This document shows positions 1 through 64,000 of a DNA stretch of 64,000 nt, piece by piece. Below the pieces are notes generated by a model. The model worked only from the letters and a program-made list of their open reading frames with translations. It was not told where the DNA came from and did no database searches. Made by a program: the position numbers and the translations under genes. Positions within the stretch are counted from its first letter, which is position 1, and every line of letters starts with the position of its first letter. The DNA is from a virus, in IMG/VR virus record IMGVR_UViG_3300031963_000072, positions 1 through 64,000 of that record, one strand, 5' to 3'.

Positions 1-400
1 CCTTATCGGTAACGGAGTTATCCTTAAACACAAGAGTTCCATCACGATAGAAATCCTTCAATTCACACTCCTCAATCACCTGGATTGGAAACATTTCATC
101 TGGTGGAAGATTAGGAAACTTCAAATCACTCATCTGGTTTCGAAACAGATTTAGGATACGAATAACCTCACGATAAGAAGAACCACGTGCAACTACGAGA
201 TGTTGGATGTTCGGATTATTCCTGTAAGATTCCAGAACTTTGAGAACTAAACTTATGGTTCTTCCAGTATTTCGTAACCCACCACACTCCATCAAACCAT
301 CCCGTACATTCTCGTTATACCTACGTGTGGAGTACACATCAGGATCCTCGAGGGGAACGAGGGTATTGTTATTGTAGATTTTTAGATTTTGTTCTTTCAT
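1..400 (-). CDS. Hypothetical protein, C-terminal part beyond window
   Basis: The first 133 residues are visible and the frame stays open off the left edge. The start is an ATG preceded by AGGA seven bases upstream. Residues 40-48 read GGLRNTGRT, followed by a probable helix and the strand HLVVARGSS; this has the layout of a nucleotide-binding Walker A loop but with arginine in place of the essential lysine. It could be a degenerate P-loop protein, but nothing identifies a family, and the rest of the protein is needed. It is separated by about 30 bases from the small-gene chain upstream of it. Confidence 0.75.
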   Translation of the reverse strand, partial: MKEQNLKIYNNNTLVPLEDPDVYSTRRYNENVRDGLMECGGLRNTGRTISLVLKVLESYRNNPNIQHLVVARGSSYREVIRILNLFRNQMSDLKFPNLPPDEMFPIQVIEECELKDFYRDGTLVFKDNSVTDK

Positions 401-429
401 ACTATCATCCTATCACTCCCATGGGAACT

Positions 430-675
430 TTACACACCTCTCGCGAACTGATCACATAACCACCCGATCTCACCCCGAGGGGAGAGAACCCGGTACCACA
501 ATGTACTGTTCAATCCCTCCACACACGTATCCAACACGAGGAGGAGATCCGAGTTCCAAACGTATTCACCCGTTCCCCACAGGGTGTGATCGTTCCTCAC
601 GGTGGGATCCCGAAAATCATGGGGAAACAATCTCACCCCATCAATCGTGGAAGTACACAGATCACCGATCCTCAT
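430..675 (-). CDS. Small SH3-like family protein (array member 1)
   Basis: 81 residues, last gene of the chain of small genes. It opens with MRIGDLC and near residues 66-72 has SPRGEIGW, matching the pattern that recurs through the array: a start of the form M-(K/R)-(P/I/L)-G-D-L-(V/I), then about 40-60 residues later a strand, a turn with P/D-x-G, and GW. That layout is what small bacterial SH3-like beta barrels look like, but the fold is inferred, not shown. The ATG overlaps the stop of the preceding gene by 4 bases (ATGA), so translation is probably coupled. Function unknown. Confidence 0.75.
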   Translation of the reverse strand: MRIGDLCTSTIDGVRLFPHDFRDPTVRNDHTLWGTGEYVWNSDLLLVLDTCVEGLNSTLWYRVLSPRGEIGWLCDQFARGV

Positions 676-965
676 TCCACACCTCCGGGTTCAACGTGTT
701 CCGTATACTCATCACTCACCCACACGATCCCGAGGGAGGGAGAAAGAACTTTCAAATTCCACTCACCCCTCTTCCAGTTGGTTCCCTCGTAGGAGAACCC
801 GTACGCATGGAGGAATACGAGGAGATCTCCCACCTCCACCCGTTGTGAGGATCCACCACCCTCGAGGGAATCATTCCACACAAGATGGGATCGAGTTACA
901 CGTATCAGTTCACCAGAGGAATACCTCCAATCGTTCCGGATGGGATACTCGTGTTCGTACCTCAC
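672..965 (-). CDS. Small SH3-like family protein (array member 2, N-terminally extended)
   Basis: 97 residues. The GTG start shares GTGA with the stop of the preceding gene. The family core begins only at about residue 42 (VEVGDLLVFL) and continues to SPSLGIVWV near residue 83, so this copy carries about 40 extra N-terminal residues. An internal GTG just before VEVGDLLVFL could start a shorter 55-residue protein that would resemble its neighbours more closely; the overlap favours the long form. Function unknown. Confidence 0.65.
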   Translation of the reverse strand: MRYEHEYPIRNDWRYSSGELIRVTRSHLVWNDSLEGGGSSQRVEVGDLLVFLHAYGFSYEGTNWKRGEWNLKVLSPSLGIVWVSDEYTEHVEPGGVE

Positions 966-1126
966 GAGATCACCACGAAGTTGAACCCCAACCAGGTTTC
1001 CACCCTCCCGAGGGAGGTGAGGATCCGGTATCTTCCGGGAAACTCCTCCACAACCACCTCGAGAATGATACCTGTGAGGTGGTTGTGTTTCACGGTGGTG
1101 AACCGAACCATATCACCGGGTTTCAC
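962..1126 (-). CDS. Small SH3-like family protein (array member 3)
   Basis: 54 residues from a GTG start that overlaps the previous stop by GTGA. An ATG 27 bases further upstream is possible, but the GTG gives the family N-terminus MKPGDMVRF. The core continues with GIILEVV and LTSLGRVETW, the strand-turn-strand pattern of the array, and ends in FVVIS. It is one of the shortest members and may represent the minimal domain. Function unknown. Confidence 0.7.
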   Translation of the reverse strand: MKPGDMVRFTTVKHNHLTGIILEVVVEEFPGRYRILTSLGRVETWLGFNFVVIS

Positions 1127-1323
1127 GAGAGAATCTCCCAATCTCGTTCCCATCCCGCGTATTCCCAGGTTACCTCATCCACCTTACCATCCTCCCACAG
1201 GATCCGGATCCAAGAAACATTGGGAGAGGATGAGGGGTGGTGTTCGAGGAGAGTTCCAATCCAGGTTCTGTTCTCTGGATTCCATTTGTGTGGATGGTAC
1301 GCGAGGAGGGTTCCGAGTTTCAC
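1123..1323 (-). CDS. Small SH3-like family protein (array member 4)
   Basis: 66 residues beginning MKLGTLLAY from a GTG that overlaps the preceding stop as GTGA. The open frame extends much further upstream, but that extension runs antisense-like through the neighbouring gene and has no family similarity, so I placed the start at the GTG. The body contains IGTLLEHHP and then RILWEDGKVDEV, the strand-turn-strand of the family, and the protein ends WEILS. Function unknown. Confidence 0.7.
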   Translation of the reverse strand: MKLGTLLAYHPHKWNPENRTWIGTLLEHHPSSSPNVSWIRILWEDGKVDEVTWEYAGWERDWEILS

Positions 1324-1556
1324 GAGATCACCTGGAAGTGGTGCACCATCTCCGATTCCGTGAGGAGTAACCGGATCACCCTCCCGCCCTCTGTGGGAAC
1401 GGAGAGGTAGATCTCGTTGTACCACCGCGTGAGTGCGTGATCCTCCCGTGTGAACCCGATCACCATCCCAATGAAACTCTCCGGGAACGCGAGGCACGAT
1501 AAGTACGAGGTGGCGGGAACACCGGGTGCGAGGGTGATGAGATCGCCGAGTTTCAT
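1320..1556 (-). CDS. Small SH3-like family protein (array member 5)
   Basis: 78 residues starting MKLGDLITLAPG from an ATG sharing ATGA with the previous stop. It contains FIGMVIGF, equivalent to the G-I-(I/V)-L strand of its relatives, and ends HHFQVIS. The C-terminal V-I-S or I-L-S followed by TGA recurs in members 3 to 6, because the same DNA stretch also encodes the next gene's start. Function unknown. Confidence 0.7.
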   Translation of the reverse strand: MKLGDLITLAPGVPATSYLSCLAFPESFIGMVIGFTREDHALTRWYNEIYLSVPTEGGRVIRLLLTESEMVHHFQVIS

Positions 1557-1732
1557 GAGATCACCTCGAGGAACTCACCCGTGAAAATGAGATCCTCACC
1601 TGTATCGGAACGAAACCCGAAGTAATCGTAACCCCACACGCACTTCTTGCGGGAGAGCACCTGAACCAACCACCTCTTCTTCGGTGATACCCGGCCCCAA
1701 GCGAGGAAACAATCAGGTTCCCAACCTTCCAT
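1553..1732 (-). CDS. Small protein of the array, divergent (59 aa)
   Basis: This 59-residue frame fills the gap between two array members. It starts at an ATG with AGGA seven bases upstream and ends in FLEVIS with the stop overlapping the next start (ATGA). It lacks the PGDLV opening; it begins MEGWEPDCFLAWGRV and contains QVLSRKKCVWGYDYFGF, which resembles the strand and GW-like part of the family. Its position, overlap and C-terminal motif argue that it is a real gene. Function unknown. Confidence 0.6.
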   Translation of the reverse strand: MEGWEPDCFLAWGRVSPKKRWLVQVLSRKKCVWGYDYFGFRSDTGEDLIFTGEFLEVIS

Positions 1733-1764
1733 GGTGCCATCCTACTATGGTGGGAGTGAACTTT

Positions 1765-2049
1765 TCACGCGAGTTCGTACCATTTCTCGATGTAATCCGC
1801 GCGATTCCAGTTGAAATCAGGTGCGCGAGCACCACGGGTTCCTCCATCACACCACATGATGTGGAAACACCGGATCCCGAGTGATTCATCCCGCCCCGTT
1901 CGGAGAATATCAGGAGGTAAACGAGGATCACCGTGTAGCATTACCGCCTCATCGAGTATGAACCCAGTGTAGTTGTGTTCATCCGGATCGAGATCGCCCT
2001 CCCAGGTTTCTCGCAGGTACACGATGAGATCACCTGGAGAGAAACTCAT
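1765..2049 (-). CDS. Small SH3-like family protein (array member 7)
   Basis: 94 residues with the start MSFSPGDLIVYL at an ATG overlapping the previous stop by ATGA; an ATG 27 bases upstream is less likely. GFILDEAVM matches the second strand of the family, and a longer loop containing DPRLPPDILRTG separates it from the strand CFHIMWCDG. One of the larger members. Function unknown. Confidence 0.7.
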   Translation of the reverse strand: MSFSPGDLIVYLRETWEGDLDPDEHNYTGFILDEAVMLHGDPRLPPDILRTGRDESLGIRCFHIMWCDGGTRGARAPDFNWNRADYIEKWYELA

Positions 2050-2210
2050 GCGTGAACCAACCATTCGTGGTGGCACTCGTAGATCTCCCCGTGGCAGGTG
2101 AGTAAACGTGCCTGCCTCCCGAACACGGGATCCGCGAACTCCCCCAGGTAGATCGAGAGGATGTTCTCCCGTCCAAACCCACGTGATAACACAAGATCAC
2201 CAGGTTTCAT
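2046..2210 (-). CDS. Small SH3-like family protein (array member 8)
   Basis: 54 residues, found by reading the gap between larger frames. It begins MKPGDLVLSRGFG, has ILSIYLGEF as second strand, RQARLLTCHGEIYEC as the strand-turn-strand, and ends HHEWLVHA. The stop overlaps the next ATG (ATGA). The start lies inside the 3' end of the preceding gene, overlapping it by 14 bases. Together with member 3 it shows a domain of only about 54 residues. Confidence 0.7.
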   Translation of the reverse strand: MKPGDLVLSRGFGRENILSIYLGEFADPVFGRQARLLTCHGEIYECHHEWLVHA

Positions 2211-2415
2211 ACACAATCTCGTAGAACTGATGGATCATACTGATGGGAACGAGATCGATCGTGAGGTGATCGCTCCAGAAGATCTTCGCATCAGGTTCCT
2301 CACCCCTCGGATCTGGAACGATCTCGAGGATGATGCCCACGAAGTTGTAGGTTTGTGGATCCTCCCCGGGTTTCCTCCGAGCTCGAGCGTAGGTGATCAC
2401 ATCACCCGGTTTCAC
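2197..2415 (-). CDS. Small SH3-like family protein (array member 9)
   Basis: 72 residues from a GTG with a perfect AGGAGG five bases upstream, giving the family N-terminus MKPGDVITYAR. An ATG 15 bases earlier would place the ribosome-binding sequence inside the gene, so the GTG is preferred. It continues FVGIILEIV and then DAKIFWSDHLTIDLV. The gene start overlaps the 3' end of the unrelated gene upstream. Function unknown. Confidence 0.7.
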   Translation of the reverse strand: MKPGDVITYARARRKPGEDPQTYNFVGIILEIVPDPRGEEPDAKIFWSDHLTIDLVPISMIHQFYEIVYETW

Positions 2416-2746
2416 CCTTATCCTCCTCATCCGCTCCGAACATGTTAAGGAGAGGATCGCTCAGGTGTTCCTTCGTGATGGGAAATCCCTTGAAATCTCG
2501 GGATGCCCAATCCATCCACACGATGAACCACCGGGTGATCTCCTCATCAGGCCCGATGATCAACCAGCCTGCGAACCACTCATCGCTTCTCCATCGCCAG
2601 AAATCGATCGCCTGTGCCGTGGTGAAGGCGATTCCAAAAGTATCATGGATCACACGTTTGATGCGTGCAACATCTTCCACCGAGTGGTATTCGCTCTCTC
2701 GATATGCCTCGAATGAGCGGTTCACTTCTTCTTGAGTGTACTTCAT
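2402..2746 (-). CDS. Hypothetical protein, Trp-rich (114 aa)
   Basis: 114 residues, not a member of the SH3-like family. It looks mostly helical, with the N-terminal part MKYTQEEVNRSFEAYRES and a Trp-rich middle (IDFWRWRSDEWFAGWLI, then RWFIVWMDWASRDF). It ends in an acidic tail. The N-terminus resembles that of the ribonucleotide reductase in this window (MIKYTQEEAYASS), which I take as coincidence. No function can be assigned. Confidence 0.65.
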   Translation of the reverse strand: MKYTQEEVNRSFEAYRESEYHSVEDVARIKRVIHDTFGIAFTTAQAIDFWRWRSDEWFAGWLIIGPDEEITRWFIVWMDWASRDFKGFPITKEHLSDPLLNMFGADEEDKGETG

Positions 2747-2756
2747 AGTGATTCCA

Positions 2757-3011
2757 TCATAATACGTGGTGAGAGATTTTTACATCCGGTTGATGTAGGA
2801 ACGCATCCTCAATCCACCCAATGTTTCCGGTGGGTGTGAGGATCCTGCTCCAGCCCACGGATTCATCGAGAACGAGAGAAAGTTCACCCACGTGAATCAC
2901 ACCGGATACGTCGAGGGAGTAGAGACGGGAGTAGAGAGGCAACTCCCTGCGTTCCTCCTCCGCAATAGTATCATAGATCTCACGGAACACAACGAGGGCA
3001 CCGGGTTTCAT
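2757..3011 (-). CDS. Small SH3-like family protein (array member 10)
   Basis: 84 residues starting MKPGALVVFREIYD; the ATG overlaps the preceding stop by ATGA. Between the first strand and LSLVLDESVGW lies a charged insertion (EEERRELPLYSR). The closing pattern SRILTPTGNIGWIEDAF is one of the clearest examples of the family GW motif and is close to member 1 (VLSPRGEIGWL). Function unknown. Confidence 0.75.
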   Translation of the reverse strand: MKPGALVVFREIYDTIAEEERRELPLYSRLYSLDVSGVIHVGELSLVLDESVGWSRILTPTGNIGWIEDAFLHQPDVKISHHVL

Positions 3012-3199
3012 CTTCGCAACCCGATGCGCTTGATCGTTCCAACTCTCGCAGATCTCACTCCCGAGCGGGAGAAGAGAACACGGAACACGCCTTCATTCCA
3101 CGAACCGCCCAATATGATGCCTACATCATTGATGGTGGTGCCACGATCGGAATCATCATAATCATAGGAGTACCACGCAACGAGATCACCCGGGTTCAT
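3008..3199 (-). CDS. Small SH3-like family protein (array member 11)
   Basis: 63 residues starting MNPGDLVAWYSYDYDD, with DVGIILGGSW as second strand and VFRVLFSRSGVRSARVG as the strand-turn-strand. The start overlaps the stop of the upstream lipoprotein gene (ATGA) and its own stop overlaps the next array member, so the lipoprotein and the array are probably translated as one unit. Function unknown. Confidence 0.75.
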   Translation of the reverse strand: MNPGDLVAWYSYDYDDSDRGTTINDVGIILGGSWNEGVFRVLFSRSGVRSARVGTIKRIGLRR

Positions 3200-3693
3200 C
3201 GAGCAGGAACGAAGGCACCACCATCCCAGTACTTAGCGCAGTTCACGAAACCCGGATAGTTACAGTAGAGGAACCCCGCCTCCTCGGGAGATGGGATACG
3301 GGTGTTCGATTCACGAGCGGGAGTTGCACCTGCACCTGCCGGAGCGGAACTGTAGTACGGGAAGAACCTGCAGAAGGAATCGAGCCTCCTCGAGATATCC
3401 ACACAACACACGTGCTTCGTATCATCACAGGTTTCAACGAGTGAACATGCACGTGAGCAATCGTAGGTGTGAACAACACCGCAACCGAGATCTCGGGTGA
3501 AGGTACCACAAGATTTGGAGCACACCTCGCGTTCGTTGGCATCCCGTGGAGTGCATCCTGCCTGAGGAGCAGGTGTAACTGTGGCATCCGGGCGATCGTG
3601 GGAGGGAAGGGCCTCGCGGGAACGAGCGATGGATGTGCGAGGATCATCGCATGCGGCAAGAAGGATGAAGGATAGGGTGATGAAATTTCTCAT
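3196..3693 (-). CDS. Cysteine-rich lipoprotein
   Basis: 165 residues. The N-terminus MRNFITLSFILLAAC is a lipoprotein signal peptide with the lipobox L-A-A-C, so Cys15 should be lipidated; aspartate follows it, which in enterobacteria favours retention in the inner membrane. The mature part has twelve further cysteines, most between residues 47 and 107, suggesting a disulfide-rich extracytoplasmic domain. Phage-encoded lipoproteins often alter the infected cell surface or block superinfection; that role is inference. The gene sits inside the chain of SH3-like genes with a 4-base overlap downstream. Confidence 0.75.
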   Translation of the reverse strand: MRNFITLSFILLAACDDPRTSIARSREALPSHDRPDATVTPAPQAGCTPRDANEREVCSKSCGTFTRDLGCGVVHTYDCSRACSLVETCDDTKHVCCVDISRRLDSFCRFFPYYSSAPAGAGATPARESNTRIPSPEEAGFLYCNYPGFVNCAKYWDGGAFVPAR

Positions 3694-3709
3694 GTTTCCT
3701 CTGTGGTGT

Positions 3710-3949
3710 TCAATCTACACTAGCGGTATCGCACTGTACACGATTATTATATCGAGAAACCGCCCTCAATTCGTATCCCCACAATCTCGTGTAGCCTCGA
3801 ATCATCGGATCCCAACATTCCCACTCCTCATAACCGGGCATAGGAAATCGAACCCGCAATGCGAGGTAAAACCTCCCGCCCTTCTTCGCGGAGAATCCCA
3901 CATATTGTAGGAGATCCCCGGTGGTGAAAGCACCCACCTCCTCTCTCAC
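3710..3949 (-). CDS. Small SH3-like family protein (array member 12)
   Basis: 79 residues from a GTG overlapping the previous stop (GTGA). The family opening appears as FTTGDLLQYVGFSAKKGG at residues 8-25, then FYLALRVRF. The second half, with EWECWDPMIRGYTRLWGYELR, is diverged. An internal GTG five codons later directly follows GAGGAG and is an alternative start. Function unknown. Confidence 0.6.
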   Translation of the reverse strand: MREEVGAFTTGDLLQYVGFSAKKGGRFYLALRVRFPMPGYEEWECWDPMIRGYTRLWGYELRAVSRYNNRVQCDTASVD

Positions 3950-4215
3950 GTGCGCACCACATCGAGATCATCTGCATTCACCCAGCCGATGAGATCGCCC
4001 ACGGAAACCTTCACCCCCGTTCCGTGGTAGAAGCGAGAGCGGGCCACGGGATCCTTCCCATCGATCACCTCCAGCACGAGTCCAACAGCATCATTTGGGA
4101 ACCGCCCGATCATGTGCGGAAGTTCTCCCTCGTGGGATTCCCAGGATTCGAAGATATCTCCACCAAAGTAGTGCGGGTGTATCACTCGAGCACGGACGAG
4201 ATCACCTGGTTTCAT
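3946..4215 (-). CDS. Small SH3-like family protein (array member 13)
   Basis: 89 residues starting MKPGDLVRARVIHPHY at an ATG that overlaps the preceding stop (ATGA); an ATG 30 bases upstream inside the previous gene is less likely. After a loop of about 30 residues it shows VGLVLEVIDGKD and then KVSVGDLIGWVNADDL, so the closing GW motif is clear. VSVGDLIGW also echoes the opening motif. Function unknown. Confidence 0.7.
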   Translation of the reverse strand: MKPGDLVRARVIHPHYFGGDIFESWESHEGELPHMIGRFPNDAVGLVLEVIDGKDPVARSRFYHGTGVKVSVGDLIGWVNADDLDVVRT

Positions 4216-4466
4216 AGGGTCCACCAATATTCCTTCCTTGCCCATCCCGATTTTCCGTTGGGCATGAGCAGCCGAACGAAGTGATCTTGAACCTCAAGCA
4301 CTGTTGAGGTGGTTCCTGGTTGAATCCATAGAAGTGCAGCAACGAACCGCATCCGCTTCGCATCCTCGAGAGTATCGAAGAGACATGTGCGATCGATCTG
4401 CGTGAGAGTTGCGAGCTCCGGTGGCTCATCGCTCCTGCCCAGCTGCACGAGGCAACCTGGGCTCAC
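4212..4466 (-). CDS. Small SH3-like family protein (array member 14)
   Basis: 84 residues from a GTG with GAGAGG eight bases upstream. It opens MSPGCLVQLGR, has a middle strand VAALLWIQPG, then TVLEVQDHFVRLLMPNG and GWARKEYW at the end. Stop overlaps the next start by ATGA. This is the first array member downstream of the membrane protein gene, four bases away. Function unknown. Confidence 0.7.
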   Translation of the reverse strand: MSPGCLVQLGRSDEPPELATLTQIDRTCLFDTLEDAKRMRFVAALLWIQPGTTSTVLEVQDHFVRLLMPNGKSGWARKEYWWTL

Positions 4467-4470
4467 GGTA

Positions 4471-4824
4471 TTACCTCTCTTCGGGATCCTCGGGAAGCCT
4501 CCCTGCGTAGGTTGCGAGGAATCTTTTGAGTGTTTTCACGATGGAGCTGTAGCCTACAGTGGAGATGGCTCCACTCATAGTACCTGCGAGCATCGATCCC
4601 AACAACTCCTCTCCAAAGGCAGAGGGGGTGGGAACTCCAAACTTGTGGAGCGGTATTCCGAAGAGAGCGCCCGTAAGCATTGCGTGGAGGGGAAATGTGA
4701 TCCAGAAGATCCGTCTCCACCCTGTGGAGGCATCCCCCAGAGGCACGATCAGTTTCTTCGATACCTCTCCGCCCATGCCGATGAGAAAGGGCATCACGAA
4801 AATTGATACGATCCATTCGTTCAT
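4471..4824 (-). CDS. Small integral membrane protein
   Basis: 117 residues with three hydrophobic segments: IVSIFVMPFLIGMGG (about 5-19), IFWITFPLHAMLTGALFGI (about 39-57) and LLGSMLAGTMSGAISTVGY (about 74-92), ending in a charged tail. An overlapping frame of similar length on the same strand is Arg-rich and lacks these features, so this frame was chosen. A holin-like role is possible from size and topology, but no lysis gene is adjacent, so this is a weak suggestion. The 7-mer ATAGTTA lies six bases before the ATG and no Shine-Dalgarno sequence is present. Confidence 0.65.
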   Translation of the reverse strand: MNEWIVSIFVMPFLIGMGGEVSKKLIVPLGDASTGWRRIFWITFPLHAMLTGALFGIPLHKFGVPTPSAFGEELLGSMLAGTMSGAISTVGYSSIVKTLKRFLATYAGRLPEDPEER

Positions 4825-4830
4825 GATCCA

Positions 4831-4837
4831 TAACTAT
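4831..4837 (-). promoter_or_regulatory. ATAGTTA late-promoter-like motif
   Basis: Minus-strand GAATAGTTATGG; core six bases before the ATG of the membrane protein at 4824 and overlapping the stop of the gene upstream. Confidence 0.35.
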
Positions 4838-5043
4838 TCCCCAACCTCGCAGCCGTGCAGGAGAAATTGCGCAATCCAACCCCTCCGCCCATCTCCAACG
4901 AGCACCTCCACGTTGCCGCCCGTGGGATCCTCTCCCAACACGATGAGCATCGTGCCCGCAGGCAACTTATCCCACGGAAACATCGGAGAATCCTGGTACA
5001 GGTAGGCGGGAGATGCAAGCGCGAGGAGGGAACCTATCCTCAA
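4834..5043 (-). CDS. Small SH3-like family protein (array member 15)
   Basis: 69 residues from a TTG start sharing TTGA with the previous stop, reading MRIGSLLALASPAYL. It continues with the strand TMLIVLGED and VEVLVGDGRRGWIAQFLL, a strong family ending. The use of ATG, GTG and TTG in equivalent overlapping starts across the array argues that coupling, not start strength, sets translation. Function unknown. Confidence 0.7.
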   Translation of the reverse strand: MRIGSLLALASPAYLYQDSPMFPWDKLPAGTMLIVLGEDPTGGNVEVLVGDGRRGWIAQFLLHGCEVGE

Positions 5044-5255
5044 GGAGTGGCCTCCTCGAAGAGATCGAGAACATCATCGGCATCGTGGGTGGAAACGATG
5101 CCATCCGGGAAGAGCAACCGCATCCCGCCCCGCTCGTGATCCCAGCCCAGGTAGATGGGAGTGCGGGAGTGGGAGAGAACCTGGCCCTCGCGCCCGAGTT
5201 TCGGCACGAGGAGGGCACCGGTGGGAATTCGGGCGGGGAGCTTCCGCGTTCTCAT
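5040..5255 (-). CDS. Small SH3-like family protein (array member 16)
   Basis: 71 residues, ATG overlapping the previous stop (ATGA). The opening is shifted (IPTGALLVPKLG at residues 10-21). YLGWDHERGGMRLLFPDGIV fits the second half of the family, though GW comes before rather than after the turn. Ends DVLDLFEEATP. A more diverged member. Function unknown. Confidence 0.65.
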   Translation of the reverse strand: MRTRKLPARIPTGALLVPKLGREGQVLSHSRTPIYLGWDHERGGMRLLFPDGIVSTHDADDVLDLFEEATP

Positions 5256-5518
5256 CCCATCCCCTTCACGGTGAGGCTGGTGGATGGTGCCACGGTGCCG
5301 ATGCTGATATCACCTCGAGAATCGATGCGAAACCGTTCAAATTTCGGGGTGATCGCCCAGAGAACGGTGAACGCACCCCTACCTGCCAAATTCGCAGAAT
5401 CGATGATGATCCCCGAGGAGTGGGCGGCAGAGGCGAGGTGGCGAACCTGCGAACCGATGGTGAGGGGGCCACCATCGAGGGATTCGAGCTCGTAATCGAG
5501 TGCGCGTGTGGTTCTCAT
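5252..5518 (-). CDS. Small SH3-like family protein (array member 17)
   Basis: 88 residues. After about 18 residues (ALDYELESLDGG) the family opening appears as LTIGSQVRHLASAAH, then SGIIIDSANL and FTVLWAITPKFERF. The N-terminal phrase YELESLDGG resembles YRVMSLDGG of the next gene upstream. The start overlaps that gene's stop by ATGA. Function unknown. Confidence 0.65.
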   Translation of the reverse strand: MRTTRALDYELESLDGGPLTIGSQVRHLASAAHSSGIIIDSANLAGRGAFTVLWAITPKFERFRIDSRGDISIGTVAPSTSLTVKGMG

Positions 5519-5736
5519 TCTTCAAGTCCCGGAAAATCCTGAAGGGTGAGAGTTGGCATGTCGAGCGCCTTCATCATCCACATGAGATCCTGACGCAGTT
5601 CACGTGTACTCTCTCCGAAAGGCCTCGATGCATTCATCGTGTACATCTTCGGCTTGCCGTCTTCATCGTAGTACACCTCGTGGATCTCATAAGATTTCCC
5701 ACCATCGAGGCTCATCACTCTATAGTTCCAGGACAT
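5515..5736 (-). CDS. Hypothetical protein (73 aa)
   Basis: 73 residues starting MSWNYRVMSLDGGKSYEIH at an ATG with GGAG eight bases upstream; the open frame extends ten codons further but without a ribosome site. The sequence reads as a beta hairpin (YEIHEVYYDEDGKPKMYTMN) and then a helix with RELRQDLMWMMKALDMP. It resembles small uncharacterised proteins found in phages and bacteria, but I cannot name the family. The 5' end lies within the 3' end of the preceding gene. Confidence 0.65.
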   Translation of the reverse strand: MSWNYRVMSLDGGKSYEIHEVYYDEDGKPKMYTMNASRPFGESTRELRQDLMWMMKALDMPTLTLQDFPGLEE

Positions 5737-6242
5737 TTTAGTTTCTCCAGCGTTGATTTGGCCCACAAGAGCTCGTGTTTCTTCCTAAACCTAAAAGAAA
5801 ATCCGCCTCTCTTGAAGAGGTCGGAGTCTTGAGGAACGGGTATTAATTCGCTAAGTTCAAACTTCTTGCTAAGAGAGTGTTCAACTTTAGTTATGAGAAC
5901 TGTGGTATCGTGATCAATATAAAAATCCCACCAGTCTTCGAATTTCTTTTCAGACTCTCTCAAGACCCGAAGCGTTCTTACGAATCTATCCAGTCTGTCT
6001 CCAACAACGCCATGAGCTCTTTGTATATTCGTATGACTCCCTCTAGCAGCTTCTTCAAGCGCAGAACGAGAAATGTGAGTCGGGCGCCAAGTATCTTCCA
6101 TTGTAAATCCTCCCACTACTTCCTCGAAAGCTCTTTGGACGCATATGGGAGGAATTATGCCGCCTTCGAGTAGATTTCGACAAGAAAGATAAAAGGTTTG
6201 AAGCGCTTCTTTTTCAGACGCAGAAGGTTCTCTAAGAGACAT
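5715..6242 (-). CDS. Hypothetical protein (175 aa)
   Basis: 175 residues, soluble, mainly helical and rich in charged residues. A central stretch HISRSALEEAARGSHTNIQ followed by VGDRLDRFVRTLRVL looks like a helical bundle. No catalytic motif or membrane segment is visible. Base composition is more AT-rich than the SH3-like genes downstream of it, which suggests a separate origin. Function unknown. Confidence 0.65.
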   Translation of the reverse strand: MSLREPSASEKEALQTFYLSCRNLLEGGIIPPICVQRAFEEVVGGFTMEDTWRPTHISRSALEEAARGSHTNIQRAHGVVGDRLDRFVRTLRVLRESEKKFEDWWDFYIDHDTTVLITKVEHSLSKKFELSELIPVPQDSDLFKRGGFSFRFRKKHELLWAKSTLEKLKCPGTIE

Positions 6243-6272
6243 GAGTATATCATATCATCGACTGCAAGAGGA

Positions 6273-6542
6273 TTACATCACGGGAAGTAAATCCCAATAA
6301 TCAGCCCATCCTACAGCATCGCCTGCGATTATTCTGCAACTCACACCTTCATGCACAGCGAGGATGAGGCCCAGAGTTCCTATTGGAACATATCCTGCAG
6401 GATCTTCTGACTTCAAAGCGAGGACAGGATCGGTCCACAGGTACACTCCCATTAATCTGGGAGAACCCTTCAGACATACTAATTGTCCGATTTTGTAAGA
6501 ATATTCTGTTCTATCATCCAGTCCCACGCTGCACCCATCCAC
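6273..6542 (-). CDS. Small SH3-like family protein (array member 18)
   Basis: Up to 89 residues. The family signature is YKIGQLVCLKGSP (about residues 16-28), then IGTLGLILAVHEG and CRIIAGDAVGWADYWDLL. It is separated from the main array by two genes. The N-terminal 15 residues overlap the 3' end of the SGNH hydrolase gene by 64 bases; the true start may be the GTG at codon 6. Function unknown. Confidence 0.6.
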   Translation of the reverse strand: MDGCSVGLDDRTEYSYKIGQLVCLKGSPRLMGVYLWTDPVLALKSEDPAGYVPIGTLGLILAVHEGVSCRIIAGDAVGWADYWDLLPVM

Positions 6543-7141
6543 CTATTATATCCCATCCTCGTGGAGTGGATCCCATCTCCCCCTCGTGGCTTCTCGATCG
6601 CCTCAGATTCGAAGTAGTGAGTAGCATATTTCTTGATGAGTGCACGTTCATCAGCGATGTGTGGGATTCGTTTGGAGGAGATGTCTGGTGGGCCCAACCA
6701 GACGAGCACTGCGCCCGAATCTTCCACGATCTTCACGAACTCTCCGTAGAGAGTCTCGTACTTTTTGGAACGATCGTAGATGATCGCATCGTTGGTGCCG
6801 AGGGACACAACAACAAGCTCCGGTCGATTCCTCTCTAGGTCACTCTTGACCCATTTCATCCACTGGAAGATGGAAGTCCCACTCACCACATGGGACACGG
6901 GCATGTATCCGCCCTTCCGTGCGAGGGAGATGAACTGAGGTTCCATTCCCACCGCGAGTGAATCTCCAATGAGCATCACGGTGGCACCCGGGCTCACCGT
7001 TGGAAAGTACTGAGAACCACAATCGAACTCCCACTGCTCGTGTGGCACCTCTTGAGGTTTCACCTCTTCAGCCGCAGGAAGCGGCCTACTCACGCAAGAA
7101 ATTAACGCGATTGTTGTTAGGAATATTCCTGCTTTTGTCAC
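6479..7141 (-). CDS. SGNH/GDSL hydrolase lipoprotein
   Basis: 220 residues from a GTG that gives a clean lipoprotein signal MTKAGIFLTTIALISC; a TTG 36 bases earlier would spoil the signal. The mature protein carries the SGNH-family blocks: LIGDSLAVG with the nucleophile serine, SLGTNDAI with the asparagine, and GDGIHSTRMG near the C-terminus with the Asp and His. Such enzymes remove acyl groups from sugars, lipids or cell-wall polymers. As a lipid-anchored exported esterase from a phage it probably changes a surface polysaccharide or peptidoglycan of the infected cell; the substrate is unknown. Confidence 0.85.
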   Translation of the reverse strand: MTKAGIFLTTIALISCVSRPLPAAEEVKPQEVPHEQWEFDCGSQYFPTVSPGATVMLIGDSLAVGMEPQFISLARKGGYMPVSHVVSGTSIFQWMKWVKSDLERNRPELVVVSLGTNDAIIYDRSKKYETLYGEFVKIVEDSGAVLVWLGPPDISSKRIPHIADERALIKKYATHYFESEAIEKPRGGDGIHSTRMGYNRWMGAAWDWMIEQNILTKSDN

Positions 7142-7192
7142 GAAAGTAATATTATCACATAATTGATGGTTTTTCAATCAACTCTCCGCAAT

Positions 7193-7199
7193 ATAGTTA
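7193..7199 (+). promoter_or_regulatory. ATAGTTA late-promoter-like motif before yeaH
   Basis: Plus-strand ATAGTTA in the divergent gap between the SGNH gene and yeaH, ten bases before the ATG. No Shine-Dalgarno sequence follows it. Part of a recurrent set (consensus ATAnTTA) described in the findings. Confidence 0.4.
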
Positions 7200-7209
7200 T
7201 GATTAACGC

Positions 7210-8370
7210 ATGAGCATTTTCAAGGAACATCGAACAAACGCGGATAGAGTTGCGAGTGATCGCAGGAGGCACAAGGAGAAGATCGATAAGGCGATACGTG
7301 AGGGCATCCACCACATCGTTGCGGACGAATCGATCATCGGCCAGAACGGCAAGCAGAAGTTTCGTATCCCCGTTCGTGGTATTAAAGAGCACAAGTTCGT
7401 TTATGGAGATAACGGCAAGCAGGTTGGCTCCGCACCTGGGCGAGATGTGAGTAGAGGACAAAAGCTAGGTGGTAAGGATCGTGGTAAGCCTCAGAGACCT
7501 GATAAGCCTGGTAGTGAATCCGGTGAGGAGTACTATGATGTTGAGATGGGCCTTGATGAGCTCGCCGAGTACCTCTTCTCGGATCTTGGGCTCCCCGATC
7601 TCCAGAGAAAACAGCTCACGAACATCTCCTCACACAAGTTGAAGCGAAATGGATACAGGCCACAAGGCATCATTCCCCGCCTCGATCGAAAGAAATCCGC
7701 GATCGCCCGCATCAAGAGGATGAAGGCTGCAGGATTCGATCCTGAGACCGTTGAAGAAGGAGAAACGTTTCCCTTCCATGAAGATGATCTCAAGTACAGG
7801 CACTACAAACTAAAGGATGAACCATGCACCAACGCAGTTGTGTTCTTTGTGATGGATGTTTCCGGCTCAATGGACCAGAAGAAGAAGTTTCTCGCGAGGT
7901 CGTTCTGTTTCCTGATGTACCAGTTCCTCCGAACGAAGTATGAGAACATCGAGGTGGTGTTCATCACCCACGACGTGGAAGCCCATGAGGTGAACGAAGA
8001 GGCCTTCTTCACGAAGGGAACTTATGGCGGCACGATAGCGTCAACGGGTTTGGTGAAGGTGAATGAGATCATCGAGGAGCGTTTCCATCCGTCCGCCTGG
8101 AACCTCTATGCAGTGCACCTATCGGATGGTGATAACTTCGACTCAGATAATGGCAAGTACCTCGAAGCTCACGCGAAGCTGGAATCGATGGTGCAACTCT
8201 TTGGATATGTGGAGCTGGAACCCGAGAAGAGCTATATGGAGGAGAACAAACTCTCCAAGGTGTTGATGCCTCGGATACGAGAGAACTCCCGATGTGTTAC
8301 AATCCAGAGTAAAGATGATGTTTGGCCTGCGTTCAGGGAGATCCTCAACGCATCGAAGGGAGAGCAGTGA
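7210..8370 (+). CDS. yeaH: YeaH / DUF444 family protein with von Willebrand factor A domain
   Basis: 386 residues, close to the roughly 400-430 of bacterial YeaH. The N-terminus MSIFKEHRTNADRVASDRRR, then HHKxKIDKAI-like and RIPVRGIKEHKF, is typical of DUF444. The C-terminal half is a vWA domain whose MIDAS motif FFVMDVSGSMD starts at Asp216. In bacteria yeaH is encoded with the kinase gene yeaG and functions with SpoVR/YcgB in stress and nutrient-limitation responses; biochemical activity is unsettled. Here it is the first gene of a three-gene plus-strand operon, overlapping spoVR by one base. Confidence 0.9.
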   Translation: MSIFKEHRTNADRVASDRRRHKEKIDKAIREGIHHIVADESIIGQNGKQKFRIPVRGIKEHKFVYGDNGKQVGSAPGRDVSRGQKLGGKDRGKPQRPDKPGSESGEEYYDVEMGLDELAEYLFSDLGLPDLQRKQLTNISSHKLKRNGYRPQGIIPRLDRKKSAIARIKRMKAAGFDPETVEEGETFPFHEDDLKYRHYKLKDEPCTNAVVFFVMDVSGSMDQKKKFLARSFCFLMYQFLRTKYENIEVVFITHDVEAHEVNEEAFFTKGTYGGTIASTGLVKVNEIIEERFHPSAWNLYAVHLSDGDNFDSDNGKYLEAHAKLESMVQLFGYVELEPEKSYMEENKLSKVLMPRIRENSRCVTIQSKDDVWPAFREILNASKGEQ

Positions 8371-9668
8371 TGGATTACAACCTTTCTGACCTACAGGAAT
8401 GGGATGAGAAGATCTGTGCAATCGCACGGAAGCATGGACTTGATTGGTTTGACATAGAATACGAATTTATAGATTATTATTCAATGATTGGTGCCATGGC
8501 CTTTCACGGGTTGCCATCCCACTTCAACCACTGGAGTTTTGGCAAGTCCTTCGAGCGTACCCACCACATGTACAATGCGGGCCAGGAAGGTCTTCCATAT
8601 GAACTTATAATTAACTCAAATCCTTCGCTCGCCTACATGATGCGGGAGAACCCACTTCCTCTGCAGATCCTCATCATGGCCCACTGCGTTGGCCACTCCG
8701 ATTTCTTCAAGAACAACCGCACGTTTAAGGGAACACGTCCGGATACCATCGTTGGCAGGTCACGAGCCGCGAAGAAGCGGTTCCAATCCTATGTGGAAGA
8801 TCCCTCCATCGGAATTGATCTCGTGGAGCAGGTTATCGATTCGTGCCACGCGGTGCAGTTTCAGATCCAACGTCCCGGTGCGATACGCAGAACTCGGCAG
8901 GAGATCATCGACCACCACAAGGAGAAACTGAAGGAGGATCCTGAAGCGGATTGGCTCGACACCACGCACAATCCCCTCGAACCTGATTATGATATTCTCA
9001 GTTTCATTGCAGAAAATGGGCGGATACCCTCCTGGAAGCGAGACATCATTGAGGTGTGCAGAGATGAGGGGCGGTACTTTTGGCCACAGATCCAAACGAA
9101 GATCATGAATGAGGGCTGGGCCAGCTACTGGCACTACACCATCCTCCATGAGCTCGATCTCCCACCTGAGATCCACCTCGCATTCATCAAATCTCACAAC
9201 CAGGTGATCCGCCCCCACATCGGTGGCATCAATCCATACCACCTCGGTTTTCATCTCTTTCAACGCATCAAAGAGAGACACGGTGTGGATGAAATGTTCA
9301 TCGCCCGCGAGGTGCACCACGATGGAGCCTTCCTCCGTCAGTACCTCACCCAGGAGGATTGCGAGGAGTTGAACCTCTTCTCCTACTCGCGGAAGCCCAA
9401 CGAGGATGTATCGGTTGATGATGTTTCCGATGAGGAGGGGTGGGAGGAAGTGAAGCGCAACCTCGTTGCCCAGGTGGGCGGAGGCTCCATCCCTGTTCTC
9501 TTCGTGAACGATGTGCGGAAGGATGGTTCCATGGCTCTCGGTCACGAGCACGATGGTCGAGACCTCGACATGAAGGAACTAAAGGCCACCCTCCAGCACG
9601 TAAAAACATTGTGGGAATACGATGTTAATTTGGACACAATTATTGACGGAAAGTACATGAAGTTCTGA
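8370..9668 (+). CDS. spoVR: SpoVR / YcgB family protein
   Basis: 432 residues, slightly shorter than the roughly 470-510 of bacterial YcgB/SpoVR. Recognisable blocks are FDIEYEFIDYYSMIGAMAF, the strongly conserved MPSHFxHWSFGK-like GLPSHFNHWSFGKSFER, NPSLAYMM, and EGWASYWHYTILHEL. SpoVR was named for a sporulation cortex phenotype in Bacillus; in proteobacteria YcgB belongs to the stationary-phase regulon. The gene starts at ATGGATTAC, whose A is the last base of the yeaH stop, so translation is coupled. Confidence 0.93.
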   Translation: MDYNLSDLQEWDEKICAIARKHGLDWFDIEYEFIDYYSMIGAMAFHGLPSHFNHWSFGKSFERTHHMYNAGQEGLPYELIINSNPSLAYMMRENPLPLQILIMAHCVGHSDFFKNNRTFKGTRPDTIVGRSRAAKKRFQSYVEDPSIGIDLVEQVIDSCHAVQFQIQRPGAIRRTRQEIIDHHKEKLKEDPEADWLDTTHNPLEPDYDILSFIAENGRIPSWKRDIIEVCRDEGRYFWPQIQTKIMNEGWASYWHYTILHELDLPPEIHLAFIKSHNQVIRPHIGGINPYHLGFHLFQRIKERHGVDEMFIAREVHHDGAFLRQYLTQEDCEELNLFSYSRKPNEDVSVDDVSDEEGWEEVKRNLVAQVGGGSIPVLFVNDVRKDGSMALGHEHDGRDLDMKELKATLQHVKTLWEYDVNLDTIIDGKYMKF

Positions 9669-9714
9669 TTTTTTGATTACAATAAACACACCTACTGCGA
9701 GGAACACCTGAAAA

Positions 9715-11649
9715 ATGAGCGTAAAGAACACACTCCTGAAGAAGATCACAGAAGCACGAGAGAAATCAGCGAACGAGAAGAAGTTCGAAGGCAACCTTCT
9801 CGATTACATAGAGCTGGTTGAGGCAGATCCATCGATCGTGAAAACAGCACACCAGCGGCTCAACGATGCCCTCACGGAGCATGGATCCTACGTGATGCCG
9901 GACTCAGATCCGAGGAAGCATAAGATCTTCGACGGAGAGAACATCAAGATCCACAAGTACTTCGAGGGTGAGTTCTTCGGAATGGAGAAAGTCCTTGCGA
10001 AGGTGATGAACTTCCTCGATTCTGCCGCCCATCGTGGTGAGGAATCTCGTCAGGTACTCCTCTTCATGGGCCCTGTCGGTGCAGGTAAGTCAGCCCTTAC
10101 GGAGCACATCAAACGTGCCTTGGAAGGTAAGAAGTATTACCACCTGAAGGGAGATCCCCACCGTGGTGAACCACTTCAGCTAATCCCGCGCTCCCTCCGC
10201 GGAGATTTCGAATCCGCCCTTGGAGTGAAGATTGAGGGTGACATCTCACCAGTAGCTCGCCACAAGCTCCTCAATGAGCTCGGCGGTAAGTACGAGAACT
10301 TTGCGGTGGAAGAATCATCCTTCTCCCAGCGTGCTCGAAGGGGTGTGGGTGTGGTTCCTCCCATGGATGCCAACTCACAGGATGTTTCGGTCCTCATCGG
10401 ATCAGTTGACATCTCCAAGTTGGACAAGTATGCAGAGGATGATCCTCGTGCTCTCTCCCTCAACGGTGCATTCAACGTAGGTAACCGTGGCATCGTGGAG
10501 CTCGTCGAGGTGTTCAAGAATGAGATCGAGTTCCTCCACACAATCATCACCGCGACACAGGAGAAGAGAGTTCCCTCGCCTGGTAAGTCGGACATGTTGC
10601 ACTTCGACGGTGTTATCATCGCCCACTGTAACGAGGCCGAGTGGAATCGTTTCCAGAGCGAGCACACCAATGAGGCCATCCTCGATCGCATCGTGAAGGT
10701 CTCTGTTCCCTACTGCCTCGAGTTGAACCAGGAGATGAAGATCTACGAGAAGATGCTCTCCAAGTCGGACTTCAAGCACCACATCGCTCCGCACACCCTC
10801 AAGGTGGCCTCGATGTTCTCCGTCATGTCACGTCTCAAGCCCTCGGCCAAGTGTGATCCACTCACCAAGATGAAGATATACAATGGTGAAGAGGTGCTGG
10901 AGAAGGGGCGTGTCAAGAAGGTGGACATCAAGGACCTCCGCGAGGAGGCGAAGCACGAGGGCATGGACGGAATCTCCACCCGCTTCGTGACGAAATCCAT
11001 CGACCATGCTCTTTCCAACTCTGAGAAGGGCATTGTGACGCCAATCTCCGTGATGGACTCGCTCACGAAGATGGTGAAGGAACAGATCACAGATGAGGCC
11101 TTCAAGAAGACCTGCCTCGAACTCCTCCAGAAGACTGTCCGAGACGAGTACCTCAAGATCCTCGAGACCGAGATCGCTAAGGCCTTCGTCACCGCCTACG
11201 AGGAACAGGCCCAGTCGCTCTTCAACTCCTACCTCGACAACGCTGAGGCCTACGTAACCCGTGCCAAGGTGAAGGACAAGGTCACGAAAGAGGAACGCCT
11301 TCCAGACGAGGAGTTCATGAAGTCGATCGAGGAGAACATTGGAATCGCAGGCTCAGCCAAGGATGGCTTCCGTGGCGATGTTACCGCCTACATGTTCGCG
11401 AAGATGAGGCGAGGCGATAAGGTGGATTACAGGGCCTACGAACCCCTCCGTGAGGCCATCGAGACCTACCTCATCAACTCCGTCAAGTCCTTCGCTCGTA
11501 TCGTGACGAAGTCCAAGTCACGTGACAAGGAACAGCAGGAGAAGTACTCAGAGATGGTCACGACAATGTGCAAGGACTACGGTTACACGCCGGAATCTGC
11601 TGAGGAAATACTTGCGTTTGCCGCGAACAACCTCTGGAGAGATTCTTAG
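9715..11649 (+). CDS. prkA: PrkA / YeaG family serine protein kinase (AAA+ ATPase)
   Basis: 644 residues, the usual length for PrkA/YeaG. The N-terminal AAA-type domain has Walker A GPVGAGKSAL with Lys125, preceded by HKYFEGEFFGMEKVLAKV, and YHLKGDPHRGEPLQLIP after it; the C-terminal part is the PrkA kinase-like domain. In E. coli YeaG responds to nitrogen starvation and affects sigma-S-dependent adaptation. It is preceded by a 46-base gap and followed by a strong hairpin terminator. Unlike many genes here it has high GC and consistent codon use with yeaH and spoVR, which suggests acquisition of the three as one block. Confidence 0.93.
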   Translation: MSVKNTLLKKITEAREKSANEKKFEGNLLDYIELVEADPSIVKTAHQRLNDALTEHGSYVMPDSDPRKHKIFDGENIKIHKYFEGEFFGMEKVLAKVMNFLDSAAHRGEESRQVLLFMGPVGAGKSALTEHIKRALEGKKYYHLKGDPHRGEPLQLIPRSLRGDFESALGVKIEGDISPVARHKLLNELGGKYENFAVEESSFSQRARRGVGVVPPMDANSQDVSVLIGSVDISKLDKYAEDDPRALSLNGAFNVGNRGIVELVEVFKNEIEFLHTIITATQEKRVPSPGKSDMLHFDGVIIAHCNEAEWNRFQSEHTNEAILDRIVKVSVPYCLELNQEMKIYEKMLSKSDFKHHIAPHTLKVASMFSVMSRLKPSAKCDPLTKMKIYNGEEVLEKGRVKKVDIKDLREEAKHEGMDGISTRFVTKSIDHALSNSEKGIVTPISVMDSLTKMVKEQITDEAFKKTCLELLQKTVRDEYLKILETEIAKAFVTAYEEQAQSLFNSYLDNAEAYVTRAKVKDKVTKEERLPDEEFMKSIEENIGIAGSAKDGFRGDVTAYMFAKMRRGDKVDYRAYEPLREAIETYLINSVKSFARIVTKSKSRDKEQQEKYSEMVTTMCKDYGYTPESAEEILAFAANNLWRDS

Positions 11650-11670
11650 TCAATCTCTAAAAGCAAGAAA

Positions 11671-11699
11671 GGCTCAGAGGATTCCTCTGAGCCTTTTTT
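11671..11699 (+). terminator. Rho-independent terminator, probably bidirectional
   Basis: A 10-base-pair stem GGCTCAGAGG / CCTCTGAGCC with a 3-base loop is followed by TTTTTT on the plus strand; on the minus strand the hairpin is also followed by a T-rich stretch. It separates prkA from the convergent ClpP-like gene. Confidence 0.9.
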
Positions 11700-11703
11700 A
11701 GTA

Positions 11704-12306
11704 TCAGCCGAACGAATATTCTACATCAATCTTTAACTTTAGTTCCGGAACACGCAGGTGGTTGGCCAATCCATGCGATTGAGCCTCCGTGGCATCGAGG
11801 TACCAGTCCGCGTGAGAACGCTCGTGGATCATCTTGAGGAAGTATTCCTCTTCCTTGCCGCAGTTGGTTGCCATCTCCCGGTATAGCCATTGGTTCAATC
11901 GATCGGATTCCTTGGCATCCGCCTTGATCTCCTCCACCTTGCCGTGCGCTCCGGTGGAGACATCGTGGATCATGATGGTTGCGTGCTTATCCATGTAGCG
12001 GTGGCCGAAGGCACCGAAGGAGAAGAGGAGGGCACCACAACTCATCGCTTTGCCCTGAACGATCGTGGCCACCGGGATCTTGGAGGCCTTGATGTTGGCC
12101 ACCATGGAGAGGAGGGAGTAGACTTGCCCCCCATAAGAATCTATAATGACGGGCACGATGGGTTGGCCGGTGTTCTGAGCCTCACTCATCGAGTCAGAGA
12201 ACTTCTTTGCCGATTCTTCATCGAACTTATTCACTCGAATCACCACGGGTTGCTTCCGCAGTTCCACTTCACCGATCAGTTTCGAAATATCTCGTAGTAC
12301 GTTCAT
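11704..12306 (-). CDS. ClpP-like serine protease (S14 family)
   Basis: 200 residues, the size of ClpP. The family blocks are present in order: PVIIDSYGGQVYS, QGKAMSCGALLFSFG with nucleophile Ser89, TIMIHDVSTG with His114, and YLDATEAQSHGLAN, where the aspartate of the triad belongs. In phages, ClpP-type proteins act as prohead maturation proteases or as host-like Clp peptidases. The many genes here with cleavable-looking capsid-targeting helices make a head-maturation role attractive, but no capsid gene is adjacent. Overlaps the upstream glycosylase gene by ATGA. Confidence 0.85.
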   Translation of the reverse strand: MNVLRDISKLIGEVELRKQPVVIRVNKFDEESAKKFSDSMSEAQNTGQPIVPVIIDSYGGQVYSLLSMVANIKASKIPVATIVQGKAMSCGALLFSFGAFGHRYMDKHATIMIHDVSTGAHGKVEEIKADAKESDRLNQWLYREMATNCGKEEEYFLKMIHERSHADWYLDATEAQSHGLANHLRVPELKLKIDVEYSFG

Positions 12307-12716
12307 GTGTGCTTCTTTCTCCAGTTGTAGTATCTAACCAAGGCGTGATCACGGGGAGGAGCGGGAGGCAGTGTTCCCTTCACGAAGATCTCCCAGGCTG
12401 CAGCAGCATAATCACCGATGCCTGGGAGCTCCTTCGCATGCTGCCAGTTTGACCCCAGATAATATTGCGACATTTTTATTAGGTTACTAGCCCTCCTATT
12501 TCCAAAGCCTAATCTGACAATGACCTGGGCCAACTCTCCGTGGTCTGCCGCGGCCATGGCCTTAGCATCTGGATACTTTGAAAACAATCGTGGCAACACT
12601 TTCTCCATGGCAGCCCGTGTGGTGCAGTTGAGAAGCATGCAGGCGACAAGCAGCTTCCATTCATTGGGCCACAAGTCCTCTTGAATGAGAGAGTAAGGAG
12701 AACGGGGAGGTATCAT
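12303..12716 (-). CDS. MBD4-like mismatch-specific DNA glycosylase (HhH-GPD)
   Basis: 137 residues. The sequence follows the catalytic domain of animal MBD4 over nearly its whole length: PPRSPYSLIQEDLW, EWKLLVACMLLNCTT, the helix-hairpin-helix ELPGIGDYAAAAWEIF, and RDHALVRYYNW, where the aspartate matches the catalytic Asp of MBD4. MBD4 removes T or U opposite G. There is no methyl-CpG-binding domain and no iron-sulphur cysteine cluster. It probably repairs deaminated cytosines in phage or host DNA. Located between the ClpP-like gene and a pyrophosphorylase-like gene with 4-base overlaps on both sides. Confidence 0.85.
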   Translation of the reverse strand: MIPPRSPYSLIQEDLWPNEWKLLVACMLLNCTTRAAMEKVLPRLFSKYPDAKAMAAADHGELAQVIVRLGFGNRRASNLIKMSQYYLGSNWQHAKELPGIGDYAAAAWEIFVKGTLPPAPPRDHALVRYYNWRKKHT

Positions 12717-13687
12717 CCTGTGTATCTTCTAGAAGTATGAACAAAGTTGGATTGAAAGTTAGCAGTCAAATCACACAGTGTTCTTTCAAAGAATACGACA
12801 GATTTTTTATCTTGGACTACTTTCCTCCTGTGCCATTTCCACTTAAAGGAGTCAAAATCCAAAGAGCAATTAAAAATTGTAGTCCCTGAATATGCCAAGT
12901 TTAAATCTTCGGAATCCGCAAAAGAAGAAAATCTATGCATCTCAACAAGCTGTTCAAATCCTCCGTGCATACACAGAAGCGGTCTGTCATCTCCGTCTAG
13001 CTTTTCTGTAACTTCACAAGTAACGTTGTTTTTTGACAAGATGTGATGCCCTAGAACAGAAGGCTTAGCACCAAGCAAATTTTCTTTGCTGCACGCAACT
13101 ATATACTCGCCGCCGTGGGACAAAAAATCATTGTATATCTCTGAGTTTTTAATTGAACTTATAAGATCTCCTGATCCGCACGGCCTGAGTACGGGACAAG
13201 ACTCCCTAATCTCGAGCAAATTGTCTGCTCTAAGCAGGAAGGTCTGATAGCTGAAGATTAAAGCTGCTTTACTTCCTACTGATTCACATATCTTTCTCAC
13301 GGCATCTTCGTGGGAAGGATCGACCAAAATCCAGACTTCTTTCACCCACGAAAGACGCATCAAGATCATTCCTAGCTGAGAAATATTAGAAGCTGGCAAC
13401 TCCGAAAGAAGATTTTCATGACAAATAACAGCGTGAGCAGCTTTCCCAGATACGAGTGCTTCTCGTCCCGTCCAAAAAGAATCTAGCTCAATGTGTTCAT
13501 GCTTAATAAGATTGCATTCAGTTGGTGCTTCGGGTGAAACAACAGTGTAGTCTCTTGGCTTTGATACAAGATCTAGAAAGTCAGCTATCTCTAGACCCCC
13601 ATCTCTATTTACTCTTTCGATGCAATCTACGGGTAGATTTTCAAGTTGTTCTTGTAGCTCAGAAAGAAATCCCGGGAATGATTTCAT
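12713..13687 (-). CDS. UDP-sugar pyrophosphorylase-like protein (UDPGP family)
   Basis: 324 residues. Several blocks match UDP-GlcNAc / UDP-glucose pyrophosphorylases in order: FSYQTFLLRAD, RPCGSGDLISSIKNSEIYND (usual P-x-G-H-G-D), YIVACSKENLLGAKPSVLGH, NVTCEVTEKL, and a late WHRRKVV ... FFERTLCDL. The G-rich N-terminal nucleotide-binding loop (GGxGTRLG) is not evident, and His is replaced in the PxGHGD motif, so activity is doubtful. With two sugar epimerases in the window it might serve sugar-nucleotide synthesis. Only the family relation is proposed. Confidence 0.5.
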   Translation of the reverse strand: MKSFPGFLSELQEQLENLPVDCIERVNRDGGLEIADFLDLVSKPRDYTVVSPEAPTECNLIKHEHIELDSFWTGREALVSGKAAHAVICHENLLSELPASNISQLGMILMRLSWVKEVWILVDPSHEDAVRKICESVGSKAALIFSYQTFLLRADNLLEIRESCPVLRPCGSGDLISSIKNSEIYNDFLSHGGEYIVACSKENLLGAKPSVLGHHILSKNNVTCEVTEKLDGDDRPLLCMHGGFEQLVEMHRFSSFADSEDLNLAYSGTTIFNCSLDFDSFKWKWHRRKVVQDKKSVVFFERTLCDLTANFQSNFVHTSRRYTG

Positions 13688-13717
13688 GAACCTTATTGTA
13701 TTTAATAACTCACAATT

Positions 13718-14566
13718 TTATAATGTCAATTTGTCGCCTTGAATGCACTGCAGGACTTTTCTGAAAGAATCCCCGTACTGGGAGCGTAGCAGAGTCTCCG
13801 GATCTTCCCACTTTGCTATTCCTTCATGAGAGGAAGTTAATTGACCTGAGAACTTAACGGCTCTGAAGAAGTAGATGTTTTTCTCGCCCATCTTTTGCTT
13901 GCACAAATAAACAAGCTTGTCTGCGACGATTCCTGTTTCTTCATACAGCTCTCTTGCGGCAGCATCTTCAGGCGTTTCTCCCACCTCGATGCCACCTCCA
14001 GGCATGTTCATATTTTTTATGTCGCCGCCTCGAGAAACAGCGAGAACTTTATTGCCCGAAGTTACTAAAACTATAGATGCGCCATCTACGGCAGGAACCT
14101 CTTCTGAAGCCAAGTCTTTTTCAAGTGAGGAATTTAGACTTCTTACACTTTGTGCATTCCTGATATTGCCTGGTGCTTCATATCTACGCAGACCAGACAT
14201 TGAAAAATCACTATCCATCTCTAGGAGGGGAGAAGACTTTAGCCTACTGTGAAATTTTTTCTTAAGTGCTCTTGAAAGCAGCTTTCTTGTAACTTTTTGG
14301 TCTCCGCCTGATCTACGAAAAAATTCTTTGTATTTCTCAGAAGCGTAATTCCTAATGTCACTCTCAAGGTCATCTTTAACCTCTACACCGTATATCTCTT
14401 CCGCCATCTCGAGCCAGCCGTCGACGACGTCGTTTATGTTTGTAGTCTTCGTAAAAAAAGATCTCATGAGATCTTTTGCAGAAGCTGATCCTCTTTCTCT
14501 GTCTTTTAGGTAAAAAATTCCCTCTAGAACCTCTTCTACGTACTCTTTTAAAAGTTGATTTTTCAT
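13718..14566 (-). CDS. Nudix hydrolase with N-terminal capsid-targeting-like helix
   Basis: 282 residues. The C-terminal half is a Nudix domain with an intact box from Gly191 to Ile213 (GxxxxxE, then REL-YEETGI), preceded by ASIVLVTSGNKVLAVSRGG. The N-terminal 150 residues are helical and begin MKNQLLKEYVEEVLE, the short amphipathic motif shared by about 20 proteins here. That combination suggests a nucleotide-diphosphate hydrolase packaged in the virion, or a structural protein with a Nudix domain; substrate unknown. Overlaps the next gene upstream by ATGA. Confidence 0.8.
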   Translation of the reverse strand: MKNQLLKEYVEEVLEGIFYLKDRERGSASAKDLMRSFFTKTTNINDVVDGWLEMAEEIYGVEVKDDLESDIRNYASEKYKEFFRRSGGDQKVTRKLLSRALKKKFHSRLKSSPLLEMDSDFSMSGLRRYEAPGNIRNAQSVRSLNSSLEKDLASEEVPAVDGASIVLVTSGNKVLAVSRGGDIKNMNMPGGGIEVGETPEDAAARELYEETGIVADKLVYLCKQKMGEKNIYFFRAVKFSGQLTSSHEGIAKWEDPETLLRSQYGDSFRKVLQCIQGDKLTL

Positions 14567-15039
14567 GAAGAGCTCTTTTTGCTTTCAACAAACTTTCTTG
14601 TCATTCCTACGACATCAACGATCTGACCTGCAGCCCTTCGTGCATCGATCTCGAAAGGATTGTCATAGTAAGAATCGCTTCCCGTACATCCCAAAGAAAT
14701 ACCTGCTTGAATCCCGTAATAAAAAATAGGCCAAAAGATGCCGAGTCTCATCATCTGGTCAACATGCTTTTGTTCATGTCTAAGAACAATCATCTTGTCA
14801 GCAGGAGGATATTTGAGAACTACCACTTGACCCGTAGCATGCCCGGCCCAACGTGTCCACTGCTTTGCGAGCCACAATGGTATTTTATCGTTATTGATGG
14901 TCCACACAAGGGCATCACCTTCGACGCCATACCAACGATACCAACCAAGAGCCGTATACACTCCAACGTAGCAGAGGCCAAAAAGTGTAAGAGGAGAGGC
15001 CCATGCATAACCTAAGTACTTCTTTAAAGAACTCCACAT
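14563..15039 (-). CDS. Membrane-associated HEXXH putative metallopeptidase
   Basis: 158 residues. An N-terminal hydrophobic segment (PLTLFGLCYVGVYTALGWY) is followed by the zinc-binding motif RHEQKHVDQM and, about 40 residues later, NPFEIDARRAAG, where Glu could be the third ligand. A second hydrophobic stretch FWPIFYYGIQAGISLG lies between. The arrangement fits small gluzincin-like proteins of phages and bacteria whose role is unknown. The gene is coupled to the Nudix gene downstream. Confidence 0.65.
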   Translation of the reverse strand: MWSSLKKYLGYAWASPLTLFGLCYVGVYTALGWYRWYGVEGDALVWTINNDKIPLWLAKQWTRWAGHATGQVVVLKYPPADKMIVLRHEQKHVDQMMRLGIFWPIFYYGIQAGISLGCTGSDSYYDNPFEIDARRAAGQIVDVVGMTRKFVESKKSSS

Positions 15040-15059
15040 GATGCCTGTCTCCCGTTAAA

Positions 15060-16268
15060 CTACTTTCCCCCAACTATTTTTGAGACCGGCTTGGTGCTCC
15101 ACATGCGACACGACCAAAAAGCGGCCTTTGTCCTGTCAGAAGCGCGTTTTGTTCCACATCCGTGACGTGCTCTAAAACTCTTGCGAGCCTTTGGATTGTC
15201 GCGGCGAATCTCCATTCCCTTGGAGCCGAAATTGACCTTCTTGACGTTGCCCGTCTTCTTGTCTTTGACGTACACCTTAAACTTCGCAGTGTCACCCTTC
15301 ATAGGCTTGCCGAGGGGAACTTCACGTCCCTTGTACTCGGCCTCGAGCTGTAGATTTTCGCCCATCAGGTTAGAATGAATGAGTTCTGCGACATGCGACT
15401 TCATGTCAGACTTCGTTAGTCCCAATGCAGGTCCCCACATCTTCCACTCTGGGTTAAGAACGAAGAAGCCTTCTGCTGCGTCCATTGCAGCTCCCTCGGG
15501 ATCATCGAATTTCTCGCCCTCAAAGTCGGCTGCGAACATCTCTATGGCAGTCTGGTACTGATTCTGGACGTTTCCTGTTGGTTCAACGCCCTCATAATCA
15601 GGCTCATCGTCCATGTACCTGCTTGGACGTTTGACGTGCTTGTAATCGGGATGAACATAAGAAGAACCTGCTTTCTGACCTCGAGCGAGGAAGACTTCGC
15701 CTGTGTCCTCATCCACATACTCACCACCAGCAACCTCTTCCGGATCCATCGCCGCGATCAAATCGAGGAGTTCGCGGCGTGGAAGGTACACGTCGTCTCC
15801 GAGACCTTCGAAAAGCGTCTCTTCGTGGATCGCCTCTTCGATTGCATCGTAGTTAAGTTCGAATTCCTCAAGAAGACCTGCAGTCTTGAGCGCTGCACCT
15901 TCTGCAACGATGATCTTAAGCACAGAATCAGGAAGCCCTTGGAGACCTTCGTGTCTCCGCCCCATGCCCATCTTCGAAGGAAAATTGTCGGCAGGATGAT
16001 CCTCTGGTGAATGGACAGGTTCCTGTGCAAGCGCCGGAGATGTGTCTAAGTCATCATCCATGTCTGCCTTGTCATGTGACATGGAACCTTCATAGGAAGA
16101 TTTTGCGAACGTCAACTCCTGCTCGAGCTCAGAGTCAGTAAGGCTTTCGAGTTCTTCCTGTGTAGGTCCGATGAAACTTATGCCCACGTTGTCTGCGTAT
16201 TCCTCATTGTACATGAGGATGCTGTCGATAAGATCTTGACGCCTGGACTCTGATAGTGCTCTTCTCAT
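15060..16268 (-). CDS. Probable virion protein with C-terminal RARHxC-WSCRMW module
   Basis: 402 residues. The N-terminus (RRQDLIDSILMYNEEY) is a helix followed by an acidic, low-complexity region; the C-terminal 70 residues read VYVKDKKTGNVKKVNFG, RDNPKARKSFRARHGC and AFWSCRMWST. I recall this Cys-containing basic module from the C-termini of many aquatic-phage proteins, but not its function. The ATG is preceded by ATACTTA five bases upstream and by no Shine-Dalgarno sequence, suggesting a leaderless transcript. Confidence 0.7.
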   Translation of the reverse strand: MRRALSESRRQDLIDSILMYNEEYADNVGISFIGPTQEELESLTDSELEQELTFAKSSYEGSMSHDKADMDDDLDTSPALAQEPVHSPEDHPADNFPSKMGMGRRHEGLQGLPDSVLKIIVAEGAALKTAGLLEEFELNYDAIEEAIHEETLFEGLGDDVYLPRRELLDLIAAMDPEEVAGGEYVDEDTGEVFLARGQKAGSSYVHPDYKHVKRPSRYMDDEPDYEGVEPTGNVQNQYQTAIEMFAADFEGEKFDDPEGAAMDAAEGFFVLNPEWKMWGPALGLTKSDMKSHVAELIHSNLMGENLQLEAEYKGREVPLGKPMKGDTAKFKVYVKDKKTGNVKKVNFGSKGMEIRRDNPKARKSFRARHGCGTKRASDRTKAAFWSCRMWSTKPVSKIVGGK

Positions 16269-16273
16269 GGCTG

Positions 16274-16280
16274 TAAGTAT
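16274..16280 (-). promoter_or_regulatory. ATACTTA late-promoter-like motif
   Basis: Minus-strand ATACTTA, five bases before the ATG of the gene ending at 16268. Faces away from the plus-strand ATAGTTA at 16293-16299, so the 36-base gap holds a divergent pair. Confidence 0.5.
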
Positions 16281-16292
16281 TACGAAGATTGT

Positions 16293-16299
16293 ATAGTTA
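16293..16299 (+). promoter_or_regulatory. ATAGTTA late-promoter-like motif
   Basis: Plus-strand ATAGTTA, five bases before the ATG at 16305. No Shine-Dalgarno sequence between motif and start. Confidence 0.5.
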
Positions 16300-16304
16300 T
16301 GAAC

Positions 16305-16763
16305 ATGAAGATAACGCTTAGAGAATTAAAAAAGATAATAAGAGAATCGGTGAGAGATCAAGTAATCGACGAAGGATTTCTCGACTCCCTCAAACGTGCA
16401 ACAGCAGCTGCCGCTGTTGGAGCAAGCCTCATGTTTCCTTCCTCTGCTGCTGCAAATGTTCCAAGCGGAGGAGAGACATACACGGCAGAAGAGACTCCGG
16501 AAGAGGACAGACCATTTACAATCATGGACGAAGAAGGAAAACCTCACAATTTTTATCTTGTGACATACGTGAGAGTAGATGGAAAGCGTTACGCTGCTAT
16601 GGAATCAGAAGAAGACGAATTGCTCTATCTGTTTCGCGTGATGATCTCCAAGCGAGGAGATGTCACTTTTAAAGCAATTGAAAATGATACAGAATGGGAA
16701 AGAGTAAAGGAAGCGGTTGAGGAGGAACTTGGTCCTGACGAAGAAGAAGAAAACAAGATCTAA
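16305..16763 (+). CDS. DUF1292-like protein with capsid-targeting-like helix and hydrophobic segment
   Basis: 152 residues from the ATG giving MKITLRELKKIIRESV; an ATG six bases earlier overlaps the ATAGTTA motif. After this amphipathic helix comes a hydrophobic Ala-rich stretch (AAAAVGASLMFPSSAAA), and residues 65-150 follow the pattern of bacterial DUF1292 proteins: FTIMDEEGKPHNFYLVTYV, RYAAMESEED, FKAIENDTEWERVKEAVEEE. DUF1292 has no known activity. Isolated plus-strand gene, followed by a hairpin terminator. Confidence 0.75.
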   Translation: MKITLRELKKIIRESVRDQVIDEGFLDSLKRATAAAAVGASLMFPSSAAANVPSGGETYTAEETPEEDRPFTIMDEEGKPHNFYLVTYVRVDGKRYAAMESEEDELLYLFRVMISKRGDVTFKAIENDTEWERVKEAVEEELGPDEEEENKI

Positions 16764-16768
16764 ACATG

Positions 16769-16800
16769 AGAAACGGCGGTTTAGTTACCGCCGTTTCTTA
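16769..16800 (+). terminator. Hairpin terminator between convergent genes
   Basis: GAAACGGCGGT pairs with ACCGCCGTTTC around a 6-base loop. It lies six bases after the plus-strand stop and just downstream of the convergent minus-strand gene, so it probably serves both directions. Confidence 0.8.
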
Positions 16801-16802
16801 TT

Positions 16803-17045
16803 TCACGTGTGACTCTTTACAATTTCTCTAATTAAAGATCTTAGGGCTCTAAGACTGCGTGTCTCTTCGAGAGAAGATTCTTCTAACGCAAGTTCTTTAA
16901 TAGCATTACGAAGGTCTTCATCAGACCACTTGCTTTGATCTAAGTGCGGGCGTACTCCATTTTTCTCTTTGTAGATATCAGAGAATTGCGACAAGAGTTG
17001 ATCCCTGTCCATCATGTCGACATTTTTAAAGAATTCTTCGTGCAT
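16803..17045 (-). CDS. Small cargo-type protein with C-terminal amphipathic tag
   Basis: 80 residues. The N-terminal part (DRDQLLSQFSDIYKEK, then SDEDLRNAIKELAL) is helical; the last 16 residues LRALRSLIREIVKSHT reproduce the tag that other proteins of the window carry at the N-terminus. The ATG is six bases after ATAATTA with no Shine-Dalgarno sequence. Function unknown. Confidence 0.7.
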   Translation of the reverse strand: MHEEFFKNVDMMDRDQLLSQFSDIYKEKNGVRPHLDQSKWSDEDLRNAIKELALEESSLEETRSLRALRSLIREIVKSHT

Positions 17046-17051
17046 AACGTG

Positions 17052-17058
17052 TAATTAT
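17052..17058 (-). promoter_or_regulatory. ATAATTA late-promoter-like motif
   Basis: Minus-strand ATAATTA six bases before the ATG at 17045, partly overlapping the stop codon of the exonuclease gene upstream. Confidence 0.45.
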
Positions 17059-17885
17059 CGACCACTCCAGAGATTGTCAAAGGAGGAGGTGAACTTCTCC
17101 CACGCACCTTCTTTTACCATGGAATTGAAACCGTAACCGGCGAACACTTCCTTGACGGTGTCCCAGTTCTTGGCGGGCACTGAAGAAGTCATCTGTATCA
17201 CCTCCTCTTCCGTCCACTCCTTGAACTTGATTAGGTCGTAGTTGCGATTGAAGATGGGCTCCACCTCCGACTTGGCCACGTATTCCTTGAGGAGGACTGG
17301 GTTGAGGGCGATCTTCTCAGCGGTCTTGTCACCGATGCCTGACACACCCGGGATGTTGTCTGTGGCATCGCCGCGGAGCGCTTTCCAGACCACATAGTCG
17401 TATTCAGGTGCTTCCACGAACTTCTTCTGGACTGGGTTATAGAGCTTGAGATTGGGATGGTCCTGCAGGAGCTGGATGAAATCCGTGTCGGAAGAGACGA
17501 GGACCCAGTCAACAGCGGAGGAAGATCGTTTGATCAGGTTGGCCAGGGTGTCGTCACACTCGCAGGTGGGGTGGCGGACCACGGAGACCGGAAAGTGCTT
17601 CTGAAGGAGGTCCACGATCACGTCCTTTTGCTTGAAGAACTTCTCCAGCTCCTTTGCGCGGGGGTCATCGGGCTCCACCTTACGGTTGGCCTTGTACTCG
17701 CCCATCGCCTCGTAGCGATGGACAGGTCGACCTTCGAGTGCCACGTAGATCCGTGTAGGTTTGAACTGATCGACCAGCGCCTTGAACTGACGGAAGAAGT
17801 TGAATACTACAGGCGCAGGACCCATCTGGAAGCCGCTTCGGGCACGGTGGGCCTGATTCATGAAATCGATTGCGAGAATGGTCAT
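17055..17885 (-). CDS. 5'-3' exonuclease / flap endonuclease (RNase H-like), copy 1
   Basis: 276 residues, the size of T4 RNase H and the Pol I 5'-3' exonuclease domain. Metal-binding acidic residues appear in LAIDFMNQAHRA, CECDDTLANL, SSDTDFIQLL and the helix-hairpin-helix region GDATDNIPGVSGIGDKTAEK. It removes RNA primers and 5' flaps during lagging-strand maturation. A second, only distantly similar copy lies at 57552-58520. The ATG is preceded by a tandem AGGATAGG. Confidence 0.9.
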   Translation of the reverse strand: MTILAIDFMNQAHRARSGFQMGPAPVVFNFFRQFKALVDQFKPTRIYVALEGRPVHRYEAMGEYKANRKVEPDDPRAKELEKFFKQKDVIVDLLQKHFPVSVVRHPTCECDDTLANLIKRSSSAVDWVLVSSDTDFIQLLQDHPNLKLYNPVQKKFVEAPEYDYVVWKALRGDATDNIPGVSGIGDKTAEKIALNPVLLKEYVAKSEVEPIFNRNYDLIKFKEWTEEEVIQMTSSVPAKNWDTVKEVFAGYGFNSMVKEGAWEKFTSSFDNLWSGR

Positions 17886-17932
17886 GCACCTATCCTAACA
17901 TAGGGTGCTGGCAGTTTGCACTGCGCTGAAGT

Positions 17933-18196
17933 TTACTTGCGTCCGAGAATGTATTCGACTTTGGTCTTTGTGTATGGTCTAAGCGCGGGATCTGCAAGAA
18001 GCGCTGCAGCGCTCTCAGGGTCTAGGCCTCTAAGCTCCGCAGTGACAGCGCTGACTTGCTCTTGACCGCGCTGATAGGCGCGTGCATCATCAGACATCTG
18101 ATAGTCCCAGTCGACTCTGTTGAGTCTGTTGACGAGGTCTGCCATTTCTACTTCTTCCTTGATGATTTGCTTGAGTTCGCTGAGTCTGATCTTCAT
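17933..18196 (-). CDS. Small cargo-type protein with N-terminal tag
   Basis: 87 residues starting MKIRLSELKQIIKEEV, one of the cleanest copies of the amphipathic tag. The rest is helical, with LRGLDPESAAALLADPALR and ending VEYILGRK. No enzyme motif. A good Shine-Dalgarno GGAG precedes the ATG, and ATAATTA is 15 bases upstream. Confidence 0.75.
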   Translation of the reverse strand: MKIRLSELKQIIKEEVEMADLVNRLNRVDWDYQMSDDARAYQRGQEQVSAVTAELRGLDPESAAALLADPALRPYTKTKVEYILGRK

Positions 18197-18211
18197 GTCT
18201 CTCTCCGCTGC

Positions 18212-18218
18212 TAATTAT
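18212..18218 (-). promoter_or_regulatory. ATAATTA late-promoter-like motif
   Basis: Minus-strand ATAATTA 15 bases before the ATG at 18196; here the spacing leaves room for GGAG, unlike the short-spaced sites. Confidence 0.45.
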
Positions 18219-18361
18219 TCGAGAGAAATGGAATATGGTACGTTTGGGAAGATTACAGAGACTTTATCCTGTGCCTCCACGTAGTCCTTGGCGTACAACG
18301 TGAACTCCTGAGTACGGCCATTGGTGTAGAAGAGGTGCGCTCGCCACTTGAGCATGGTCAT
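18215..18361 (-). CDS. Small hypothetical protein (48 aa)
   Basis: A 48-residue frame beginning MTMLKWRAHLFYTNGRTQEF. It reads as two beta strands and a helix (EFTLYAKDYVEAQDKVSVIF). The ATG overlaps the stop of the preceding gene (ATGA), which supports a real coupled gene. Function unknown. Confidence 0.6.
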   Translation of the reverse strand: MTMLKWRAHLFYTNGRTQEFTLYAKDYVEAQDKVSVIFPNVPYSISLE

Positions 18362-18549
18362 TCTGACACCCCCAATTCTTCGTTGTCGAAGTGGAAGTAC
18401 TCATCGATGGCATTGCCGATCTCACGGATTACGTGCTCTCGGATCATCGCCTCCGTGGGATTGTCAGTGTGCTTGTGGGCACGCTGCCAACCCCACTCGA
18501 AGCCCTCTTCGAGGGCACGCTGTAGAACTCTGTAGGATTTCACTCTCAT
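18358..18549 (-). CDS. Hypothetical protein (63 aa)
   Basis: 63 residues, helical, Trp-containing (RALEEGFEWGWQRAHKHT) and acidic at the C-terminus. Both ends overlap neighbouring genes by ATGA, so it is translated with the family X polymerase gene. Function unknown. Confidence 0.65.
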   Translation of the reverse strand: MRVKSYRVLQRALEEGFEWGWQRAHKHTDNPTEAMIREHVIREIGNAIDEYFHFDNEELGVSE

Positions 18550-19130
18550 TGTTGCCTCACATACTTCTTGATGACGTTGCGACCAGTGCGTTCGACCGGC
18601 GGGACAAAGTCCATTTCGAGCAGGTCAAAGAAGTCTTGCTCCTCGTAGACCGGGAGTTGAGTACCGTCAGGCATAGTAGGCATAACTTCTGTCATGCGGC
18701 CGCCACCTGACAGCTTCTTCCACCGAGCAAAACATCCAGGAGTGAAGCCGTTGAATGCATTACCGTCAGAACCTGCAGCGCTACCGGTACGCATGAGAAA
18801 GAGACCGCCCCAGTTCTCAGGCTTGGCAATAAAGAGGTCGAGGTTCATTCCTTCATTAAGTCGAACACGAACATACCGTGAGTCAGGCTTTGGAGTCCAC
18901 GGAATGACTCCAGGAACGCTTGGTTTAATCGTTTGACCGACATCGCCTAGCAATTGTAGAAGTTTTTCTCTGTCAGCCACAATAGCAACCAGCTCGATGT
19001 CACCAACGACGGGCTTCTCCCGCCGAATAGAACCTGCAATCTCGATCCTATCCATTGCAGGAGCAATGTGATTGCGAACCTTGTCAGCGATGTTACGTGC
19101 TTCGGATAGTTCGATCTTGCCAATTCCCAT
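18546..19130 (-). CDS. Family X DNA polymerase-like nucleotidyltransferase
   Basis: 194 residues. EIAGSIRREKPVVGDIELVA holds the GS motif (Gly33-Ser34) and two acidic residues (Asp44, Glu46) of the polymerase beta superfamily, with a third acidic residue in GMNLDLF (Asp98). GGLFLMRTGSA and EEQDFFDLLEMDFVPPVER match the family X palm/thumb. The N-terminal 8-kDa helix-hairpin-helix domain is missing, so this is a minimal form. It may fill gaps during repair with the nearby exonuclease. Upstream lies a 121-base gap. Confidence 0.85.
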   Translation of the reverse strand: MGIGKIELSEARNIADKVRNHIAPAMDRIEIAGSIRREKPVVGDIELVAIVADREKLLQLLGDVGQTIKPSVPGVIPWTPKPDSRYVRVRLNEGMNLDLFIAKPENWGGLFLMRTGSAAGSDGNAFNGFTPGCFARWKKLSGGGRMTEVMPTMPDGTQLPVYEEQDFFDLLEMDFVPPVERTGRNVIKKYVRQQ

Positions 19131-19251
19131 GAATCTAGGATATCATAACAAGATCGAACTTTTCACAAGTTCACGCAACATTTTTAACTTTACGTCAAAG
19201 CTGCCACTTCCAGCAGTTTTTCAACATTGTTGATGATGTTGAAATAACAAT
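19131..19251 (-). promoter_or_regulatory. Intergenic gap with possible host-type promoter for the polymerase X operon
   Basis: 121 AT-rich bases. On the minus strand TTGTGA and TATGAT are 15 bases apart about 15 bases before the ATG, with TG just before the -10-like box; this is a weak sigma-70-type candidate. An 8-bp inverted repeat near 19213-19243 has no T tract and is not a clear terminator. Confidence 0.3.
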
Positions 19252-19722
19252 TTAAAACTTTGGAAGTTTGACTCTTACTACGGATCCGTCAGGCATTGTC
19301 ACTGTGGAATCATCTTCATGATCTTCGACAACATTTTTTCTATTTAACAAGTGAGACTGCTGAAGCATAGAATCGTTTCTTGTAACGAAATCGGGAAGAT
19401 TCTGGATTGTTTGTGGTGTGACGTGTGATTTAGGACCCGCATACCACACGTTTGACTTGTCTAAAGCATTGTCTATCAGCTTGTTGACTTGGGCGGTCGC
19501 TCTTTGTATTAGTGTCTGCCTGAGAATTTCAGGAGATTCAAAAACTTCTCCATCGACTTGATCGAAAGTTAATTTCGTCTCTTTCTCAGGACCAGCCTGA
19601 AGAATGTAACTAACTTCTTCGCCTGCTAGAGTTTTTTTGGTTATGACCTCTACCACTTGCATTGGGTAGACTTGACTTTTCTTGTTGAGAATGAAGAAGA
19701 GAACTTGACCAACAGTGTACAT
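19252..19722 (-). CDS. Conserved phage protein of unknown function (156 aa)
   Basis: 156 residues. The N-terminal half MYTVGQVLFFILNKKSQVYP followed by VVEVITKKTLAGEEVSY and KLTFDQVDGEVFESPEILRQ is a pattern I recall from several large phages, with no function known. The C-terminal portion is variable and ends with a strand pair (VTMPDGSVVRVKLPKF). It begins a run of four close-packed genes. No catalytic residues stand out. Confidence 0.65.
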   Translation of the reverse strand: MYTVGQVLFFILNKKSQVYPMQVVEVITKKTLAGEEVSYILQAGPEKETKLTFDQVDGEVFESPEILRQTLIQRATAQVNKLIDNALDKSNVWYAGPKSHVTPQTIQNLPDFVTRNDSMLQQSHLLNRKNVVEDHEDDSTVTMPDGSVVRVKLPKF

Positions 19723-19724
19723 AA

Positions 19725-20063
19725 TCAGCCCTCTTCAAAATTCTCTTCTGCGGACTCTTCTTCTTCAGATCCGTCAGAAGAAAGGTGGAAAACGCTCATG
19801 GGAGGCGGACCAACAGGAGCAACTATGTAATCCGGAGCTTCATCATTAACAGGGACGTTAGCGGCTTCACAAATGGCAGCAATCTTGTCCCAGAGCTTCT
19901 CTTCAAGAAATGCTCTGTCTTCAAGGTCTGCCAAATGCTGGCTGAGAGTCTTATTTACGTCCGGAGGCAAGACGACACTGAACAGATCTCTTAGATGAGC
20001 AATTTCTGTGCGAGTGAGTCGCAAATCATAGGTCTTGCGCTTCTTAATCTTTTCCTTCTTCAT
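19725..20063 (-). CDS. Hypothetical coiled protein with acidic tail (112 aa)
   Basis: 112 residues. Basic N-terminus (MKKEKIKKRKTYDLRLTRTE), a helical centre (HLRDLFSVVLPPDVNKTLSQ, LADLEDRAFLEEKLWDKIAA) and an acidic end. The helix TEIAHLRDLF resembles DEINALRDLV of the GapR-like neighbour, so the two may be related. AGGAG precedes the ATG, which overlaps the upstream stop. Confidence 0.6.
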   Translation of the reverse strand: MKKEKIKKRKTYDLRLTRTEIAHLRDLFSVVLPPDVNKTLSQHLADLEDRAFLEEKLWDKIAAICEAANVPVNDEAPDYIVAPVGPPPMSVFHLSSDGSEEEESAEENFEEG

Positions 20064-20263
20064 GGAGTCTCCTGATACCTGCTTCCAGGCTGATTTGGTT
20101 CATTAGAATCTGTACACTCAAATTTGTGACTTGTAGCGTGAGGACACCGCTTGTTACCGCACTTGATGCAGACTACCATCCTGTACAATACGGGGTTATC
20201 AATTCCAAGTTCAGGCCTGTTGATGCAATTGTAACAAGCGGTACACCTCTCTTCTTCCATCAC
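20060..20263 (-). CDS. Small Cys-rich probable zinc-binding protein
   Basis: 67 residues. Cysteine pairs in CTACYNC and VVCIKCGNKRCPHATSHKFEC can hold one or two zinc ions; the stretch CGNKRCPHATSH ... SNEPNQPGS is one I recall from many phage small proteins. A GTG or the ATG right after it could be the start. Function unknown. Confidence 0.65.
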   Translation of the reverse strand: MMEEERCTACYNCINRPELGIDNPVLYRMVVCIKCGNKRCPHATSHKFECTDSNEPNQPGSRYQETP

Positions 20264-20553
20264 GCCTCCGCCGGATCTACGAGAGCTTCCATGAAGAGGT
20301 CGAAAGTATCCTTGTGATCCACAGAAGACTGGATCTTGACGACCTTAAGCGCAGCTTGAAGTGTCTTCATGTCAAGCTTCTCCGAATATTCCTCTATGAC
20401 AGATTTCCTGTCCTCCTTGAGGAGTTCCATCTCGTTGTCAATATTTTCAATACGACCTACAAACTCCTTGACGAGATCGCGAAGTGCATTGATCTCATCA
20501 GGTTGAAGATGTGCTACGTTGTATTGCTCAGGTGATTGCTTCTTCTTGGGCAT
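20260..20553 (-). CDS. GapR-like (DUF2312-like) DNA-binding protein
   Basis: 97 residues. LVKEFVGRIENIDNEMELLK followed by DRKSVIEEYSEKLDMKTLQA and ALKVVK follows the heptad pattern of GapR/DUF2312 proteins: a long coiled helix, then D-x-K-x-L and a short helix. GapR binds overtwisted AT-rich DNA and aids replication in alphaproteobacteria. Similarity is by pattern only. Confidence 0.5.
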   Translation of the reverse strand: MPKKKQSPEQYNVAHLQPDEINALRDLVKEFVGRIENIDNEMELLKEDRKSVIEEYSEKLDMKTLQAALKVVKIQSSVDHKDTFDLFMEALVDPAEA

Positions 20554-20585
20554 GCATCTATGATACTACCCCAACTAGAAATTGT

Positions 20586-21626
20586 TCAGAGAGACTTGAT
20601 TTTTTGAATCACTTCCCTAAAGTCTGAAACGTACGGGGACTCTTCTGGAATACCAGCGCTTAAGACACTATCGACCTGTGACTGCAGATTTTTTATGTAG
20701 AAGTCCTTCATTGACTTTCTAGTCGCATTTATTAACATTTTTTCTGCAGCTTCTTTTTCTTCTCCCTGAAGCTGTTTAATCTTTTCTGCTTCGGGAATCT
20801 TCTTTCCAGTTATGCGCTCAAGATCTTCTATCGTTCTGGAGTCTTTTAGTATTTGAACAGCTTGCGCATAGACATTTTTTAGAGAATTTTTGTAAATTTT
20901 GCTAGCAGCATCTTGTATTGCCTGGAAGTCACGAGATCCTGAAAGCGCCTTTCTTAGGAATTTCTTGTTGCTGAGTATCTTTTTTGCAGCTTCTTCCTCA
21001 GACACTTCTCTCAAAATGGATTCACCAACAGACTTCCTTCTAGCTGAATCTCCGAAATTATTACTCATAACCTTGTCAAAAAGAGAATCCGAAGCGCCCC
21101 CTGTTAAAACAGAAAGCACGTCTTTGGCTACTCCGGGCGCCTTATGAAGAGCCAATGCAGAGAGGGCAAGATCAGGCGCAGTCATGAATGCAACGAAAGC
21201 AGCGTCTGTCGAACTGAGCGCCTTGTTAGTGCGTTCATATACGTCCTTGTATTGGCTTCTAATCTTATTGATGTCTTCCTTCTCTTTTCTGAAAATTTCA
21301 GAGTATCTGGCTCCGAGAACGGGTATGAGCGTCGTTAAGATTGTAGCAAATCCAACCGTAAGAAGAGTCCTTCCTTTTCTCGTGATTTCCTTGGACTTGC
21401 CAACGGCAGTCTTAAAAACGTCAGTGAAGGGAGTTATAAAAGTATTCTTTAAATCTTCTTTGCTACCAAATGCCATTCCGTGTGGACCAGCAGCTGCGGA
21501 TATGTCACCGGCAGATATGCCGGCGTCAGAGAGAGTAGAAGCTCCAAAGGAATCTTCTGACAGTAAAGTTCTTACATACTCTTTTAAAAGGTGAGAATCA
21601 GAATCAGCAGCTTTATTTTTTGACAT
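20586..21626 (-). CDS. Probable internal virion protein with N-terminal tag
   Basis: 346 residues from the ATG giving MSKNKAADSDSHLLKEYVRT; the tag HLLKEYVRTLLSE is at residues 11-23. The frame extends 29 codons upstream inside the preceding gene but that part lacks sense. TLLTVGFATILTTLIPVLGA is a hydrophobic helix; DAAFVAFMTAPDLALSALAL is another. The rest is long helices rich in Lys and Glu. I recall similar sequences among structural proteins of T4-like aquatic phages, without function. Confidence 0.65.
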   Translation of the reverse strand: MSKNKAADSDSHLLKEYVRTLLSEDSFGASTLSDAGISAGDISAAAGPHGMAFGSKEDLKNTFITPFTDVFKTAVGKSKEITRKGRTLLTVGFATILTTLIPVLGARYSEIFRKEKEDINKIRSQYKDVYERTNKALSSTDAAFVAFMTAPDLALSALALHKAPGVAKDVLSVLTGGASDSLFDKVMSNNFGDSARRKSVGESILREVSEEEAAKKILSNKKFLRKALSGSRDFQAIQDAASKIYKNSLKNVYAQAVQILKDSRTIEDLERITGKKIPEAEKIKQLQGEEKEAAEKMLINATRKSMKDFYIKNLQSQVDSVLSAGIPEESPYVSDFREVIQKIKSL

Positions 21627-22800
21627 TTGACGTTCGCTTTCTAGAAGCCACCTTCTTTTCTTTGTCCCCGAGATGTGACAAAACCTGAGATTCTGCATCT
21701 GCTGCGAGGCCAATTCTCCCTCCTTGCGTAAAAAATTTCACGCCAAGTGCACTCTTTGGAGAAAAAGTAAAAGCTCCATTGTGATACCAAATTATTCCTT
21801 CAGCTTCACCTACAGCAGCTTCAACTGCCGCAGCGCTTATCAAACGATATAATTCTGTGATCGAAAGAGATCCATAAGTGGAAGGGTAAGAATTGGAAAG
21901 AGCACCGAGTATCTCTGGAAGAAGTTTGGCGAAATCTTTCATTCCCATCTCAGCAAATTTAGAAATGTCAATGACGCCCGTCCTTGCAATTTGCTTTAAA
22001 ATGGGGGTGTTGGTAATTAATTTGTCGGAAGTAGAACCCATCTTGCTTCCAACACTCGGCTTACCTTCTTTTACGTGCCAGGTGGCCGTTCCTATCGTCA
22101 CGTCATACGGGCTGTTAGAGCTTCCTAATTTTGTTTCGGGGAACATTAGCGGTAATGCAAGTTCACCTCTGCCTATTTGAGTACCTGCCGTCACAGAGGT
22201 TCTTAAGTCTGCTATCTCTTGAAGGACTTCAGGGACTTCTACGACGCCAACAGGTTGCCTATTTTCTTTGTCTGATAAAATTGCAGATATTTCAGCTGGA
22301 TAGCTCCTTGAGAAAAATTTCTTCAAAACATTTTGAATTGCTGCATTTTGAGGATAGCTTTCACTCAAGAGTCTTTCAATTTCGATTGCAACTTCAGGAT
22401 GTTGATCATATCCTGATAGAAAAGATTCTGGGTCAAACTTCTTGATTCCAAGCTCTTTGCTTATGAAGTCTTTCAATAGATCTAGCTTGTCATCCGGTAT
22501 GTCGTAGTCCTCGTCGCCAATTTTTACATAGGATTCGCTAAGTTCTTCCCGAAGTCTTGCTGAGTGCCTCTTTGCAGAGGAAAGTTCTGACTTTAGTTTT
22601 GAAATTAGCCTAGAGTAATTTGCTCGAGCCTCTGAACCTCTACGCTGTCTGTCTCTCCAGCGAACTAGATCTACAATTCTCATTTCGAGATCTTCTATGT
22701 GTTCCTGAGAACCCCAGGGTGCCTTACCGTCTGTTACGTCGGCTTCGCGAATTCTTGTCTCAACAAGTAAGCTTACGTAGCTTTTTAAAGCTTCAATCAT
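21613..22800 (-). CDS. Probable virion-associated protein with N-terminal tag
   Basis: 395 residues. The ATG chosen (GGAG six bases upstream) gives MIEALKSYVSLLVETRIREA, with the tag at the very N-terminus. A coiled-coil region follows (SRLISKLKSELSSAKRHSAR), then a folded C-terminal half that includes DVTIGTATWHVKEGKPSVGS and a small-residue helix ISAAAVEAAVGEAEGIIWYH. No enzyme motif. Coupled to the genes on both sides. Confidence 0.65.
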   Translation of the reverse strand: MIEALKSYVSLLVETRIREADVTDGKAPWGSQEHIEDLEMRIVDLVRWRDRQRRGSEARANYSRLISKLKSELSSAKRHSARLREELSESYVKIGDEDYDIPDDKLDLLKDFISKELGIKKFDPESFLSGYDQHPEVAIEIERLLSESYPQNAAIQNVLKKFFSRSYPAEISAILSDKENRQPVGVVEVPEVLQEIADLRTSVTAGTQIGRGELALPLMFPETKLGSSNSPYDVTIGTATWHVKEGKPSVGSKMGSTSDKLITNTPILKQIARTGVIDISKFAEMGMKDFAKLLPEILGALSNSYPSTYGSLSITELYRLISAAAVEAAVGEAEGIIWYHNGAFTFSPKSALGVKFFTQGGRIGLAADAESQVLSHLGDKEKKVASRKRTSNVKK

Positions 22801-22984
22801 CTGTGTCTCCGGCTGCATTTTTCATCGCAGCAATCAGGTAATACTTGATGTGAACATCTGTGACGCTTTCGGCGTCTTTTAAGTTGAAAGCTTCTCTAAC
22901 TCTTTCCACAAGCTGAGAAGAAACATCAACAGATGCGACTTGACCGCTCTTCATGGCTAATTCGACGGTTCTTGAGGCTATCAT
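22793..22984 (-). CDS. Hypothetical small helical protein (63 aa)
   Basis: 63 residues: MIASRTVELAMKSGQVASVD, then SQLVERVREAFNLKDAESVT and HIKYYLIAAMKNA. Likely a compact helical protein. Its stop overlaps the next gene. Function unknown. Confidence 0.65.
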   Translation of the reverse strand: MIASRTVELAMKSGQVASVDVSSQLVERVREAFNLKDAESVTDVHIKYYLIAAMKNAAGDTDD

Positions 22985-22989
22985 TTTTC

Positions 22990-23571
22990 TTACTTCTTTT
23001 TTGGAGAAATAGGAACGGGTCCTGATGTATCTTCTGCTGAAGGACTCTTCTCGACCTTGTCTTTTTCAGGTGCCTTTATAACATTCGGCTTAATTGTTCT
23101 TTTTTCACCACCAGCTTCTGATTTTTTCATTTCTACGCTAGCGGGAGTGTCGCTGGGATCTGTTGCTTGATCGGGAGATATTTCTCCCGTGACTATTTGA
23201 CTCAAGCCCTTCAAGAAAGCAAGTAGTGCAGTTTTTTCAGCCTGACTAAGGCTGTTGACGTATTCGTCCATCTTTCCTTCTATTGCAGAATCTTTAAAAG
23301 ACTTTCCTGCTCGAATAGTGTTGAGTTTATCCACTATGTCTTTCGTGGTAATCTCACCTTTTTTCAGCTTCTCTTTCTCAGAATCGACAGTCTTTGAAGA
23401 TTGCTGCTGGTCATTTGAAGAAGCTTCCTCGTCTTCTTCTTCAAGCGGAGCTTGACGATTCTTTTCTTCAACAGCGTTTCTATACAGTTTTGACTTGATG
23501 CTCTCTTTGACAATCTCTTCGATTGCCTTAGAGAGAGACTTTTTTGTTTGAACCTTTGAGATTTTTTCCAT
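22990..23571 (-). CDS. Probable virion cargo protein with N-terminal tag
   Basis: 193 residues. The N-terminus KKSLSKAIEEIVKESIKS is a tag-type helix. A low-complexity acidic linker leads to a conserved core KGEITTKDIVDKLNTIRAGK then MDEYVNSLSQAEKTALLAFL and LSQIVTGEISP, which I recall from aquatic phage proteins. The tail is rich in Pro, Lys and Ser. ATATTTA lies 17 bases upstream of the ATG. Confidence 0.65.
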   Translation of the reverse strand: MEKISKVQTKKSLSKAIEEIVKESIKSKLYRNAVEEKNRQAPLEEEDEEASSNDQQQSSKTVDSEKEKLKKGEITTKDIVDKLNTIRAGKSFKDSAIEGKMDEYVNSLSQAEKTALLAFLKGLSQIVTGEISPDQATDPSDTPASVEMKKSEAGGEKRTIKPNVIKAPEKDKVEKSPSAEDTSGPVPISPKKK

Positions 23572-23588
23572 GAGATTGCACCACAGCT

Positions 23589-23595
23589 TAAATAT
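23589..23595 (-). promoter_or_regulatory. ATATTTA late-promoter-like motif
   Basis: Minus-strand ATATTTA 17 bases before the ATG at 23571 in a 26-base gap. Confidence 0.35.
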
Positions 23596-23597
23596 GA

Positions 23598-23990
23598 TCA
23601 GCTTTTGATTAGATCAACGCCAAGAACACACATCTTATTTTGTCTGTCAATTTCGAGCATCTTCGTTGAAGTAACATCAAAGGGGCCTTCAATACATAGC
23701 TCATCATTACCAAAGCGCAGGTAGAGCACCCTGCAGGAAAGCTTGCTGTTCGAGACTTCTTTAATGACTTGATATGCTTCATTCAGGCTGGTATATATGT
23801 CTACCTTTAGACACTGACAATTATTTTCTATGGAAATTCCTGACAAATTTCCTAGTATTAGATCGAATTCAAATTCAAGAGCAACGACAAAAGAACTATC
23901 ACTTGGTTTTTCGGTCACTTCTTGGTCGAGGTCTTGTATTCTACCTCGCAAAGAATCACTCATAATAAGTCTATCGTCATCTTGAATCAT
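23598..23990 (-). CDS. Conserved phage protein of unknown function (130 aa)
   Basis: 130 residues, or 121 from the inner ATG (MSDSLRGRIQDLD). It looks like an alpha/beta domain: FVVALEFEFDLILGNLSGI, LSCRVLYLRFGNDELCIEG and KMCVLGVDLIKS. The strand-rich C-terminus with I-E-G-P-F-D-V resembles small phage proteins I have seen near tail or baseplate genes, but without an assigned role. Confidence 0.6.
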   Translation of the reverse strand: MIQDDDRLIMSDSLRGRIQDLDQEVTEKPSDSSFVVALEFEFDLILGNLSGISIENNCQCLKVDIYTSLNEAYQVIKEVSNSKLSCRVLYLRFGNDELCIEGPFDVTSTKMLEIDRQNKMCVLGVDLIKS

Positions 23991-24357
23991 GGGATAGACT
24001 ATACACTACGTCTTTGTATAGTTCATCTGCATGTCTTGCATACTCGCGATCGAGCTCAGTAATCTGATCTAAATTATGTGTCTGAAGCGTGAGAGTAACT
24101 TCTTCATACTGCACAGTGATCGTGGCGTGATGACCAGCTTTTTCTTCGTGGATTAAAAGCTGTCTTACGAAGTCATTTCTTAATTCATTAGAAATAAACT
24201 TAAATGTCTTAATAAGAGAATTATTTGACTTTTTCCATCTGTCAGTCGCTATGACAGGTACGTCTTTCCCACGAGGAGTAACAGGTAGCTTGCCAAAGTC
24301 CATTGGCCTTCTTGCTCTATCAAGAAACTCTTCGTGAAGACGTCTCAGGTGACTCAT
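23977..24357 (-). CDS. Pterin-4a-carbinolamine dehydratase-like protein
   Basis: 126 residues starting MSHLRRLHEEFLDRAR at an ATG that overlaps the nitrilase stop (ATGA). The C-terminal 80 residues match the PCD/DCoH fold: KTFKFISNELRNDFVRQLL, the active-site segment EEKAGHHATITVQYEEVTLT, and LQTHNLDQITELDREYARHA. Bacterial PCDs have H-H-P in place of H-H-A. PCD recycles hydroxylated tetrahydropterin; in a phage the role could be pterin metabolism or purely structural. Confidence 0.75.
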   Translation of the reverse strand: MSHLRRLHEEFLDRARRPMDFGKLPVTPRGKDVPVIATDRWKKSNNSLIKTFKFISNELRNDFVRQLLIHEEKAGHHATITVQYEEVTLTLQTHNLDQITELDREYARHADELYKDVVYSLSHDSR

Positions 24358-25109
24358 AAAATGACACAGCCTCCAACAACCGCAGCCTCGGTGAAAGAGG
24401 ATCCGTGGGTCCAAACGTTCTTCTTTCTATCGATCACGCAAGAGCCTCCCTTGAACTTGAGATCGCGCTCCTTGCCTACACGGTTAGAGACAACCACATT
24501 AGCGCTTGTCTCCTCGGCGAGTTCGACCCACGTGGAGTCTGGATAACCATAGTCAGATCCCCAGTTTGTGAGAAGTGCGATCGTGTCCACTGAACCCTTC
24601 TTGTAGAAACGCTGTTCGTTCTTGTAGAACTTATACGAGTCTCTGTAATTGTTCATCACGTCGCGACAGATTAGGACACCTGTGCGACCTGCTCGGGTCA
24701 CGATGACTGGGTGGAGCTGTTCAGAAGACTCAGCCCAGAGGTTGTCTGAGCCCCATAGATTGTGCTTCTGGCAATTCCCAACTAATCCGCTTGGTCCAAC
24801 AATGGCTGCAGAATTATAGAATTTTCCTTCACACACCTCAACATATCCGAACACGATGTGTGTATTGAAACGCTGAGCTATAGGAAGGAATGCTTCAGTC
24901 TGGTAGCCGTTCTTGTTCTGCGCGCAGTCCGCGGCTTCTCGCTTGCTGTTGAGAACGTAACCGCTAAGGCACAACTCTGGGAGGACGACCAGAGATGCAC
25001 CTTTAGCGGCAGCCTCGAAAACAAGCTGAGTGGCTGTCTGGAGATTGGCATAAACATCGTGCAATTCGGGCTTGAACTGCACGGCGGCTACGATAGGAGT
25101 TTCCATCAT
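24354..25109 (-). CDS. Carbon-nitrogen hydrolase (nitrilase superfamily amidase)
   Basis: 251 residues. The Glu-Lys-Cys triad is complete: Glu45 in VVLPELCLSGY, Lys115 in NCQKHNLWG and Cys148 in GVLICRDVM. Usual additional blocks FGYVEV and LLTNWG are present. Members hydrolyse amides such as N-carbamoylputrescine, omega-amides or the glutamine of NAD synthetase. No synthetase domain is attached. An unusual enzyme for a phage; the PCD-like gene overlaps it downstream. Confidence 0.88.
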   Translation of the reverse strand: MMETPIVAAVQFKPELHDVYANLQTATQLVFEAAAKGASLVVLPELCLSGYVLNSKREAADCAQNKNGYQTEAFLPIAQRFNTHIVFGYVEVCEGKFYNSAAIVGPSGLVGNCQKHNLWGSDNLWAESSEQLHPVIVTRAGRTGVLICRDVMNNYRDSYKFYKNEQRFYKKGSVDTIALLTNWGSDYGYPDSTWVELAEETSANVVVSNRVGKERDLKFKGGSCVIDRKKNVWTHGSSFTEAAVVGGCVIL

Positions 25110-26146
25110 TCCTCTTCAGCACATCTCGTGCAGATTCTTGGATAGCCTTTGCCGCCGTTTGACTCGTATTCCTTCTTGTCGCTGAGCTTCATGTTCTTGC
25201 CGCACTCAGGACATTTTGGACCCGACTCAGTCTTCTTTTCAGTAGCTTCGCTGACCTCGCCGGCGGAGTTCACGTATGGAGCTCCTGGAGCGACGAGGCG
25301 CATCTCACGCTTGACGTACTTGTCAAGGAACTCACGGAAACCGTCAAGCTCAGACACCATGTTCGGATGGTCTTTCATGAGCTGTACGTCAGCAGAAGTG
25401 AGCTCACCCGAGCTGTTGAGAAAATCAATGTAATCACTCATAGCTTTGAGGACAACAATTTGAAGATCGTCTTGATCCATTTTCGAAGCAAACTTGACCT
25501 TTGCCATCGCTTTTTCTGCAGCCTGTTTTGCACCCGACTCAGAAGCGTATCCAAGTTCCTGAGCTATCTGCTTGAAAGATGCACCGCCAATGTCTGTCTG
25601 CATAACATTCTTTCTCTCACGACCAGCCGCAGGTGCGTCGGCTCTAACCATGGGTGCAGCGTCTTCATCATCTCGCCACTTATCCATCACGCCCTTGAGC
25701 TTGGACTTTCTCTTTTCGAGGTTACGCATATATTCTCCGCCATGGACTCCCGCTGGGATCTTTTTGACGGGAGGAAGCTCAGCTTCCTTTAGTATTTTAC
25801 GGATCACGGCCCTAACTGTCTCTTCGACCTTCTTGTCGTTCTTCATTTGTTCGTCCTCTTCTTGTGTTTTTTCGATTGCATCTTTCATAGCGCTAAAGAT
25901 GTCTTCAGCACAGTCATCAGATATGTCGTCAATCATGCCAGACAAAGCAGCACGTAATTCTTTTCTATTTGCAGGTTTGAAGTTGGAATTTTCTGGATTA
26001 GTGACTGCAGCTGACGGATCTACAACAGCAGAGACTGAAACAGGGGAGTCTGAGAGATCAGACGTAGACTCCCAGCCGACCGAAGGATTCATCATGGATT
26101 CGCGTATAAGCTCTCTAATTGCTTTTTCTGTCGTAATGATCTTCAT
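25106..26146 (-). CDS. Tagged protein with helix-turn-helix-like region and zinc ribbon
   Basis: 346 residues from the ATG giving MKIITTEKAIRELIRESM (tag). A second tag-like helix EETVRAVIRKILKEAEL lies near residue 120. The middle SFKQIAQELGYASESGAKQA then AEKAMAKVKF resembles sigma region 4 or another helix-turn-helix, and the C-terminus has a CPECG ... CTRC zinc ribbon. DNA binding is therefore plausible, for example a packaged transcription factor. Motif ATACTTA is about 66 bases upstream. Confidence 0.65.
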   Translation of the reverse strand: MKIITTEKAIRELIRESMMNPSVGWESTSDLSDSPVSVSAVVDPSAAVTNPENSNFKPANRKELRAALSGMIDDISDDCAEDIFSAMKDAIEKTQEEDEQMKNDKKVEETVRAVIRKILKEAELPPVKKIPAGVHGGEYMRNLEKRKSKLKGVMDKWRDDEDAAPMVRADAPAAGRERKNVMQTDIGGASFKQIAQELGYASESGAKQAAEKAMAKVKFASKMDQDDLQIVVLKAMSDYIDFLNSSGELTSADVQLMKDHPNMVSELDGFREFLDKYVKREMRLVAPGAPYVNSAGEVSEATEKKTESGPKCPECGKNMKLSDKKEYESNGGKGYPRICTRCAEEE

Positions 26147-26212
26147 CTCTTGCTCAAATTGAAAGATTGCAGTGAATTGCAGCAATTTGGATTACTACAT
26201 TAACTGCTATGT

Positions 26213-26219
26213 TAAGTAT
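26213..26219 (-). promoter_or_regulatory. ATACTTA late-promoter-like motif
   Basis: Minus-strand GAATAATACTTAAC within an 83-base gap; core ATACTTA, about 66 bases before the ATG at 26146. The longest spacing of the set. Confidence 0.35.
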
Positions 26220-26229
26220 TATTCATACA

Positions 26230-26721
26230 TCAATTAGAAACTTGTCCTATTGCATATGCAGTTGCAATTGTGAAAATTACAGAGCTTGCAAATCCAATTC
26301 CAAACCATGTCGATCTGCTGGGTATGCTGCTTTTTAATTCAAGAAGTTCTTGCTCTGATCTAGCAAGCTCTTTCTCTAGCAATCGCACTTTGTTCTCACT
26401 TGAAGAAATTCTTGCGTCTTGAATGCTCTTTTCAGTAAGACACTTTGATTCCTGCTCTTTTAAATCAAAAAGTAATTTTGCTCTAGCAATACTGACGGCA
26501 GTGTCGACCTCTAACTTAAGTCGACTTTCAAAGACATTGTGGTCTGTTATTATTTTTATGGCTGCTGGTGGTGATAATAATATTCCGGGAAATGGAGCTG
26601 ACTGACCTTTTGACATGGGAAACAGAAAGGCGGCGTCTTCTTGCACATTGCTTTCAATTTTTTGTGCAAGGGCTCCTGAAGAAGTGAGAGTAACTAGCAA
26701 AAAGAAGATATAGTTTTTCAT
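26230..26721 (-). CDS. Exported coiled-coil protein with C-terminal membrane anchor (spanin-like)
   Basis: 163 residues. A cleavable signal peptide (MKNYIFFLLVTLTSSGALAQ, cleavage after A-L-A) is followed by a short domain with GQSAPFPGILLSPPA, a coiled coil (NKVRLLEKELARSEQELLEL) and a C-terminal hydrophobic helix FGIGFASSVIFTIATAYAIG. A periplasm-spanning coiled coil fixed to a membrane is the architecture of spanins, but the lipobox of an outer-membrane spanin is absent. Next to another membrane coiled-coil gene. Confidence 0.6.
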   Translation of the reverse strand: MKNYIFFLLVTLTSSGALAQKIESNVQEDAAFLFPMSKGQSAPFPGILLSPPAAIKIITDHNVFESRLKLEVDTAVSIARAKLLFDLKEQESKCLTEKSIQDARISSSENKVRLLEKELARSEQELLELKSSIPSRSTWFGIGFASSVIFTIATAYAIGQVSN

Positions 26722-26723
26722 TT

Positions 26724-27137
26724 CTATCGCTTTGGAGAAGAAAGAACAGGAATCCCCAGTGCTTTGCTCATCTCTAAGCTTAGTCCTGCAGGATCTTCTT
26801 TGTATTTTTGTAGAAGCTTTTTGCTTTCTTCAACTCTAATATTTTCGATTTCTTTAAGTTTTTCTTCATGCTTGAGCAGAGAATTACTCAAATCTTCCTG
26901 CAGCTTTTTTAGATTTTCTTCGTGGCGTTTTCTCTCTTCAGCTTGAGAAGATAGAATCTTTCTCAATTCAGCATCGTGTATGTCCTGCATCTCTCTCAGC
27001 TTCTCAGAAGTCCTGACATTCTCTGATCTCAGATTTTCAGATACGCGATTTAGCAAGAATGCTGCAAGAAGAACTATGCATGCAGGTAAAATTGCAGGCT
27101 TCAAAAAATCATAGAGGCTCTTGAAAAAAGAATTCAT
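26724..27137 (-). CDS. Membrane-anchored coiled-coil protein (inner-membrane spanin-like)
   Basis: 137 residues from the ATG giving MNSFFKSLYDFLKP; a further 18 codons of open frame upstream overlap the preceding gene and were left out. One N-terminal helix (AILPACIVLLAAFLLN) anchors a long charged coiled coil (LREMQDIHDAELRKILSSQA and following). The last residues DPAGLSLEMSKALGIPVL are conserved-looking. Topology matches an i-spanin of the Rz type; pairing with the gene downstream is inferred from adjacency. Confidence 0.55.
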   Translation of the reverse strand: MNSFFKSLYDFLKPAILPACIVLLAAFLLNRVSENLRSENVRTSEKLREMQDIHDAELRKILSSQAEERKRHEENLKKLQEDLSNSLLKHEEKLKEIENIRVEESKKLLQKYKEDPAGLSLEMSKALGIPVLSSPKR

Positions 27138-27138
27138 T

Positions 27139-27453
27139 CTAGTTGGGCTTGTCAGGCTTATTTTTAGATATTGAAGGCAAAGAAGAATCAAGTCCTGTTT
27201 CTGCTTTCGTCTTCTTTAGAAGAAATTCTTGGACAACATATAAGTCGCTTATTGCCTTATTCTGATTATCAAGTGCAACAATAATTGACTCTATCGATCT
27301 CATGACTTGTGAAAGTTGCTGAGTTAACATGCTTACAGCTTTAGAAAGCATGTCAACATCTTGTGGCAAGTCTGCACTTTTCTTCAAGAGAGATGCGAGA
27401 AAATTCAGCACTCCTTCATTTTTTTCATTCGGGGGATCGTTGTTCGTTGTCAT
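27139..27453 (-). CDS. Hypothetical helical protein (104 aa)
   Basis: 104 residues from the ATG giving MTTNNDPPNEKNEG; an upstream TTG adds four residues. The middle is a long amphipathic helix (VDMLSKAVSMLTQQLSQVMR then SIESIIVALDNQNKAISDLY). Likely oligomeric. It overlaps the upstream gene by 29 bases. Function unknown. Confidence 0.55.
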   Translation of the reverse strand: MTTNNDPPNEKNEGVLNFLASLLKKSADLPQDVDMLSKAVSMLTQQLSQVMRSIESIIVALDNQNKAISDLYVVQEFLLKKTKAETGLDSSLPSISKNKPDKPN

Positions 27454-27733
27454 CGGATTCTTCAAGAAGATTGTACAATATCTCGCTATTGATATTGCTA
27501 ATCTTATGATTTTTATCGATCTTTTCGAGACTGTTAATTAATTTTTTCTTGGCAATTTTTTCAAGGAACTTTTCAGACTTGGTGCTATCCGAAACGGCAA
27601 ATTCTGCTGCTTCTTGAAAAAGATCTTGCATTGTAATGCCATGCCTAAAGAGTTTTTCTCTAAGAAGCGTGTGAGTTTCACGAGATAGTTTAACGTGAAC
27701 ACTCTTCTTGTTAAAAAAGATATCGGTCCTCAA
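27425..27733 (-). CDS. Small protein with ribbon-helix-helix-like N-terminus
   Basis: 102 residues from a TTG that overlaps the previous stop (TTGA). The segment KKSVHVKLSRETHTLLREKL followed by FRHGITMQDLFQEAAEFAV looks like a ribbon-helix-helix (strand with alternating polar residues, two helices), a fold usually used for DNA binding. The rest is helical and charged. Could be a small regulator. Confidence 0.5.
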   Translation of the reverse strand: MRTDIFFNKKSVHVKLSRETHTLLREKLFRHGITMQDLFQEAAEFAVSDSTKSEKFLEKIAKKKLINSLEKIDKNHKISNINSEILYNLLEESDDNEQRSPE

Positions 27734-28242
27734 GCCCCGCCAGCTCCTCCCATGGGACCTGCGGCACCAGCCTTAGGTGCCTGCACTTCATCGTCTTTCT
27801 CGGACTCAGACTGTCCTATCTCTATGCCATATGACTCTTGCAATTCAGCCTTAAATGCCTGAACGGCATCTCCCTCGTAGTTCTCAGAAAGATAGTTGGC
27901 AGCCCTGCGAAGTATTGTGTTCTTGACCTCGAGCAAAGAATCATAATTCTCAACAAGCCTCATGACATCTGAAACGAATGATCCCATGCTGATGTCTTCC
28001 AGTTTCGCCTTCTGCGGCTCTTCGGATTCCTCTTCTTCAGCTTCAGTTAGTTTACGCCAGTCCCATGTCAACTTGTTATGTGTGACTGATTCAAACTTTG
28101 CCTTGCTTTCTTCTTTTGCCTGAGATTCATACTGTGAGAGGTACTTGTCGATCTGAGAATCGACAGAATCTTCACCCGACTCCTTCTTCGGTTCTTCGTC
28201 AGCCTCTCGGAGAAGCCGCGCAAGTTCTTTCAAAGAATTCAT
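27730..28242 (-). CDS. Probable virion cargo protein with N-terminal tag
   Basis: 170 residues from the ATG overlapping the previous stop (TGATG). Tag MNSLKELARLLREADEE, an acidic linker, then a conserved-looking core SFVSDVMRLVENYDSLLEVK, ILRRAANYLSENYEGDAVQA and FKAELQESYGIEIG. The C-terminus is Gly/Ala-rich. I recall this core from T4-like aquatic phages, function unknown. Confidence 0.65.
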   Translation of the reverse strand: MNSLKELARLLREADEEPKKESGEDSVDSQIDKYLSQYESQAKEESKAKFESVTHNKLTWDWRKLTEAEEEESEEPQKAKLEDISMGSFVSDVMRLVENYDSLLEVKNTILRRAANYLSENYEGDAVQAFKAELQESYGIEIGQSESEKDDEVQAPKAGAAGPMGGAGGA

Positions 28243-28967
28243 CACTTCACCACCGTTGCGATCGCCTCTGCTCTCTTGAAGCGGTCTTCGATGACCTGCC
28301 AGTTGAACTCACGCATCTGGGCGATGAGGTAGCTCTTCTTGTCGCTGAGGTAATCTTTATAGTATGCGTGCTCCCACATGTCCATGACGATGACTGGATA
28401 GAAACCGATAGGAACATCTCCGCTGTGGTGTGAGACCATGAAGTTAACATACTTCTTCAGGAACATGTGGTAACCGCAAACTGCCCATCCACTGCCTGCT
28501 GAAAGGGCACATGCCATGAAGTCACGTTGCCAGTCATCGAATGTACCAAAGTCTCTCTCAAGCTTGAGGTACGAGAGGGAGTCCATCACAACTTCACTGT
28601 GGGGATCAAAACAGTTTGCGAAGTAAAGCTCATGTAGCCACGTTGCGTTGAGGTTGTATGTCTCGTCGAGCTTGAGAGAACGATAATCAGAATGACGAGA
28701 GTTTACCTCTGATCGATTGGCTGTGTCAAGCTTTGCTGACACCTTGTTCAGAGATTCAATGTAACCCTTATAAAGCTCGCTATGAGAATCTTTGGTCTTC
28801 TGAGACACAAACTCTGAAACTTGCTTGAATTTCTTCTCTTGAGCGACATAAGACTCATCAAGCTTTTCTAAGGATATCTTCTCTTTCTTAAAGTGATCCT
28901 TTATGCTTTTTTTAACAATTCCGTCGACGTCGACGCCAGCAAGCAAATCCTTCTTATCATATGACAT
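28242..28967 (-). CDS. Iron/manganese superoxide dismutase-like protein
   Basis: 241 residues starting MSYDKKDLLAG; GGAG precedes the ATG and an upstream extension was rejected. Residues 90-220 follow Fe/Mn SOD: NLNATWLHELYFANCF (possible ligand His112), DFGTFDDWQRDFMACALSAG then GWAVCGYH, and VIVMDMWEHAYYKDYLSDKK with Asp196 and His200. The first ligand may be His92, so the metal site could be complete. The N-terminal 85 residues are an added helical region. SOD-like proteins occur in some large phages; enzymatic or structural role is open. Confidence 0.75.
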   Translation of the reverse strand: MSYDKKDLLAGVDVDGIVKKSIKDHFKKEKISLEKLDESYVAQEKKFKQVSEFVSQKTKDSHSELYKGYIESLNKVSAKLDTANRSEVNSRHSDYRSLKLDETYNLNATWLHELYFANCFDPHSEVVMDSLSYLKLERDFGTFDDWQRDFMACALSAGSGWAVCGYHMFLKKYVNFMVSHHSGDVPIGFYPVIVMDMWEHAYYKDYLSDKKSYLIAQMREFNWQVIEDRFKRAEAIATVVK

Positions 28968-29229
28968 ATTCGTTCTCCAGTGTGTCTTTGTCAACAATGA
29001 ATAGCTTTCCCTCGGGTGTCTTAAGAATGGCATCTCTCGGTCCCACAGAAACTACCGTATATAAAATACCGTTGCGCTTAATTTTTAAGTCGGGTGAAAG
29101 AAGTGTCTTTTCTTTTCCGTCAACATTACCTTTAAAAGTAGCATCAACTTCTTCTGTAAGTCGAGCGAGTCTTGTTTCCCATTCTTCTCTCATAATTCTT
29201 ATGATATCTGCGTCTTCAAGCTTCTTCAT
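28957..29229 (-). CDS. Hypothetical protein (90 aa)
   Basis: 90 residues. A helix (RIMREEWETRLARLTEEVDA) precedes a small beta domain (LLSPDLKIKRNGILYTVVSV, AILKTPEGKLFIVDKDTLEN). It overlaps genes on both sides by 11-14 bases. I recall the beta part from other phages but know no function. Confidence 0.65.
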   Translation of the reverse strand: MKKLEDADIIRIMREEWETRLARLTEEVDATFKGNVDGKEKTLLSPDLKIKRNGILYTVVSVGPRDAILKTPEGKLFIVDKDTLENEYVI

Positions 29230-29659
29230 GACTACTAAATATAACGTCAGAAAATCTATTTACGACAATGCCGCACGTTCGCAATATAGTCAATCCTGAC
29301 ACGTCTCTATATTCTTGATCATAAACTACTTCAGATATGTTGGCGTTCACTATTAACTTGGCACATTGCTGACACGGAGAGTGGGTCAAGTACATGATCT
29401 TGTTGCGATTGAAATTGTAATCACATTTGACCAAGGCATTGACTTCAGCGTGAATAAATCCACTGTGTCCTGGATCATTTGAGTCTGGTTGATGTGGACC
29501 ACCTCTGTAATTTCCATTGTATCCAAGAGCAAGCAGCCTTGTGTTATCATCGGATACAATGATTGTGCCTACCTTTAGCCTTGGGTCATAAGACCTTTCA
29601 GCTACAGTCTTGGCTATGGTCATCCACGTCTGATGCCACGTAGGTCTATTGACTTCCAT
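29216..29659 (-). CDS. Deoxycytidylate deaminase
   Basis: 147 residues. The zinc site is complete: His70-Ala-Glu72 in GFIHAEVNAL and Cys96/Cys99 in SPCQQCAKLI. The N-terminus has the deaminase helix WMTIAKTVAERS and YDPRLKVGTIIV. It converts dCMP to dUMP, feeding the ThyX-type synthases. Followed closely by thymidine kinase upstream in the same operon. The insert YRGGPHQPDSNDPGHSG is typical of dCMP deaminases. Confidence 0.9.
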   Translation of the reverse strand: MEVNRPTWHQTWMTIAKTVAERSYDPRLKVGTIIVSDDNTRLLALGYNGNYRGGPHQPDSNDPGHSGFIHAEVNALVKCDYNFNRNKIMYLTHSPCQQCAKLIVNANISEVVYDQEYRDVSGLTILRTCGIVVNRFSDVIFSSHEEA

Positions 29660-30227
29660 GTATTTTCTGTCTCTGGTCTATGGAGAGGTGGTGTGAATAG
29701 CATCTCGGCTCATACAGTTCTGAACCGCCAACTTCTATTTCTTCTCCTCCTGTCTGTTTCTTGTGCGTATAGTGTGCATCTCTACCACACACAGTACAGA
29801 CTGCAGTGCATTTCTCGACCTGGGTTGCCCAAACTAGCATTTTTTCTATTTCGCTAAATGGTTTTCCTGCAGCTGACATTTCAAGAGAAGAAACAACTAT
29901 TGTGAATCCATAAGTAAAAAGCCACGTCAAAGCATCTGCTGAACCTGGTATCATAAAAGCTTCATCGACTGCAACAACGTGCGGTTCTTCATCGAGGCTT
30001 GTCAGATATTCAAGTATTTCAGCCCCTGTTTTTACACATACGGCCGGGACCTTCCAACCGCTATGAGTGGCAACTTCACTATAGCTGTATCTATCGTCTA
30101 TATTTGGCTTAAAGATTACAATCTTTTTATGCTGATATTTGTATTTTTCAAGAGTTGAAAGAAGGCGACTTGTTTTTGAAGAAAACATTGGCCCGCAGTA
30201 AACAATAAACTCTGGGTTATTTAGCAT
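29646..30227 (-). CDS. tdk: Thymidine kinase
   Basis: 193 residues starting MLNNPEFIVYCGPMFSSKTS, with Lys18 in the P-loop; an upstream extension inside the epimerase gene is not supported. VVAVDEAFMIPG is the DxE-type Walker B, TIVVSSLEMSAAGKPF the substrate loop, and Cys residues in CTAVCTVCGRDAHYTHKK and RCYSHH form the structural zinc site. Salvages thymidine to dTMP. Confidence 0.92.
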   Translation of the reverse strand: MLNNPEFIVYCGPMFSSKTSRLLSTLEKYKYQHKKIVIFKPNIDDRYSYSEVATHSGWKVPAVCVKTGAEILEYLTSLDEEPHVVAVDEAFMIPGSADALTWLFTYGFTIVVSSLEMSAAGKPFSEIEKMLVWATQVEKCTAVCTVCGRDAHYTHKKQTGGEEIEVGGSELYEPRCYSHHLSIDQRQKIHGSQ

Positions 30228-31189
30228 TTCTTTACCTCGTACCCTTTTACGATATCCCAGTTCTCTTCGTACCAAGCTATTGTTCTATCAAGACCTTCCC
30301 AAAATTGAACTTCAGGAACATATCCAATTTCTGACTTAATCAAAGACAAGTTTGCGTGCGTGTGCATCACATCACCAGGTCGCCAAGGAGCTGTAACATA
30401 CTTTGCATCTGGATACTTTTTAATTAAAAAATTAAGAATTTCTATGTTTTTCGTTTTGCTTCCACACGCGACGTTAAAATAATCTCCGTGAAATTCTTTT
30501 TCAGAAATGGCTGCCTTGTAGAAGGCCTGCGTTGCGTTGTCTACGTAACATAAGTCTCTTGATTGTGATCCGTCTCCGTCAGATCTCATGGGTTTTCCGC
30601 TTTTTATCGCAGTTAACCAGGCAGAAACAGCAGTTGAGTAAGGAGATCCGCCAAGCTGTCTAGGACCGAATACATTGAATAATCGCAAGCTTGCAGATTC
30701 AAGCTTATAATGCATCCAATATTGAATCAAATAGTCTTCTACGATAGACTTTTGCAAAGCATAGGGTGACTTAGGATTCTTCTGATATTCTTCTGAAGTA
30801 GGTAAAGTATCAGCGCCTCCGTAAACAGAAGAGGAGGAGGCAAATATAAATCTCTTTATATTCTTATTTGTGCAAGCATTGACTAAAGAAAGAGTCTTGG
30901 TCACGTTTGTTTCATGTGACTCAAGTGGGTGGTCGACAGAAAAAGAAACTCTTGGAATTGCCGCCAAATGAAAAACGTAGTCGTATGTTTTATCCTCAAT
31001 CTTCCGCAAAACTTCTCTGGAAGAAAAATCGTCGCAAAGAAATTCTTTGACAGACGGATTGACGTATTCCTTGTAACCGCTAGCCAGATTATCTACTACG
31101 GTGACTTCCCAACCATTAGAAATTAATCTGTCGGTCAAATGACTTCCAATGAATCCTGCACCGCCTGTTACTAATGCTCTTTTTTTCAT
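30221..31189 (-). CDS. NAD-dependent nucleotide-sugar epimerase/dehydratase, copy 1
   Basis: 322 residues, full length for extended short-chain dehydrogenases. GGAGFIGSHLTDRL is the NAD-binding loop, ASSSSVYGG the serine motif and SPYALQKSIVEDYL the Tyr-x-x-x-Lys. Closest in pattern to UDP-glucose 4-epimerase-type proteins. Probably makes an activated sugar for glycosylation of DNA, virion or host surface. Paired with a second epimerase 340 bases away. Confidence 0.88.
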   Translation of the reverse strand: MKKRALVTGGAGFIGSHLTDRLISNGWEVTVVDNLASGYKEYVNPSVKEFLCDDFSSREVLRKIEDKTYDYVFHLAAIPRVSFSVDHPLESHETNVTKTLSLVNACTNKNIKRFIFASSSSVYGGADTLPTSEEYQKNPKSPYALQKSIVEDYLIQYWMHYKLESASLRLFNVFGPRQLGGSPYSTAVSAWLTAIKSGKPMRSDGDGSQSRDLCYVDNATQAFYKAAISEKEFHGDYFNVACGSKTKNIEILNFLIKKYPDAKYVTAPWRPGDVMHTHANLSLIKSEIGYVPEVQFWEGLDRTIAWYEENWDIVKGYEVKKC

Positions 31190-31203
31190 AGGGTTAATTT
31201 AAG

Positions 31204-31521
31204 CTATTTTAGAATTCTTTTTATAATTTGAGTCTTGAATTTTTCTGGGAATTCAAATTGATCAGCATAATAAACGATAGACTCGTTCCACTCTTTCACC
31301 AGATGAGATTCTTCAACACCTGCCATGTCTTGTTCAATCTCAGTCCAGATTCTATGCAACAATTTCTTGTCGTTGATTACGTTGAAGTCTTCAGAAGCTG
31401 CCTCTACAAGATAGACAAAATTTTCAAAATTCTTAGGAGGTAATCTCCTCTCAATTACGATCTTTTTTATCTGATCCTGAAGAGAATCCCTGATAATTTT
31501 CTTTATTTGATAAATGTCCAT
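31204..31521 (-). CDS. Small helical cargo-type protein with N-terminal tag (105 aa)
   Basis: 105 residues beginning MDIYQIKKIIRDSLQDQIKK, a tag variant. The rest is helical (WTEIEQDMAGVEESHLVKEW, KFKTQIIKRILK). ATAATTA lies four bases before the ATG, with no ribosome-binding sequence. Sits between the two epimerase genes. Function unknown. Confidence 0.65.
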   Translation of the reverse strand: MDIYQIKKIIRDSLQDQIKKIVIERRLPPKNFENFVYLVEAASEDFNVINDKKLLHRIWTEIEQDMAGVEESHLVKEWNESIVYYADQFEFPEKFKTQIIKRILK

Positions 31522-31525
31522 AAAG

Positions 31526-31532
31526 TAATTAT
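31526..31532 (-). promoter_or_regulatory. ATAATTA late-promoter-like motif
   Basis: Minus-strand ATAATTA four bases before the ATG at 31521; shortest spacing of the set. Confidence 0.45.
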
Positions 31533-32527
31533 CAAGTTTTCCAGAAGCTGTAGAGATTCTTCTCTACTTCATAAGGCATTAACTTGACAGGACGCTGAGG
31601 CTGTGATGCAGCCCAGACAAACATTTTCTCTATTAGATCTTCGAAGTTTGTGTCATCTTTAAAGTTGAGATGTTCAATGGCTTTAGAATGATCACAATAG
31701 GCAATCTGAACTTCATCTCTTGCCTCAAGATGAACTACGCTTGTAGTATAGCCAAGTTTTTGAGCAACAGAGCAGAACATCTTTGAAGCCTCTAGAATCG
31801 ATATCTTAGAATCCGCGCCAATATTGTAGATCTCTCTATCACCTAGTGTCATCAAAGATTCAAAAGGCTCCATGTAATACTTGATGTCAGAAAAAGACCT
31901 GATCTGGGAACCGTCACCGTAGATGGTAATGGGCTGACCAGACAATGTTTGTCTAATCCAGATTCCAAGTACATTCCTGTATTTATCCCAGATATTCTGG
32001 TATATGCCGAACACGTTGTGAGGTCTTACTACCGAGTAGTTGAGATCAAATAAGCGAGAAGCGTGCTTCAGATCGAGCTCAACAGCGTATTTTGCAATTC
32101 CATACGGATCTTCAGGAGAGGGAACCATATCCTCTGTGTAAGGTGAGCTACATTCACTCCCGTAGACATCCATCGAAGAAGAAAATATTATTTTCTTTAC
32201 ACCGCCATTAATGCAACTGTTGATAACATTTGCAGAAGCAACCACATTGTTGGTGTAATTGAAGCTTCTAATAAAAGGACTCAATCCCACGGCAGCATAT
32301 GCAGCAAAATGATAGACATAGTCTGGTTTTGTGTCTTTGAAAATCTGTCCCACATTTTTTTGATCCGCTAAATTTACCTGGTGGAAAACCAGGCGTGAAT
32401 CAACGTTTTCAACATAACCTCCGCTAAGATCATCAATTCCAAAAACTTCGTGACCCTTGTCCAGCAGATGACGAGTTAGGTGAGATCCCAATAGACCAGC
32501 GCAACCTGTTACAATTATTCTAGACAT
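31532..32527 (-). CDS. NAD-dependent nucleotide-sugar epimerase/dehydratase, copy 2
   Basis: 331 residues. GCAGLLGSHLTRHL is the cofactor loop, FSSSMDVYG the serine motif and DPYGIAKYAVEL the Tyr-x-x-x-Lys. GGYVENVDSRLV near residue 38 and YGDGSQIRSFSDIKY near 200 are typical of sugar epimerases. Clearly a paralog of 30221-31189 but diverged. Likely acts in the same sugar pathway. Confidence 0.88.
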   Translation of the reverse strand: MSRIIVTGCAGLLGSHLTRHLLDKGHEVFGIDDLSGGYVENVDSRLVFHQVNLADQKNVGQIFKDTKPDYVYHFAAYAAVGLSPFIRSFNYTNNVVASANVINSCINGGVKKIIFSSSMDVYGSECSSPYTEDMVPSPEDPYGIAKYAVELDLKHASRLFDLNYSVVRPHNVFGIYQNIWDKYRNVLGIWIRQTLSGQPITIYGDGSQIRSFSDIKYYMEPFESLMTLGDREIYNIGADSKISILEASKMFCSVAQKLGYTTSVVHLEARDEVQIAYCDHSKAIEHLNFKDDTNFEDLIEKMFVWAASQPQRPVKLMPYEVEKNLYSFWKT

Positions 32528-32535
32528 GAAATGAA

Positions 32536-33447
32536 TTATATCTTGTCGTTACGAACGTGGAGACTATTATAGCTTACGTCTAGAAGAATTTTACTAGGTT
32601 TCCAACTAAAAAATCTTGCAATTTCTGTAGAAAGATGAGACAAAAATCTCAAATCGGGAGAACCATTTCCCACAGAATCTGTGCTTCTTAATTGACAAAT
32701 GACTTTTAGATTGCCTTGTCTGTTAAGAAAATGTATTGAAGATATACACGTATCGCTAGAATAATAAAAGCGACGCGTGTCAAGATTCTGAGGAGTTTTA
32801 TAAGGATTGTCTCCGGCAGTCTCTCTAGAGATGATTTCTTTACACTTGCTCAATATCTCCTTAAAGTATTGAGCTTCATGCTCAATTTCTAGACAGTCTA
32901 CGTCGCTGTACTCTGGGGGTAGATTAAACCTTGCTCTAAACTGAACTTCTGCTTTCTCGTCCAATTTAGTCCACATTCTACTGAGAGAGCCAAAGACGGA
33001 AGGCGTAAGTTGCTCGTACTGATTTAGTGACTTCAAAGCCCTAGAAGTTAGAGATTCTCTATCGAGTTCTTCCCTGATGACAAGAACGTTGGGCAAAAAA
33101 GAAATCTTCTTGACTTCATCTTCAAAAATGTCGTGGAGGCGAACAAGGGAATCCTTGTCTTGAAAATCATCTCCTCTAACGCTAAGACGATCTATTAAAA
33201 CATCTTTTGCAGGTAATAGAACGATAAAGAAATTGTTTCCATCACACAGCTCTTCTCTAAGCGAATTTCTCAGATCTTCAGCAGCTGGCCTGTCGTACAG
33301 TCTAGCATAGCATAGCGTAGACAGATACGACCTGTCTCTAATATTCCTTATGTATGAAGTTGCCTTATTGAGGTTGGAATATAGAGAAGTTTTTCCGCTA
33401 CAATCAGGGCCTTCTATAACAACGTAATTGACCGGTAAGAATGTCAT
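32536..33447 (-). CDS. Nucleoside monophosphate kinase fused to thymidylate-synthase (ThyA)-like domain
   Basis: 303 residues from the ATG overlapping the DnaE stop (ATGA). The N-terminal 150 residues are a P-loop kinase (VVIEGPDCSGKTSLYSNL) of thymidylate-kinase type. The C-terminal part, ending in KVICQLRSTDSVGNGSPDLR then LSTEIARFFSWKPSKI and YNSLHVRND, follows the ThyA C-terminal pattern (QRSxD, G-x-P-x-N, H-x-Y-x-N), but the cysteine nucleophile segment is not evident. Possibly a base-modification enzyme. Confidence 0.6.
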   Translation of the reverse strand: MTFLPVNYVVIEGPDCSGKTSLYSNLNKATSYIRNIRDRSYLSTLCYARLYDRPAAEDLRNSLREELCDGNNFFIVLLPAKDVLIDRLSVRGDDFQDKDSLVRLHDIFEDEVKKISFLPNVLVIREELDRESLTSRALKSLNQYEQLTPSVFGSLSRMWTKLDEKAEVQFRARFNLPPEYSDVDCLEIEHEAQYFKEILSKCKEIISRETAGDNPYKTPQNLDTRRFYYSSDTCISSIHFLNRQGNLKVICQLRSTDSVGNGSPDLRFLSHLSTEIARFFSWKPSKILLDVSYNSLHVRNDKI

Positions 33448-36400
33448 GCCATTTGCCTCATCTTGAAAATAGATGTAGAAAATCCCCACTGTGCGTCGTG
33501 CTGAGCCTTGCAAACCCACAAAGTATAGGGAAGAATATCATCTTGTGGGGTACCCCATACTCTAAGCCTTGCAGTTCTGAATGTATTGTCAAGTGTCTTG
33601 ATTGCATAAAAGACTTTTCCGTTCTTTGTCTTCTTCTTCTCGACAGAAGAAGCGCAGAACCAGCCTATGCCCTCAGATCCTGCAGGAATATCGTGAATAC
33701 TGTAGACCTCTTTTTCCTCCACTTTCCGCATAACGTCCGGTGGAAACATTAAATCGCCGTCGACAGTTGAAGTCAGTTCGTATCTCACGCTTATCTTTTC
33801 AAATCTCTCCCAGTCTTCAACAGTCGAAAGTTCTTCTAGTAGAAAATCGAGTATAGGCATCACAGGCTCACCAAGCTTCTCCTTCTTCTTTAGCTGAGAA
33901 GCAGTGAGACCGTAATAGCCCTTTCTAAGGGTCTCATAGTTATCGCCCTCTGTCAGGGCCATCAAGACCTGCCTATGGTTTGAAACCCTCCCGTACTGAA
34001 AGTCTTCAAGGGATTCAAGCCCTTCGATCTTACAAAGAGATGTTAGAACCGTCTTGTTAATCTTACTCGGCTTCCATTCTCCGTTATCGTTGAACAGAAT
34101 GTCGCTAAGATTCTTGTAGGGTCTTGAGTAAATGATTTCGTCGACTGCGGCCGCACCGATACCTTTCACCGATGTAAGCGGCGGAACAAATGCTTGGGCT
34201 TCGTCAGAATATTGCCACTCTTTGCCAGAATAGTTGATATCGATCTTAGAGAAGGCGTACCCAATCGTCTTAATCTCAGAGATTGCCTTGGCTAGTGCGT
34301 CGGGATTACTGTTTTCCGACTGTAGAATTGTAGCGAGCCATTCTTTCTCGTAATGGGTGTGTAGCCATGCTGCATAGTAGGAGTCAAGTGCATAGGCAAC
34401 CGAGTGAGACTTGTTAAAGCCGTACAGAGAGAAGAACTCGATCTTATCGAACAGCTCGTGCATCATCTTTTCGGGAAGATTATGAAGGCGTTTCGCACCT
34501 TCAACAAACTTCTCACGGAGTGCTGCACGTTCGCCACCCTTCTTGTCTGCCGTGTCGAGAGACTTCTTGACAAGAGTTTTTCTCATTTGGTCGGCTTCAC
34601 CCTCAGTGAATCCTGAAAGTTCCATTGCAAGAAGCATGAATTGCTCCTGGAATGTGATGAATCCTCTCGTTGCGCCGAGAACCTTCTCGATGAGAGGGTG
34701 ATCGTACTTGATCTTCGATAGATCCTTACCAGCATCGACGTACATGTTGTGCACGTTCGCCTTGAGAGGACCAGGTCGATAGATTGCTGTTACCGCAGCA
34801 AGTTCGTCGATGTTATTAGGCTTCGCCTGCATGCAGAATTTGCGTGCGCCGCTGGCGGTAAATTGGAAAACTCCAACGAAGTTTCCTTTATGGTAAACAT
34901 GCTCCCAGACCTTGGGGTCGTCCTGCTTCACGTATCGGCAGTTGAGATGCTTGTCAAAGAATGCTTTGGTGTCTGTAAATGAAGGATTAGGATTACCCTC
35001 TTTGACAAGGATGCGTCTAATGCAGTTCTCTACGTCCTTGAGAAGCGTGAGACCCAAGAAGTCGAACTTAAGGAATCCGTTCTCCTCGAGGTTTCTGAAG
35101 TTCATGCCTTCAGACCAGGGAGTTTGTAGTTCACCACGGACACCAATGATTGGCATCGTAGCAGCCAAGTCATCAGGATCTGCAACGAGAACGCCACCTG
35201 CATGTCGACCTACAGATCGATTCTGCATGAAGAGCGTCTCAACGTGAGCAGCGACGTCGGGATACTTCTCCATGAACGCACGGTATTTCGGAGAATGCTT
35301 CATGCAGTCCTCATGCTTCAGGACGAAAACAGACTTTTCAGTATCGTCATCTCGGGCAAGGTTCATCACCTCATCCTGAAGCGGACCTGTCATCTCGTTA
35401 ACTTCCTCGAAAGGAACACTGTAGATCTTAGCGATGTCCTTGACAAGCGACTTAAGCTTCAAGGTATTGAAGTTGGAGACGGGTATGACGGCATCGTCGC
35501 CGAACAATTCTCGAGCTGCGTCGATCAGAGCATCTCGGTCACCAGCATCGGAGTCAATGTCAGGCCAAGCTACTTTCTGTCGATTGAGAAAGCGTCCCCA
35601 AAGCAAATTGTAGGGGATGGGATCGATCTGCGTAATACCAAGAAGAAAATTGACAAGAGATCCTGCGCCGCTGCCTCTTCCTGGGCCGAGGAGTGTCTTT
35701 GCCTCGGCCTTGTGGAAGATCTTATACATCGTCACGAAGTAAGAAGCGTGCCCAAGGAACTTGATGTCAGACAACTCCATCTTCGCACGTTCAACGTACT
35801 CAGGCTTGTCAGCGAGACCTTCGCGGACGAGTCCTTCCTTGACAAGTTCTGTGAGCTGCTGGAATGTAGACTTCTCTGGTGTATCTAAGTGAGGTAGTTT
35901 CGCCTTCGTAGGAATCCAGGTGTCTTCGCACTCCTGCCAGGCGAGGTCGTGAGTACGCTCGATGGAATCTCTAACTAATTCTTCTGTCCCTCTGTAGAAG
36001 TCGTACTGTTCGTAGGACGCCTTGTACTCGTCCCACATCTGCGAGGCATTTTTGGGGTACAGCTCACACTTGAGATCTTCAAATTTAGGAAGAGCAGACT
36101 GTTCTAGCTTGGCACCCATCCACCCAAGCTTCTTGTACAGCTCGCGAGCCTGCCATTTAGAAGGATCCGGGTAGTGAGAATCGCAGGTTGAAACGAGCGG
36201 GATACCTGTCTTCCTGTGAAGTTCTATGAGATACTTGTTAACAGTGTGCTGTTTTTCAAGCTTATTGAATTGCAGCTCGAGGAAAAAGTTGTTACGCCCG
36301 ACAGACTCTACAAATCTGTCTGCTACATTCTCAATGTCATTGAGAATCTCGATCTCAGACTTACCGTGAGCCTCACCGAGCAGAATTTTGGAAGAAAAAT

Positions 36401-37040
36401 AGCCGCCGAGGCAGGCGGTCGACCAGATGATGTCGCTTCCATACTTCGACAAGAGATCAAAGTCAATTCTTGGGTATCGATAGAATCCATCCTTGTATGA
36501 CAGTTTCACAAGTCTGTAGAGGTTTGCGAGACCGTTCTTGTTTTTTGCGACTGCCACCAGGTGGTAACGTCGTTGCCAATCTTTCGATTTAACGTCGACC
36601 GTCTTGGTCTCATTCTCGTCCTCTACGACAAGACCTCCCTGTTCTTCTTCGTCTGCATCGACGTCTGTAGGAGTCTTTGCTCTCTTCTCTGCCTCAGCAG
36701 CGGTCTTGGCGTCTTTGATGGACTGTTTATGAGCTTCGTAGTCGATCGACCACTGAGACAGAGATGGAACGAAGTAGAACTCAACACCGTAAAGCTGCCT
36801 ATACTTAATGCCCTTCTTGACAACCTTGGCAGCAGCGTTTTTAGCGTGGGCGTGTCCGTTGCCGTTGCCGTGATCTGTCAAAGCCCAAGCATCCATGCCT
36901 TGAGACTCTGAGGTGACAAATGAGATATGGGATTCAGGATAGCCGAGTCCGTCGAAAGTGCTAAATCCTGAGTGGGAGTGTAAACCAACAAATCGTGTCG
37001 GCGGCCTGATTTCATCCAGCGTCTTGATGAGACTTGACAT
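33444..37040 (-). CDS. dnaE: DNA polymerase III alpha subunit (DnaE, family C)
   Basis: 1198 residues from ATG at 37040 (a TTG six codons earlier is possible). An N-terminal PHP domain begins FVGLHSHSGFSTFDGLGYPE and includes LTDHGNGNGHA. The catalytic aspartates are in WPDIDSDAGDRD (about 494-498), the fingers in FQEQFMLLAMELSGFTEGEA and NKSHSVAYALDSYYAAWLH, the helix-hairpin-helix in TSVKGIGAAAVDEIIYS. Length is that of bacterial DnaE. Most T4-like phages use a family B polymerase, so this is a distinct replication set. Confidence 0.95.
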   Translation of the reverse strand: MSSLIKTLDEIRPPTRFVGLHSHSGFSTFDGLGYPESHISFVTSESQGMDAWALTDHGNGNGHAHAKNAAAKVVKKGIKYRQLYGVEFYFVPSLSQWSIDYEAHKQSIKDAKTAAEAEKRAKTPTDVDADEEEQGGLVVEDENETKTVDVKSKDWQRRYHLVAVAKNKNGLANLYRLVKLSYKDGFYRYPRIDFDLLSKYGSDIIWSTACLGGYFSSKILLGEAHGKSEIEILNDIENVADRFVESVGRNNFFLELQFNKLEKQHTVNKYLIELHRKTGIPLVSTCDSHYPDPSKWQARELYKKLGWMGAKLEQSALPKFEDLKCELYPKNASQMWDEYKASYEQYDFYRGTEELVRDSIERTHDLAWQECEDTWIPTKAKLPHLDTPEKSTFQQLTELVKEGLVREGLADKPEYVERAKMELSDIKFLGHASYFVTMYKIFHKAEAKTLLGPGRGSGAGSLVNFLLGITQIDPIPYNLLWGRFLNRQKVAWPDIDSDAGDRDALIDAARELFGDDAVIPVSNFNTLKLKSLVKDIAKIYSVPFEEVNEMTGPLQDEVMNLARDDDTEKSVFVLKHEDCMKHSPKYRAFMEKYPDVAAHVETLFMQNRSVGRHAGGVLVADPDDLAATMPIIGVRGELQTPWSEGMNFRNLEENGFLKFDFLGLTLLKDVENCIRRILVKEGNPNPSFTDTKAFFDKHLNCRYVKQDDPKVWEHVYHKGNFVGVFQFTASGARKFCMQAKPNNIDELAAVTAIYRPGPLKANVHNMYVDAGKDLSKIKYDHPLIEKVLGATRGFITFQEQFMLLAMELSGFTEGEADQMRKTLVKKSLDTADKKGGERAALREKFVEGAKRLHNLPEKMMHELFDKIEFFSLYGFNKSHSVAYALDSYYAAWLHTHYEKEWLATILQSENSNPDALAKAISEIKTIGYAFSKIDINYSGKEWQYSDEAQAFVPPLTSVKGIGAAAVDEIIYSRPYKNLSDILFNDNGEWKPSKINKTVLTSLCKIEGLESLEDFQYGRVSNHRQVLMALTEGDNYETLRKGYYGLTASQLKKKEKLGEPVMPILDFLLEELSTVEDWERFEKISVRYELTSTVDGDLMFPPDVMRKVEEKEVYSIHDIPAGSEGIGWFCASSVEKKKTKNGKVFYAIKTLDNTFRTARLRVWGTPQDDILPYTLWVCKAQHDAQWGFSTSIFKMRQMA

Positions 37041-37078
37041 GGTGTTATTGTAATGCAATCGTATTTTACTTTACACTA

Positions 37079-37106
37079 AAAGAGCGGCCCGAATGGACCG
37101 CTCTTG
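37079..37106 (-). terminator. Rho-independent terminator
   Basis: On the minus strand AAGAGCGG and CCGCTCTT pair around a 10-base loop and are followed by TTTAG. It ends the operon containing the deoxyribosyltransferase, ThyX paralog and upstream genes, just before dnaE. Confidence 0.75.
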
Positions 37107-37125
37107 AAACTATGATCTGATTAGA

Positions 37126-37587
37126 TCACTCAATTTCCTTGTCGTAAGGCTCGTAGAGCATCTTACCTGCATCACTGCAACGATTGAGGTAATCCTCGAG
37201 CTGCTCGAAGGTAGTACACACCTTGATGCCAGATCGACTGAGCATCAAGTTGAACTTAGCACCTTGCGGGAGATTCTCGCAGAAGTAGATGATCTTGCGA
37301 TCTAGAGCGAATGCTGCGCCGGCCTCCCAGATCGTGCCAATGTCTCTGTACGTGGTGTTGACGAGGGTGAAGTCACACTCACGGATGTGCTTCATGTTGC
37401 CCTTAAACACGTTGTCCTGAACCTCTAGAGAGGCGTCTGGTGGGCATACGAAGATCCGGCGAGGCGAGGCGAGCTCGATCCAGTCAGAACGACTGTCGAA
37501 CACTGCCTCGAGCTTCGTGAGCTGCTTGTCTTGGTCTGGCGAAAACCAACCGCTTGCGAGGTAAACAGCTTGCTTACGATCAAACAT
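37126..37587 (-). CDS. Nucleoside 2-deoxyribosyltransferase-like protein
   Basis: 153 residues. AVYLASGWFSPDQ is the phosphate/base-binding N-terminus and ECDFTLVNTTYRDIGTIWEA then GAAFALDRKIIYF holds the catalytic glutamate (W-E-x-G). Members exchange or hydrolyse bases of deoxynucleosides (and of dNMPs). Here it is the last gene of an operon with a ThyX paralog and probably salvages or redistributes bases. Confidence 0.85.
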   Translation of the reverse strand: MFDRKQAVYLASGWFSPDQDKQLTKLEAVFDSRSDWIELASPRRIFVCPPDASLEVQDNVFKGNMKHIRECDFTLVNTTYRDIGTIWEAGAAFALDRKIIYFCENLPQGAKFNLMLSRSGIKVCTTFEQLEDYLNRCSDAGKMLYEPYDKEIE

Positions 37588-37769
37588 TATTGACTCCTCT
37601 TCTTAAATTCGTTTCTGCGTGCTTCCATCTCTACCCAAACATCATCGTGCGTGAGGACGATGCTGAGACACTGTGTCACTGCATCTGTGATCTGATCGTT
37701 GATGCCCTTTGGCATGCTCATGTTCTGCATAACGTGCGTAATGAGTTCGAGATCGTCCATCTTCTTCAT
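37587..37769 (-). CDS. Hypothetical small protein (60 aa)
   Basis: 60 residues starting MKKMDDLELITHVMQNMSMP, all helical, ending EMEARRNEFKKRSQ. The stop overlaps the start of the deoxyribosyltransferase gene by one base (TAATG) and its ATG is one base after the ThyX-paralog stop. Function unknown. Confidence 0.6.
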   Translation of the reverse strand: MKKMDDLELITHVMQNMSMPKGINDQITDAVTQCLSIVLTHDDVWVEMEARRNEFKKRSQ

Positions 37770-37770
37770 G

Positions 37771-38754
37771 TTACTTGTTACCCTTCCAGGCATCGTGTTG
37801 TGCCTTAAGTCCATCCCAGTCTTTCATATCTGCGTTCCACAGTTCGGTGAACCTCTTCTGTGGACCATCTCCGTGCGTACCGTTGATTTCCTCCCTCGTG
37901 CACTGGTAGATCGTGTCGTTTGGGTGGAACTCAAACTTGTCGTTCTTCGGAATTGGCCAGTATAGGTTAGTGCCACGAGACACGAACTTGTCACCTTCCT
38001 TCACTCGGAAGGTCTTGATGTAGTGCATATCGGGCTTGTTGAAGTCAATCACCGAGGTAAATTCAGGAATTACCTTGGCAACTTCCACCGCCATTCTCGA
38101 TGCCAGGAGGTTATCGGCAGCAGGCTGGATCTGTGTGTCCATGCGCTGGTAGATGAAACCGATGAGGTCCTTGAGGGAGAGGCGCATGTAGTAGAACGAG
38201 GTCATGCACTTCGGAAGAACAAGACGTGCATCCATCATAGAGACTACCTTGGAGTCGACCATCTCAGCATACAGTTCCTTGGAGTCATTCACGATCTTCT
38301 CCCATCGGCGAAGGAAGTCAGGGGAATTCTGCACAGGCTCTGGGATCACGACGTCATCATCACGAAGGTCACGGTCACCAGTACACTGGGCGGCGAAGGT
38401 GCCGGCTCGGTGACGGATGATATGGGTCACCTCCTGGAAGGACAGGCCACTGAGTCGGAAGGTGAATCCGAGGCATTCCATTGGGGCAGGAAGAGTGCGA
38501 CCACCGAACACGTCCTCGAGGTTCTTGGATAGTTCTTGCTGAGACACACCTTCTGTCGGGTCGATGTCAGGACGGTCTGCCCACGTGGCCTTGACGTAGT
38601 GCCATGCCACGTTCCACGCCTGTTGGCGGGTCGGATGATCGACAAGTTCCACTTTGAGGGCGTCGAGGTTATTGAGGAAAGTGGTCTTCGGTTCTTGACC
38701 GAACTTGAGGACCATTGGGAGTTCGATTGGTTCTAGGTCTTTGTTGATGGGCAT
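37771..38754 (-). CDS. Divergent ThyX-like flavin-dependent thymidylate synthase paralog
   Basis: 327 residues, about 100 longer than a standard ThyX. The flavin/substrate motif appears as IIRHRAGTFAAQCTGDRD (Arg114-His-Arg), where ThyX normally has RHRxxSxNxxSxRY: the serine and asparagine positions differ. The later block ARLVLPKCMTSFYYMRLSLK, DLIGFIYQRMDTQIQPAADN fits ThyX. A canonical ThyX is also present (52125-52784), so this copy may use another acceptor or make a modified pyrimidine. Confidence 0.75.
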   Translation of the reverse strand: MPINKDLEPIELPMVLKFGQEPKTTFLNNLDALKVELVDHPTRQQAWNVAWHYVKATWADRPDIDPTEGVSQQELSKNLEDVFGGRTLPAPMECLGFTFRLSGLSFQEVTHIIRHRAGTFAAQCTGDRDLRDDDVVIPEPVQNSPDFLRRWEKIVNDSKELYAEMVDSKVVSMMDARLVLPKCMTSFYYMRLSLKDLIGFIYQRMDTQIQPAADNLLASRMAVEVAKVIPEFTSVIDFNKPDMHYIKTFRVKEGDKFVSRGTNLYWPIPKNDKFEFHPNDTIYQCTREEINGTHGDGPQKRFTELWNADMKDWDGLKAQHDAWKGNK

Positions 38755-38811
38755 GGTTTCTCCGAAAAGAGGTGCGTCAATGGCATCATTATAGACACCA
38801 AGGAAGAGATA

Positions 38812-39369
38812 TTACAATAGCTGGTTAAGTGCGTCAAGGAAAGATTTTTGTAGAAAATCTGGTATTGCTCTGCGATAGTCTACTGGGCGGAAGGCATGTC
38901 GATCAACAGCAACGTTGAAGTGATTGTCATGATCTGGTGTGTCTGCACGGTGCGTGTGACCGTGAACGACATGCTCGACCATACCCAGAGTAGAAATGTC
39001 TAGCCCACGAGAAATTGCGTCTTCGAGAGGATAATGTACGAGCAGAACTCCCCCAAGATTAACGTGTGTGAGAACTCTCTCGAATCCGGCGTTCAGATAC
39101 CATCCGTCAGGAAGGTGATCATGATTGCCTCTAATCAGAATCTTTCTACACCTGAGCGACTGTATGATCGATAGTAATTCTTCGTGTCTACCCTTGAGAC
39201 TTGCTGTAAGATCTCCCACGAAGATCATTAAATCTTGAGAATTTGCAACTGCATTTAGCGAAGCAAGCATCTCACGATTCATGTGATCGACGTCAGAAAA
39301 GGGTCGACCACAATACTTGATTATGTTCTCGTGAAAGAAGTGGTGATCTGAAGAAAAGAATACATTCAT
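38812..39369 (-). CDS. Calcineurin-type metallophosphoesterase
   Basis: 185 residues. All metal-binding motifs are present: FFSSDHHFFHENII (Asp8, His10), FVGDLTASLKG, LIRGNHDHLPDG, and VVHGHTHRADTP. Such small phage phosphoesterases act on nucleotides or polynucleotide ends. It overlaps the ligase-nucleotidyltransferase gene by ATGA, suggesting action on the same nucleic-acid or nucleotide substrate. Confidence 0.9.
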   Translation of the reverse strand: MNVFFSSDHHFFHENIIKYCGRPFSDVDHMNREMLASLNAVANSQDLMIFVGDLTASLKGRHEELLSIIQSLRCRKILIRGNHDHLPDGWYLNAGFERVLTHVNLGGVLLVHYPLEDAISRGLDISTLGMVEHVVHGHTHRADTPDHDNHFNVAVDRHAFRPVDYRRAIPDFLQKSFLDALNQLL

Positions 39370-41036
39370 GCCTTGATTACAGATCTTACATAAGATCTGA
39401 TCAAGTTTTCATTCTTAGATTTAGAGGAAGAGATACTCGACATCGCACGCCAGACTCCGAGCTTCTCTTTCTTTCCGAGCCAGTCCGGTAGATTTTGAAT
39501 GAAACTCTGTGAGTCACCAGAACTGAGATAACCTCTCATTGCAGTTCCGCTGATGCCTCCCGTAGTAGATCTAGATACTGCAATTGGAACTATTCTGCCC
39601 TTCATCTCTGGGTTCTTGGCAAGAATGGCATCTACCCTCTGTTGTGCATCGTTCTCGCCTGCTGAGTCAACTCCGCCGTAGAGACGAACTACAGTCTTCT
39701 TGCCCCTGCTGACAAGGTCCTTCGCAATCAGAAGCGCCTCTCTCATAGGGGCATCCGAGAATCTAATAATAACTTTATCTCCGTACTGAGATGAGATTCC
39801 CGGGATATAGAAGTCACGCCACAACGGAATCATGTCCTCAGCGGTAACTTCTTCTCTTCCTCCCGTAGAAACAAACACTATGACAGAATCATTTCCGTCA
39901 GAGACTGCCTGTCGTATAAGAGAGTCGTGGCCTGCATGGAAAGGTTTAGCAGCCATCGGTATAACAGCAACTTTGTTGGCCCTGTGTGAGCCCGTGCCAA
40001 GAAGTCTTAACTTTGCAGTCAAAAACACGTCTTCCTGCACATTTATGACAGACTTGACCGGATGCGTTGGAAGATCATCGCTCAGGCCATAGACCTCTGA
40101 CGAGAGACGCTGAAGCATCTCAGAAGGATCGCCGGGAGGTAGACGGTCTAGAATGTCATCGACGAGTTCATTAACGAGACGCCAGTATGCTGTCTCCTCA
40201 TCCTCAGTGCCTTTGTAGCGGGATTGTTTTGCGCCGCGAGCATCTTTGCTATGTTGGTCTGCCGCTAGAACCTTGAGTAGTTGCTTCTCAGACATATCGT
40301 CATCTCCGACTTGAAGAACAACTCCTTCCGCAGGGCCGCCGAGTGATGACTCAAGCTGAGAGAAGACGTCTGCAGCCAATTTGACTATAGACATAGGGTC
40401 AGAAAAATCTGTTTCTTTAAATCCTTTAGAGAACAACTCGCGGAGTGAGGGATCGATGCATCCTTTAATGATTGACTCACGAGAGGAAAGATTTCCGTCA
40501 AAAACTACAGGGAATGCGCCTAGCTGCAAGATCTCTCTATGTCTGTTGAGCTCTTCGGAAGAATCTATGAAGTTTGATGAAGAAAAGAGCTGACCTCTAG
40601 AGACTGCGTACTTAGTAGGACCGAAACCGACGAGATACATGCCGTGTTTTCGAGCATAATCTCTCGTAATGGTAGGCTTGTTCTGCACAAACTCCACAAA
40701 AAATTCTGTGTTTGTGGGAATCGCCGCTGTACCTGGATGCACTTTTCTTAGGTGGTCGTGAACAAATTTATACTGAGAAGTACCGAGTGCTGCTGACTTG
40801 ATGTCTTTGTCGCGCTTTTCAAGACCTTGAAATTCCGTGGGATACAAGACATTACCCTTGTAGGCGACTATCCAATTCTTTGTGTAATCTTGATTAAACT
40901 TCTGGTCGTTTCGAATGAGAGTCAGCTTAGTACCGTCGACCTTTTCGACAGCAACAATGTGTTTCCTAACGAAGTCTGCCGCCTTCTTCGGATTTGTAAT
41001 TGCTTTCGATAGAGCCTTGATCGAAATGTCAAGCAT
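39366..41036 (-). CDS. Fusion of RNA/DNA-ligase-like and NMNAT-type nucleotidylyltransferase domains, C-terminal tag
   Basis: 556 residues. Lys32 in VEKVDGTKLTLI is a K-x-D-G adenylation motif of ligases and capping enzymes, with downstream blocks EFFVEFVQNK and AEGVVLQVGDD. After a linker, residues 360-520 form a cytidylyltransferase-type domain: PMAAKPFHAGHDSLIRQAV (PFHAGH, 365-370) and TGGISGTAMRGYL. The last residues NENLIRSYVRSVIKA match the capsid-targeting-like tag, here at the C-terminus. Possible NAD or RNA-end metabolism inside the virion or infected cell. Confidence 0.8.
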   Translation of the reverse strand: MLDISIKALSKAITNPKKAADFVRKHIVAVEKVDGTKLTLIRNDQKFNQDYTKNWIVAYKGNVLYPTEFQGLEKRDKDIKSAALGTSQYKFVHDHLRKVHPGTAAIPTNTEFFVEFVQNKPTITRDYARKHGMYLVGFGPTKYAVSRGQLFSSSNFIDSSEELNRHREILQLGAFPVVFDGNLSSRESIIKGCIDPSLRELFSKGFKETDFSDPMSIVKLAADVFSQLESSLGGPAEGVVLQVGDDDMSEKQLLKVLAADQHSKDARGAKQSRYKGTEDEETAYWRLVNELVDDILDRLPPGDPSEMLQRLSSEVYGLSDDLPTHPVKSVINVQEDVFLTAKLRLLGTGSHRANKVAVIPMAAKPFHAGHDSLIRQAVSDGNDSVIVFVSTGGREEVTAEDMIPLWRDFYIPGISSQYGDKVIIRFSDAPMREALLIAKDLVSRGKKTVVRLYGGVDSAGENDAQQRVDAILAKNPEMKGRIVPIAVSRSTTGGISGTAMRGYLSSGDSQSFIQNLPDWLGKKEKLGVWRAMSSISSSKSKNENLIRSYVRSVIKA

Positions 41037-42243
41037 TGATCTTTATGCCTCTTCGTCTAAATGTTTCTGCTACTCTTACTTTATATTTCTTGTAGTAGTC
41101 GCTTTGCAACTTCTCAAGTAGGTCTTGATGACTTTGAAGGAATGGAAACTTCTGCATGAACAACGAGACAGCACCCATTTTTGCAGATCTGTCAACTTCT
41201 GGATTGTATGCGTCGAGAGCTTGCCCTTGCCCAAAAAGTTTGTCATTTACGAAATCTAAAAATACTGAGTCTATCTGCGAGTCATCAAGGTGATCCGACA
41301 TTAGCTGAAGTATGCCAACGAAGGAATCGAGGAGTTGCAATTCATTACCTACTGGTTCCTCGCCGAATATTAGCGAGAATATTTCTTTCTTGGTCCTGGC
41401 ATAAGTAGAAGAACTGGTTGGGATCTCTTTGAATGCTCTCATTCCGTTCACAATGACGGGAGAACCATCGGGCAAAAACTGTTGCTCAGCATTCGCTCTG
41501 AGCCCTCTGTCGACTGAAAAAGACAGTAGAGAAAGAGGTGAAGTCCTCTTTGCCACTTTTATTGCCTCTGGGGGCTCAAGTGGACTTTTAGGAGTTAGAA
41601 CTACAGCATCAATCTGCGTGGAAGCCGCTTTTGCAAGACCCCTGAGAATGTACTTATGAAAAACTCCCTTGATACCAGACTTGATGTCTTCCCAAGAAGA
41701 AGAATGACCGAACTTAGAAAATTCATCGGGACCTCCTGTTTTTCCATATTCGACTCCTTCGAAATCGATTTGTACATTAATAGGAGAATCTAGGTTCTTT
41801 GATTTGTAAGAAAAAAGAGAATTAATTTGGTGACCTTCCCCTTGATCTTCTTTATTTTGTCCTATGTAAGTCACGTTGGGAGTTATTGACCTTCCCTGTA
41901 CTTTGGCAAGAAGATCAAATATTGTCTTTAGCTTTTCGTGAGGAACAGTTAAGTCTATGTCGCCAACAGTAGGTTTGTACTCTACGAACTCTTCATCAGA
42001 CATCTGCTTGTTAAAAAGGTGCTCTGAAGATCCGTTAAACGCCTGACCTGAAGAGAGAAGAGAATCTCTTGTCTTCGAAGGCCAGATCGGCTCTCCAAAC
42101 ACCTTGTTGTGCATGTCGTCAAGCTTCTTAAGAGCATCCAGAAAATGTCTAGTGAACTCAGCTCTGCTTATGCTTCTGAAGTCTGGTTTTCCTGCCTTCT
42201 GGTATTTTCCTTCTACGTCTTTTACTAGAACATTACCGCCCAT
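41029..42243 (-). CDS. Polymerase-beta-type nucleotidyltransferase-fold protein
   Basis: 404 residues. AFNGSSEHLF and TVGDIDLTVPHEKL give the GS and D-x-D motifs of the nucleotidyltransferase superfamily, and INVQIDFEGVEYGK offers the third acidic residue. The large C-terminal region is helical (ELQLLDSFVGILQLMSDHLD). Overlaps the ligase fusion gene by 8 bases. It might transfer nucleotides to RNA ends or proteins. A start preceded by AAGGA with ATAGTTA 19 bases upstream. Confidence 0.65.
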   Translation of the reverse strand: MGGNVLVKDVEGKYQKAGKPDFRSISRAEFTRHFLDALKKLDDMHNKVFGEPIWPSKTRDSLLSSGQAFNGSSEHLFNKQMSDEEFVEYKPTVGDIDLTVPHEKLKTIFDLLAKVQGRSITPNVTYIGQNKEDQGEGHQINSLFSYKSKNLDSPINVQIDFEGVEYGKTGGPDEFSKFGHSSSWEDIKSGIKGVFHKYILRGLAKAASTQIDAVVLTPKSPLEPPEAIKVAKRTSPLSLLSFSVDRGLRANAEQQFLPDGSPVIVNGMRAFKEIPTSSSTYARTKKEIFSLIFGEEPVGNELQLLDSFVGILQLMSDHLDDSQIDSVFLDFVNDKLFGQGQALDAYNPEVDRSAKMGAVSLFMQKFPFLQSHQDLLEKLQSDYYKKYKVRVAETFRRRGIKINA

Positions 42244-42262
42244 TCTTGTATCCTTCGTCTGA

Positions 42263-42269
42263 TAACTAT
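42263..42269 (-). promoter_or_regulatory. ATAGTTA late-promoter-like motif
   Basis: Minus-strand ATAGTTA 19 bases before the ATG at 42243; AAGGA lies between. Confidence 0.4.
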
Positions 42270-42279
42270 GAAGGTAATG

Positions 42280-43215
42280 TCAGAGGGTAGGAATAAATTC
42301 AACTGGATTTCTTTCCCGAGGAACATATACGACGTTATTGATTCCTCTGACCTCTTGATTATAAGACTTCTCAGGAACAAGAACCTTCACGCCATGTTTA
42401 GCATATTCTGCAGCATGCTTTGCAGAATCGTCTATCGCGAAATATTTACCCGTACTATAGAAGACTTGTTTAGAAAGCCAAATAAACTTTTCTGGAGCAA
42501 AAGCAACCCCATCTGCATCGATATCGTTTCTCTTGAGCCAGGTATAAGTGTCATAGAAGCACGCAAGCTCATTTGACGGTCTCGACGTAAGGATCTGAAT
42601 CCAGAAACCCTTGTCTTTGAGATAGTTTAGTAGATCGATATAGACCTCGTCACGCTCGAGCATCGCAAGACCATGACAGTCCATAAACTCTTTGAAATAT
42701 CCTTCGCTATTAACGCCGAGGCGTTTGAATTCTCGAACGTTATAGTACTCATCACTCTCAGGATCTATGAAATGGCCGCACTTTTTAGAAGACCACTCGC
42801 AGAACGACTTTCTGAAGTTTGCAAGAACATCATCCATGTCAAAAATAGCAACTGGCTGACCTTGCCACCGCCTGCCAGACAGCCTATGCCTGTAGTGGAG
42901 GAAGTCATCCTTTTGACTCAGAGCAGCTGCAAAATTATTCCCATCAATTTCCCAGAGGTTTAGGATGGCAAGAATATAACGATATGCATCAACAGTCTTA
43001 TAAAGAATCTTAGCCTTATCAACAGGCTCAGAAGCACAACGGTGATCTTTGTAATTAACAGACTCAACGATACCTGTCGCCTCTGAATGAAGAGCAAGCA
43101 CAAGAGTCTTTAATTGTTCTTCTCTTTGCTCATTAGTAAGGCTGGTGGCCTCGAAGAAAAGGTCCGAGAATGCTTTTTGAGCCTCTAAAGATTCGCTTAG
43201 ATTTGACCAATTCAT
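42280..43215 (-). CDS. MazG-like nucleotide pyrophosphohydrolase fused to HAD phosphatase
   Basis: 311 residues from the ATG overlapping the upstream stop (TGATG). The N-terminal 110 residues are an all-alpha NTP pyrophosphohydrolase domain (LVLALHSEATGIVESVNYKD with E-x-x-E spacing, VDAYRYILAIL). The C-terminal part starts at VAIFDMDDVLANFRKSF, the DxD motif of HAD 5'-nucleotidases, and later has IQILTSRPS and YFAIDDSAKHAA. It probably degrades a non-canonical or host deoxynucleotide in two steps. Confidence 0.75.
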   Translation of the reverse strand: MNWSNLSESLEAQKAFSDLFFEATSLTNEQREEQLKTLVLALHSEATGIVESVNYKDHRCASEPVDKAKILYKTVDAYRYILAILNLWEIDGNNFAAALSQKDDFLHYRHRLSGRRWQGQPVAIFDMDDVLANFRKSFCEWSSKKCGHFIDPESDEYYNVREFKRLGVNSEGYFKEFMDCHGLAMLERDEVYIDLLNYLKDKGFWIQILTSRPSNELACFYDTYTWLKRNDIDADGVAFAPEKFIWLSKQVFYSTGKYFAIDDSAKHAAEYAKHGVKVLVPEKSYNQEVRGINNVVYVPRERNPVEFIPTL

Positions 43216-43592
43216 CAATAATCTTTCTTTAGTCTGTCGTGGATTATTCCATCTTTTCTAACGTAAGCATGAAACAACTCATCAGCATCAATTCCAAGCA
43301 TCACAAGAACTGACAGGAAGTAGTTAAAAGCGTCAACATACTCCTCAAGGAAAGCCTCGTGGTCGAAGTCTGCAACTTCTGTGGTCCTGTGAGGCTTCCA
43401 GTTCTTGAGGTGAGCAAGTGACTCAAACATTTCCTCTACACCCTTTAGAACGGTATCTCTCACGACTTGCTGAGATTCTTTCTTGGAGATGTCGACAGGC
43501 CAGTCTTGCAACACAGCAGGCCTCTTCTCTGCCAAATCTTTCATAAACTTCTCTCGAAGCTGAAGCATTTTTGTTAACTTACAACTATCCAT
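43215..43592 (-). CDS. All-alpha NTP pyrophosphohydrolase (MazG / dimeric dUTPase-like)
   Basis: 125 residues. LKGVEEMFESLAHLKNWKPH then FDHEAFLEEYVDAFNYFLSV and LGIDADELFHAYVRKDGIIH follow the metal-binding helices of MazG and dimeric dUTPases (E-x-x-E and E-x-x-D). Directly precedes the MazG-HAD fusion gene. A trimeric dUTPase also exists in this window (60316-60744), so the substrate may be another nucleotide. Confidence 0.75.
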   Translation of the reverse strand: MDSCKLTKMLQLREKFMKDLAEKRPAVLQDWPVDISKKESQQVVRDTVLKGVEEMFESLAHLKNWKPHRTTEVADFDHEAFLEEYVDAFNYFLSVLVMLGIDADELFHAYVRKDGIIHDRLKKDY

Positions 43593-43633
43593 GTCTCAAA
43601 CATCATATAAAAGAGAACTGTTATAGTACAATG

Positions 43634-43640
43634 ATATTTA
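43634..43640 (+). promoter_or_regulatory. ATATTTA late-promoter-like motif
   Basis: Plus-strand ATATTTA five bases before the ATG at 43646, in the divergent gap. No Shine-Dalgarno sequence. Confidence 0.45.
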
Positions 43641-43645
43641 TTGAC

Positions 43646-43984
43646 ATGAAACTTAGCATCAGACAAATTCTACAAGAGCGCTTTGGAGATCCAATAGGAA
43701 GTTATGCGGGAGATGCACCTGCAGGTGTAAGGAGCATAGAAGAAGAGCACTGCCCTCAATGCGGCATGGAAGACTGTGAGTGTGATCACACAAACGAGGC
43801 AGATTCATGCAATCAGTGCGGCTACATGGAAGTTGAAGGATCGTGTGGATGCACGCACGAAATCTCAGAAGCAAAGAAGAAGCGTGGACTTTGGGCAAAC
43901 ATTCATGCAAGAAGGAAAGCCGGTAAGCGTCCGAAACGCCCGGGTGAAAAGGGATATCCAAAGACGCTTGACGTTGACAAATGA
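43646..43984 (+). CDS. Tagged zinc-finger-like cargo protein with basic C-terminal module
   Basis: 112 residues starting MKLSIRQILQERFGDP (tag). The middle has two Cys clusters, HCPQCGMEDCEC and SCNQCGYMEVEGSCGC, likely zinc-binding. The C-terminus KKRGLWANIHARRKAGKRPK then PGEKGYPKTLDV is a basic module I recall from many aquatic-phage proteins. Isolated plus-strand gene, ending at a hairpin terminator. May bind nucleic acid inside the head. Confidence 0.7.
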   Translation: MKLSIRQILQERFGDPIGSYAGDAPAGVRSIEEEHCPQCGMEDCECDHTNEADSCNQCGYMEVEGSCGCTHEISEAKKKRGLWANIHARRKAGKRPKRPGEKGYPKTLDVDK

Positions 43985-44018
43985 GAAACGGCCTCGAAAG
44001 AGGCCGTTTCAGTTTTTG
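43985..44018 (+). terminator. Bidirectional hairpin terminator
   Basis: GAAACGGCCTC and GAGGCCGTTTC pair around GAAA and are followed by AGTTTTTG on the plus strand. Separates the plus-strand gene from the convergent cargo operon. Confidence 0.88.
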
Positions 44019-44022
44019 CTTC

Positions 44023-44592
44023 TTACTTTTTCTTTTTCTTTGCTTTTGACTTCTTTACAACAGCCCATGACTTAGAAGGATTGGCCGAGTTGACTCGTGC
44101 CATCGCCCATTGATGTTGAGACATTCCTTTGCGTGAACCGCTGGTCGCCCACGCAGCAAGGCCCTTCTTGTATTCAGCCTCTACGGATCCTGGTGTGAGA
44201 CCACGTTTCTCAGCCTTCTTACGAAGTGTCTCTTTTGTCTTTGCTGAAAGAGCCTCGTTAATCAGTTCGGATACAAGATCCTGCAAAAGTTCAAATCCTT
44301 CATTTACAGATTCAGAGTCTGAACGTGGCTTGTTTTTAAATCCTGGCTTCTCACGCTCTTTTTCTTCCATGTCGGCACGTAGCTCGTATGCACGCTTCCT
44401 GTCTGCAGGATTATCACTCTTTGCGAGCTCTTTAGCCTTATCGAGTTCTTGATCACGCTTAGTACCTTGCTTTGCGCCGTACTGCCTTGGATGAGGCCTG
44501 TCTTCAGGATCAACTCTCTTGCTAGCTTGTTCAAAGACATCTCTAATGAGATCTCTTAGATCTTCTTCTGTCAGAGTTAATTCTTGGTCCAT
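44023..44592 (-). CDS. Tagged basic cargo protein
   Basis: 189 residues. The N-terminus LTLTEEDLRDLIRDVFEQA is a tag variant. A highly charged, low-complexity middle leads to a second helix (LLQDLVSELINEALSA) and the C-terminal module LAAWATSGSRKGMSQHQWAM followed by ARVNS and a poly-Lys tail. The QHQWAMARVNS segment is one I recall from many aquatic-phage proteins. Probably binds DNA in the head. Last gene of an operon that ends at the hairpin. Confidence 0.7.
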   Translation of the reverse strand: MDQELTLTEEDLRDLIRDVFEQASKRVDPEDRPHPRQYGAKQGTKRDQELDKAKELAKSDNPADRKRAYELRADMEEKEREKPGFKNKPRSDSESVNEGFELLQDLVSELINEALSAKTKETLRKKAEKRGLTPGSVEAEYKKGLAAWATSGSRKGMSQHQWAMARVNSANPSKSWAVVKKSKAKKKKK

Positions 44593-44598
44593 GATAAA

Positions 44599-45201
44599 TC
44601 ACTTCTCGCTGGGCCACTTGCCCGTGGCCTTGTGCATCATCCACGCTGCAGCTGCCTCGGGATCGTCTGCCCATTTCTCAACCTTCTTCACCTTATCCTT
44701 AAAGGTCTTGGTTCCCTTGAGGATCTTCTGCGCAGTCTTCTTTGAAGGTCCCTTCTTCTTGGCTTCAGCGTGCATGCCGTGCTCTTCTTCGTAGGCTTGC
44801 ATCTTAGCATCACCCGTGAGGTATCCGTGAACCTGCTGGAGGTTCTCGTGCGCAACTGCAAGGTGGTTCTGAACCCAACCAGGAAGCTGATCATCACCGT
44901 CGAGAAGCTCACACACCTCATATGCCATCTCCTTCATGGATGCGAGCTGAGACTTAGCCATGTAGCCTTCGTCGTCGTGGGCCTCACCGTGCTCTGAACC
45001 GTGGAGGAAGCGGTCGTCATCATCGAAGTCGACAGCAGGCTCATGTTCGTCGCCAGCAACATAACCCCAGTTACCGCTCTTCCACGCGGCCATCTCGTCC
45101 TCAGTGATGCGATTCATCGCCTCTGAGAGTTGTTTCTTCGGCTGTGATTTGCTTACTTCCTCTGCGATGAGTTTACGGAGCATCGTTGCTGTGAGTTTCA
45201 T
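44599..45201 (-). CDS. Tagged cargo protein with C-terminal HKATGKWPSE module
   Basis: 200 residues starting MKLTATMLRKLIAEEV (tag). Central part: KEMAYEVCELLDGDDQLPGW then VQNHLAVAHENLQQVHGYL, a conserved-looking helical domain. C-terminus: KKKGPSKKTAQKILKGTK and DDPEAAAAWMMHKATGKWPS. Same two-ended layout as its neighbours (tag, variable centre, short aromatic-basic end). Overlaps the Dps-like gene by ATGA. Confidence 0.7.
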   Translation of the reverse strand: MKLTATMLRKLIAEEVSKSQPKKQLSEAMNRITEDEMAAWKSGNWGYVAGDEHEPAVDFDDDDRFLHGSEHGEAHDDEGYMAKSQLASMKEMAYEVCELLDGDDQLPGWVQNHLAVAHENLQQVHGYLTGDAKMQAYEEEHGMHAEAKKKGPSKKTAQKILKGTKTFKDKVKKVEKWADDPEAAAAWMMHKATGKWPSEK

Positions 45202-45749
45202 TGTGGCATTATCCTTTGCTTGAGAAGGTAGATGTGTCCTTCGTGCTTGTCCTCGATTCCGGCGAGGAGATTGTCGAGACCACGTGTGAGAGTTCCGCAG
45301 GCCTTCATGTGCTCAACGAGGTGAGCAACAACTTTCAGGAAATTCATCTCTGCGAGATAGGAACGCTTGGCCAGCTCGGTGGGTTGCGGAATTGTGGATG
45401 TCATGCCGTATCCCTGAATGAGCTTGCAGAGTTGATTGTGGAGAAGCGCGATGTCGACGTTTGCCGTGGATCCAAGTCCGATTGCCTTCTCAGCGATGGA
45501 ATCGATCTCTCCTGTGACACCCTCGTAAAGGCGGGAGAAGAGTAAGTGGTCGCCATAGAAGGGATCGCCTTTTGTCGTCCAGTGGTGGTTCTGGTGCACA
45601 GATGCGAGGAACTTGAGGTTTGCGAGGAGCACAGAGAGTTCTGGGTAGGGAACTCCTCCCCATTCAGCAACCATGTTGTCGGTAACAATTCCAAGATTGG
45701 GCTCCACTACGAGAGCCATTTCAAGAGTTTCTACGAGTCTTCTCTTCAT
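45198..45749 (-). CDS. Dps / ferritin-like protein
   Basis: 183 residues. SVHQNHHWTTKGDPFYGDHL and EIDSIAEKAIGLGS follow the Dps ferroxidase layout (H-x-x-HW, D/E in the second helix). The N-terminal MKRRLVETLEMALVVE could be a weak tag. Dps proteins store iron and protect DNA by oligomerising on it; a packaged or infection-stage protective role is possible. Lies in the cargo cluster. Confidence 0.75.
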   Translation of the reverse strand: MKRRLVETLEMALVVEPNLGIVTDNMVAEWGGVPYPELSVLLANLKFLASVHQNHHWTTKGDPFYGDHLLFSRLYEGVTGEIDSIAEKAIGLGSTANVDIALLHNQLCKLIQGYGMTSTIPQPTELAKRSYLAEMNFLKVVAHLVEHMKACGTLTRGLDNLLAGIEDKHEGHIYLLKQRIMPQ

Positions 45750-45756
45750 TACATTC

Positions 45757-46902
45757 TCACTTCAAAGTAAGGTTAAAGCTGACTGAATCGAGGGCAGCTC
45801 CTGGTCCCCACGAGAGACGGTAGGGCTCTCCCTCGAGTGCCTGACGCTTGTTCCAAGAGTCTACGTAACGATCGAGAGCGTTCTCAGCCGTGACAGTCAT
45901 CTTACCACCAGGGACTTTCGCATTTACAGGAATGAGCGTCTCCTTGTGGTTGCCCTCACCGAGGCGATACTTCTTGATGCCAGCTGGAACAGAGGCCTTA
46001 CGAATGCTGAAGACCTTCTCAGCTTCTTCGATGTACTGAGAATTGGAAAGACTGGATTCTACCAGGTCGGCCGCAGGATCATTTCTGTCTTCAATGACAG
46101 GCAAGACTGCATCGTCGAGGTGAGATTCACGAAGCAAGCGGGCTGCTATAGCCTTGAGCGACCCCTCTCCGAGAACTTCCTCTTCACGAGCTTTTATGCA
46201 GTCATAAATGCATTTGAGAAGTTTCTCCCTGTCCAACTTAACTCCTGTAGTAGAGTAATGGCTGGCAACTACTCGTGTCGCGACCGTCTCTTCCCAATTT
46301 CCTTCGATATTACCGCCGTATTCTTTACAAAGCTTGCTTGCAAGTCTTTCGTACCAGCTATCTGGTAAGTCTTTACCTGTGCTGCGGGTCTTGACTGCAT
46401 CTCCAAGTGGCTCTTCTCCATACATGTCAAATGGTTCTTCAACAGGTTTGACGTTTGGGAGACCTGATTCTTGTAGCCTCTTTTGTTTCACTATTGTCAA
46501 TAGCTGATCATCATTAGGGAACTTCCTGATAGACTCTTTTAAAGATCCGTAAGGAAGGCGTTTTGCTACTGCACATCTTACTGAAGAAGAAGGATCACTG
46601 AGAAGTCTCTCAGCAAGTCTTATTGGAAGCAATCTAGCTGCAAGCTTTCTTACTTCTGAGTGCTTGCTCATTAAAGCTTCCACCAAGATAGACGTTTTTG
46701 CAGACTTGTAGTCCGTCTGACCCGTTGATTCAAAAAAATCCAGCTGTTCATTTGCAGCTTCCGCGACTCTCTCGCAACTTTTGGAGACCATGACGGGAGG
46801 GCCAAAAACGCGAAAGAGCTCGTCGCGAATTGCTGAATTCTTCTGTTCTTCTTTTATCGTTATCTTTGCTACTCGCTGCAGCTCTTCAAGCTTCAGATCC
46901 AT
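45757..46902 (-). CDS. Hypothetical cargo-type protein with HEAT-like repeats
   Basis: 381 residues. The N-terminal LKLEELQRVAKITIKEEQ may be a tag variant. Residues 70-125 look like two or three HEAT-like helical repeats (HSEVRKLAARLLPIRLAERL, DPSSSVRCAVAKRLPYGSLK). The C-terminal half is a mixed domain ending in a strand (DSVSFNLTL). The ATG follows AGGAG, with ATACTTA 21 bases upstream; this is probably the first gene of the 46.9-44.0 kb operon. Confidence 0.6.
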   Translation of the reverse strand: MDLKLEELQRVAKITIKEEQKNSAIRDELFRVFGPPVMVSKSCERVAEAANEQLDFFESTGQTDYKSAKTSILVEALMSKHSEVRKLAARLLPIRLAERLLSDPSSSVRCAVAKRLPYGSLKESIRKFPNDDQLLTIVKQKRLQESGLPNVKPVEEPFDMYGEEPLGDAVKTRSTGKDLPDSWYERLASKLCKEYGGNIEGNWEETVATRVVASHYSTTGVKLDREKLLKCIYDCIKAREEEVLGEGSLKAIAARLLRESHLDDAVLPVIEDRNDPAADLVESSLSNSQYIEEAEKVFSIRKASVPAGIKKYRLGEGNHKETLIPVNAKVPGGKMTVTAENALDRYVDSWNKRQALEGEPYRLSWGPGAALDSVSFNLTLK

Positions 46903-46923
46903 ATTGAAAAGACTCCTAGTTTC

Positions 46924-46930
46924 TAAGTAT
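46924..46930 (-). promoter_or_regulatory. ATACTTA late-promoter-like motif
   Basis: Minus-strand ATACTTA 21 bases before the ATG at 46902; AGGAG lies between motif and start. Confidence 0.45.
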
Positions 46931-46952
46931 TAAGCGCAAATGAAATCATACG

Positions 46953-47141
46953 CTATTTAGTGGACAACTTCATGTCTTTGGCCCACGAAGCTATCTTTTT
47001 CTTGGCGTCGTCTCTCACAAGAACGCTCTTTTTCTTAAATGCAGGATCGTCTAGAAGTTCTTCCGTATAGGATTCTTCAGGCTGTGAACCACTAATAGCC
47101 TTTCTAACAATCTCTCGCAGCTGTCCTAGAGTAATCTTCAT
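46953..47141 (-). CDS. Small tagged protein (62 aa)
   Basis: 62 residues: MKITLGQLREIVRKAISG (tag) then SVLVRDDAKKKIASWAKDMK. The second half recurs, as I recall, in other phage cargo proteins. The ATG is six bases after ATAGTTA, and also overlaps the upstream stop (ATGA), so either coupled or leaderless translation is possible. Confidence 0.7.
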   Translation of the reverse strand: MKITLGQLREIVRKAISGSQPEESYTEELLDDPAFKKKSVLVRDDAKKKIASWAKDMKLSTK

Positions 47142-47677
47142 GAATAGTAACTATTAAACTGAAAGAAAGAAGACCAGTCAGGGTGCCAAGTTCCAGTAGG
47201 ACTCACATCCCAGAAATGAGTCATTAACGGGATAGAAGGCGGCTTCCTCAAATGCATCCCAGACTCAGAAAGAAGTCTCGATCCTTTTCTAATATTGCAC
47301 TTTTTACAAGCAGAAACACAGTTCTTCCAGTCTGTAGTTCCGCCTTTAGAACGCGGAAGCACGTGGTCGATCGTGATGGTCTTGTAGTCCAGATTTATTC
47401 CGCAATATTGACATTGCCAGTTATCACGGTTAAATAAGACTCTTTTTCTAAAACGTGGAGTAGAGTACTTGCGTGTCACCCGTTCGAAGAGCCGAACGGT
47501 AGCAGGAACCCTATAGGCACTACCGGGAGTCGTGTAGACATCATCCCACGCGCTAGGAGATTCTCCCACCGTAATTACCTCAGCCCTGCATTTAAACAGC
47601 AGATTGAGAGCACGAATAGACGATACGAAGTTAAGTGGTGTCCAATCAGCATTGAGTAGGAGAACGTTTCTTTTCAT
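47138..47677 (-). CDS. HNH endonuclease
   Basis: 179 residues starting MKRNVLLLNADWTPLNF, preceded by AGGAG five bases upstream. A longer start (ATG at 47743, overlapping the methyltransferase stop) adds 22 residues. The HNH domain is NWQCQYCGINLDYKTITIDH, VLPRSKGGTTDWKNCVSACK and KCNIRKGSR, with two CxxC zinc pairs. This MKRNVLLLNADWxPL family is widespread in bacteria and phages. Adjacent to a DNA methyltransferase. Confidence 0.88.
   Translation of the reverse strand: MKRNVLLLNADWTPLNFVSSIRALNLLFKCRAEVITVGESPSAWDDVYTTPGSAYRVPATVRLFERVTRKYSTPRFRKRVLFNRDNWQCQYCGINLDYKTITIDHVLPRSKGGTTDWKNCVSACKKCNIRKGSRLLSESGMHLRKPPSIPLMTHFWDVSPTGTWHPDWSSFFQFNSYYS
47148..47154 (-). promoter_or_regulatory. 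ATAGTTA late-promoter-like motif
   Basis: Minus-strand ATAGTTA six bases before the ATG at 47141, inside the 3' end of the HNH gene. Confidence 0.4.
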
Positions 47678-47739
47678 TTCAGCTCCTAAGATCGGCGGCT
47701 TTGATGTAAATATCTTTCCGCTGATCGGCATCGAGGCCC

Positions 47740-48525
47740 TCATCGCTTTCTTTTCACGGTCCTCAAGTTTTCTACTGCATCATCAAAAATCTTTTCATCT
47801 TTCTCTATGCATATCCAGTTACGCTTCAGGCCTTGAGCTGCATAAGCAGCTGTCATGGATCCACCAAAGGGATCCATGATCCAGTCACCCTCATTGGTGT
47901 TTGCGAGGATAGGGATCTCAAAAACCTGGAGTGGTTTCTGAGTGGGATGCACCTTTCCTGAAAAGATCTCAGTGATATCTGTCCAGACGTTTGTGCGCCT
48001 GTAGAACTCGCTCTTAGCGGGATACTTGGCGTTGTAACCAGCATATCCTCGCTTCGTGTCGAGGTAGGGAACATTGAAGGTAGCAGGCTTCTTGATGTTA
48101 CCCTTCACCATGTACAGAACTTCCTCACGGGTGGAGAGATAGTTGTGTTGTACTCCGTAGGCCCGCTTCTTGTGCCAAGTGATGAGGTTGGAGATTCGCA
48201 TGGGCGTTTCGTACTCAACGCGGTGTGCATACTCAAAGAAAGGGCGGAAACCCGGAATACCGTATCCACCCCACACGTACATGGCACCACCGTCCATGAT
48301 TAAATCGGAGAATGTGTTGGTCCATTCCACCATCCAATTTACGAACTTTTTCTGTCCGTCGTGCCACTTGTCCCACTCCTCATCGATGATGTTGCCGTAA
48401 GGAGGATCCGTGACGACTGCCTTCAGTTTGGAATCGCCGAGAACGTTCTTGATCTCATCGATCACCTCTTGTGAGGTGCAGTCGCCACAGATCGCCAGGC
48501 CGTCTTCGAATTTCTCAATCTTCAT
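47740..48525 (-). CDS. Site-specific DNA methyltransferase (N6-adenine or N4-cytosine, beta class)
   Basis: 261 residues. VTDPPYGNIIDEEW is motif IV and MDPFGGSMTAAYAA, near the C-terminus, is the AdoMet-binding motif I; this order is that of beta-class enzymes. VHPTQKPLQVFEIP is the usual motif X segment. No restriction enzyme accompanies it, so it probably protects phage DNA from host restriction. Recognition sequence unknown. Confidence 0.9.
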   Translation of the reverse strand: MKIEKFEDGLAICGDCTSQEVIDEIKNVLGDSKLKAVVTDPPYGNIIDEEWDKWHDGQKKFVNWMVEWTNTFSDLIMDGGAMYVWGGYGIPGFRPFFEYAHRVEYETPMRISNLITWHKKRAYGVQHNYLSTREEVLYMVKGNIKKPATFNVPYLDTKRGYAGYNAKYPAKSEFYRRTNVWTDITEIFSGKVHPTQKPLQVFEIPILANTNEGDWIMDPFGGSMTAAYAAQGLKRNWICIEKDEKIFDDAVENLRTVKRKR

Positions 48526-48950
48526 GTTGCTCTAATCTTATCAATTAGCTCGTCAGTGTTCAACTTGCGAGTGAGTCTCTTCTCCTGGCAAGGATCACAG
48601 AGGGTGCGGATCCACCCACCTGGTTGCTTATGACCGGGCACTCCACAGTCCTCACAGATCTTGTGAGACATTGCCTCGGCCATTCGGATGGCACCCCACA
48701 TCTCTTCGTTGCCACCATAGATGTAGAAGCGAAGGCCACCGAACTTCTCCTTCACCTGAGCGGCGAGAGGCTGTGCGGCCTCTTTCTCTTCCTCAGGGAG
48801 CCTGTAAATGACGTTATACGCCTCGTTCTGAAGGACTGCGCAGAGAGAGTCGATGATGTCGTACCAGCCATCACCGCACTCTGTGTACTTTAGATTGATA
48901 AAAATCTTTGGGTATTTCTGAAAAAGCTGCTTCTCTTTATCGGGACTCAT
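48522..48950 (-). CDS. Conserved phage protein with zinc-binding cysteines (142 aa)
   Basis: 142 residues. YTECGDGWYDIIDSLC, then VKEKFGGLRFYIYGGNEEMW and KICEDCGVPGHKQPGGWIRT, LCDPCQ. The C-D-x-G-W, K-F-G-G-L-R-F-Y and CE-x-CG-x-PG blocks are ones I recall in a widespread phage family of unknown role. Translation coupled to the methyltransferase (ATGA). Confidence 0.75.
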   Translation of the reverse strand: MSPDKEKQLFQKYPKIFINLKYTECGDGWYDIIDSLCAVLQNEAYNVIYRLPEEEKEAAQPLAAQVKEKFGGLRFYIYGGNEEMWGAIRMAEAMSHKICEDCGVPGHKQPGGWIRTLCDPCQEKRLTRKLNTDELIDKIRAT

Positions 48951-48977
48951 GATTCATGAGTATAGTACTAATTTCAG

Positions 48978-50708
48978 CTATATTACATTCTTAGTATGCT
49001 TTTTCGATTCTAGCTTGAGGTAGTCTGGGAGGGCGTCCAGAATGGCCTCGATAGACTTTGTGTCAATCCCTTCGAGATCGTCTTGAATTGTCTTGATTAG
49101 ATTGGCGTGCTTGCCGCCGCTGTCTTTGGAAGTGTTAATAAGCAGGTCTCTTGCTTTTAGCTTAACAAAATCAATCTCAGCGGGTATTCTCTTCAGGCCT
49201 CTAATCGCATCTTTCTTGTCTTTGGAGGACTTCGAAGAAGTAAAATTGCTTTCTGCTTGATTCAAGATTTTTATGATGAGATCAACTGATGTGTCCCCTA
49301 TCATTTTCTTGCCGTCAGGATCCATTTCGTCTAGTATGTCGACAATGTCCTCTATTGACTTGCTGTCATCGACCTTCTTTTTAAATTCCGACTTCTTCTT
49401 ATTTTCTTCACCAGACTTCTTAACTTTGTCTACAATAGCGTCTATTTCCTTGTTAAGGTTCTCAGGCTCTTTTGAAAGCTTTAGATTCTTAACGATGTTT
49501 TTTAGTGCTATGACTTCACCCTCAGCAGGAGATTCATCCTTCTCTATCTTTTGAATGAATTCTTTGCCATCCTTGTTGTTTTGTAGCGCATTCTTGACTT
49601 CTTCTGGTACTTCCATCTCTAAGAGATTTTTTACCCATTGACGTGTCGATCCTTTCGAATGAATGAGCGCCATCTGTGCATCAATCACGTCTTTCATTGT
49701 TAGCGTATAAATGTTTGATTTTCTTTGGGTAGATTCAGCAACAGAAAATGAAGATCTTAGCTTGCCCTTCTTTAAAAGAGCAGAAAGAACTCTTGAAACA
49801 GTCTTTTCATCTTGCTGCGACTTATCCTGAACATACTTCACAAAGTCTTTCACCAAAGCTTTTGGATTTTCTTTTGCCTTCTCAGCTGCTGCGCTGGGAT
49901 CGACTCCTTTTTCTTCGGATCTGCCGGCAGCAACAGCAGATGCTAACGCATCAAGCGATGTAACTGGTTTGGCACTTGTGTCAGCTGTCGAAGATGTCTT
50001 GGCAGCAGAGCCCATCATGTCTTTGACTGAGTCCTGTATTTCGCTTGAAACAGGATTTGATGTGACTGTCCTTATCAATTGAACAAGCTTCGGTGCTGGC
50101 ATCATCATGATGTCGTCAACAAGCGTTTCTATGCTGTTGACGTAAGGCATTCCTCCGCTGGAAGCACCAAAGAAAGATTTTAGATTTGCAAAGACTCCTT
50201 CTGGAACGAAAGCCTTTTTTAAGTTCTTTTGAACATTCTTGATACCATTGTCATCAAGCTGCTTCATGAGAGGCTGATCAGACTTTTCATCGAAGTTAGG
50301 GGCATTGTTTTTAATAACGCTTGCAGCATCTTTGAGACCTGTCTCGAGCGCGTTTAGCAGCATGGTAGCCTTTAGAATAGGGTTTTTTCCTGCCTTTGCT
50401 CCAAATTTTTGTGCAATCGCCGTGGCTCCTTTTTTTAACAAAGAACCCATGCCGCCACCAGTAAAATCATTGACATCGTTGCGCGCGTCGGTGATTGCTG
50501 CTCCGAGTGAATCTTTAAGATTTGGATCAGACAAAGCTATCTTTTCTATAGATGCTAGCCTATCGAGAACACGCGTAGCTTTTTTTAAATCTTCTGCATC
50601 TAAAACTTCCATTATCAGTAATGCAGTAGATTCAGCTAGAATTCTCTCTTGAATTTTTTGTTCTATCACAAGCTTGTTAAGATCTGAGTGCACGGGTTTT
50701 TTTGACAT
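48978..50708 (-). CDS. Large helical virion-associated protein
   Basis: 576 residues, almost wholly helical and Lys/Ser/Ala-rich. N-terminus NKLVIEQKIQERILAESTAL is a possible tag. A conserved-looking part is KATRVLDRLASIEKIALSDP and DVNDFTGGGMGSLLKKGATA. The rest has several repeat-like helices (KNLKKAFVPEG, DSKSIEDIVDILDEMDPDGK). Similar proteins occur, as I recall, in T4-like aquatic phages. ATAATTA lies 11 bases before the ATG. Confidence 0.65.
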   Translation of the reverse strand: MSKKPVHSDLNKLVIEQKIQERILAESTALLIMEVLDAEDLKKATRVLDRLASIEKIALSDPNLKDSLGAAITDARNDVNDFTGGGMGSLLKKGATAIAQKFGAKAGKNPILKATMLLNALETGLKDAASVIKNNAPNFDEKSDQPLMKQLDDNGIKNVQKNLKKAFVPEGVFANLKSFFGASSGGMPYVNSIETLVDDIMMMPAPKLVQLIRTVTSNPVSSEIQDSVKDMMGSAAKTSSTADTSAKPVTSLDALASAVAAGRSEEKGVDPSAAAEKAKENPKALVKDFVKYVQDKSQQDEKTVSRVLSALLKKGKLRSSFSVAESTQRKSNIYTLTMKDVIDAQMALIHSKGSTRQWVKNLLEMEVPEEVKNALQNNKDGKEFIQKIEKDESPAEGEVIALKNIVKNLKLSKEPENLNKEIDAIVDKVKKSGEENKKKSEFKKKVDDSKSIEDIVDILDEMDPDGKKMIGDTSVDLIIKILNQAESNFTSSKSSKDKKDAIRGLKRIPAEIDFVKLKARDLLINTSKDSGGKHANLIKTIQDDLEGIDTKSIEAILDALPDYLKLESKKHTKNVI

Positions 50709-50719
50709 GACGCTTTCAT

Positions 50720-50726
50720 TAATTAT
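50720..50726 (-). promoter_or_regulatory. ATAATTA late-promoter-like motif
   Basis: Minus-strand TTATAATTAAT 11 bases before the ATG at 50708. Confidence 0.4.
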
Positions 50727-50740
50727 AACACAAAAGAAAA

Positions 50741-50766
50741 ACGGCAGAAATTTTCATTTCTGCCGT
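50741..50766 (-). terminator. Rho-independent terminator after hsp20
   Basis: ACGGCAGAAA pairs with TTTCTGCCGT around a 6-base loop and is followed on the minus strand by TTTTTCTTTTG. Ends transcription of the Hsp20 gene. Confidence 0.85.
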
Positions 50767-50794
50767 AAGGAAGTGATTAATCTGCTCTGTCTAT

Positions 50795-51187
50795 TTATCT
50801 CGTCTTAATTTCTATTGTTCTTGTCTTTGCAACAGTAGTTTTACCAAAAGTTAATGTCAAAACACCGTCTTCGTGTGTCGCTGTGACAGTTTCTGGATCG
50901 TAGTCCCTTGAAAGGACATATGAGTACTTAAATTCTTCGCCCCGAAGTTTTCCTGTCACTTTAATGTCTCTCCCCGTTGCCTGAACGGAAAGATCTTTTG
51001 ACTTGACTCCTGGTAAATCAACGGAGAGATGAAGTTCATTGTCCTTCTCTTCAGTCCTGTACACAGAGGAGCTTGTATGTACTCTCGTTCGTGTCGTGTA
51101 GGGGGTCGAGTAAAGGTCCTCTAGTGTACGAAGGGTGTCGAAGAGAGTCGGGGTCTTCAGCATCGAATCGTAGTACTTGTTCAACAT
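50795..51187 (-). CDS. Hsp20 / alpha-crystallin small heat-shock protein
   Basis: 130 residues. The alpha-crystallin domain spans about 40-125: ELHLSVDLPGVKSKDLSVQA, DIKVTGKLRGE, and the conserved G-V-L-T-L-T-F with the C-terminal tail TRTIEIKTR (I-x-I). Phage Hsp20 proteins may aid folding of virion proteins. The gene has its own leader with AGGAG eight bases before the ATG and its own terminator. Confidence 0.93.
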   Translation of the reverse strand: MLNKYYDSMLKTPTLFDTLRTLEDLYSTPYTTRTRVHTSSSVYRTEEKDNELHLSVDLPGVKSKDLSVQATGRDIKVTGKLRGEEFKYSYVLSRDYDPETVTATHEDGVLTLTFGKTTVAKTRTIEIKTR

Positions 51188-51277
51188 CTATTGTTCTCCT
51201 GTGGTCTTGAGGCTCATTGCCTCGTGATCCTACGATAATCATCCCCTCGAAGAAGGTAACCCCTTGAGTAACTTTTT
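51188..51277 (-). promoter_or_regulatory. Leader of hsp20
   Basis: 90 bases. It contains a small hairpin (GAGGC/GCCTC) about 20-35 bases before the Shine-Dalgarno sequence AGGAG. It could hold an RNA thermometer, as in some small heat-shock genes, but the ribosome site itself is not clearly paired. No ATAnTTA motif. Confidence 0.25.
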
Positions 51278-51526
51278 TTAGATCAAGAGATCTCTAGTGA
51301 TCTCTGCCTCTGCCTGCTTCTTTGCAGCTTCGGCAAGTGACTTCTCGTGCATCTCTGCGACCAGCTTGACGTACTCGGAATCGAGAGTGAGAGTTCCCTC
51401 TTCCTTTGGATCCTCCACGAGACGGACCTGTCGGAGTAGGTCAGCACCGTCGATACCGAAGATGACGGCTTCCTGAAAGATCTGGATCATTCTCATTGCA
51501 ACGCTGTCTGAAATCTTGTAACTCAT
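51278..51526 (-). CDS. Conserved small phage protein (82 aa)
   Basis: 82 residues: AMRMIQIFQEAVIFGIDGAD then LLRQVRLVEDP and LTLDSEYVKLVAEMHEKSLA. Helical; the block G-x-D-x-x-D-x-L-R-Q-V-R-L is one I recall from large phages. Function unknown. Confidence 0.7.
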   Translation of the reverse strand: MSYKISDSVAMRMIQIFQEAVIFGIDGADLLRQVRLVEDPKEEGTLTLDSEYVKLVAEMHEKSLAEAAKKQAEAEITRDLLI

Positions 51527-51537
51527 TTAATTCTCCT

Positions 51538-52128
51538 TTATGCCGGAATGTTTCTTGTAGTCTTTAATACCACGATTATTTCTGTAAACACAGATTCTTT
51601 TGGACGGTCTGACGCAACCACATGCGCCTCCTTAGGATGTTTGTTTACCCAGTCAGCGTATAGCTTTCTGACATTCTCCTGAAGCTTTGCGTCTTTCTCG
51701 TAAACATCTTCAGGTTCATGTTTGTGAGGCTCACCAAGAAGCACGAGAGTGAAGTCAGGTTTTCTCAACTTTTTATAAAAGTAATTCACGAATCCGTCAT
51801 CAACTCCAGCGGCTTTGCCGTAGACAGTAGTTGACAGACTCCACCTGTCGAAGATGAGATAGTCATACACATGATCAAGATCAGAGAGTTCTTTCGTCTG
51901 GAACAACCATCTATTTAGAAACTGGGTCAACTGGAATACTCTAGGAAACTTCTTGGCATGTCCTTTCTCAAGCATCCAATAAATGGCCTTGTAGGTCATC
52001 TCATCGTGAATGGGAACTTCGACAACCTTTGCCTTCTTGCCGCACTGCCAAAGATACTCGCACAGGAGCGCGCTCTGTGTAGCTTTACCAACCCTATCAG
52101 GTCCCTCAATCACAATGATCTTACTCAT
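51538..52128 (-). CDS. tmk: Thymidylate kinase
   Basis: 196 residues. Walker A IVIEGPDRVGKATQ (GPDRVGKAT), the DRW motif YLIFDRWSLSTTVYG, and LVLLGEPHK in place of the usual LDVxPE. Phosphorylates dTMP to dTDP. It overlaps the thyX stop by ATGA, so the two successive enzymes are translated together. Confidence 0.9.
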   Translation of the reverse strand: MSKIIVIEGPDRVGKATQSALLCEYLWQCGKKAKVVEVPIHDEMTYKAIYWMLEKGHAKKFPRVFQLTQFLNRWLFQTKELSDLDHVYDYLIFDRWSLSTTVYGKAAGVDDGFVNYFYKKLRKPDFTLVLLGEPHKHEPEDVYEKDAKLQENVRKLYADWVNKHPKEAHVVASDRPKESVFTEIIVVLKTTRNIPA

Positions 52129-52784
52129 TCGAACGGTCCCCTCAGTTGTCCATCCTTTAACAGACCGAACGCCTCAAGTGTGGCATCAAACTGTCCTGTC
52201 TCCTTCACGAGACGGAGCATGTCACCTGCAAGGTCACGAACCTCAAGCTGTGCATGCGTGGAGTAACGTAACCGAAGGAAATGAACGAAGGATCGAAAGT
52301 TGAACATCACGTCGGCGGTGAGCTGGTTTCCATACGGAACGTACATTCGAGCAGACTCCTTGGCACGCTTCCGAGGAACTCCCTTCTTCTCCAGACGAGT
52401 TAACACCTCATGGTACTTGGAGAGAGATGCCTCCATGTGTTCCACATACTTTGTCTTCTCCTCCGCATCCCAATCGGTGGGAACGTAGTACTTATCGTCC
52501 TTCAGTTCCTTATAACGGGCAGATTCGCCATTGACAGAGACTCCAATTCGGTGCTTGATGAGATGGATGTGTGTGGCTATCTCGGTGGTGCAGAGGAAGT
52601 GGAGTGACGACTTCTCGAAGGGTGTCTCATGTCCGTTTTCAGCGAGCATCTTCAAGAGCTTGGGAATTCTCTCACGTTTCTCGTCTGTTAAATCACGAGA
52701 GGTGGAGGTCCATGCTGACAATGCGTGCGACTCATCTCCACCGTAGAAACCAATAAGTTCTACTCTGTTGGGTTGTTGTGGCAT
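52125..52784 (-). CDS. thyX: Flavin-dependent thymidylate synthase ThyX
   Basis: 219 residues, standard ThyX length. The signature RHRxxSxNxxSxRY appears as KHRIGVSVNGESARY (Lys77 to Tyr91), followed by ARMYVPYGNQLTADVMFNFR and SFVHFLRLRYSTHAQLEVRD. Converts dUMP to dTMP using methylene-tetrahydrofolate and FAD/NADPH. The first residue of the motif is Lys rather than Arg. Confidence 0.95.
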   Translation of the reverse strand: MPQQPNRVELIGFYGGDESHALSAWTSTSRDLTDEKRERIPKLLKMLAENGHETPFEKSSLHFLCTTEIATHIHLIKHRIGVSVNGESARYKELKDDKYYVPTDWDAEEKTKYVEHMEASLSKYHEVLTRLEKKGVPRKRAKESARMYVPYGNQLTADVMFNFRSFVHFLRLRYSTHAQLEVRDLAGDMLRLVKETGQFDATLEAFGLLKDGQLRGPFE

Positions 52785-52796
52785 AACGCCATATTA

Positions 52797-53081
52797 CTAT
52801 ACGCTGCGTACGAATTTCAATAACTTCTCTTCGAGAAGTTCCTTCATTTCCTTCTCAAGCTCTTGAAGGACAGAATTTGCAGATGCAAGCATCTGTCGTT
52901 GCTTGGCAGGATCTTTTGACATCTGGCTGATGTGTCTACGAAGATGACGCTTGAGACCTTCAGTTGCATCAGATGCAACCTGAGAGAGTGCGAAATCAGG
53001 AATGCCTCGGGCATAGTCCTCTTTGAGGATAGACTTCACTTCCGAGGCAATCACCTGCTTAAGTGCTTGCTGCTTCTTCAT
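52797..53081 (-). CDS. Small tagged helical protein (94 aa)
   Basis: 94 residues: MKKQQALKQVIASEVKSILK (tag) followed by a long helix pair (EGLKRHLRRHISQMSKDPAK, LQELEKEMKELLEEKLLKFV). ATG overlaps the stop of the upstream tagged gene. Function unknown. Confidence 0.7.
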   Translation of the reverse strand: MKKQQALKQVIASEVKSILKEDYARGIPDFALSQVASDATEGLKRHLRRHISQMSKDPAKQRQMLASANSVLQELEKEMKELLEEKLLKFVRSV

Positions 53082-53524
53082 TCCATTCCCTCAGGAGAAT
53101 TAACTCCTGATTCTTCAACGGCAAGTTTGCCAAGAGCGAGAACGTATCTGTCGATAGCCATCTTAATATCTGTCACAAGCTCCATCTCAAGTTCATAGGA
53201 GTTAAACTCCTCAAGATTGTCTCTCAGTATATCAGCTTTGACGGTCTTTCCAGTCAAGTCGTAATACATGTTTGAAAGTTCAGCGTAGACCTTCTTGTTA
53301 ATGGGTGTAAGAACTTGCTGTGAATAATTTGTCATCTCGTCATCGAGCGCTGCAACGAGCTGACCAGGCATGTCACTTGGATCTGCATTCTCAAAGAGAA
53401 AACTTTCCTGCGCGACAGACTTCTTCCTGTTCTCGTACATGCTCTCATGGAGGTTCTTTCTAACTTCTGCCTCCTCGTTGATGAGGCCTGTGATCTTCTC
53501 AAGTTGTCTCTGGGTAAGTTTCAT
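53078..53524 (-). CDS. Tagged helical protein (148 aa)
   Basis: 148 residues starting MKLTQRQLEKITGLINEEAE (tag). Mostly helical, with DDEMTNYSQQVLTPINKKVY and ELEMELVTDIKMAIDRYVLA. CGGAG precedes the ATG and ATAGTTA is 15 bases upstream. First of a two-gene cargo unit placed between nrdJ and thyX. Confidence 0.7.
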   Translation of the reverse strand: MKLTQRQLEKITGLINEEAEVRKNLHESMYENRKKSVAQESFLFENADPSDMPGQLVAALDDEMTNYSQQVLTPINKKVYAELSNMYYDLTGKTVKADILRDNLEEFNSYELEMELVTDIKMAIDRYVLALGKLAVEESGVNSPEGME

Positions 53525-53539
53525 TTTCGACTCCGAACT

Positions 53540-53546
53540 TAACTAT
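53540..53546 (-). promoter_or_regulatory. ATAGTTA late-promoter-like motif
   Basis: Minus-strand GAATAGTTAAG; core 15 bases before the ATG at 53524, with CGGAG in between. Confidence 0.5.
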
Positions 53547-56060
53547 TCACCCACACTTGGAATTTCCGCAGGATTTGCACGTTAAGCAACCTTCCTGATA
53601 GACGAGACCGTCTGTAGCTCCGCAAGACGAGCACTTCTTGTCGGAAGTAGACTTCGTTCCATCTGGGATATAGCTCTTAAGAACTCGAGCGATGACTCTT
53701 GAGAAGCTCTGCATGTCGCTGTGCTTGTCCTTCTGAAGCTGCTCAGTGACATACTGGACGGGAATACCGTGGCGGAGGGCCAGCGAAAGTGAACGCGTGA
53801 ATGCTCCGTGGAGTGGATTGGCGAAGAGCTCGACCACATCCTTGAAGACAACAACGTCATCATCACCGACAGGAATGGAGAGGTTGTATGTCGCCACACC
53901 ATCCTTCTTGCCGTTCTTGATGAGTGTTCCGTGCTTCGCCTTCTTCGGTACTTCAACGTGCGAGGAGAGGCCACAGAAGACTTCATAAGGCTTGTCATCC
54001 ATCATGCCGACGAGGACGAGATAACTTTCAGAACCTGACGTACCCTTCACGTTAATTCTGTGAATATCACACTGTAATTCCTTAGGCCTCTTTGGTGCGT
54101 GGTTTTCTGTGATGCCCGTGGGTTGTCCGTCAGCCTTCTTTTCTTCTGCCTTTGGAGCATCGGAAACAAGGACACCGGTGCGGCAACCGTCACGATACAC
54201 CGTGAAGCCCTTGCAACCTGATTCCCAAGCTGCCATGTAAACTTGGGCAACAGTCTCCTTGGTTGTGTCATTTGGAAGGTTGCAGGTCTTCGAGAGAGAG
54301 TGGCACACCCACTTCTGAGCAGCGGCCTGAAGCTTCACTGACATCTCCCAGTCGACATCGTTGGATGTAGCCTTCCAGTATGGAGACTCCTCGATCACAT
54401 CGCCCTTGCCTGTGACTTCCATCCACTTCTTATAGCCGTGGTGGTAGACCTTGTACTCCTGCCACTTGTCACCCAACTGGTCCACGAAGTCGACACGAGA
54501 ATCAACATCATTTGGATTGACCTTCTTCCTGCGTGTGTAGGAAACGAGGAATGCCGGTTCAATACCGCTGGTTGTCTGCGTGAGACACGAGACCGAACCT
54601 GCCGGGGCCGTTGTAGTGAGGGCGATGTTTCTGCGGCCGTGCTTCAGGTAATCTGAACGAAGCTCTGGATCTGCCGAGATCACCTTCTGAATGAACTCGT
54701 GCTCCGCCTCGAGCTTGTGGGAGAAGATAGGGAAGGCGCCACGTTCGGCGGCCATTCGAACGGAAGAGCGATAGGCATTCACCTCGAGAACCTTGTAGAT
54801 CTCCTCGGTCTTGTCCACCGATTCCTGAGAACCGTAGCGGATGTTGAGTGCTGCAAGAGCATCGCCCATGGCAGTAATGCCGAGGCCTGTACGGCGACCC
54901 TTCGAAGCTGCATCCTTGATCTTGCGCCACAGGGCGAGTTCTGCGTGCTTCACAGCTTCAGACTCCGGATCCGACTCAATCTTGGAGATAATGGTGTCCA
55001 CTGCCTCGAGTTCGAGGTCTACGAGGTCATCCATCAGCCTCTGAGCAACCTTTGCGGCCCGACCGAATGCCACGTAATCAAAAGTGGCACCTGCATCATA
55101 TGGGTTCTTCACGAACTTGGCGAGGTTGAGGAGGAGGAGACGGCAGGAATCGTAAGGTGAGAGAACGATCTCACCGCATGGGTTGGTGGAGACAGAGCCG
55201 TAACCGAGAGAAGCATATGCCTCTGTAGGTGTAGCCTTCTTGACCGTGTCCCAGAAGAGGAGACCTGGTTCAGCTGAGGTCCAGGCTGCATCGATGATCT
55301 GGTCCCAGACTTCCTTGGCCTTGACCACCTTAGTAACCCTGGCATCAGAAGGCGATGCATCGACTGGCCACCGAAGGGTGTATTCGGAATCGTCCTTGAC
55401 GGCCTGCATGAAGTCGTCTGTAAGGCGAATGGAGATGTTTGCACCGGTAACCTTCTTAAGGTCACGCTTGATGTTGATGAATGTCTCGATCTCGGGATGA
55501 TTAACGGAGACGGTCAACATGAGAGCGCCTCTGCGGCCGCCTTGAGCGACTTCACGGCAGGTATTGGAGAAACGCTCCATGAAGACACCGATGCCGTCTG
55601 TCGTACCAGCTGCGTTCGCAGTGTGCATGCCTCGCGGACGAATGGTGGAGATGTCAAAGCCAACGCCGCCGCGGCGCTTCATGATCTGAGCCTGCTCCTG
55701 ATCGGCAAAGAGAATGCCACCATACGAATCCTCAGGGGCTGCGATGACGAAGCAGTTGGAGAGAGACTGGATCTTGTAGGGATTGCCCATCGCGGACATG
55801 GGAGAACCCTGTGGAACGATCTCCCACTTCGACAGGTACTCGAAGATTTCTTCCTCGCTGAGCGGGTTTGGGTACTTCGCCTCGATGCGAGCGAACTCCT
55901 TGGCGAGACGCCTGTGCATGTCCGCCGGTGCCTTCTCGAGGAGAGAACCAGTTGAATCTCGCAGAGCATACTTGGAGAGAAACACAGAGGCAGCCAACTC
56001 GTCGCCTCCGAAATACTCCAACGAACTTGCGTAAGCTTCTTCCTGTGTGTACTTAATCAT
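53547..56060 (-). CDS. nrdJ: Class II (adenosylcobalamin-dependent) ribonucleotide reductase NrdJ
   Basis: 837 residues from ATG (MIKYTQEEAYASSLEYFGG); a TTG six codons upstream is possible. SNCFVIAAPEDSYGGI, RRGGVGFDISTIRPRG and STNPCGEIVLSP are the active-site cysteine and NPCGE loop; the C-terminus has a zinc ribbon (CSSCGATDGLV, CLTCKSCGNSKCG) typical of NrdJ, with the redox cysteines. It makes deoxynucleotides and needs cobalamin but no separate beta subunit, so infection would depend on host B12. Confidence 0.95.
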   Translation of the reverse strand: MIKYTQEEAYASSLEYFGGDELAASVFLSKYALRDSTGSLLEKAPADMHRRLAKEFARIEAKYPNPLSEEEIFEYLSKWEIVPQGSPMSAMGNPYKIQSLSNCFVIAAPEDSYGGILFADQEQAQIMKRRGGVGFDISTIRPRGMHTANAAGTTDGIGVFMERFSNTCREVAQGGRRGALMLTVSVNHPEIETFINIKRDLKKVTGANISIRLTDDFMQAVKDDSEYTLRWPVDASPSDARVTKVVKAKEVWDQIIDAAWTSAEPGLLFWDTVKKATPTEAYASLGYGSVSTNPCGEIVLSPYDSCRLLLLNLAKFVKNPYDAGATFDYVAFGRAAKVAQRLMDDLVDLELEAVDTIISKIESDPESEAVKHAELALWRKIKDAASKGRRTGLGITAMGDALAALNIRYGSQESVDKTEEIYKVLEVNAYRSSVRMAAERGAFPIFSHKLEAEHEFIQKVISADPELRSDYLKHGRRNIALTTTAPAGSVSCLTQTTSGIEPAFLVSYTRRKKVNPNDVDSRVDFVDQLGDKWQEYKVYHHGYKKWMEVTGKGDVIEESPYWKATSNDVDWEMSVKLQAAAQKWVCHSLSKTCNLPNDTTKETVAQVYMAAWESGCKGFTVYRDGCRTGVLVSDAPKAEEKKADGQPTGITENHAPKRPKELQCDIHRINVKGTSGSESYLVLVGMMDDKPYEVFCGLSSHVEVPKKAKHGTLIKNGKKDGVATYNLSIPVGDDDVVVFKDVVELFANPLHGAFTRSLSLALRHGIPVQYVTEQLQKDKHSDMQSFSRVIARVLKSYIPDGTKSTSDKKCSSCGATDGLVYQEGCLTCKSCGNSKCG

Positions 56061-56090
56061 GTTTAAAAATGTCTCCAAATGACGGGTTTA

Positions 56091-56097
56091 TAACTAT
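56091..56097 (-). promoter_or_regulatory. ATAGTTA motif before nrdJ
   Basis: Minus-strand AAATAGTTATAAAC about 30 bases before the nrdJ ATG, with TTGGAGA in the leader. nrdJ would not be expected to be a late gene, so this may be a chance match or a broader promoter class. Confidence 0.3.
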
Positions 56098-56142
56098 TTC
56101 GTCGAGTCGATAATTGCACTCAAGTTTCAGAACTCAATTATA

Positions 56143-57555
56143 TCACACTTCGGACGCAGGTTTTCCAAAATCCTTCTTAAGTTCTTTCCACTTGGAAAGA
56201 ATTGCCTTCTTTTGTTCATCTTCCACTGCGATGCTGTTAACTTCGGGAGAATCAGACTCTCCTGTAATGTCAAATTTACTTCTTGCTGTATTGATCTTTA
56301 TAGGATAGACTAGACCATCTCTACCAGCTCTGTTCTTTGCAATGTATAGACGGCCCCACCCACCTGCCTTTTCGTGGGGGCGACGTGAAACAGATACGAT
56401 TACATCGCAGATCATTGCCTTGCCGTAAGCCTCAGACATGTTCGTCATGTCGATGACTTCACTGTTTGCACCGTCCTTGTTGGACTGAGATGCCGTCCAG
56501 ATGGGAACGCCGATTTCCATTGCCATACCACGCAATTCCTCATAGACGAGCTTGAGTTCATGACGAAGAGAGTCGAACTGTCGAGAAGACCTCATGATGT
56601 CTGCATAGTCAATGATGACGATGTCAGGCTTAAACCCTTTCAAATCCAATCGCTCGATGTGTGACTTCAAAGTATAAACTGAAGCAGTATTTGTTGGATA
56701 TTCCTTGATGAATAGTCTTCCAAGACGAGTCTCATCGTAATACTTTGCAACCTCGTCTTTTCTATCCATGACTTCGTTTGAATCGATGTCGCAGAGATTG
56801 GAGTCATAACGAATACCCACAGCTGTTTCAGATAGCTCGAACGTGTAGTGGAGAACGTTCTTTCCTTCACGGAGAGCATTGGCTCCAATCATCGTGAGCC
56901 AGTGTGACTTACCGGAACCGGAGGCGCCGACGACACAGAGAAGTTCACCCTTGCCACTGCCACCGTTGAGGATCTCCTTCTTGTCGAGTTCTGGTAGACG
57001 AGTTGGGATTGTGTCGCGCTTTAGCTTAGTGAAACGGGCATCCATCTCGTTGAAGAAGTCGTGACCGACAGAAGGAGCTGTACCAACCTGAACTGCCTTC
57101 TTAATCGTCTCGACGATGGACTCGTACTTGTTTGCCTGCATCTGGTCGACGGCAGATTCAAGAGCCTTCTTCAAGGCTTGTTTACGACAGAACTCAAGAG
57201 ACTTCTCCTTGACGTATTGGAGGTCTCCTGGATCTGGGTTTGCCTTCATGCGTTGAAGATAATCGATGATCTGATCTCTGAGAATGACATCGGTTCCCGA
57301 CTTCAAGTCGTCCTTGATGATAGTCACAAGGAGCTGAAGGGATGGGTAAACCTTGTATTTACGAGAATATGCGAAGTACCTGTCGGCCAGGAACTTGAGG
57401 TAATTAACCTCAAAGTAGGAGATGTCAACAACCTCCATCATCTGCTCAGAGAACTTGTTGTCAACAAGAAGTGCCTGACAAAGCTTTTCTTGAAAGGATT
57501 TTCCAAACTGACCAAAGGAAACTCCGTTAATCTTATTTTCGTTTTCTTGCATCAT
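56143..57555 (-). CDS. DnaB/gp41-like replicative helicase
   Basis: 470 residues. The N-terminal helical domain (FQEKLCQALLVDNKFSEQMM) precedes a RecA-fold helicase domain: Walker A VVGASGSGKSHWLTM, Walker B DIVIIDYADIM, WTASQSNKDGANSE, and an arginine-finger-like region ISVSRRPHEKA / YIAKNRAGRDG. Pattern fits the T4 gp41 type. It unwinds DNA ahead of DnaE and should need a loader or primase found elsewhere. Overlaps the exonuclease stop by ATGA. Confidence 0.88.
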   Translation of the reverse strand: MMQENENKINGVSFGQFGKSFQEKLCQALLVDNKFSEQMMEVVDISYFEVNYLKFLADRYFAYSRKYKVYPSLQLLVTIIKDDLKSGTDVILRDQIIDYLQRMKANPDPGDLQYVKEKSLEFCRKQALKKALESAVDQMQANKYESIVETIKKAVQVGTAPSVGHDFFNEMDARFTKLKRDTIPTRLPELDKKEILNGGSGKGELLCVVGASGSGKSHWLTMIGANALREGKNVLHYTFELSETAVGIRYDSNLCDIDSNEVMDRKDEVAKYYDETRLGRLFIKEYPTNTASVYTLKSHIERLDLKGFKPDIVIIDYADIMRSSRQFDSLRHELKLVYEELRGMAMEIGVPIWTASQSNKDGANSEVIDMTNMSEAYGKAMICDVIVSVSRRPHEKAGGWGRLYIAKNRAGRDGLVYPIKINTARSKFDITGESDSPEVNSIAVEDEQKKAILSKWKELKKDFGKPASEV

Positions 57556-58520
57556 TTATTCTCCGAAGTGAACTTTAGACCGTCGACGCATGAGAGATCG
57601 TAAAAGAATCCCTCGTAGTCAAAATCGCTAATGCCTTCCTTCAGCAGGAGTTTGATGAGACCCATCTTATTTACTGTGGGCTTAAATGTATCCACAGCAT
57701 GTTCTACACGTTTCATCTGATCGCCTGACAACATACTTCCGTCCAGGTGGACTAGTTGCCAATTTCTAGTGACAACACTGGATTCTTCTATGACTCGCTT
57801 GTAAAGAATTCCCTTTTGAGTATGTGCGTAACTGATAAGATCTTGCAAAATAATGGTGTCTTCGCTGCCTAACATTGGAAATTTCTTTGCTACGCTCTTA
57901 AATCCAAGACCTTGAATGCCAGGTATGTTATCTGAGTCGTCACCACACAAACACTTCGCAAGTGCGAAGTTGTGTGCTCTGATTCGAAATTCTTCGAAAA
58001 GGTCTTCATCAGTGATGAACTTTTTTCTGTATAGTGAATAGATCTTCACTTTCGATCCCAACAGCTGATACATGTCTTTGTCTGCAGATATGACAACCAC
58101 GTTCTTTTCTCTAAAAGGACCACGAACGAGAAATGCAACTATGTCATCGCCCTCACAGTCAGAGACGTATACCTGACATACAGGCACGTTCTTGAGCATG
58201 CTGAGAAGACTTATGAGTTGATGCTGCTTGTTCTCCTCAGTATCGGGAATATCGTCGGCATAAAATCGATTAAGCTTACCTGGTTTTCTATTCGCTTTAT
58301 ATTCTGGGTATATCTTGCGACGTCTTTGAGATCCTCCGCCTTCCCAGGTGATGTACACGCTTCTTGGCTGATACTCTCTGCAAAGGCGCTGCAGAGACTT
58401 GAGGAATCCTACACAGCCTCCCATTTGATATCCGTGTGAAGACATTTGTGGGAAAGCTGAGTAGGATCGCAAAAACATGTTCATGCCGTCCACAATGAAA
58501 ATTGGTCTCTCGTCAGGCAT
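57552..58520 (-). CDS. 5'-3' exonuclease / flap endonuclease, copy 2
   Basis: 322 residues. FIVDGMNMFLRSYSAF, DCEGDDIVAFLV, VVISADKDMYQLLGSK and CGDDSDNIPGIQGLGFKSVA are the acidic and helix-hairpin-helix motifs. Compared with copy 1 (17055-17885) it is longer and shares only the motifs. Located next to the helicase, so it is probably the one tied to the replication fork. Confidence 0.9.
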   Translation of the reverse strand: MPDERPIFIVDGMNMFLRSYSAFPQMSSHGYQMGGCVGFLKSLQRLCREYQPRSVYITWEGGGSQRRRKIYPEYKANRKPGKLNRFYADDIPDTEENKQHQLISLLSMLKNVPVCQVYVSDCEGDDIVAFLVRGPFREKNVVVISADKDMYQLLGSKVKIYSLYRKKFITDEDLFEEFRIRAHNFALAKCLCGDDSDNIPGIQGLGFKSVAKKFPMLGSEDTIILQDLISYAHTQKGILYKRVIEESSVVTRNWQLVHLDGSMLSGDQMKRVEHAVDTFKPTVNKMGLIKLLLKEGISDFDYEGFFYDLSCVDGLKFTSENK

Positions 58521-58552
58521 GACTCGATTCTACTTTCTCATTCACATGTTTT

Positions 58553-58912
58553 TCAAGCAATCGTGATATTGCCGTACCAGTGCTTTCCTACACCTTCGCC
58601 AATATCAAACAGCGCTTCAAGACGAATATTTCCATCTCCAAACATCTTTGTTCTATAAAGTCGAAACTGCTCAAAATTGGCGACTGCTTTGTGACAGCAA
58701 GAGTTAAACTCCTTGCTCTTGACAGGAGTTTGCTTATCACTGAGAAGTAGTAGTTCACATACTTTATGAGGAGCACAGACCTTGTATTCCAAGATCTTTG
58801 CAGATCCAAACTTAGCAAAGCAATGCTTCGTAAGTTCCCGTTTGCAAGTAAGAATGGCCTCGAGAAGACCGTTAAAGTCTTCCGAGACCTTCCACGTTAC
58901 TTCAGTGTCCAT
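58553..58912 (-). CDS. Hypothetical protein with cysteines (119 aa)
   Basis: 119 residues with six cysteines (CKRELTKHCFAKF, KVCAPHKVCELLLL, NSCCHKAVANF). Mixed alpha/beta. The start overlaps the actin-like gene stop by one base. No known motif; function unknown. Confidence 0.6.
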   Translation of the reverse strand: MDTEVTWKVSEDFNGLLEAILTCKRELTKHCFAKFGSAKILEYKVCAPHKVCELLLLSDKQTPVKSKEFNSCCHKAVANFEQFRLYRTKMFGDGNIRLEALFDIGEGVGKHWYGNITIA

Positions 58913-59988
58913 CAGAGAATCTGCGATGCAATGAGGCAGCCACGTGCCACGGCATGAAGAGGATCGGACGCATGACGAACTTCCTTAACAGGCAGTGGGA
59001 AATTGTTCTCTCTCAACTTCTTCTCAAAGTGAGAAACGAACCCCTTGGCCTTCGTGGTGCCGCCTGCAACGACTACTGGTAGTGGGTCCTTAAACTTAGG
59101 AAGAGCCTTGTGACCGTCCATGGCAGCAGTTAGCTGCTTCGTGGTGTAGTCGATGAGGCGATCATAATAAGAAGACACTGCAGCAAGGACCTGATTGTCG
59201 CTTGGCTTTCCAATCGTGAAGTCGCCCTGTTCCTTCTCTGCCTGAACAACAGAATCAGTCTCACCGGTAGCAACAGCAGCCATGCGATCGACCCAGTCCC
59301 CAGACTTAGTTGTGGAGAACTTAACGATAGGCTCTCCGTTTAGAATGACACAAACGTTAACCATACCCGCGCCCCAAGACAAGGCAACACCGGTATAGTC
59401 ATCGTCCGCAAGCTCCGAGTAACATAACGCCTCTGCTTCATTGATCGCCCGAGCTTCATAACCACATTCTTCGAGGACCTTCTTGACAACGTCCTCATGG
59501 TAGCCAACATCAAAATCATCATCTTCCTGATCTACTGGTTGTGCTGGTACACAGAAGACGAGTTTCTCACCTTTCTTTGTGGCCTTCCCAGCAACTTCCT
59601 TAAGTATATACGAGAGAACACGACGTGCGTCTTTTTCCTTGGAAGAGACAACGCCTCTGTACATGGGACGCTTAGCAGAGTCATTACGCTCCACTGCTTT
59701 CTCAATTGCGTCTTTACCTAGGATGATGTAGGAGCCATCTGCATCTTTTACGAAAACTTTTCCAGCAAGGCCCTTTTCGATCATCTTAGAAGCGATCGGC
59801 GTAGTGGGCTTAATCACATAGAAAGCGTCTCTAAAATCTTTGTAATCAACAGTTCCGCCTTCACCTTCTGATGCGAGAACAATAAATGAAGTTCCAACGT
59901 CTAATCCTTTAGCCATGCGCTTTTTTATCCTTTCATCTGTAACAGGTGCCTTTTTAGTTAAAAAACCTGCTCCGAAACCCGTTGCCAT
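58912..59988 (-). CDS. Actin/Hsp70-superfamily ATPase (MreB/ParM-like)
   Basis: 358 residues. GLDVGTSFIVLASE is the phosphate-1 motif, GVALSWGAGMVNVCVI the phosphate-2 motif and VVVAGGTTKAKGF the adenosine motif of the actin-like fold. HEDVVKKVLEECGYEARAIN then EAEALCYSELAD is the connect-like region. Could be a filament that segregates or positions phage DNA, or a chaperone-like ATPase. Partner not identified. Confidence 0.75.
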   Translation of the reverse strand: MATGFGAGFLTKKAPVTDERIKKRMAKGLDVGTSFIVLASEGEGGTVDYKDFRDAFYVIKPTTPIASKMIEKGLAGKVFVKDADGSYIILGKDAIEKAVERNDSAKRPMYRGVVSSKEKDARRVLSYILKEVAGKATKKGEKLVFCVPAQPVDQEDDDFDVGYHEDVVKKVLEECGYEARAINEAEALCYSELADDDYTGVALSWGAGMVNVCVILNGEPIVKFSTTKSGDWVDRMAAVATGETDSVVQAEKEQGDFTIGKPSDNQVLAAVSSYYDRLIDYTTKQLTAAMDGHKALPKFKDPLPVVVAGGTTKAKGFVSHFEKKLRENNFPLPVKEVRHASDPLHAVARGCLIASQIL

Positions 59989-59989
59989 T

Positions 59990-60313
59990 TTAACTATCTT
60001 TCATCTTCTTGAGTTGCGCTAGTTTGCTAGCAGCAGAAGATATGTTGTCGCTAGTAGTTGAAACAACACCTAGCTGCTTCCCTTTTGACTCCATTCCATC
60101 TGTGGAAATGTCAGTAACATACTTGGAATCATCTATGGAAATTTTTGATTTTACAGGATTGTTTTGCTTTTGCTCTCTTGCGACCGAAGACACAAAAGAT
60201 GTGGTGCCGCCTAAGACAGGAGAATCATTCCGGGAGAATGATCTCTTAAAGGTGTCTAGCGAACCGGCTATGTACCCCAAAGCAAACGTAAGAATGAATA
60301 AAAAACTTTCCAT
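59990..60313 (-). CDS. Small membrane-anchored protein (107 aa)
   Basis: 107 residues: one N-terminal membrane helix (FLFILTFALGYIAGSL) and a Ser/Thr/Lys-rich soluble tail ending in a helix (ASKLAQLKKMK). Coupled closely to the actin-like gene (1 base apart), so it could be its membrane partner. Inference only. Confidence 0.6.
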   Translation of the reverse strand: MESFLFILTFALGYIAGSLDTFKRSFSRNDSPVLGGTTSFVSSVAREQKQNNPVKSKISIDDSKYVTDISTDGMESKGKQLGVVSTTSDNISSAASKLAQLKKMKDS

Positions 60314-60315
60314 TA

Positions 60316-60744
60316 TTACTTCCCTGTGCTACCAAAGCCGCCTTCTCCTCTTTCAGTGCTGCTAAGAGTTTCTACGTGCTTCATGTCTGCATGAACGACA
60401 GGCATAAAAACCAGTTGAGCGATCCTGTCTCCCTTCTTGACAGTATAACGCAGGGAGTTGTGGTTTATAAGAAGAACTTTAATTTCTCCCCTGTAGTCTG
60501 AATCAATAATACCGGGAGAATTAAGGACGGTCAATCCGTACTTAAGCGCAAGGCCCGACCTAGGACAAACCTGTGCTACATATCCTCGAGGTATTTCAAG
60601 GTGAAGTCCCGTTGAGACAGAAGCCCATTTGCCGGGTGGGAATGTGACTTCTTCGCTGGCGACAAGATCGCAACCGGCAGAACCAGGAGTTGCGTAGAGA
60701 GGTGGTACCTGGTTTCTATATCCAACAATAATACTTTCACTCAT
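60316..60744 (-). CDS. dut: Deoxyuridine triphosphatase (trimeric dUTPase)
   Basis: 142 residues. All five dUTPase motifs: PGSAGCDLVA, VCPRSGLALKYG (P-R-S-G-L), NSPGIIDSDYRGEIKV, KKGDRIAQLVFMP and the C-terminal RGEGGFGSTGK. Hydrolyses dUTP to dUMP, keeping uracil out of DNA and feeding ThyX. Confidence 0.95.
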   Translation of the reverse strand: MSESIIVGYRNQVPPLYATPGSAGCDLVASEEVTFPPGKWASVSTGLHLEIPRGYVAQVCPRSGLALKYGLTVLNSPGIIDSDYRGEIKVLLINHNSLRYTVKKGDRIAQLVFMPVVHADMKHVETLSSTERGEGGFGSTGK

Positions 60745-61918
60745 CAGACGTTATCTCCTCTTCGATAAGCTGTTCAATTGTACCTGGATTGATAGACAAG
60801 GCAGCATCAATGACAGCATCAACATACTTCTTGTACTTCTCATCCTTCATTACTTCACCGAAGTCTGCCTTATAGAACTTCTTGGTGATGAGGACCTCTC
60901 CCGTCTTCTCAGAAGAAACGATGAGTTCTTTCCATGCACCCTCTCCCGTGATAGAGACCTTGTTGTCTTCAAAGACGACTCCTCCATTTTCCTTGCAGTG
61001 AGTGCGCACTTCGTCGAAGATGTACTCGTGCTCCACGATTCCCTTGCCAAAGATGATGTCAAACTCGCACTTCTTGAAGGGAGGAGCAACCTTGTTCTTC
61101 TTAAGAGTGCAGATGACGTGAATACCGATGATGTTGCCGTCCTTGTCCTTCACGGGCATGCCGCTTGTGAGGGAGATACGAACAGAAGCGTGGAAAGGAA
61201 TCGCCTTGCCGCCTGGTGTGGTGGTGGGATCACCGTACATGACGCCAATCTTGTCGCGGATCTGGTTGATGCAGATGAGCGTCACGTTGTTCTGCCCAAT
61301 GACACCTGTGATCTTGCGCATGCCCTTGGAGATGACGCGCGCCTGAAGACCGATCGTGTTGTCCTCATACTCACCGTCGAGTTCGGCCTTGGGTGAAGTT
61401 GCGGCGACTGAGTCCCAGATGACGACGATGGGAACGTTCTTTTCAACGATCTGCTTCGCTTTTGTGATGGTTGACTCGATAATAGAGAACACCTCTTCTG
61501 TGCAGTGAGTGTCGACGTAGACGAATCTCTTACGTACATCGATGCCCATATCGGACAACTTTTGGACTGGGGTAGCATTCTCCGTGTCCACGTAGACGAC
61601 AAGCCCGCCCATCTTTTGGGCGACAGCCGCAGCATGGTAAGCTAAATGTGACTTACCGCTTGAGGGAGCACCGGAAATCTCAATAATTCTACCTTCAGGA
61701 TAGCCACCATCAGCAGCATTCCTAATGGCATAGTTGAGTTGAATTGAGCCCGTATCAATCCATCGCTTCACGATGGTAGGTGCATCCATCTCAGAGAGAT
61801 TGTAAGCGACGCGAGTTCCAAATTCTTTGTTAATTGACGTGATGAGATCTTTCATCATGTCATCAACTTCTGACTTCTTGGAAAGAGACTGTTCAGTATC
61901 TTTTTCTTTTTTTGCCAT
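60737..61918 (-). CDS. RecA/UvsX-type recombinase
   Basis: 393 residues. Walker A ISGAPSSGKSHLAYHAAA (83-90), Walker B IVVIWDSVAATSP, loop 1/2 region DPTTTPGGKAIPFHASVR and LICINQIRDKIGVMYG. Length and motifs place it between bacterial RecA and phage UvsX. Strand exchange for recombination-dependent replication and repair. The stop overlaps the dut ATG by 8 bases. Confidence 0.93.
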   Translation of the reverse strand: MAKKEKDTEQSLSKKSEVDDMMKDLITSINKEFGTRVAYNLSEMDAPTIVKRWIDTGSIQLNYAIRNAADGGYPEGRIIEISGAPSSGKSHLAYHAAAVAQKMGGLVVYVDTENATPVQKLSDMGIDVRKRFVYVDTHCTEEVFSIIESTITKAKQIVEKNVPIVVIWDSVAATSPKAELDGEYEDNTIGLQARVISKGMRKITGVIGQNNVTLICINQIRDKIGVMYGDPTTTPGGKAIPFHASVRISLTSGMPVKDKDGNIIGIHVICTLKKNKVAPPFKKCEFDIIFGKGIVEHEYIFDEVRTHCKENGGVVFEDNKVSITGEGAWKELIVSSEKTGEVLITKKFYKADFGEVMKDEKYKKYVDAVIDAALSINPGTIEQLIEEEITSDE

Positions 61919-61938
61919 TTTAATACTCTCTAATAATA

Positions 61939-61965
61939 ATGGCGCCCAGTTTTCCTGGGCGCCAT
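61939..61965 (-). terminator. Rho-independent terminator after ssb
   Basis: ATGGCGCCCAG pairs with CTGGGCGCCAT around a 5-base loop, followed on the minus strand by TATTATT. It ends the single-strand binding protein gene just before recA. Confidence 0.8.
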
Positions 61966-61974
61966 CTTAAGACA

Positions 61975-62814
61975 TCAATCTTCGCCAATTAAGTCTGCAA
62001 ATGCATCATCTAGAGACTGCTTTTTAGATTCAGTCTTCTCAGGCTTCTTTGAAGGAGACTTCTTGTCAGGAGACTGCTTGACTTCAGCTACCAAGCTTTC
62101 AAGCTCATCAACGGGTTCTGCGCCGCGAGTTGAGCCACCATCCTGGGCGGGTTCACTGCCGCCACCGTTGAGCCAGTTATTAAGTACAGCTTCAATCTCT
62201 TGCGTCGACTTAAGTCTGTACATGTCGTCAATATTGGGGATATTATCCAGCCACTTCTGTGCCGTGGATGAGTCACTGTGAAGTGGCGTCGACTTACGTG
62301 CAGGATCGACGGTCGTGTCATTGAACTGCTTGCCTGGTTGCTTCGAGATCGTCACCTTGAGATCGAAGCCTTCGGACGGAGAGAGGATGTCGCCAACCTC
62401 TTCGTCGAGGAAGAATCCAAGCATTCTCTGGTAAACAAGTTTACCAAAGCTCCAAATCTGGACGCCTTTGTCCTCCTCGCCACGAACAATTACAGGGGCA
62501 TAGCAACGCATCTTTGGAGCTAGCTTCTTGGCGAGTACTCGGTCATCCGGCTTTCCGCTGCTATAGAGCTTTCTGATAAGATCATCGATAGGGTCGGGCT
62601 TTCCAAATTGCTTTGGTGTCAAAATACCTGAATTATCACCAATGTAATAAAACCACCTCTCTGCAAAAGGCTGACCATCTGGTGTGTTCTTCCAAGGCAG
62701 ACAACGAACCTTGTGTTCACCGAGTCCTGGCTTCCACATCTGTACCGAAGAAGTCTTCTTGACACCGCTGAGTTCTGCCACACGACGCTTAATTGCTTCC
62801 AAATCGATTGCCAT
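61975..62814 (-). CDS. gp32-like single-stranded DNA-binding protein
   Basis: 279 residues from ATG (MAIDLEAIKRRVAELSG). WKPGLGEHKVRCLPWKN, WFYYIGDNSG and YAPVIVRGEEDKGVQIWSFG follow the gp32-type OB fold of aquatic T4-like phages. A low-complexity linker leads to the acidic tip DDAFADLIGED, the usual interaction tail. Sits upstream of recA, from which the hairpin at 61939-61965 separates it. Confidence 0.85.
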   Translation of the reverse strand: MAIDLEAIKRRVAELSGVKKTSSVQMWKPGLGEHKVRCLPWKNTPDGQPFAERWFYYIGDNSGILTPKQFGKPDPIDDLIRKLYSSGKPDDRVLAKKLAPKMRCYAPVIVRGEEDKGVQIWSFGKLVYQRMLGFFLDEEVGDILSPSEGFDLKVTISKQPGKQFNDTTVDPARKSTPLHSDSSTAQKWLDNIPNIDDMYRLKSTQEIEAVLNNWLNGGGSEPAQDGGSTRGAEPVDELESLVAEVKQSPDKKSPSKKPEKTESKKQSLDDAFADLIGED

Positions 62815-62949
62815 GATTATTCCTATTCCTTTTCCTCTATTCGCCTGCAGACAATAGCACCACACCACGTGGTGAACCATCGCCGTTATTTGAATCCTCA
62901 AACTAACACAAGGAGGATTGACTGTTCAAAATAGTTGTCACAATAGAGA
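62815..62949 (-). promoter_or_regulatory. Leader of ssb with a perfect 12-bp palindrome
   Basis: 135 bases without a gene. They contain CACCACGTGGTG at 62863-62874, a perfect palindrome that could be an operator or translational control hairpin, and AAGGAGGA on the plus strand. gp32 of T4 represses its own mRNA, so autoregulation through this leader is a reasonable guess. No ATAnTTA motif for ssb. Confidence 0.35.
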
Positions 62950-63240
62950 TCACTTCCAACGAGCAAAGTTCTTCTTGCTCTTCTTGAGCTTCTGACCCGG
63001 CTTCGTTGGGTTTGCGCCCACGTCTGCCGAGGAAGCTCCAAGAGGCGCGGTGTAACCTGCGATATTGGCGACAACGTTCATCTCGTCCATCTCTTCCTTC
63101 TCCTCTTCCGAATCCTTATTCGCATCATTTTTTTTGCTATCTTGCTTCTTAGATCCCTTTGGAATCATCTGATTGGGTACGCGATAATCAGTCACCTCTG
63201 CGAGGACTGCTTCTATGTACTGTCTCAGTAAAGCGCTCAT
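62950..63240 (-). CDS. Small tagged cargo-type protein with IAGYTAPLG motif
   Basis: 96 residues starting MSALLRQYIEAVLAEVTD (tag). A charged linker leads to NVVANIAGYTAPLGASSADV and KPGQKLKKSKKNFARWK. The GYTAPLG segment with a basic end is one I recall in several aquatic-phage proteins. ATG five bases after ATACTTA, without Shine-Dalgarno sequence. Confidence 0.7.
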   Translation of the reverse strand: MSALLRQYIEAVLAEVTDYRVPNQMIPKGSKKQDSKKNDANKDSEEEKEEMDEMNVVANIAGYTAPLGASSADVGANPTKPGQKLKKSKKNFARWK

Positions 63241-63245
63241 GAGGA

Positions 63246-63252
63246 TAAGTAT
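63246..63252 (-). promoter_or_regulatory. ATACTTA late-promoter-like motif
   Basis: Minus-strand GAATACTTATC; core five bases before the ATG at 63240. Confidence 0.5.
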
Positions 63253-63259
63253 TCAAGAG

Positions 63260-63847
63260 TCAAAGATTCTTTTCCTGTTTGCAAGAAATATAGTCAGCAA
63301 GATGAACAATGTCCGCAAGGAGAGGCTCCTTCATCTTGTAAGGGGCGTTCTCTTCAGCGTATTGACCATCATTTAACTTGATTGCAAGCCATTCGTCTTG
63401 GGTCAGCTTTAAGCCAAAATGCTGACAAAGCCACACGCCTCTATCGGGAACAGTCATGTAGAGAATCTCTCTGTTATGCTTGTACATCTCACCAAGCTTC
63501 TCTCGATGCCAGTCTGAATCTTGGGGAAGATAATAATCTCTTTCGTGATCTCCTACCTTGCCCAGGTCGTGGAGAAGACAACCAATGATAAGAGAGTCCT
63601 TTGGGACTTCCCAATTAAAAGTCTTGCAAAGCTTGAGAGCATTGCTCAGTAGCCTAAGCGAGTGGTCAACTAAACCTCCGGGAAATGCAGCATGATACTC
63701 CTTCCTAGAAGAAGCAGGACACATAGCAAGTCTTTCACCTAGATGATCGACCAGTGCTAGTGCAGGAGCAGATCTATCTCCGAGCTTCTCCATGAAGCTA
63801 CGAAACTTATCAAAATTTTCTGCAATTTGTTCGGGAGTTAATTCCAT
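63260..63847 (-). CDS. HD-domain phosphohydrolase
   Basis: 195 residues from ATG (MELTPEQIAENFDKF); alternative starts lie two and six codons upstream. GGLVDHSLRLLSNALKL then GCLLHDLGKVGDHERDYY carries the metal-binding H and HD, with DIVHLADYIS the distal aspartate. HD enzymes remove phosphates from nucleotides; in phages some cleave dNTPs or cyclic nucleotides. Confidence 0.85.
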   Translation of the reverse strand: MELTPEQIAENFDKFRSFMEKLGDRSAPALALVDHLGERLAMCPASSRKEYHAAFPGGLVDHSLRLLSNALKLCKTFNWEVPKDSLIIGCLLHDLGKVGDHERDYYLPQDSDWHREKLGEMYKHNREILYMTVPDRGVWLCQHFGLKLTQDEWLAIKLNDGQYAEENAPYKMKEPLLADIVHLADYISCKQEKNL

Positions 63848-63861
63848 GCACATAATGATAA

Positions 63862-64000
63862 TCAATCTTCTTTGAGATGTTCAAACTTTACTGGAAAGGG
63901 AGACATGTATGTGGGAATGGACACTTCTTTGATGCTCATGACGTCTTCGATTCTGTCGCGACTGACATCTACTATCATTGCGTCGTGCAGCACAAAAAGA
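63862..64000 (-). CDS. C-terminus of a possible family A DNA polymerase (partial)
   Basis: The last 45 residues of a gene continuing beyond the right edge. LFVLHDAMIVDVSRDRIEDV resembles polymerase family A motif C (V-H-D-E), with Ala instead of Glu, and the end IPTYMSPFPVKFEHLKED fits the C-terminus of such enzymes. Only the tip is visible, so the family is a guess; with DnaE present it would be a second polymerase. Confidence 0.4.
   Translation of the reverse strand, partial: LFVLHDAMIVDVSRDRIEDVMSIKEVSIPTYMSPFPVKFEHLKED

Follow-up and report, generated by a model that had tools for sequence, protein, structure and literature searches.

The three-gene module DUF444-SpoVR-PrkA, known from bacteria, is carried by a lineage of uncultured, apparently T4-like jumbo phages. 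The copy studied here, in a 64,000-nucleotide stretch of an IMG/VR virus record (hereafter the window), is real, intact and under selection, and it sits in a genuine phage lineage. Phage copies were known before, and the window is one example of a module that phages have picked up repeatedly. In bacteria the module is widespread and its biochemistry is unsolved, given that claims of kinase and of protease activity conflict and that SpoVR has no solved fold.

The module lies on the plus strand and encodes a DUF444/YeaH/YhbH-family protein (7210-8370; Pfam E 3.5e-102), a 432-aa SpoVR/YcgB-family protein (8370-9668; Pfam SpoVR 2.1e-116, SpoVR_C 2.3e-11) and a 644-aa PrkA/YeaG-family AAA+ ATPase (9715-11649; AAA_PrkA 1.3e-136, PrkA C-terminal domain 1.5e-80). 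The SpoVR start (ATG at 8370, with an alternative GTG at 8367) overlaps the DUF444 stop by one base (TGATG at 8368-8372), and PrkA begins 46 bases after SpoVR with GAGGAA as Shine-Dalgarno sequence, so that the three adjacent, co-oriented genes look like one co-transcribed unit. The Pfam match of DUF444 covers most of the protein and its MIDAS (DxSxS..T..D) is intact at D216-x-S218-x-S220, T275 and D306, residues that are conserved at 95% or more in clade-mates and bacteria and at 100% in the other phages sampled. SpoVR has both of its domains together with the family-invariant residues, and PrkA combines its two domains with an intact Walker A motif (GPVGAGKS), whose K125 aligns with K116 of YeaG. 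A previous sequence-only reading had placed these three families in a single plus-strand unit at 7210-11649 with both motifs intact; the Pfam matches bear out the coordinates and identities, and residue alignment with clade-mates, bacteria, phages and YeaG disposes of the concern that the motifs might prove inactive. Strong purifying selection acts on each of the three genes (dN/dS 0.02-0.11 wherever dS can be measured). The GC content of the module is 52% versus 46% elsewhere, and GC3 is likewise higher.

Downstream, a strong intrinsic terminator with a 13-bp stem (11668-11699) lies between the module and a convergent ClpP-like gene and is usable from either side, in agreement with the terminator that had been assigned to the module. 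A promoter of its own had been proposed as well, and an unproven sigma-70-like match (TTGTCA-17-CATAAT, 10 of 12 consensus positions) is indeed present at 7135-7163 on the plus strand; however, such matches are about as frequent in the region as chance predicts (8 versus 7.1 expected) and no fixed -35/-10 pair upstream of the module is conserved in the relatives, and we therefore rejected it. The description of the remaining genome as minus-strand holds for the most part (ORFs of at least 120 aa total 61.0 kb on the minus strand versus 9.5 kb on the plus strand), although there are exceptions, with further plus-strand ORFs at 16299-16763 of the window and 77482-80005 of the contig. The ClpP-like protease beside the module (11704-12306, minus strand) scores best to head-maturation-protease families; T4-type phages normally use a protease of another type. 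Several unrelated window proteins also share an amphipathic N-terminal leader resembling MKITLxxLRKIIREE, strictly in those at 16299-16763 (+), 17933-18196 (-), 44023-44592 (-) and 44599-45201 (-) and more loosely at 46953, 53078 and 62950. Four strict cases were observed versus 0.11 expected (P 6e-6, for a pattern chosen after seeing the sequences), and the leader could be a targeting signal or a cleaved prohead leader comparable to those of T4 internal proteins.

The window belongs to an 81,920-bp IMG/VR virus record, whose genes include a DnaE-type polymerase, a DnaB helicase, UvsX and ribonucleotide reductase. Relatives reach 200-361 kb, and the contig is hence a fragment. Single-protein scans of IMG/VR returned 161 close relatives of PrkA and 169 of SpoVR, of which 80 each were kept, and an alignment-seeded scan brought in more distant ones. 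This search, which the sequence-only reading had suggested, recovered DUF444-SpoVR-PrkA in the same order and on the same strand in 102 of 107 PrkA-seeded clade contigs (up to 361 kb). In the other five, PrkA lies near a contig edge, and the module is thus complete in all 102 contigs with enough flank. SpoVR was present in the window's own record and in all 25 large contigs tested alongside it (26 records). Most large clade contigs encode a T4-type TerL, with strong scores, and the Gp23 capsid protein; neither is on the 82-kb fragment, both are found in most relatives above 200 kb, and a 361-kb relative has a weak TerL match only and no Gp23 match. Contractile tail sheath matches occur in tested contigs of this lineage and of two other module-bearing lineages. 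By terminase, the nearest isolates are only approximately 41% identical (Microcystis phage Mel-JY01 and the Flavobacterium phages immuto); no match to isolated phages was found at the DNA level, and no tRNAs were found in the window. PrkA is missing from a 369-kb relative by terminase, and phages of this type can therefore do without the module. One Methylococcaceae MAG includes a 306-kb contig (NHDW01000006.1) on which PrkA, Gp23 and tail sheath occur together and which is apparently a jumbo phage of the window's lineage; its binning is the only hint at a host.

Around the module the clade is variable. A fast-changing protein of approximately 430 aa is encoded directly downstream of PrkA at 10731-12050 of contig L099 and at the equivalent position in approximately 75 clade loci. 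It has no Pfam match, is found in most of the lineage but is absent from the window's close relatives, and is a possible fourth module partner. Eight clade loci (L011, L013, L074, L078, L081, L083, L086 and L087) have a phage GroEL gene close to the module; GroEL as a constant neighbour was rejected, given that the cluster mixed these eight loci with the unrelated 430-aa protein. A Tubulin/FtsZ-like protein is encoded near the module in approximately 12 clade loci, as in L015 at 12429-13574, where the Pfam match (E 1.8e-4) is below the curated cut-off.

Unrooted trees of PrkA, SpoVR and DUF444, built with a quick method, all place the window's lineage in one clade with 99-100% support, which answers the call for a phylogeny of each protein. 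In the PrkA and SpoVR trees this clade is joined with Clostridium/deltaproteobacterial-type sequences, while the DUF444 tree has no settled sister. The Thermus phages form a second group and phage contigs L055 and L066, beside an acidobacterial sequence, a third. The huge phages are placed, with others, among alpha/gammaproteobacterial types, from which the module was possibly captured more than once. Because the three trees agree, the simplest reading is that phages captured the complete module at least four times independently. The window's lineage, the Thermus phages and the bacterium Sulfobacillus have the order DUF444-SpoVR-PrkA in common; PrkA-DUF444-SpoVR is the order in most bacteria and in the other phages. 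The window's lineage thus acquired its module from a Clostridium/deltaproteobacteria-type bacterium and rearranged the gene order.

A whole operon of this kind had been considered exceptional in a phage. This did not hold, given that the whole module is present in Thermus phages phiYS40, phiLo, MN1 and Lalka8, in uncultured phages of the 600-kb class and in over 100 IMG/VR contigs. All three genes are matched in the huge uncultured phages LR745206, LR756502, LR756504 and LR756511. PrkA and vWA matches are found in TMA and other Thermus phage relatives, and the Ralstonia jumbo phage RsoM2USA has SpoVR as ORF28 and PrkA as ORF30 (PMC8504454). The remark that single phage homologs may exist likewise understates what was known. 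PHROGs already has one family for each of the three proteins. In the jumbo-phage papers searched in the open-access literature PrkA and SpoVR went unmentioned, and the breadth of the module's distribution among phages appears to be undescribed there. A virus contig (L069) encodes SpoVR followed by two successive, very divergent PrkA-like genes.

The closest solved structure to the window's PrkA is 9xip (E 7.4e-96), and Pfam assigns the protein to AAA_PrkA and not to the MoxR AAA+ family. The DUF444 protein has a basic N-terminal part, a disordered linker (approximately residues 59-104) and a C-terminal vWA domain; its AlphaFold2 model (pLDDT 75 overall, approximately 90 in the vWA part) matches PDB vWA domains, including the Rea1/MDN1 MIDAS and the NorQD complex. 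The SpoVR model is confident (pLDDT 91.6), but neither structure nor profile gave a significant match in the PDB. Across 171 SpoVR sequences, H106, H110, E249, N289, Y291 and D319 never vary, and the invariant H-x3-H and N-E-G residues point to a putative metal site in what is probably a mostly helical, metal-binding protein. It is not an HExxH zinc metallopeptidase (gluzincin), as the residue after the first His is C, V, A, S or G and never E; with the catalytic Glu absent and no significant PDB match, SpoVR was rejected as a known metallopeptidase or known fold, and an M61 peptidase match (E 0.49) is too weak to count as evidence. In two phage contigs of 395 and 236 kb (L055 and L063, in both at 11922-14495), SpoVR contains an intein of approximately 370 aa, which in L055 splits the AHCxGH motif between the counterparts of H106 and C107 and in L063 was judged from the identical layout. 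Inteins typically occupy essential sites, and an insertion inside the H-x3-H motif fits the importance of this site. In Bacillus subtilis, SpoVR crosslinks RNA in vivo (PMC12456014).

We tentatively propose, largely by analogy, that the phage supplies an AAA+/vWA remodelling pair that would act with SpoVR to sustain jumbo-phage production in slow-growing hosts, a reading to which we give somewhat less than even weight. PrkA would be an ATP-driven AAA+ remodeller rather than primarily a kinase, its DUF444 vWA partner would dock on it via the MIDAS as in NorQ-NorD and RavA-ViaA, and the two would remodel or activate SpoVR. The phage-supplied module may then limit damage and set a controlled metabolic state in the infected cell, the role there being that of YeaG/YeaH and SpoVR in starving or sporulating bacteria, and the long jumbo-phage cycle could thereby be completed in slow-growing hosts. 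This is consistent with the family memberships, the intact motifs, the purifying selection and the complete module in every informative clade contig. In E. coli, complementation fails with the YeaG Walker A mutant K116A, and deletion of yeaH gives the same starvation-recovery phenotype as deletion of yeaG (PMC4664914). The NorQ/NorD system illustrates the remodelling of a client by an AAA+ ring together with its MIDAS vWA partner (PMC9976466), although PrkA is not a MoxR ATPase by family match and vWA docking on it is proposed by analogy. That the phage would sustain infection of starved hosts or redirect host physiology had also been put forward by the sequence-only reading, an idea drawn entirely from bacterial phenotypes. 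An intact, selected module captured at least four times suggests a self-contained use within one infection; that the capturing lineages did so because the module generally raises fitness when hosts grow slowly or starve is possible, if rather unlikely.

The main rival is that the AAA+/vWA/SpoVR set is a virion-assembly chaperone, which folds or matures a structural protein of head, portal or tail. The Lalka8 module is flanked directly by portal/minor head genes on one side and TerL on the other, that of phiYS40 is three genes from the terminase, the ClpP-like neighbour in the window resembles head-maturation proteases, and such a role was proposed for the MoxR AAA+/vWA-metallopeptidase pair of group 2.2 jumbo phages (PMC7824862). 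In the window's lineage, however, the module is approximately 50-160 kb from the terminase and capsid genes on most contigs and often beside helicase, NUDIX and PhoH genes, the 369-kb terminase relative copes without PrkA, and the bacterial homologues have no virions to make. We consider a chaperone of this kind unlikely. A role in host takeover or counter-defence, in which the phage copies poison, replace or mis-steer a host PrkA/DUF444/SpoVR complex that would otherwise induce dormancy, would account for the repeated independent captures, a pattern expected of a host interface. In E. coli, moreover, YeaG controls toxin-antitoxin expression and a dormant subpopulation under nitrogen starvation (PMC4664914). 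Such a role is decidedly improbable, as catalytic motifs intact in all three proteins are needless for a dominant-negative and carriage of the whole module suggests a gain of function.

A module in which PrkA acts as a kinase is very improbable. The label "PrkA/YeaG kinase" named the right family and the Thermus-phage annotation reads "serine kinase", and the window's PrkA keeps the lysine equivalent to YeaG K426, whose mutation to alanine abolishes complementation in E. coli (PMC4664914). This lysine is nevertheless absent from Bacillus-type and Thermus-phage PrkA, and the label is doubtful because neither kinase nor protease activity could be detected in purified B. anthracis PrkA, which oligomerises with ATP and is missing the kinase P-loop (PMC13001217). 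An artefact, whether a chimeric contig of phage and bacterial sequence or a prophage boundary with host genes, would fit the higher GC and GC3 of the module, but its chance is practically nil and it is already refuted by the synteny throughout a clade whose large contigs have terminase, Gp23 and tail sheath genes. PrkA is, moreover, 95% identical to the nearest relative, from another sample, versus 53-58% to the nearest bacterial proteins. The record of Enterobacter phage LAU1 (MN688132.1) does open with YeaG/YeaH at 1-3308, at the record end, most likely as host flank of a prophage rather than as phage cargo.

Given that some of the Thermus phages can be cultured, an unsolved bacterial machine becomes testable in a phage, and the module is also relevant to jumbo-phage reproduction in starved aquatic bacteria. 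If the captures do reflect a general fitness gain of the kind considered above, the module would be a phage-borne device that keeps a starving host productive, and its biochemistry, with an AAA+/vWA pair activating a metal- or RNA-binding SpoVR, would become cleanly accessible through phage genetics.

Among known systems, the MoxR pairs NorQ-NorD and RavA-ViaA resemble PrkA-DUF444 in joining an AAA+ ATPase to a MIDAS vWA partner, and the MoxR-vWA-metallopeptidase sets of jumbo phages, like the module with SpoVR, include a possible metal protein; PrkA is an AAA+ family of its own, however, and SpoVR has no known metallopeptidase fold. The bacterial modules, yeaG-yeaH with ycgB in E. coli and prkA-yhbH-spoVR in Clostridium and Bacillus (adjacent in Clostridium), comprise the same three families with intact motifs, but their order is PrkA-DUF444-SpoVR, whereas the window's copy is DUF444-SpoVR-PrkA and sits in a phage. 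The closest bacterial PrkA is of the Clostridium/Deltaproteobacteria type, and identity to the enterobacterial YeaG of the LAU1 record is approximately 31%. RsoM2USA and the huge LR phages are, as in the window's lineage, jumbo phages with PrkA and SpoVR; RsoM2USA has at least these two genes by published annotation alone, and LR745206, unlike the window, has an alpha/gammaproteobacterial-type module in bacterial gene order. The Thermus phages phiYS40, phiLo, MN1 and Lalka8 share with the window a complete module in a tailed phage and the same gene order, but their PrkA is 29-33% identical to that of the window, falls in a separate clade in all three trees and has GxxGxAKS as Walker A motif in place of GPVGAGKS.
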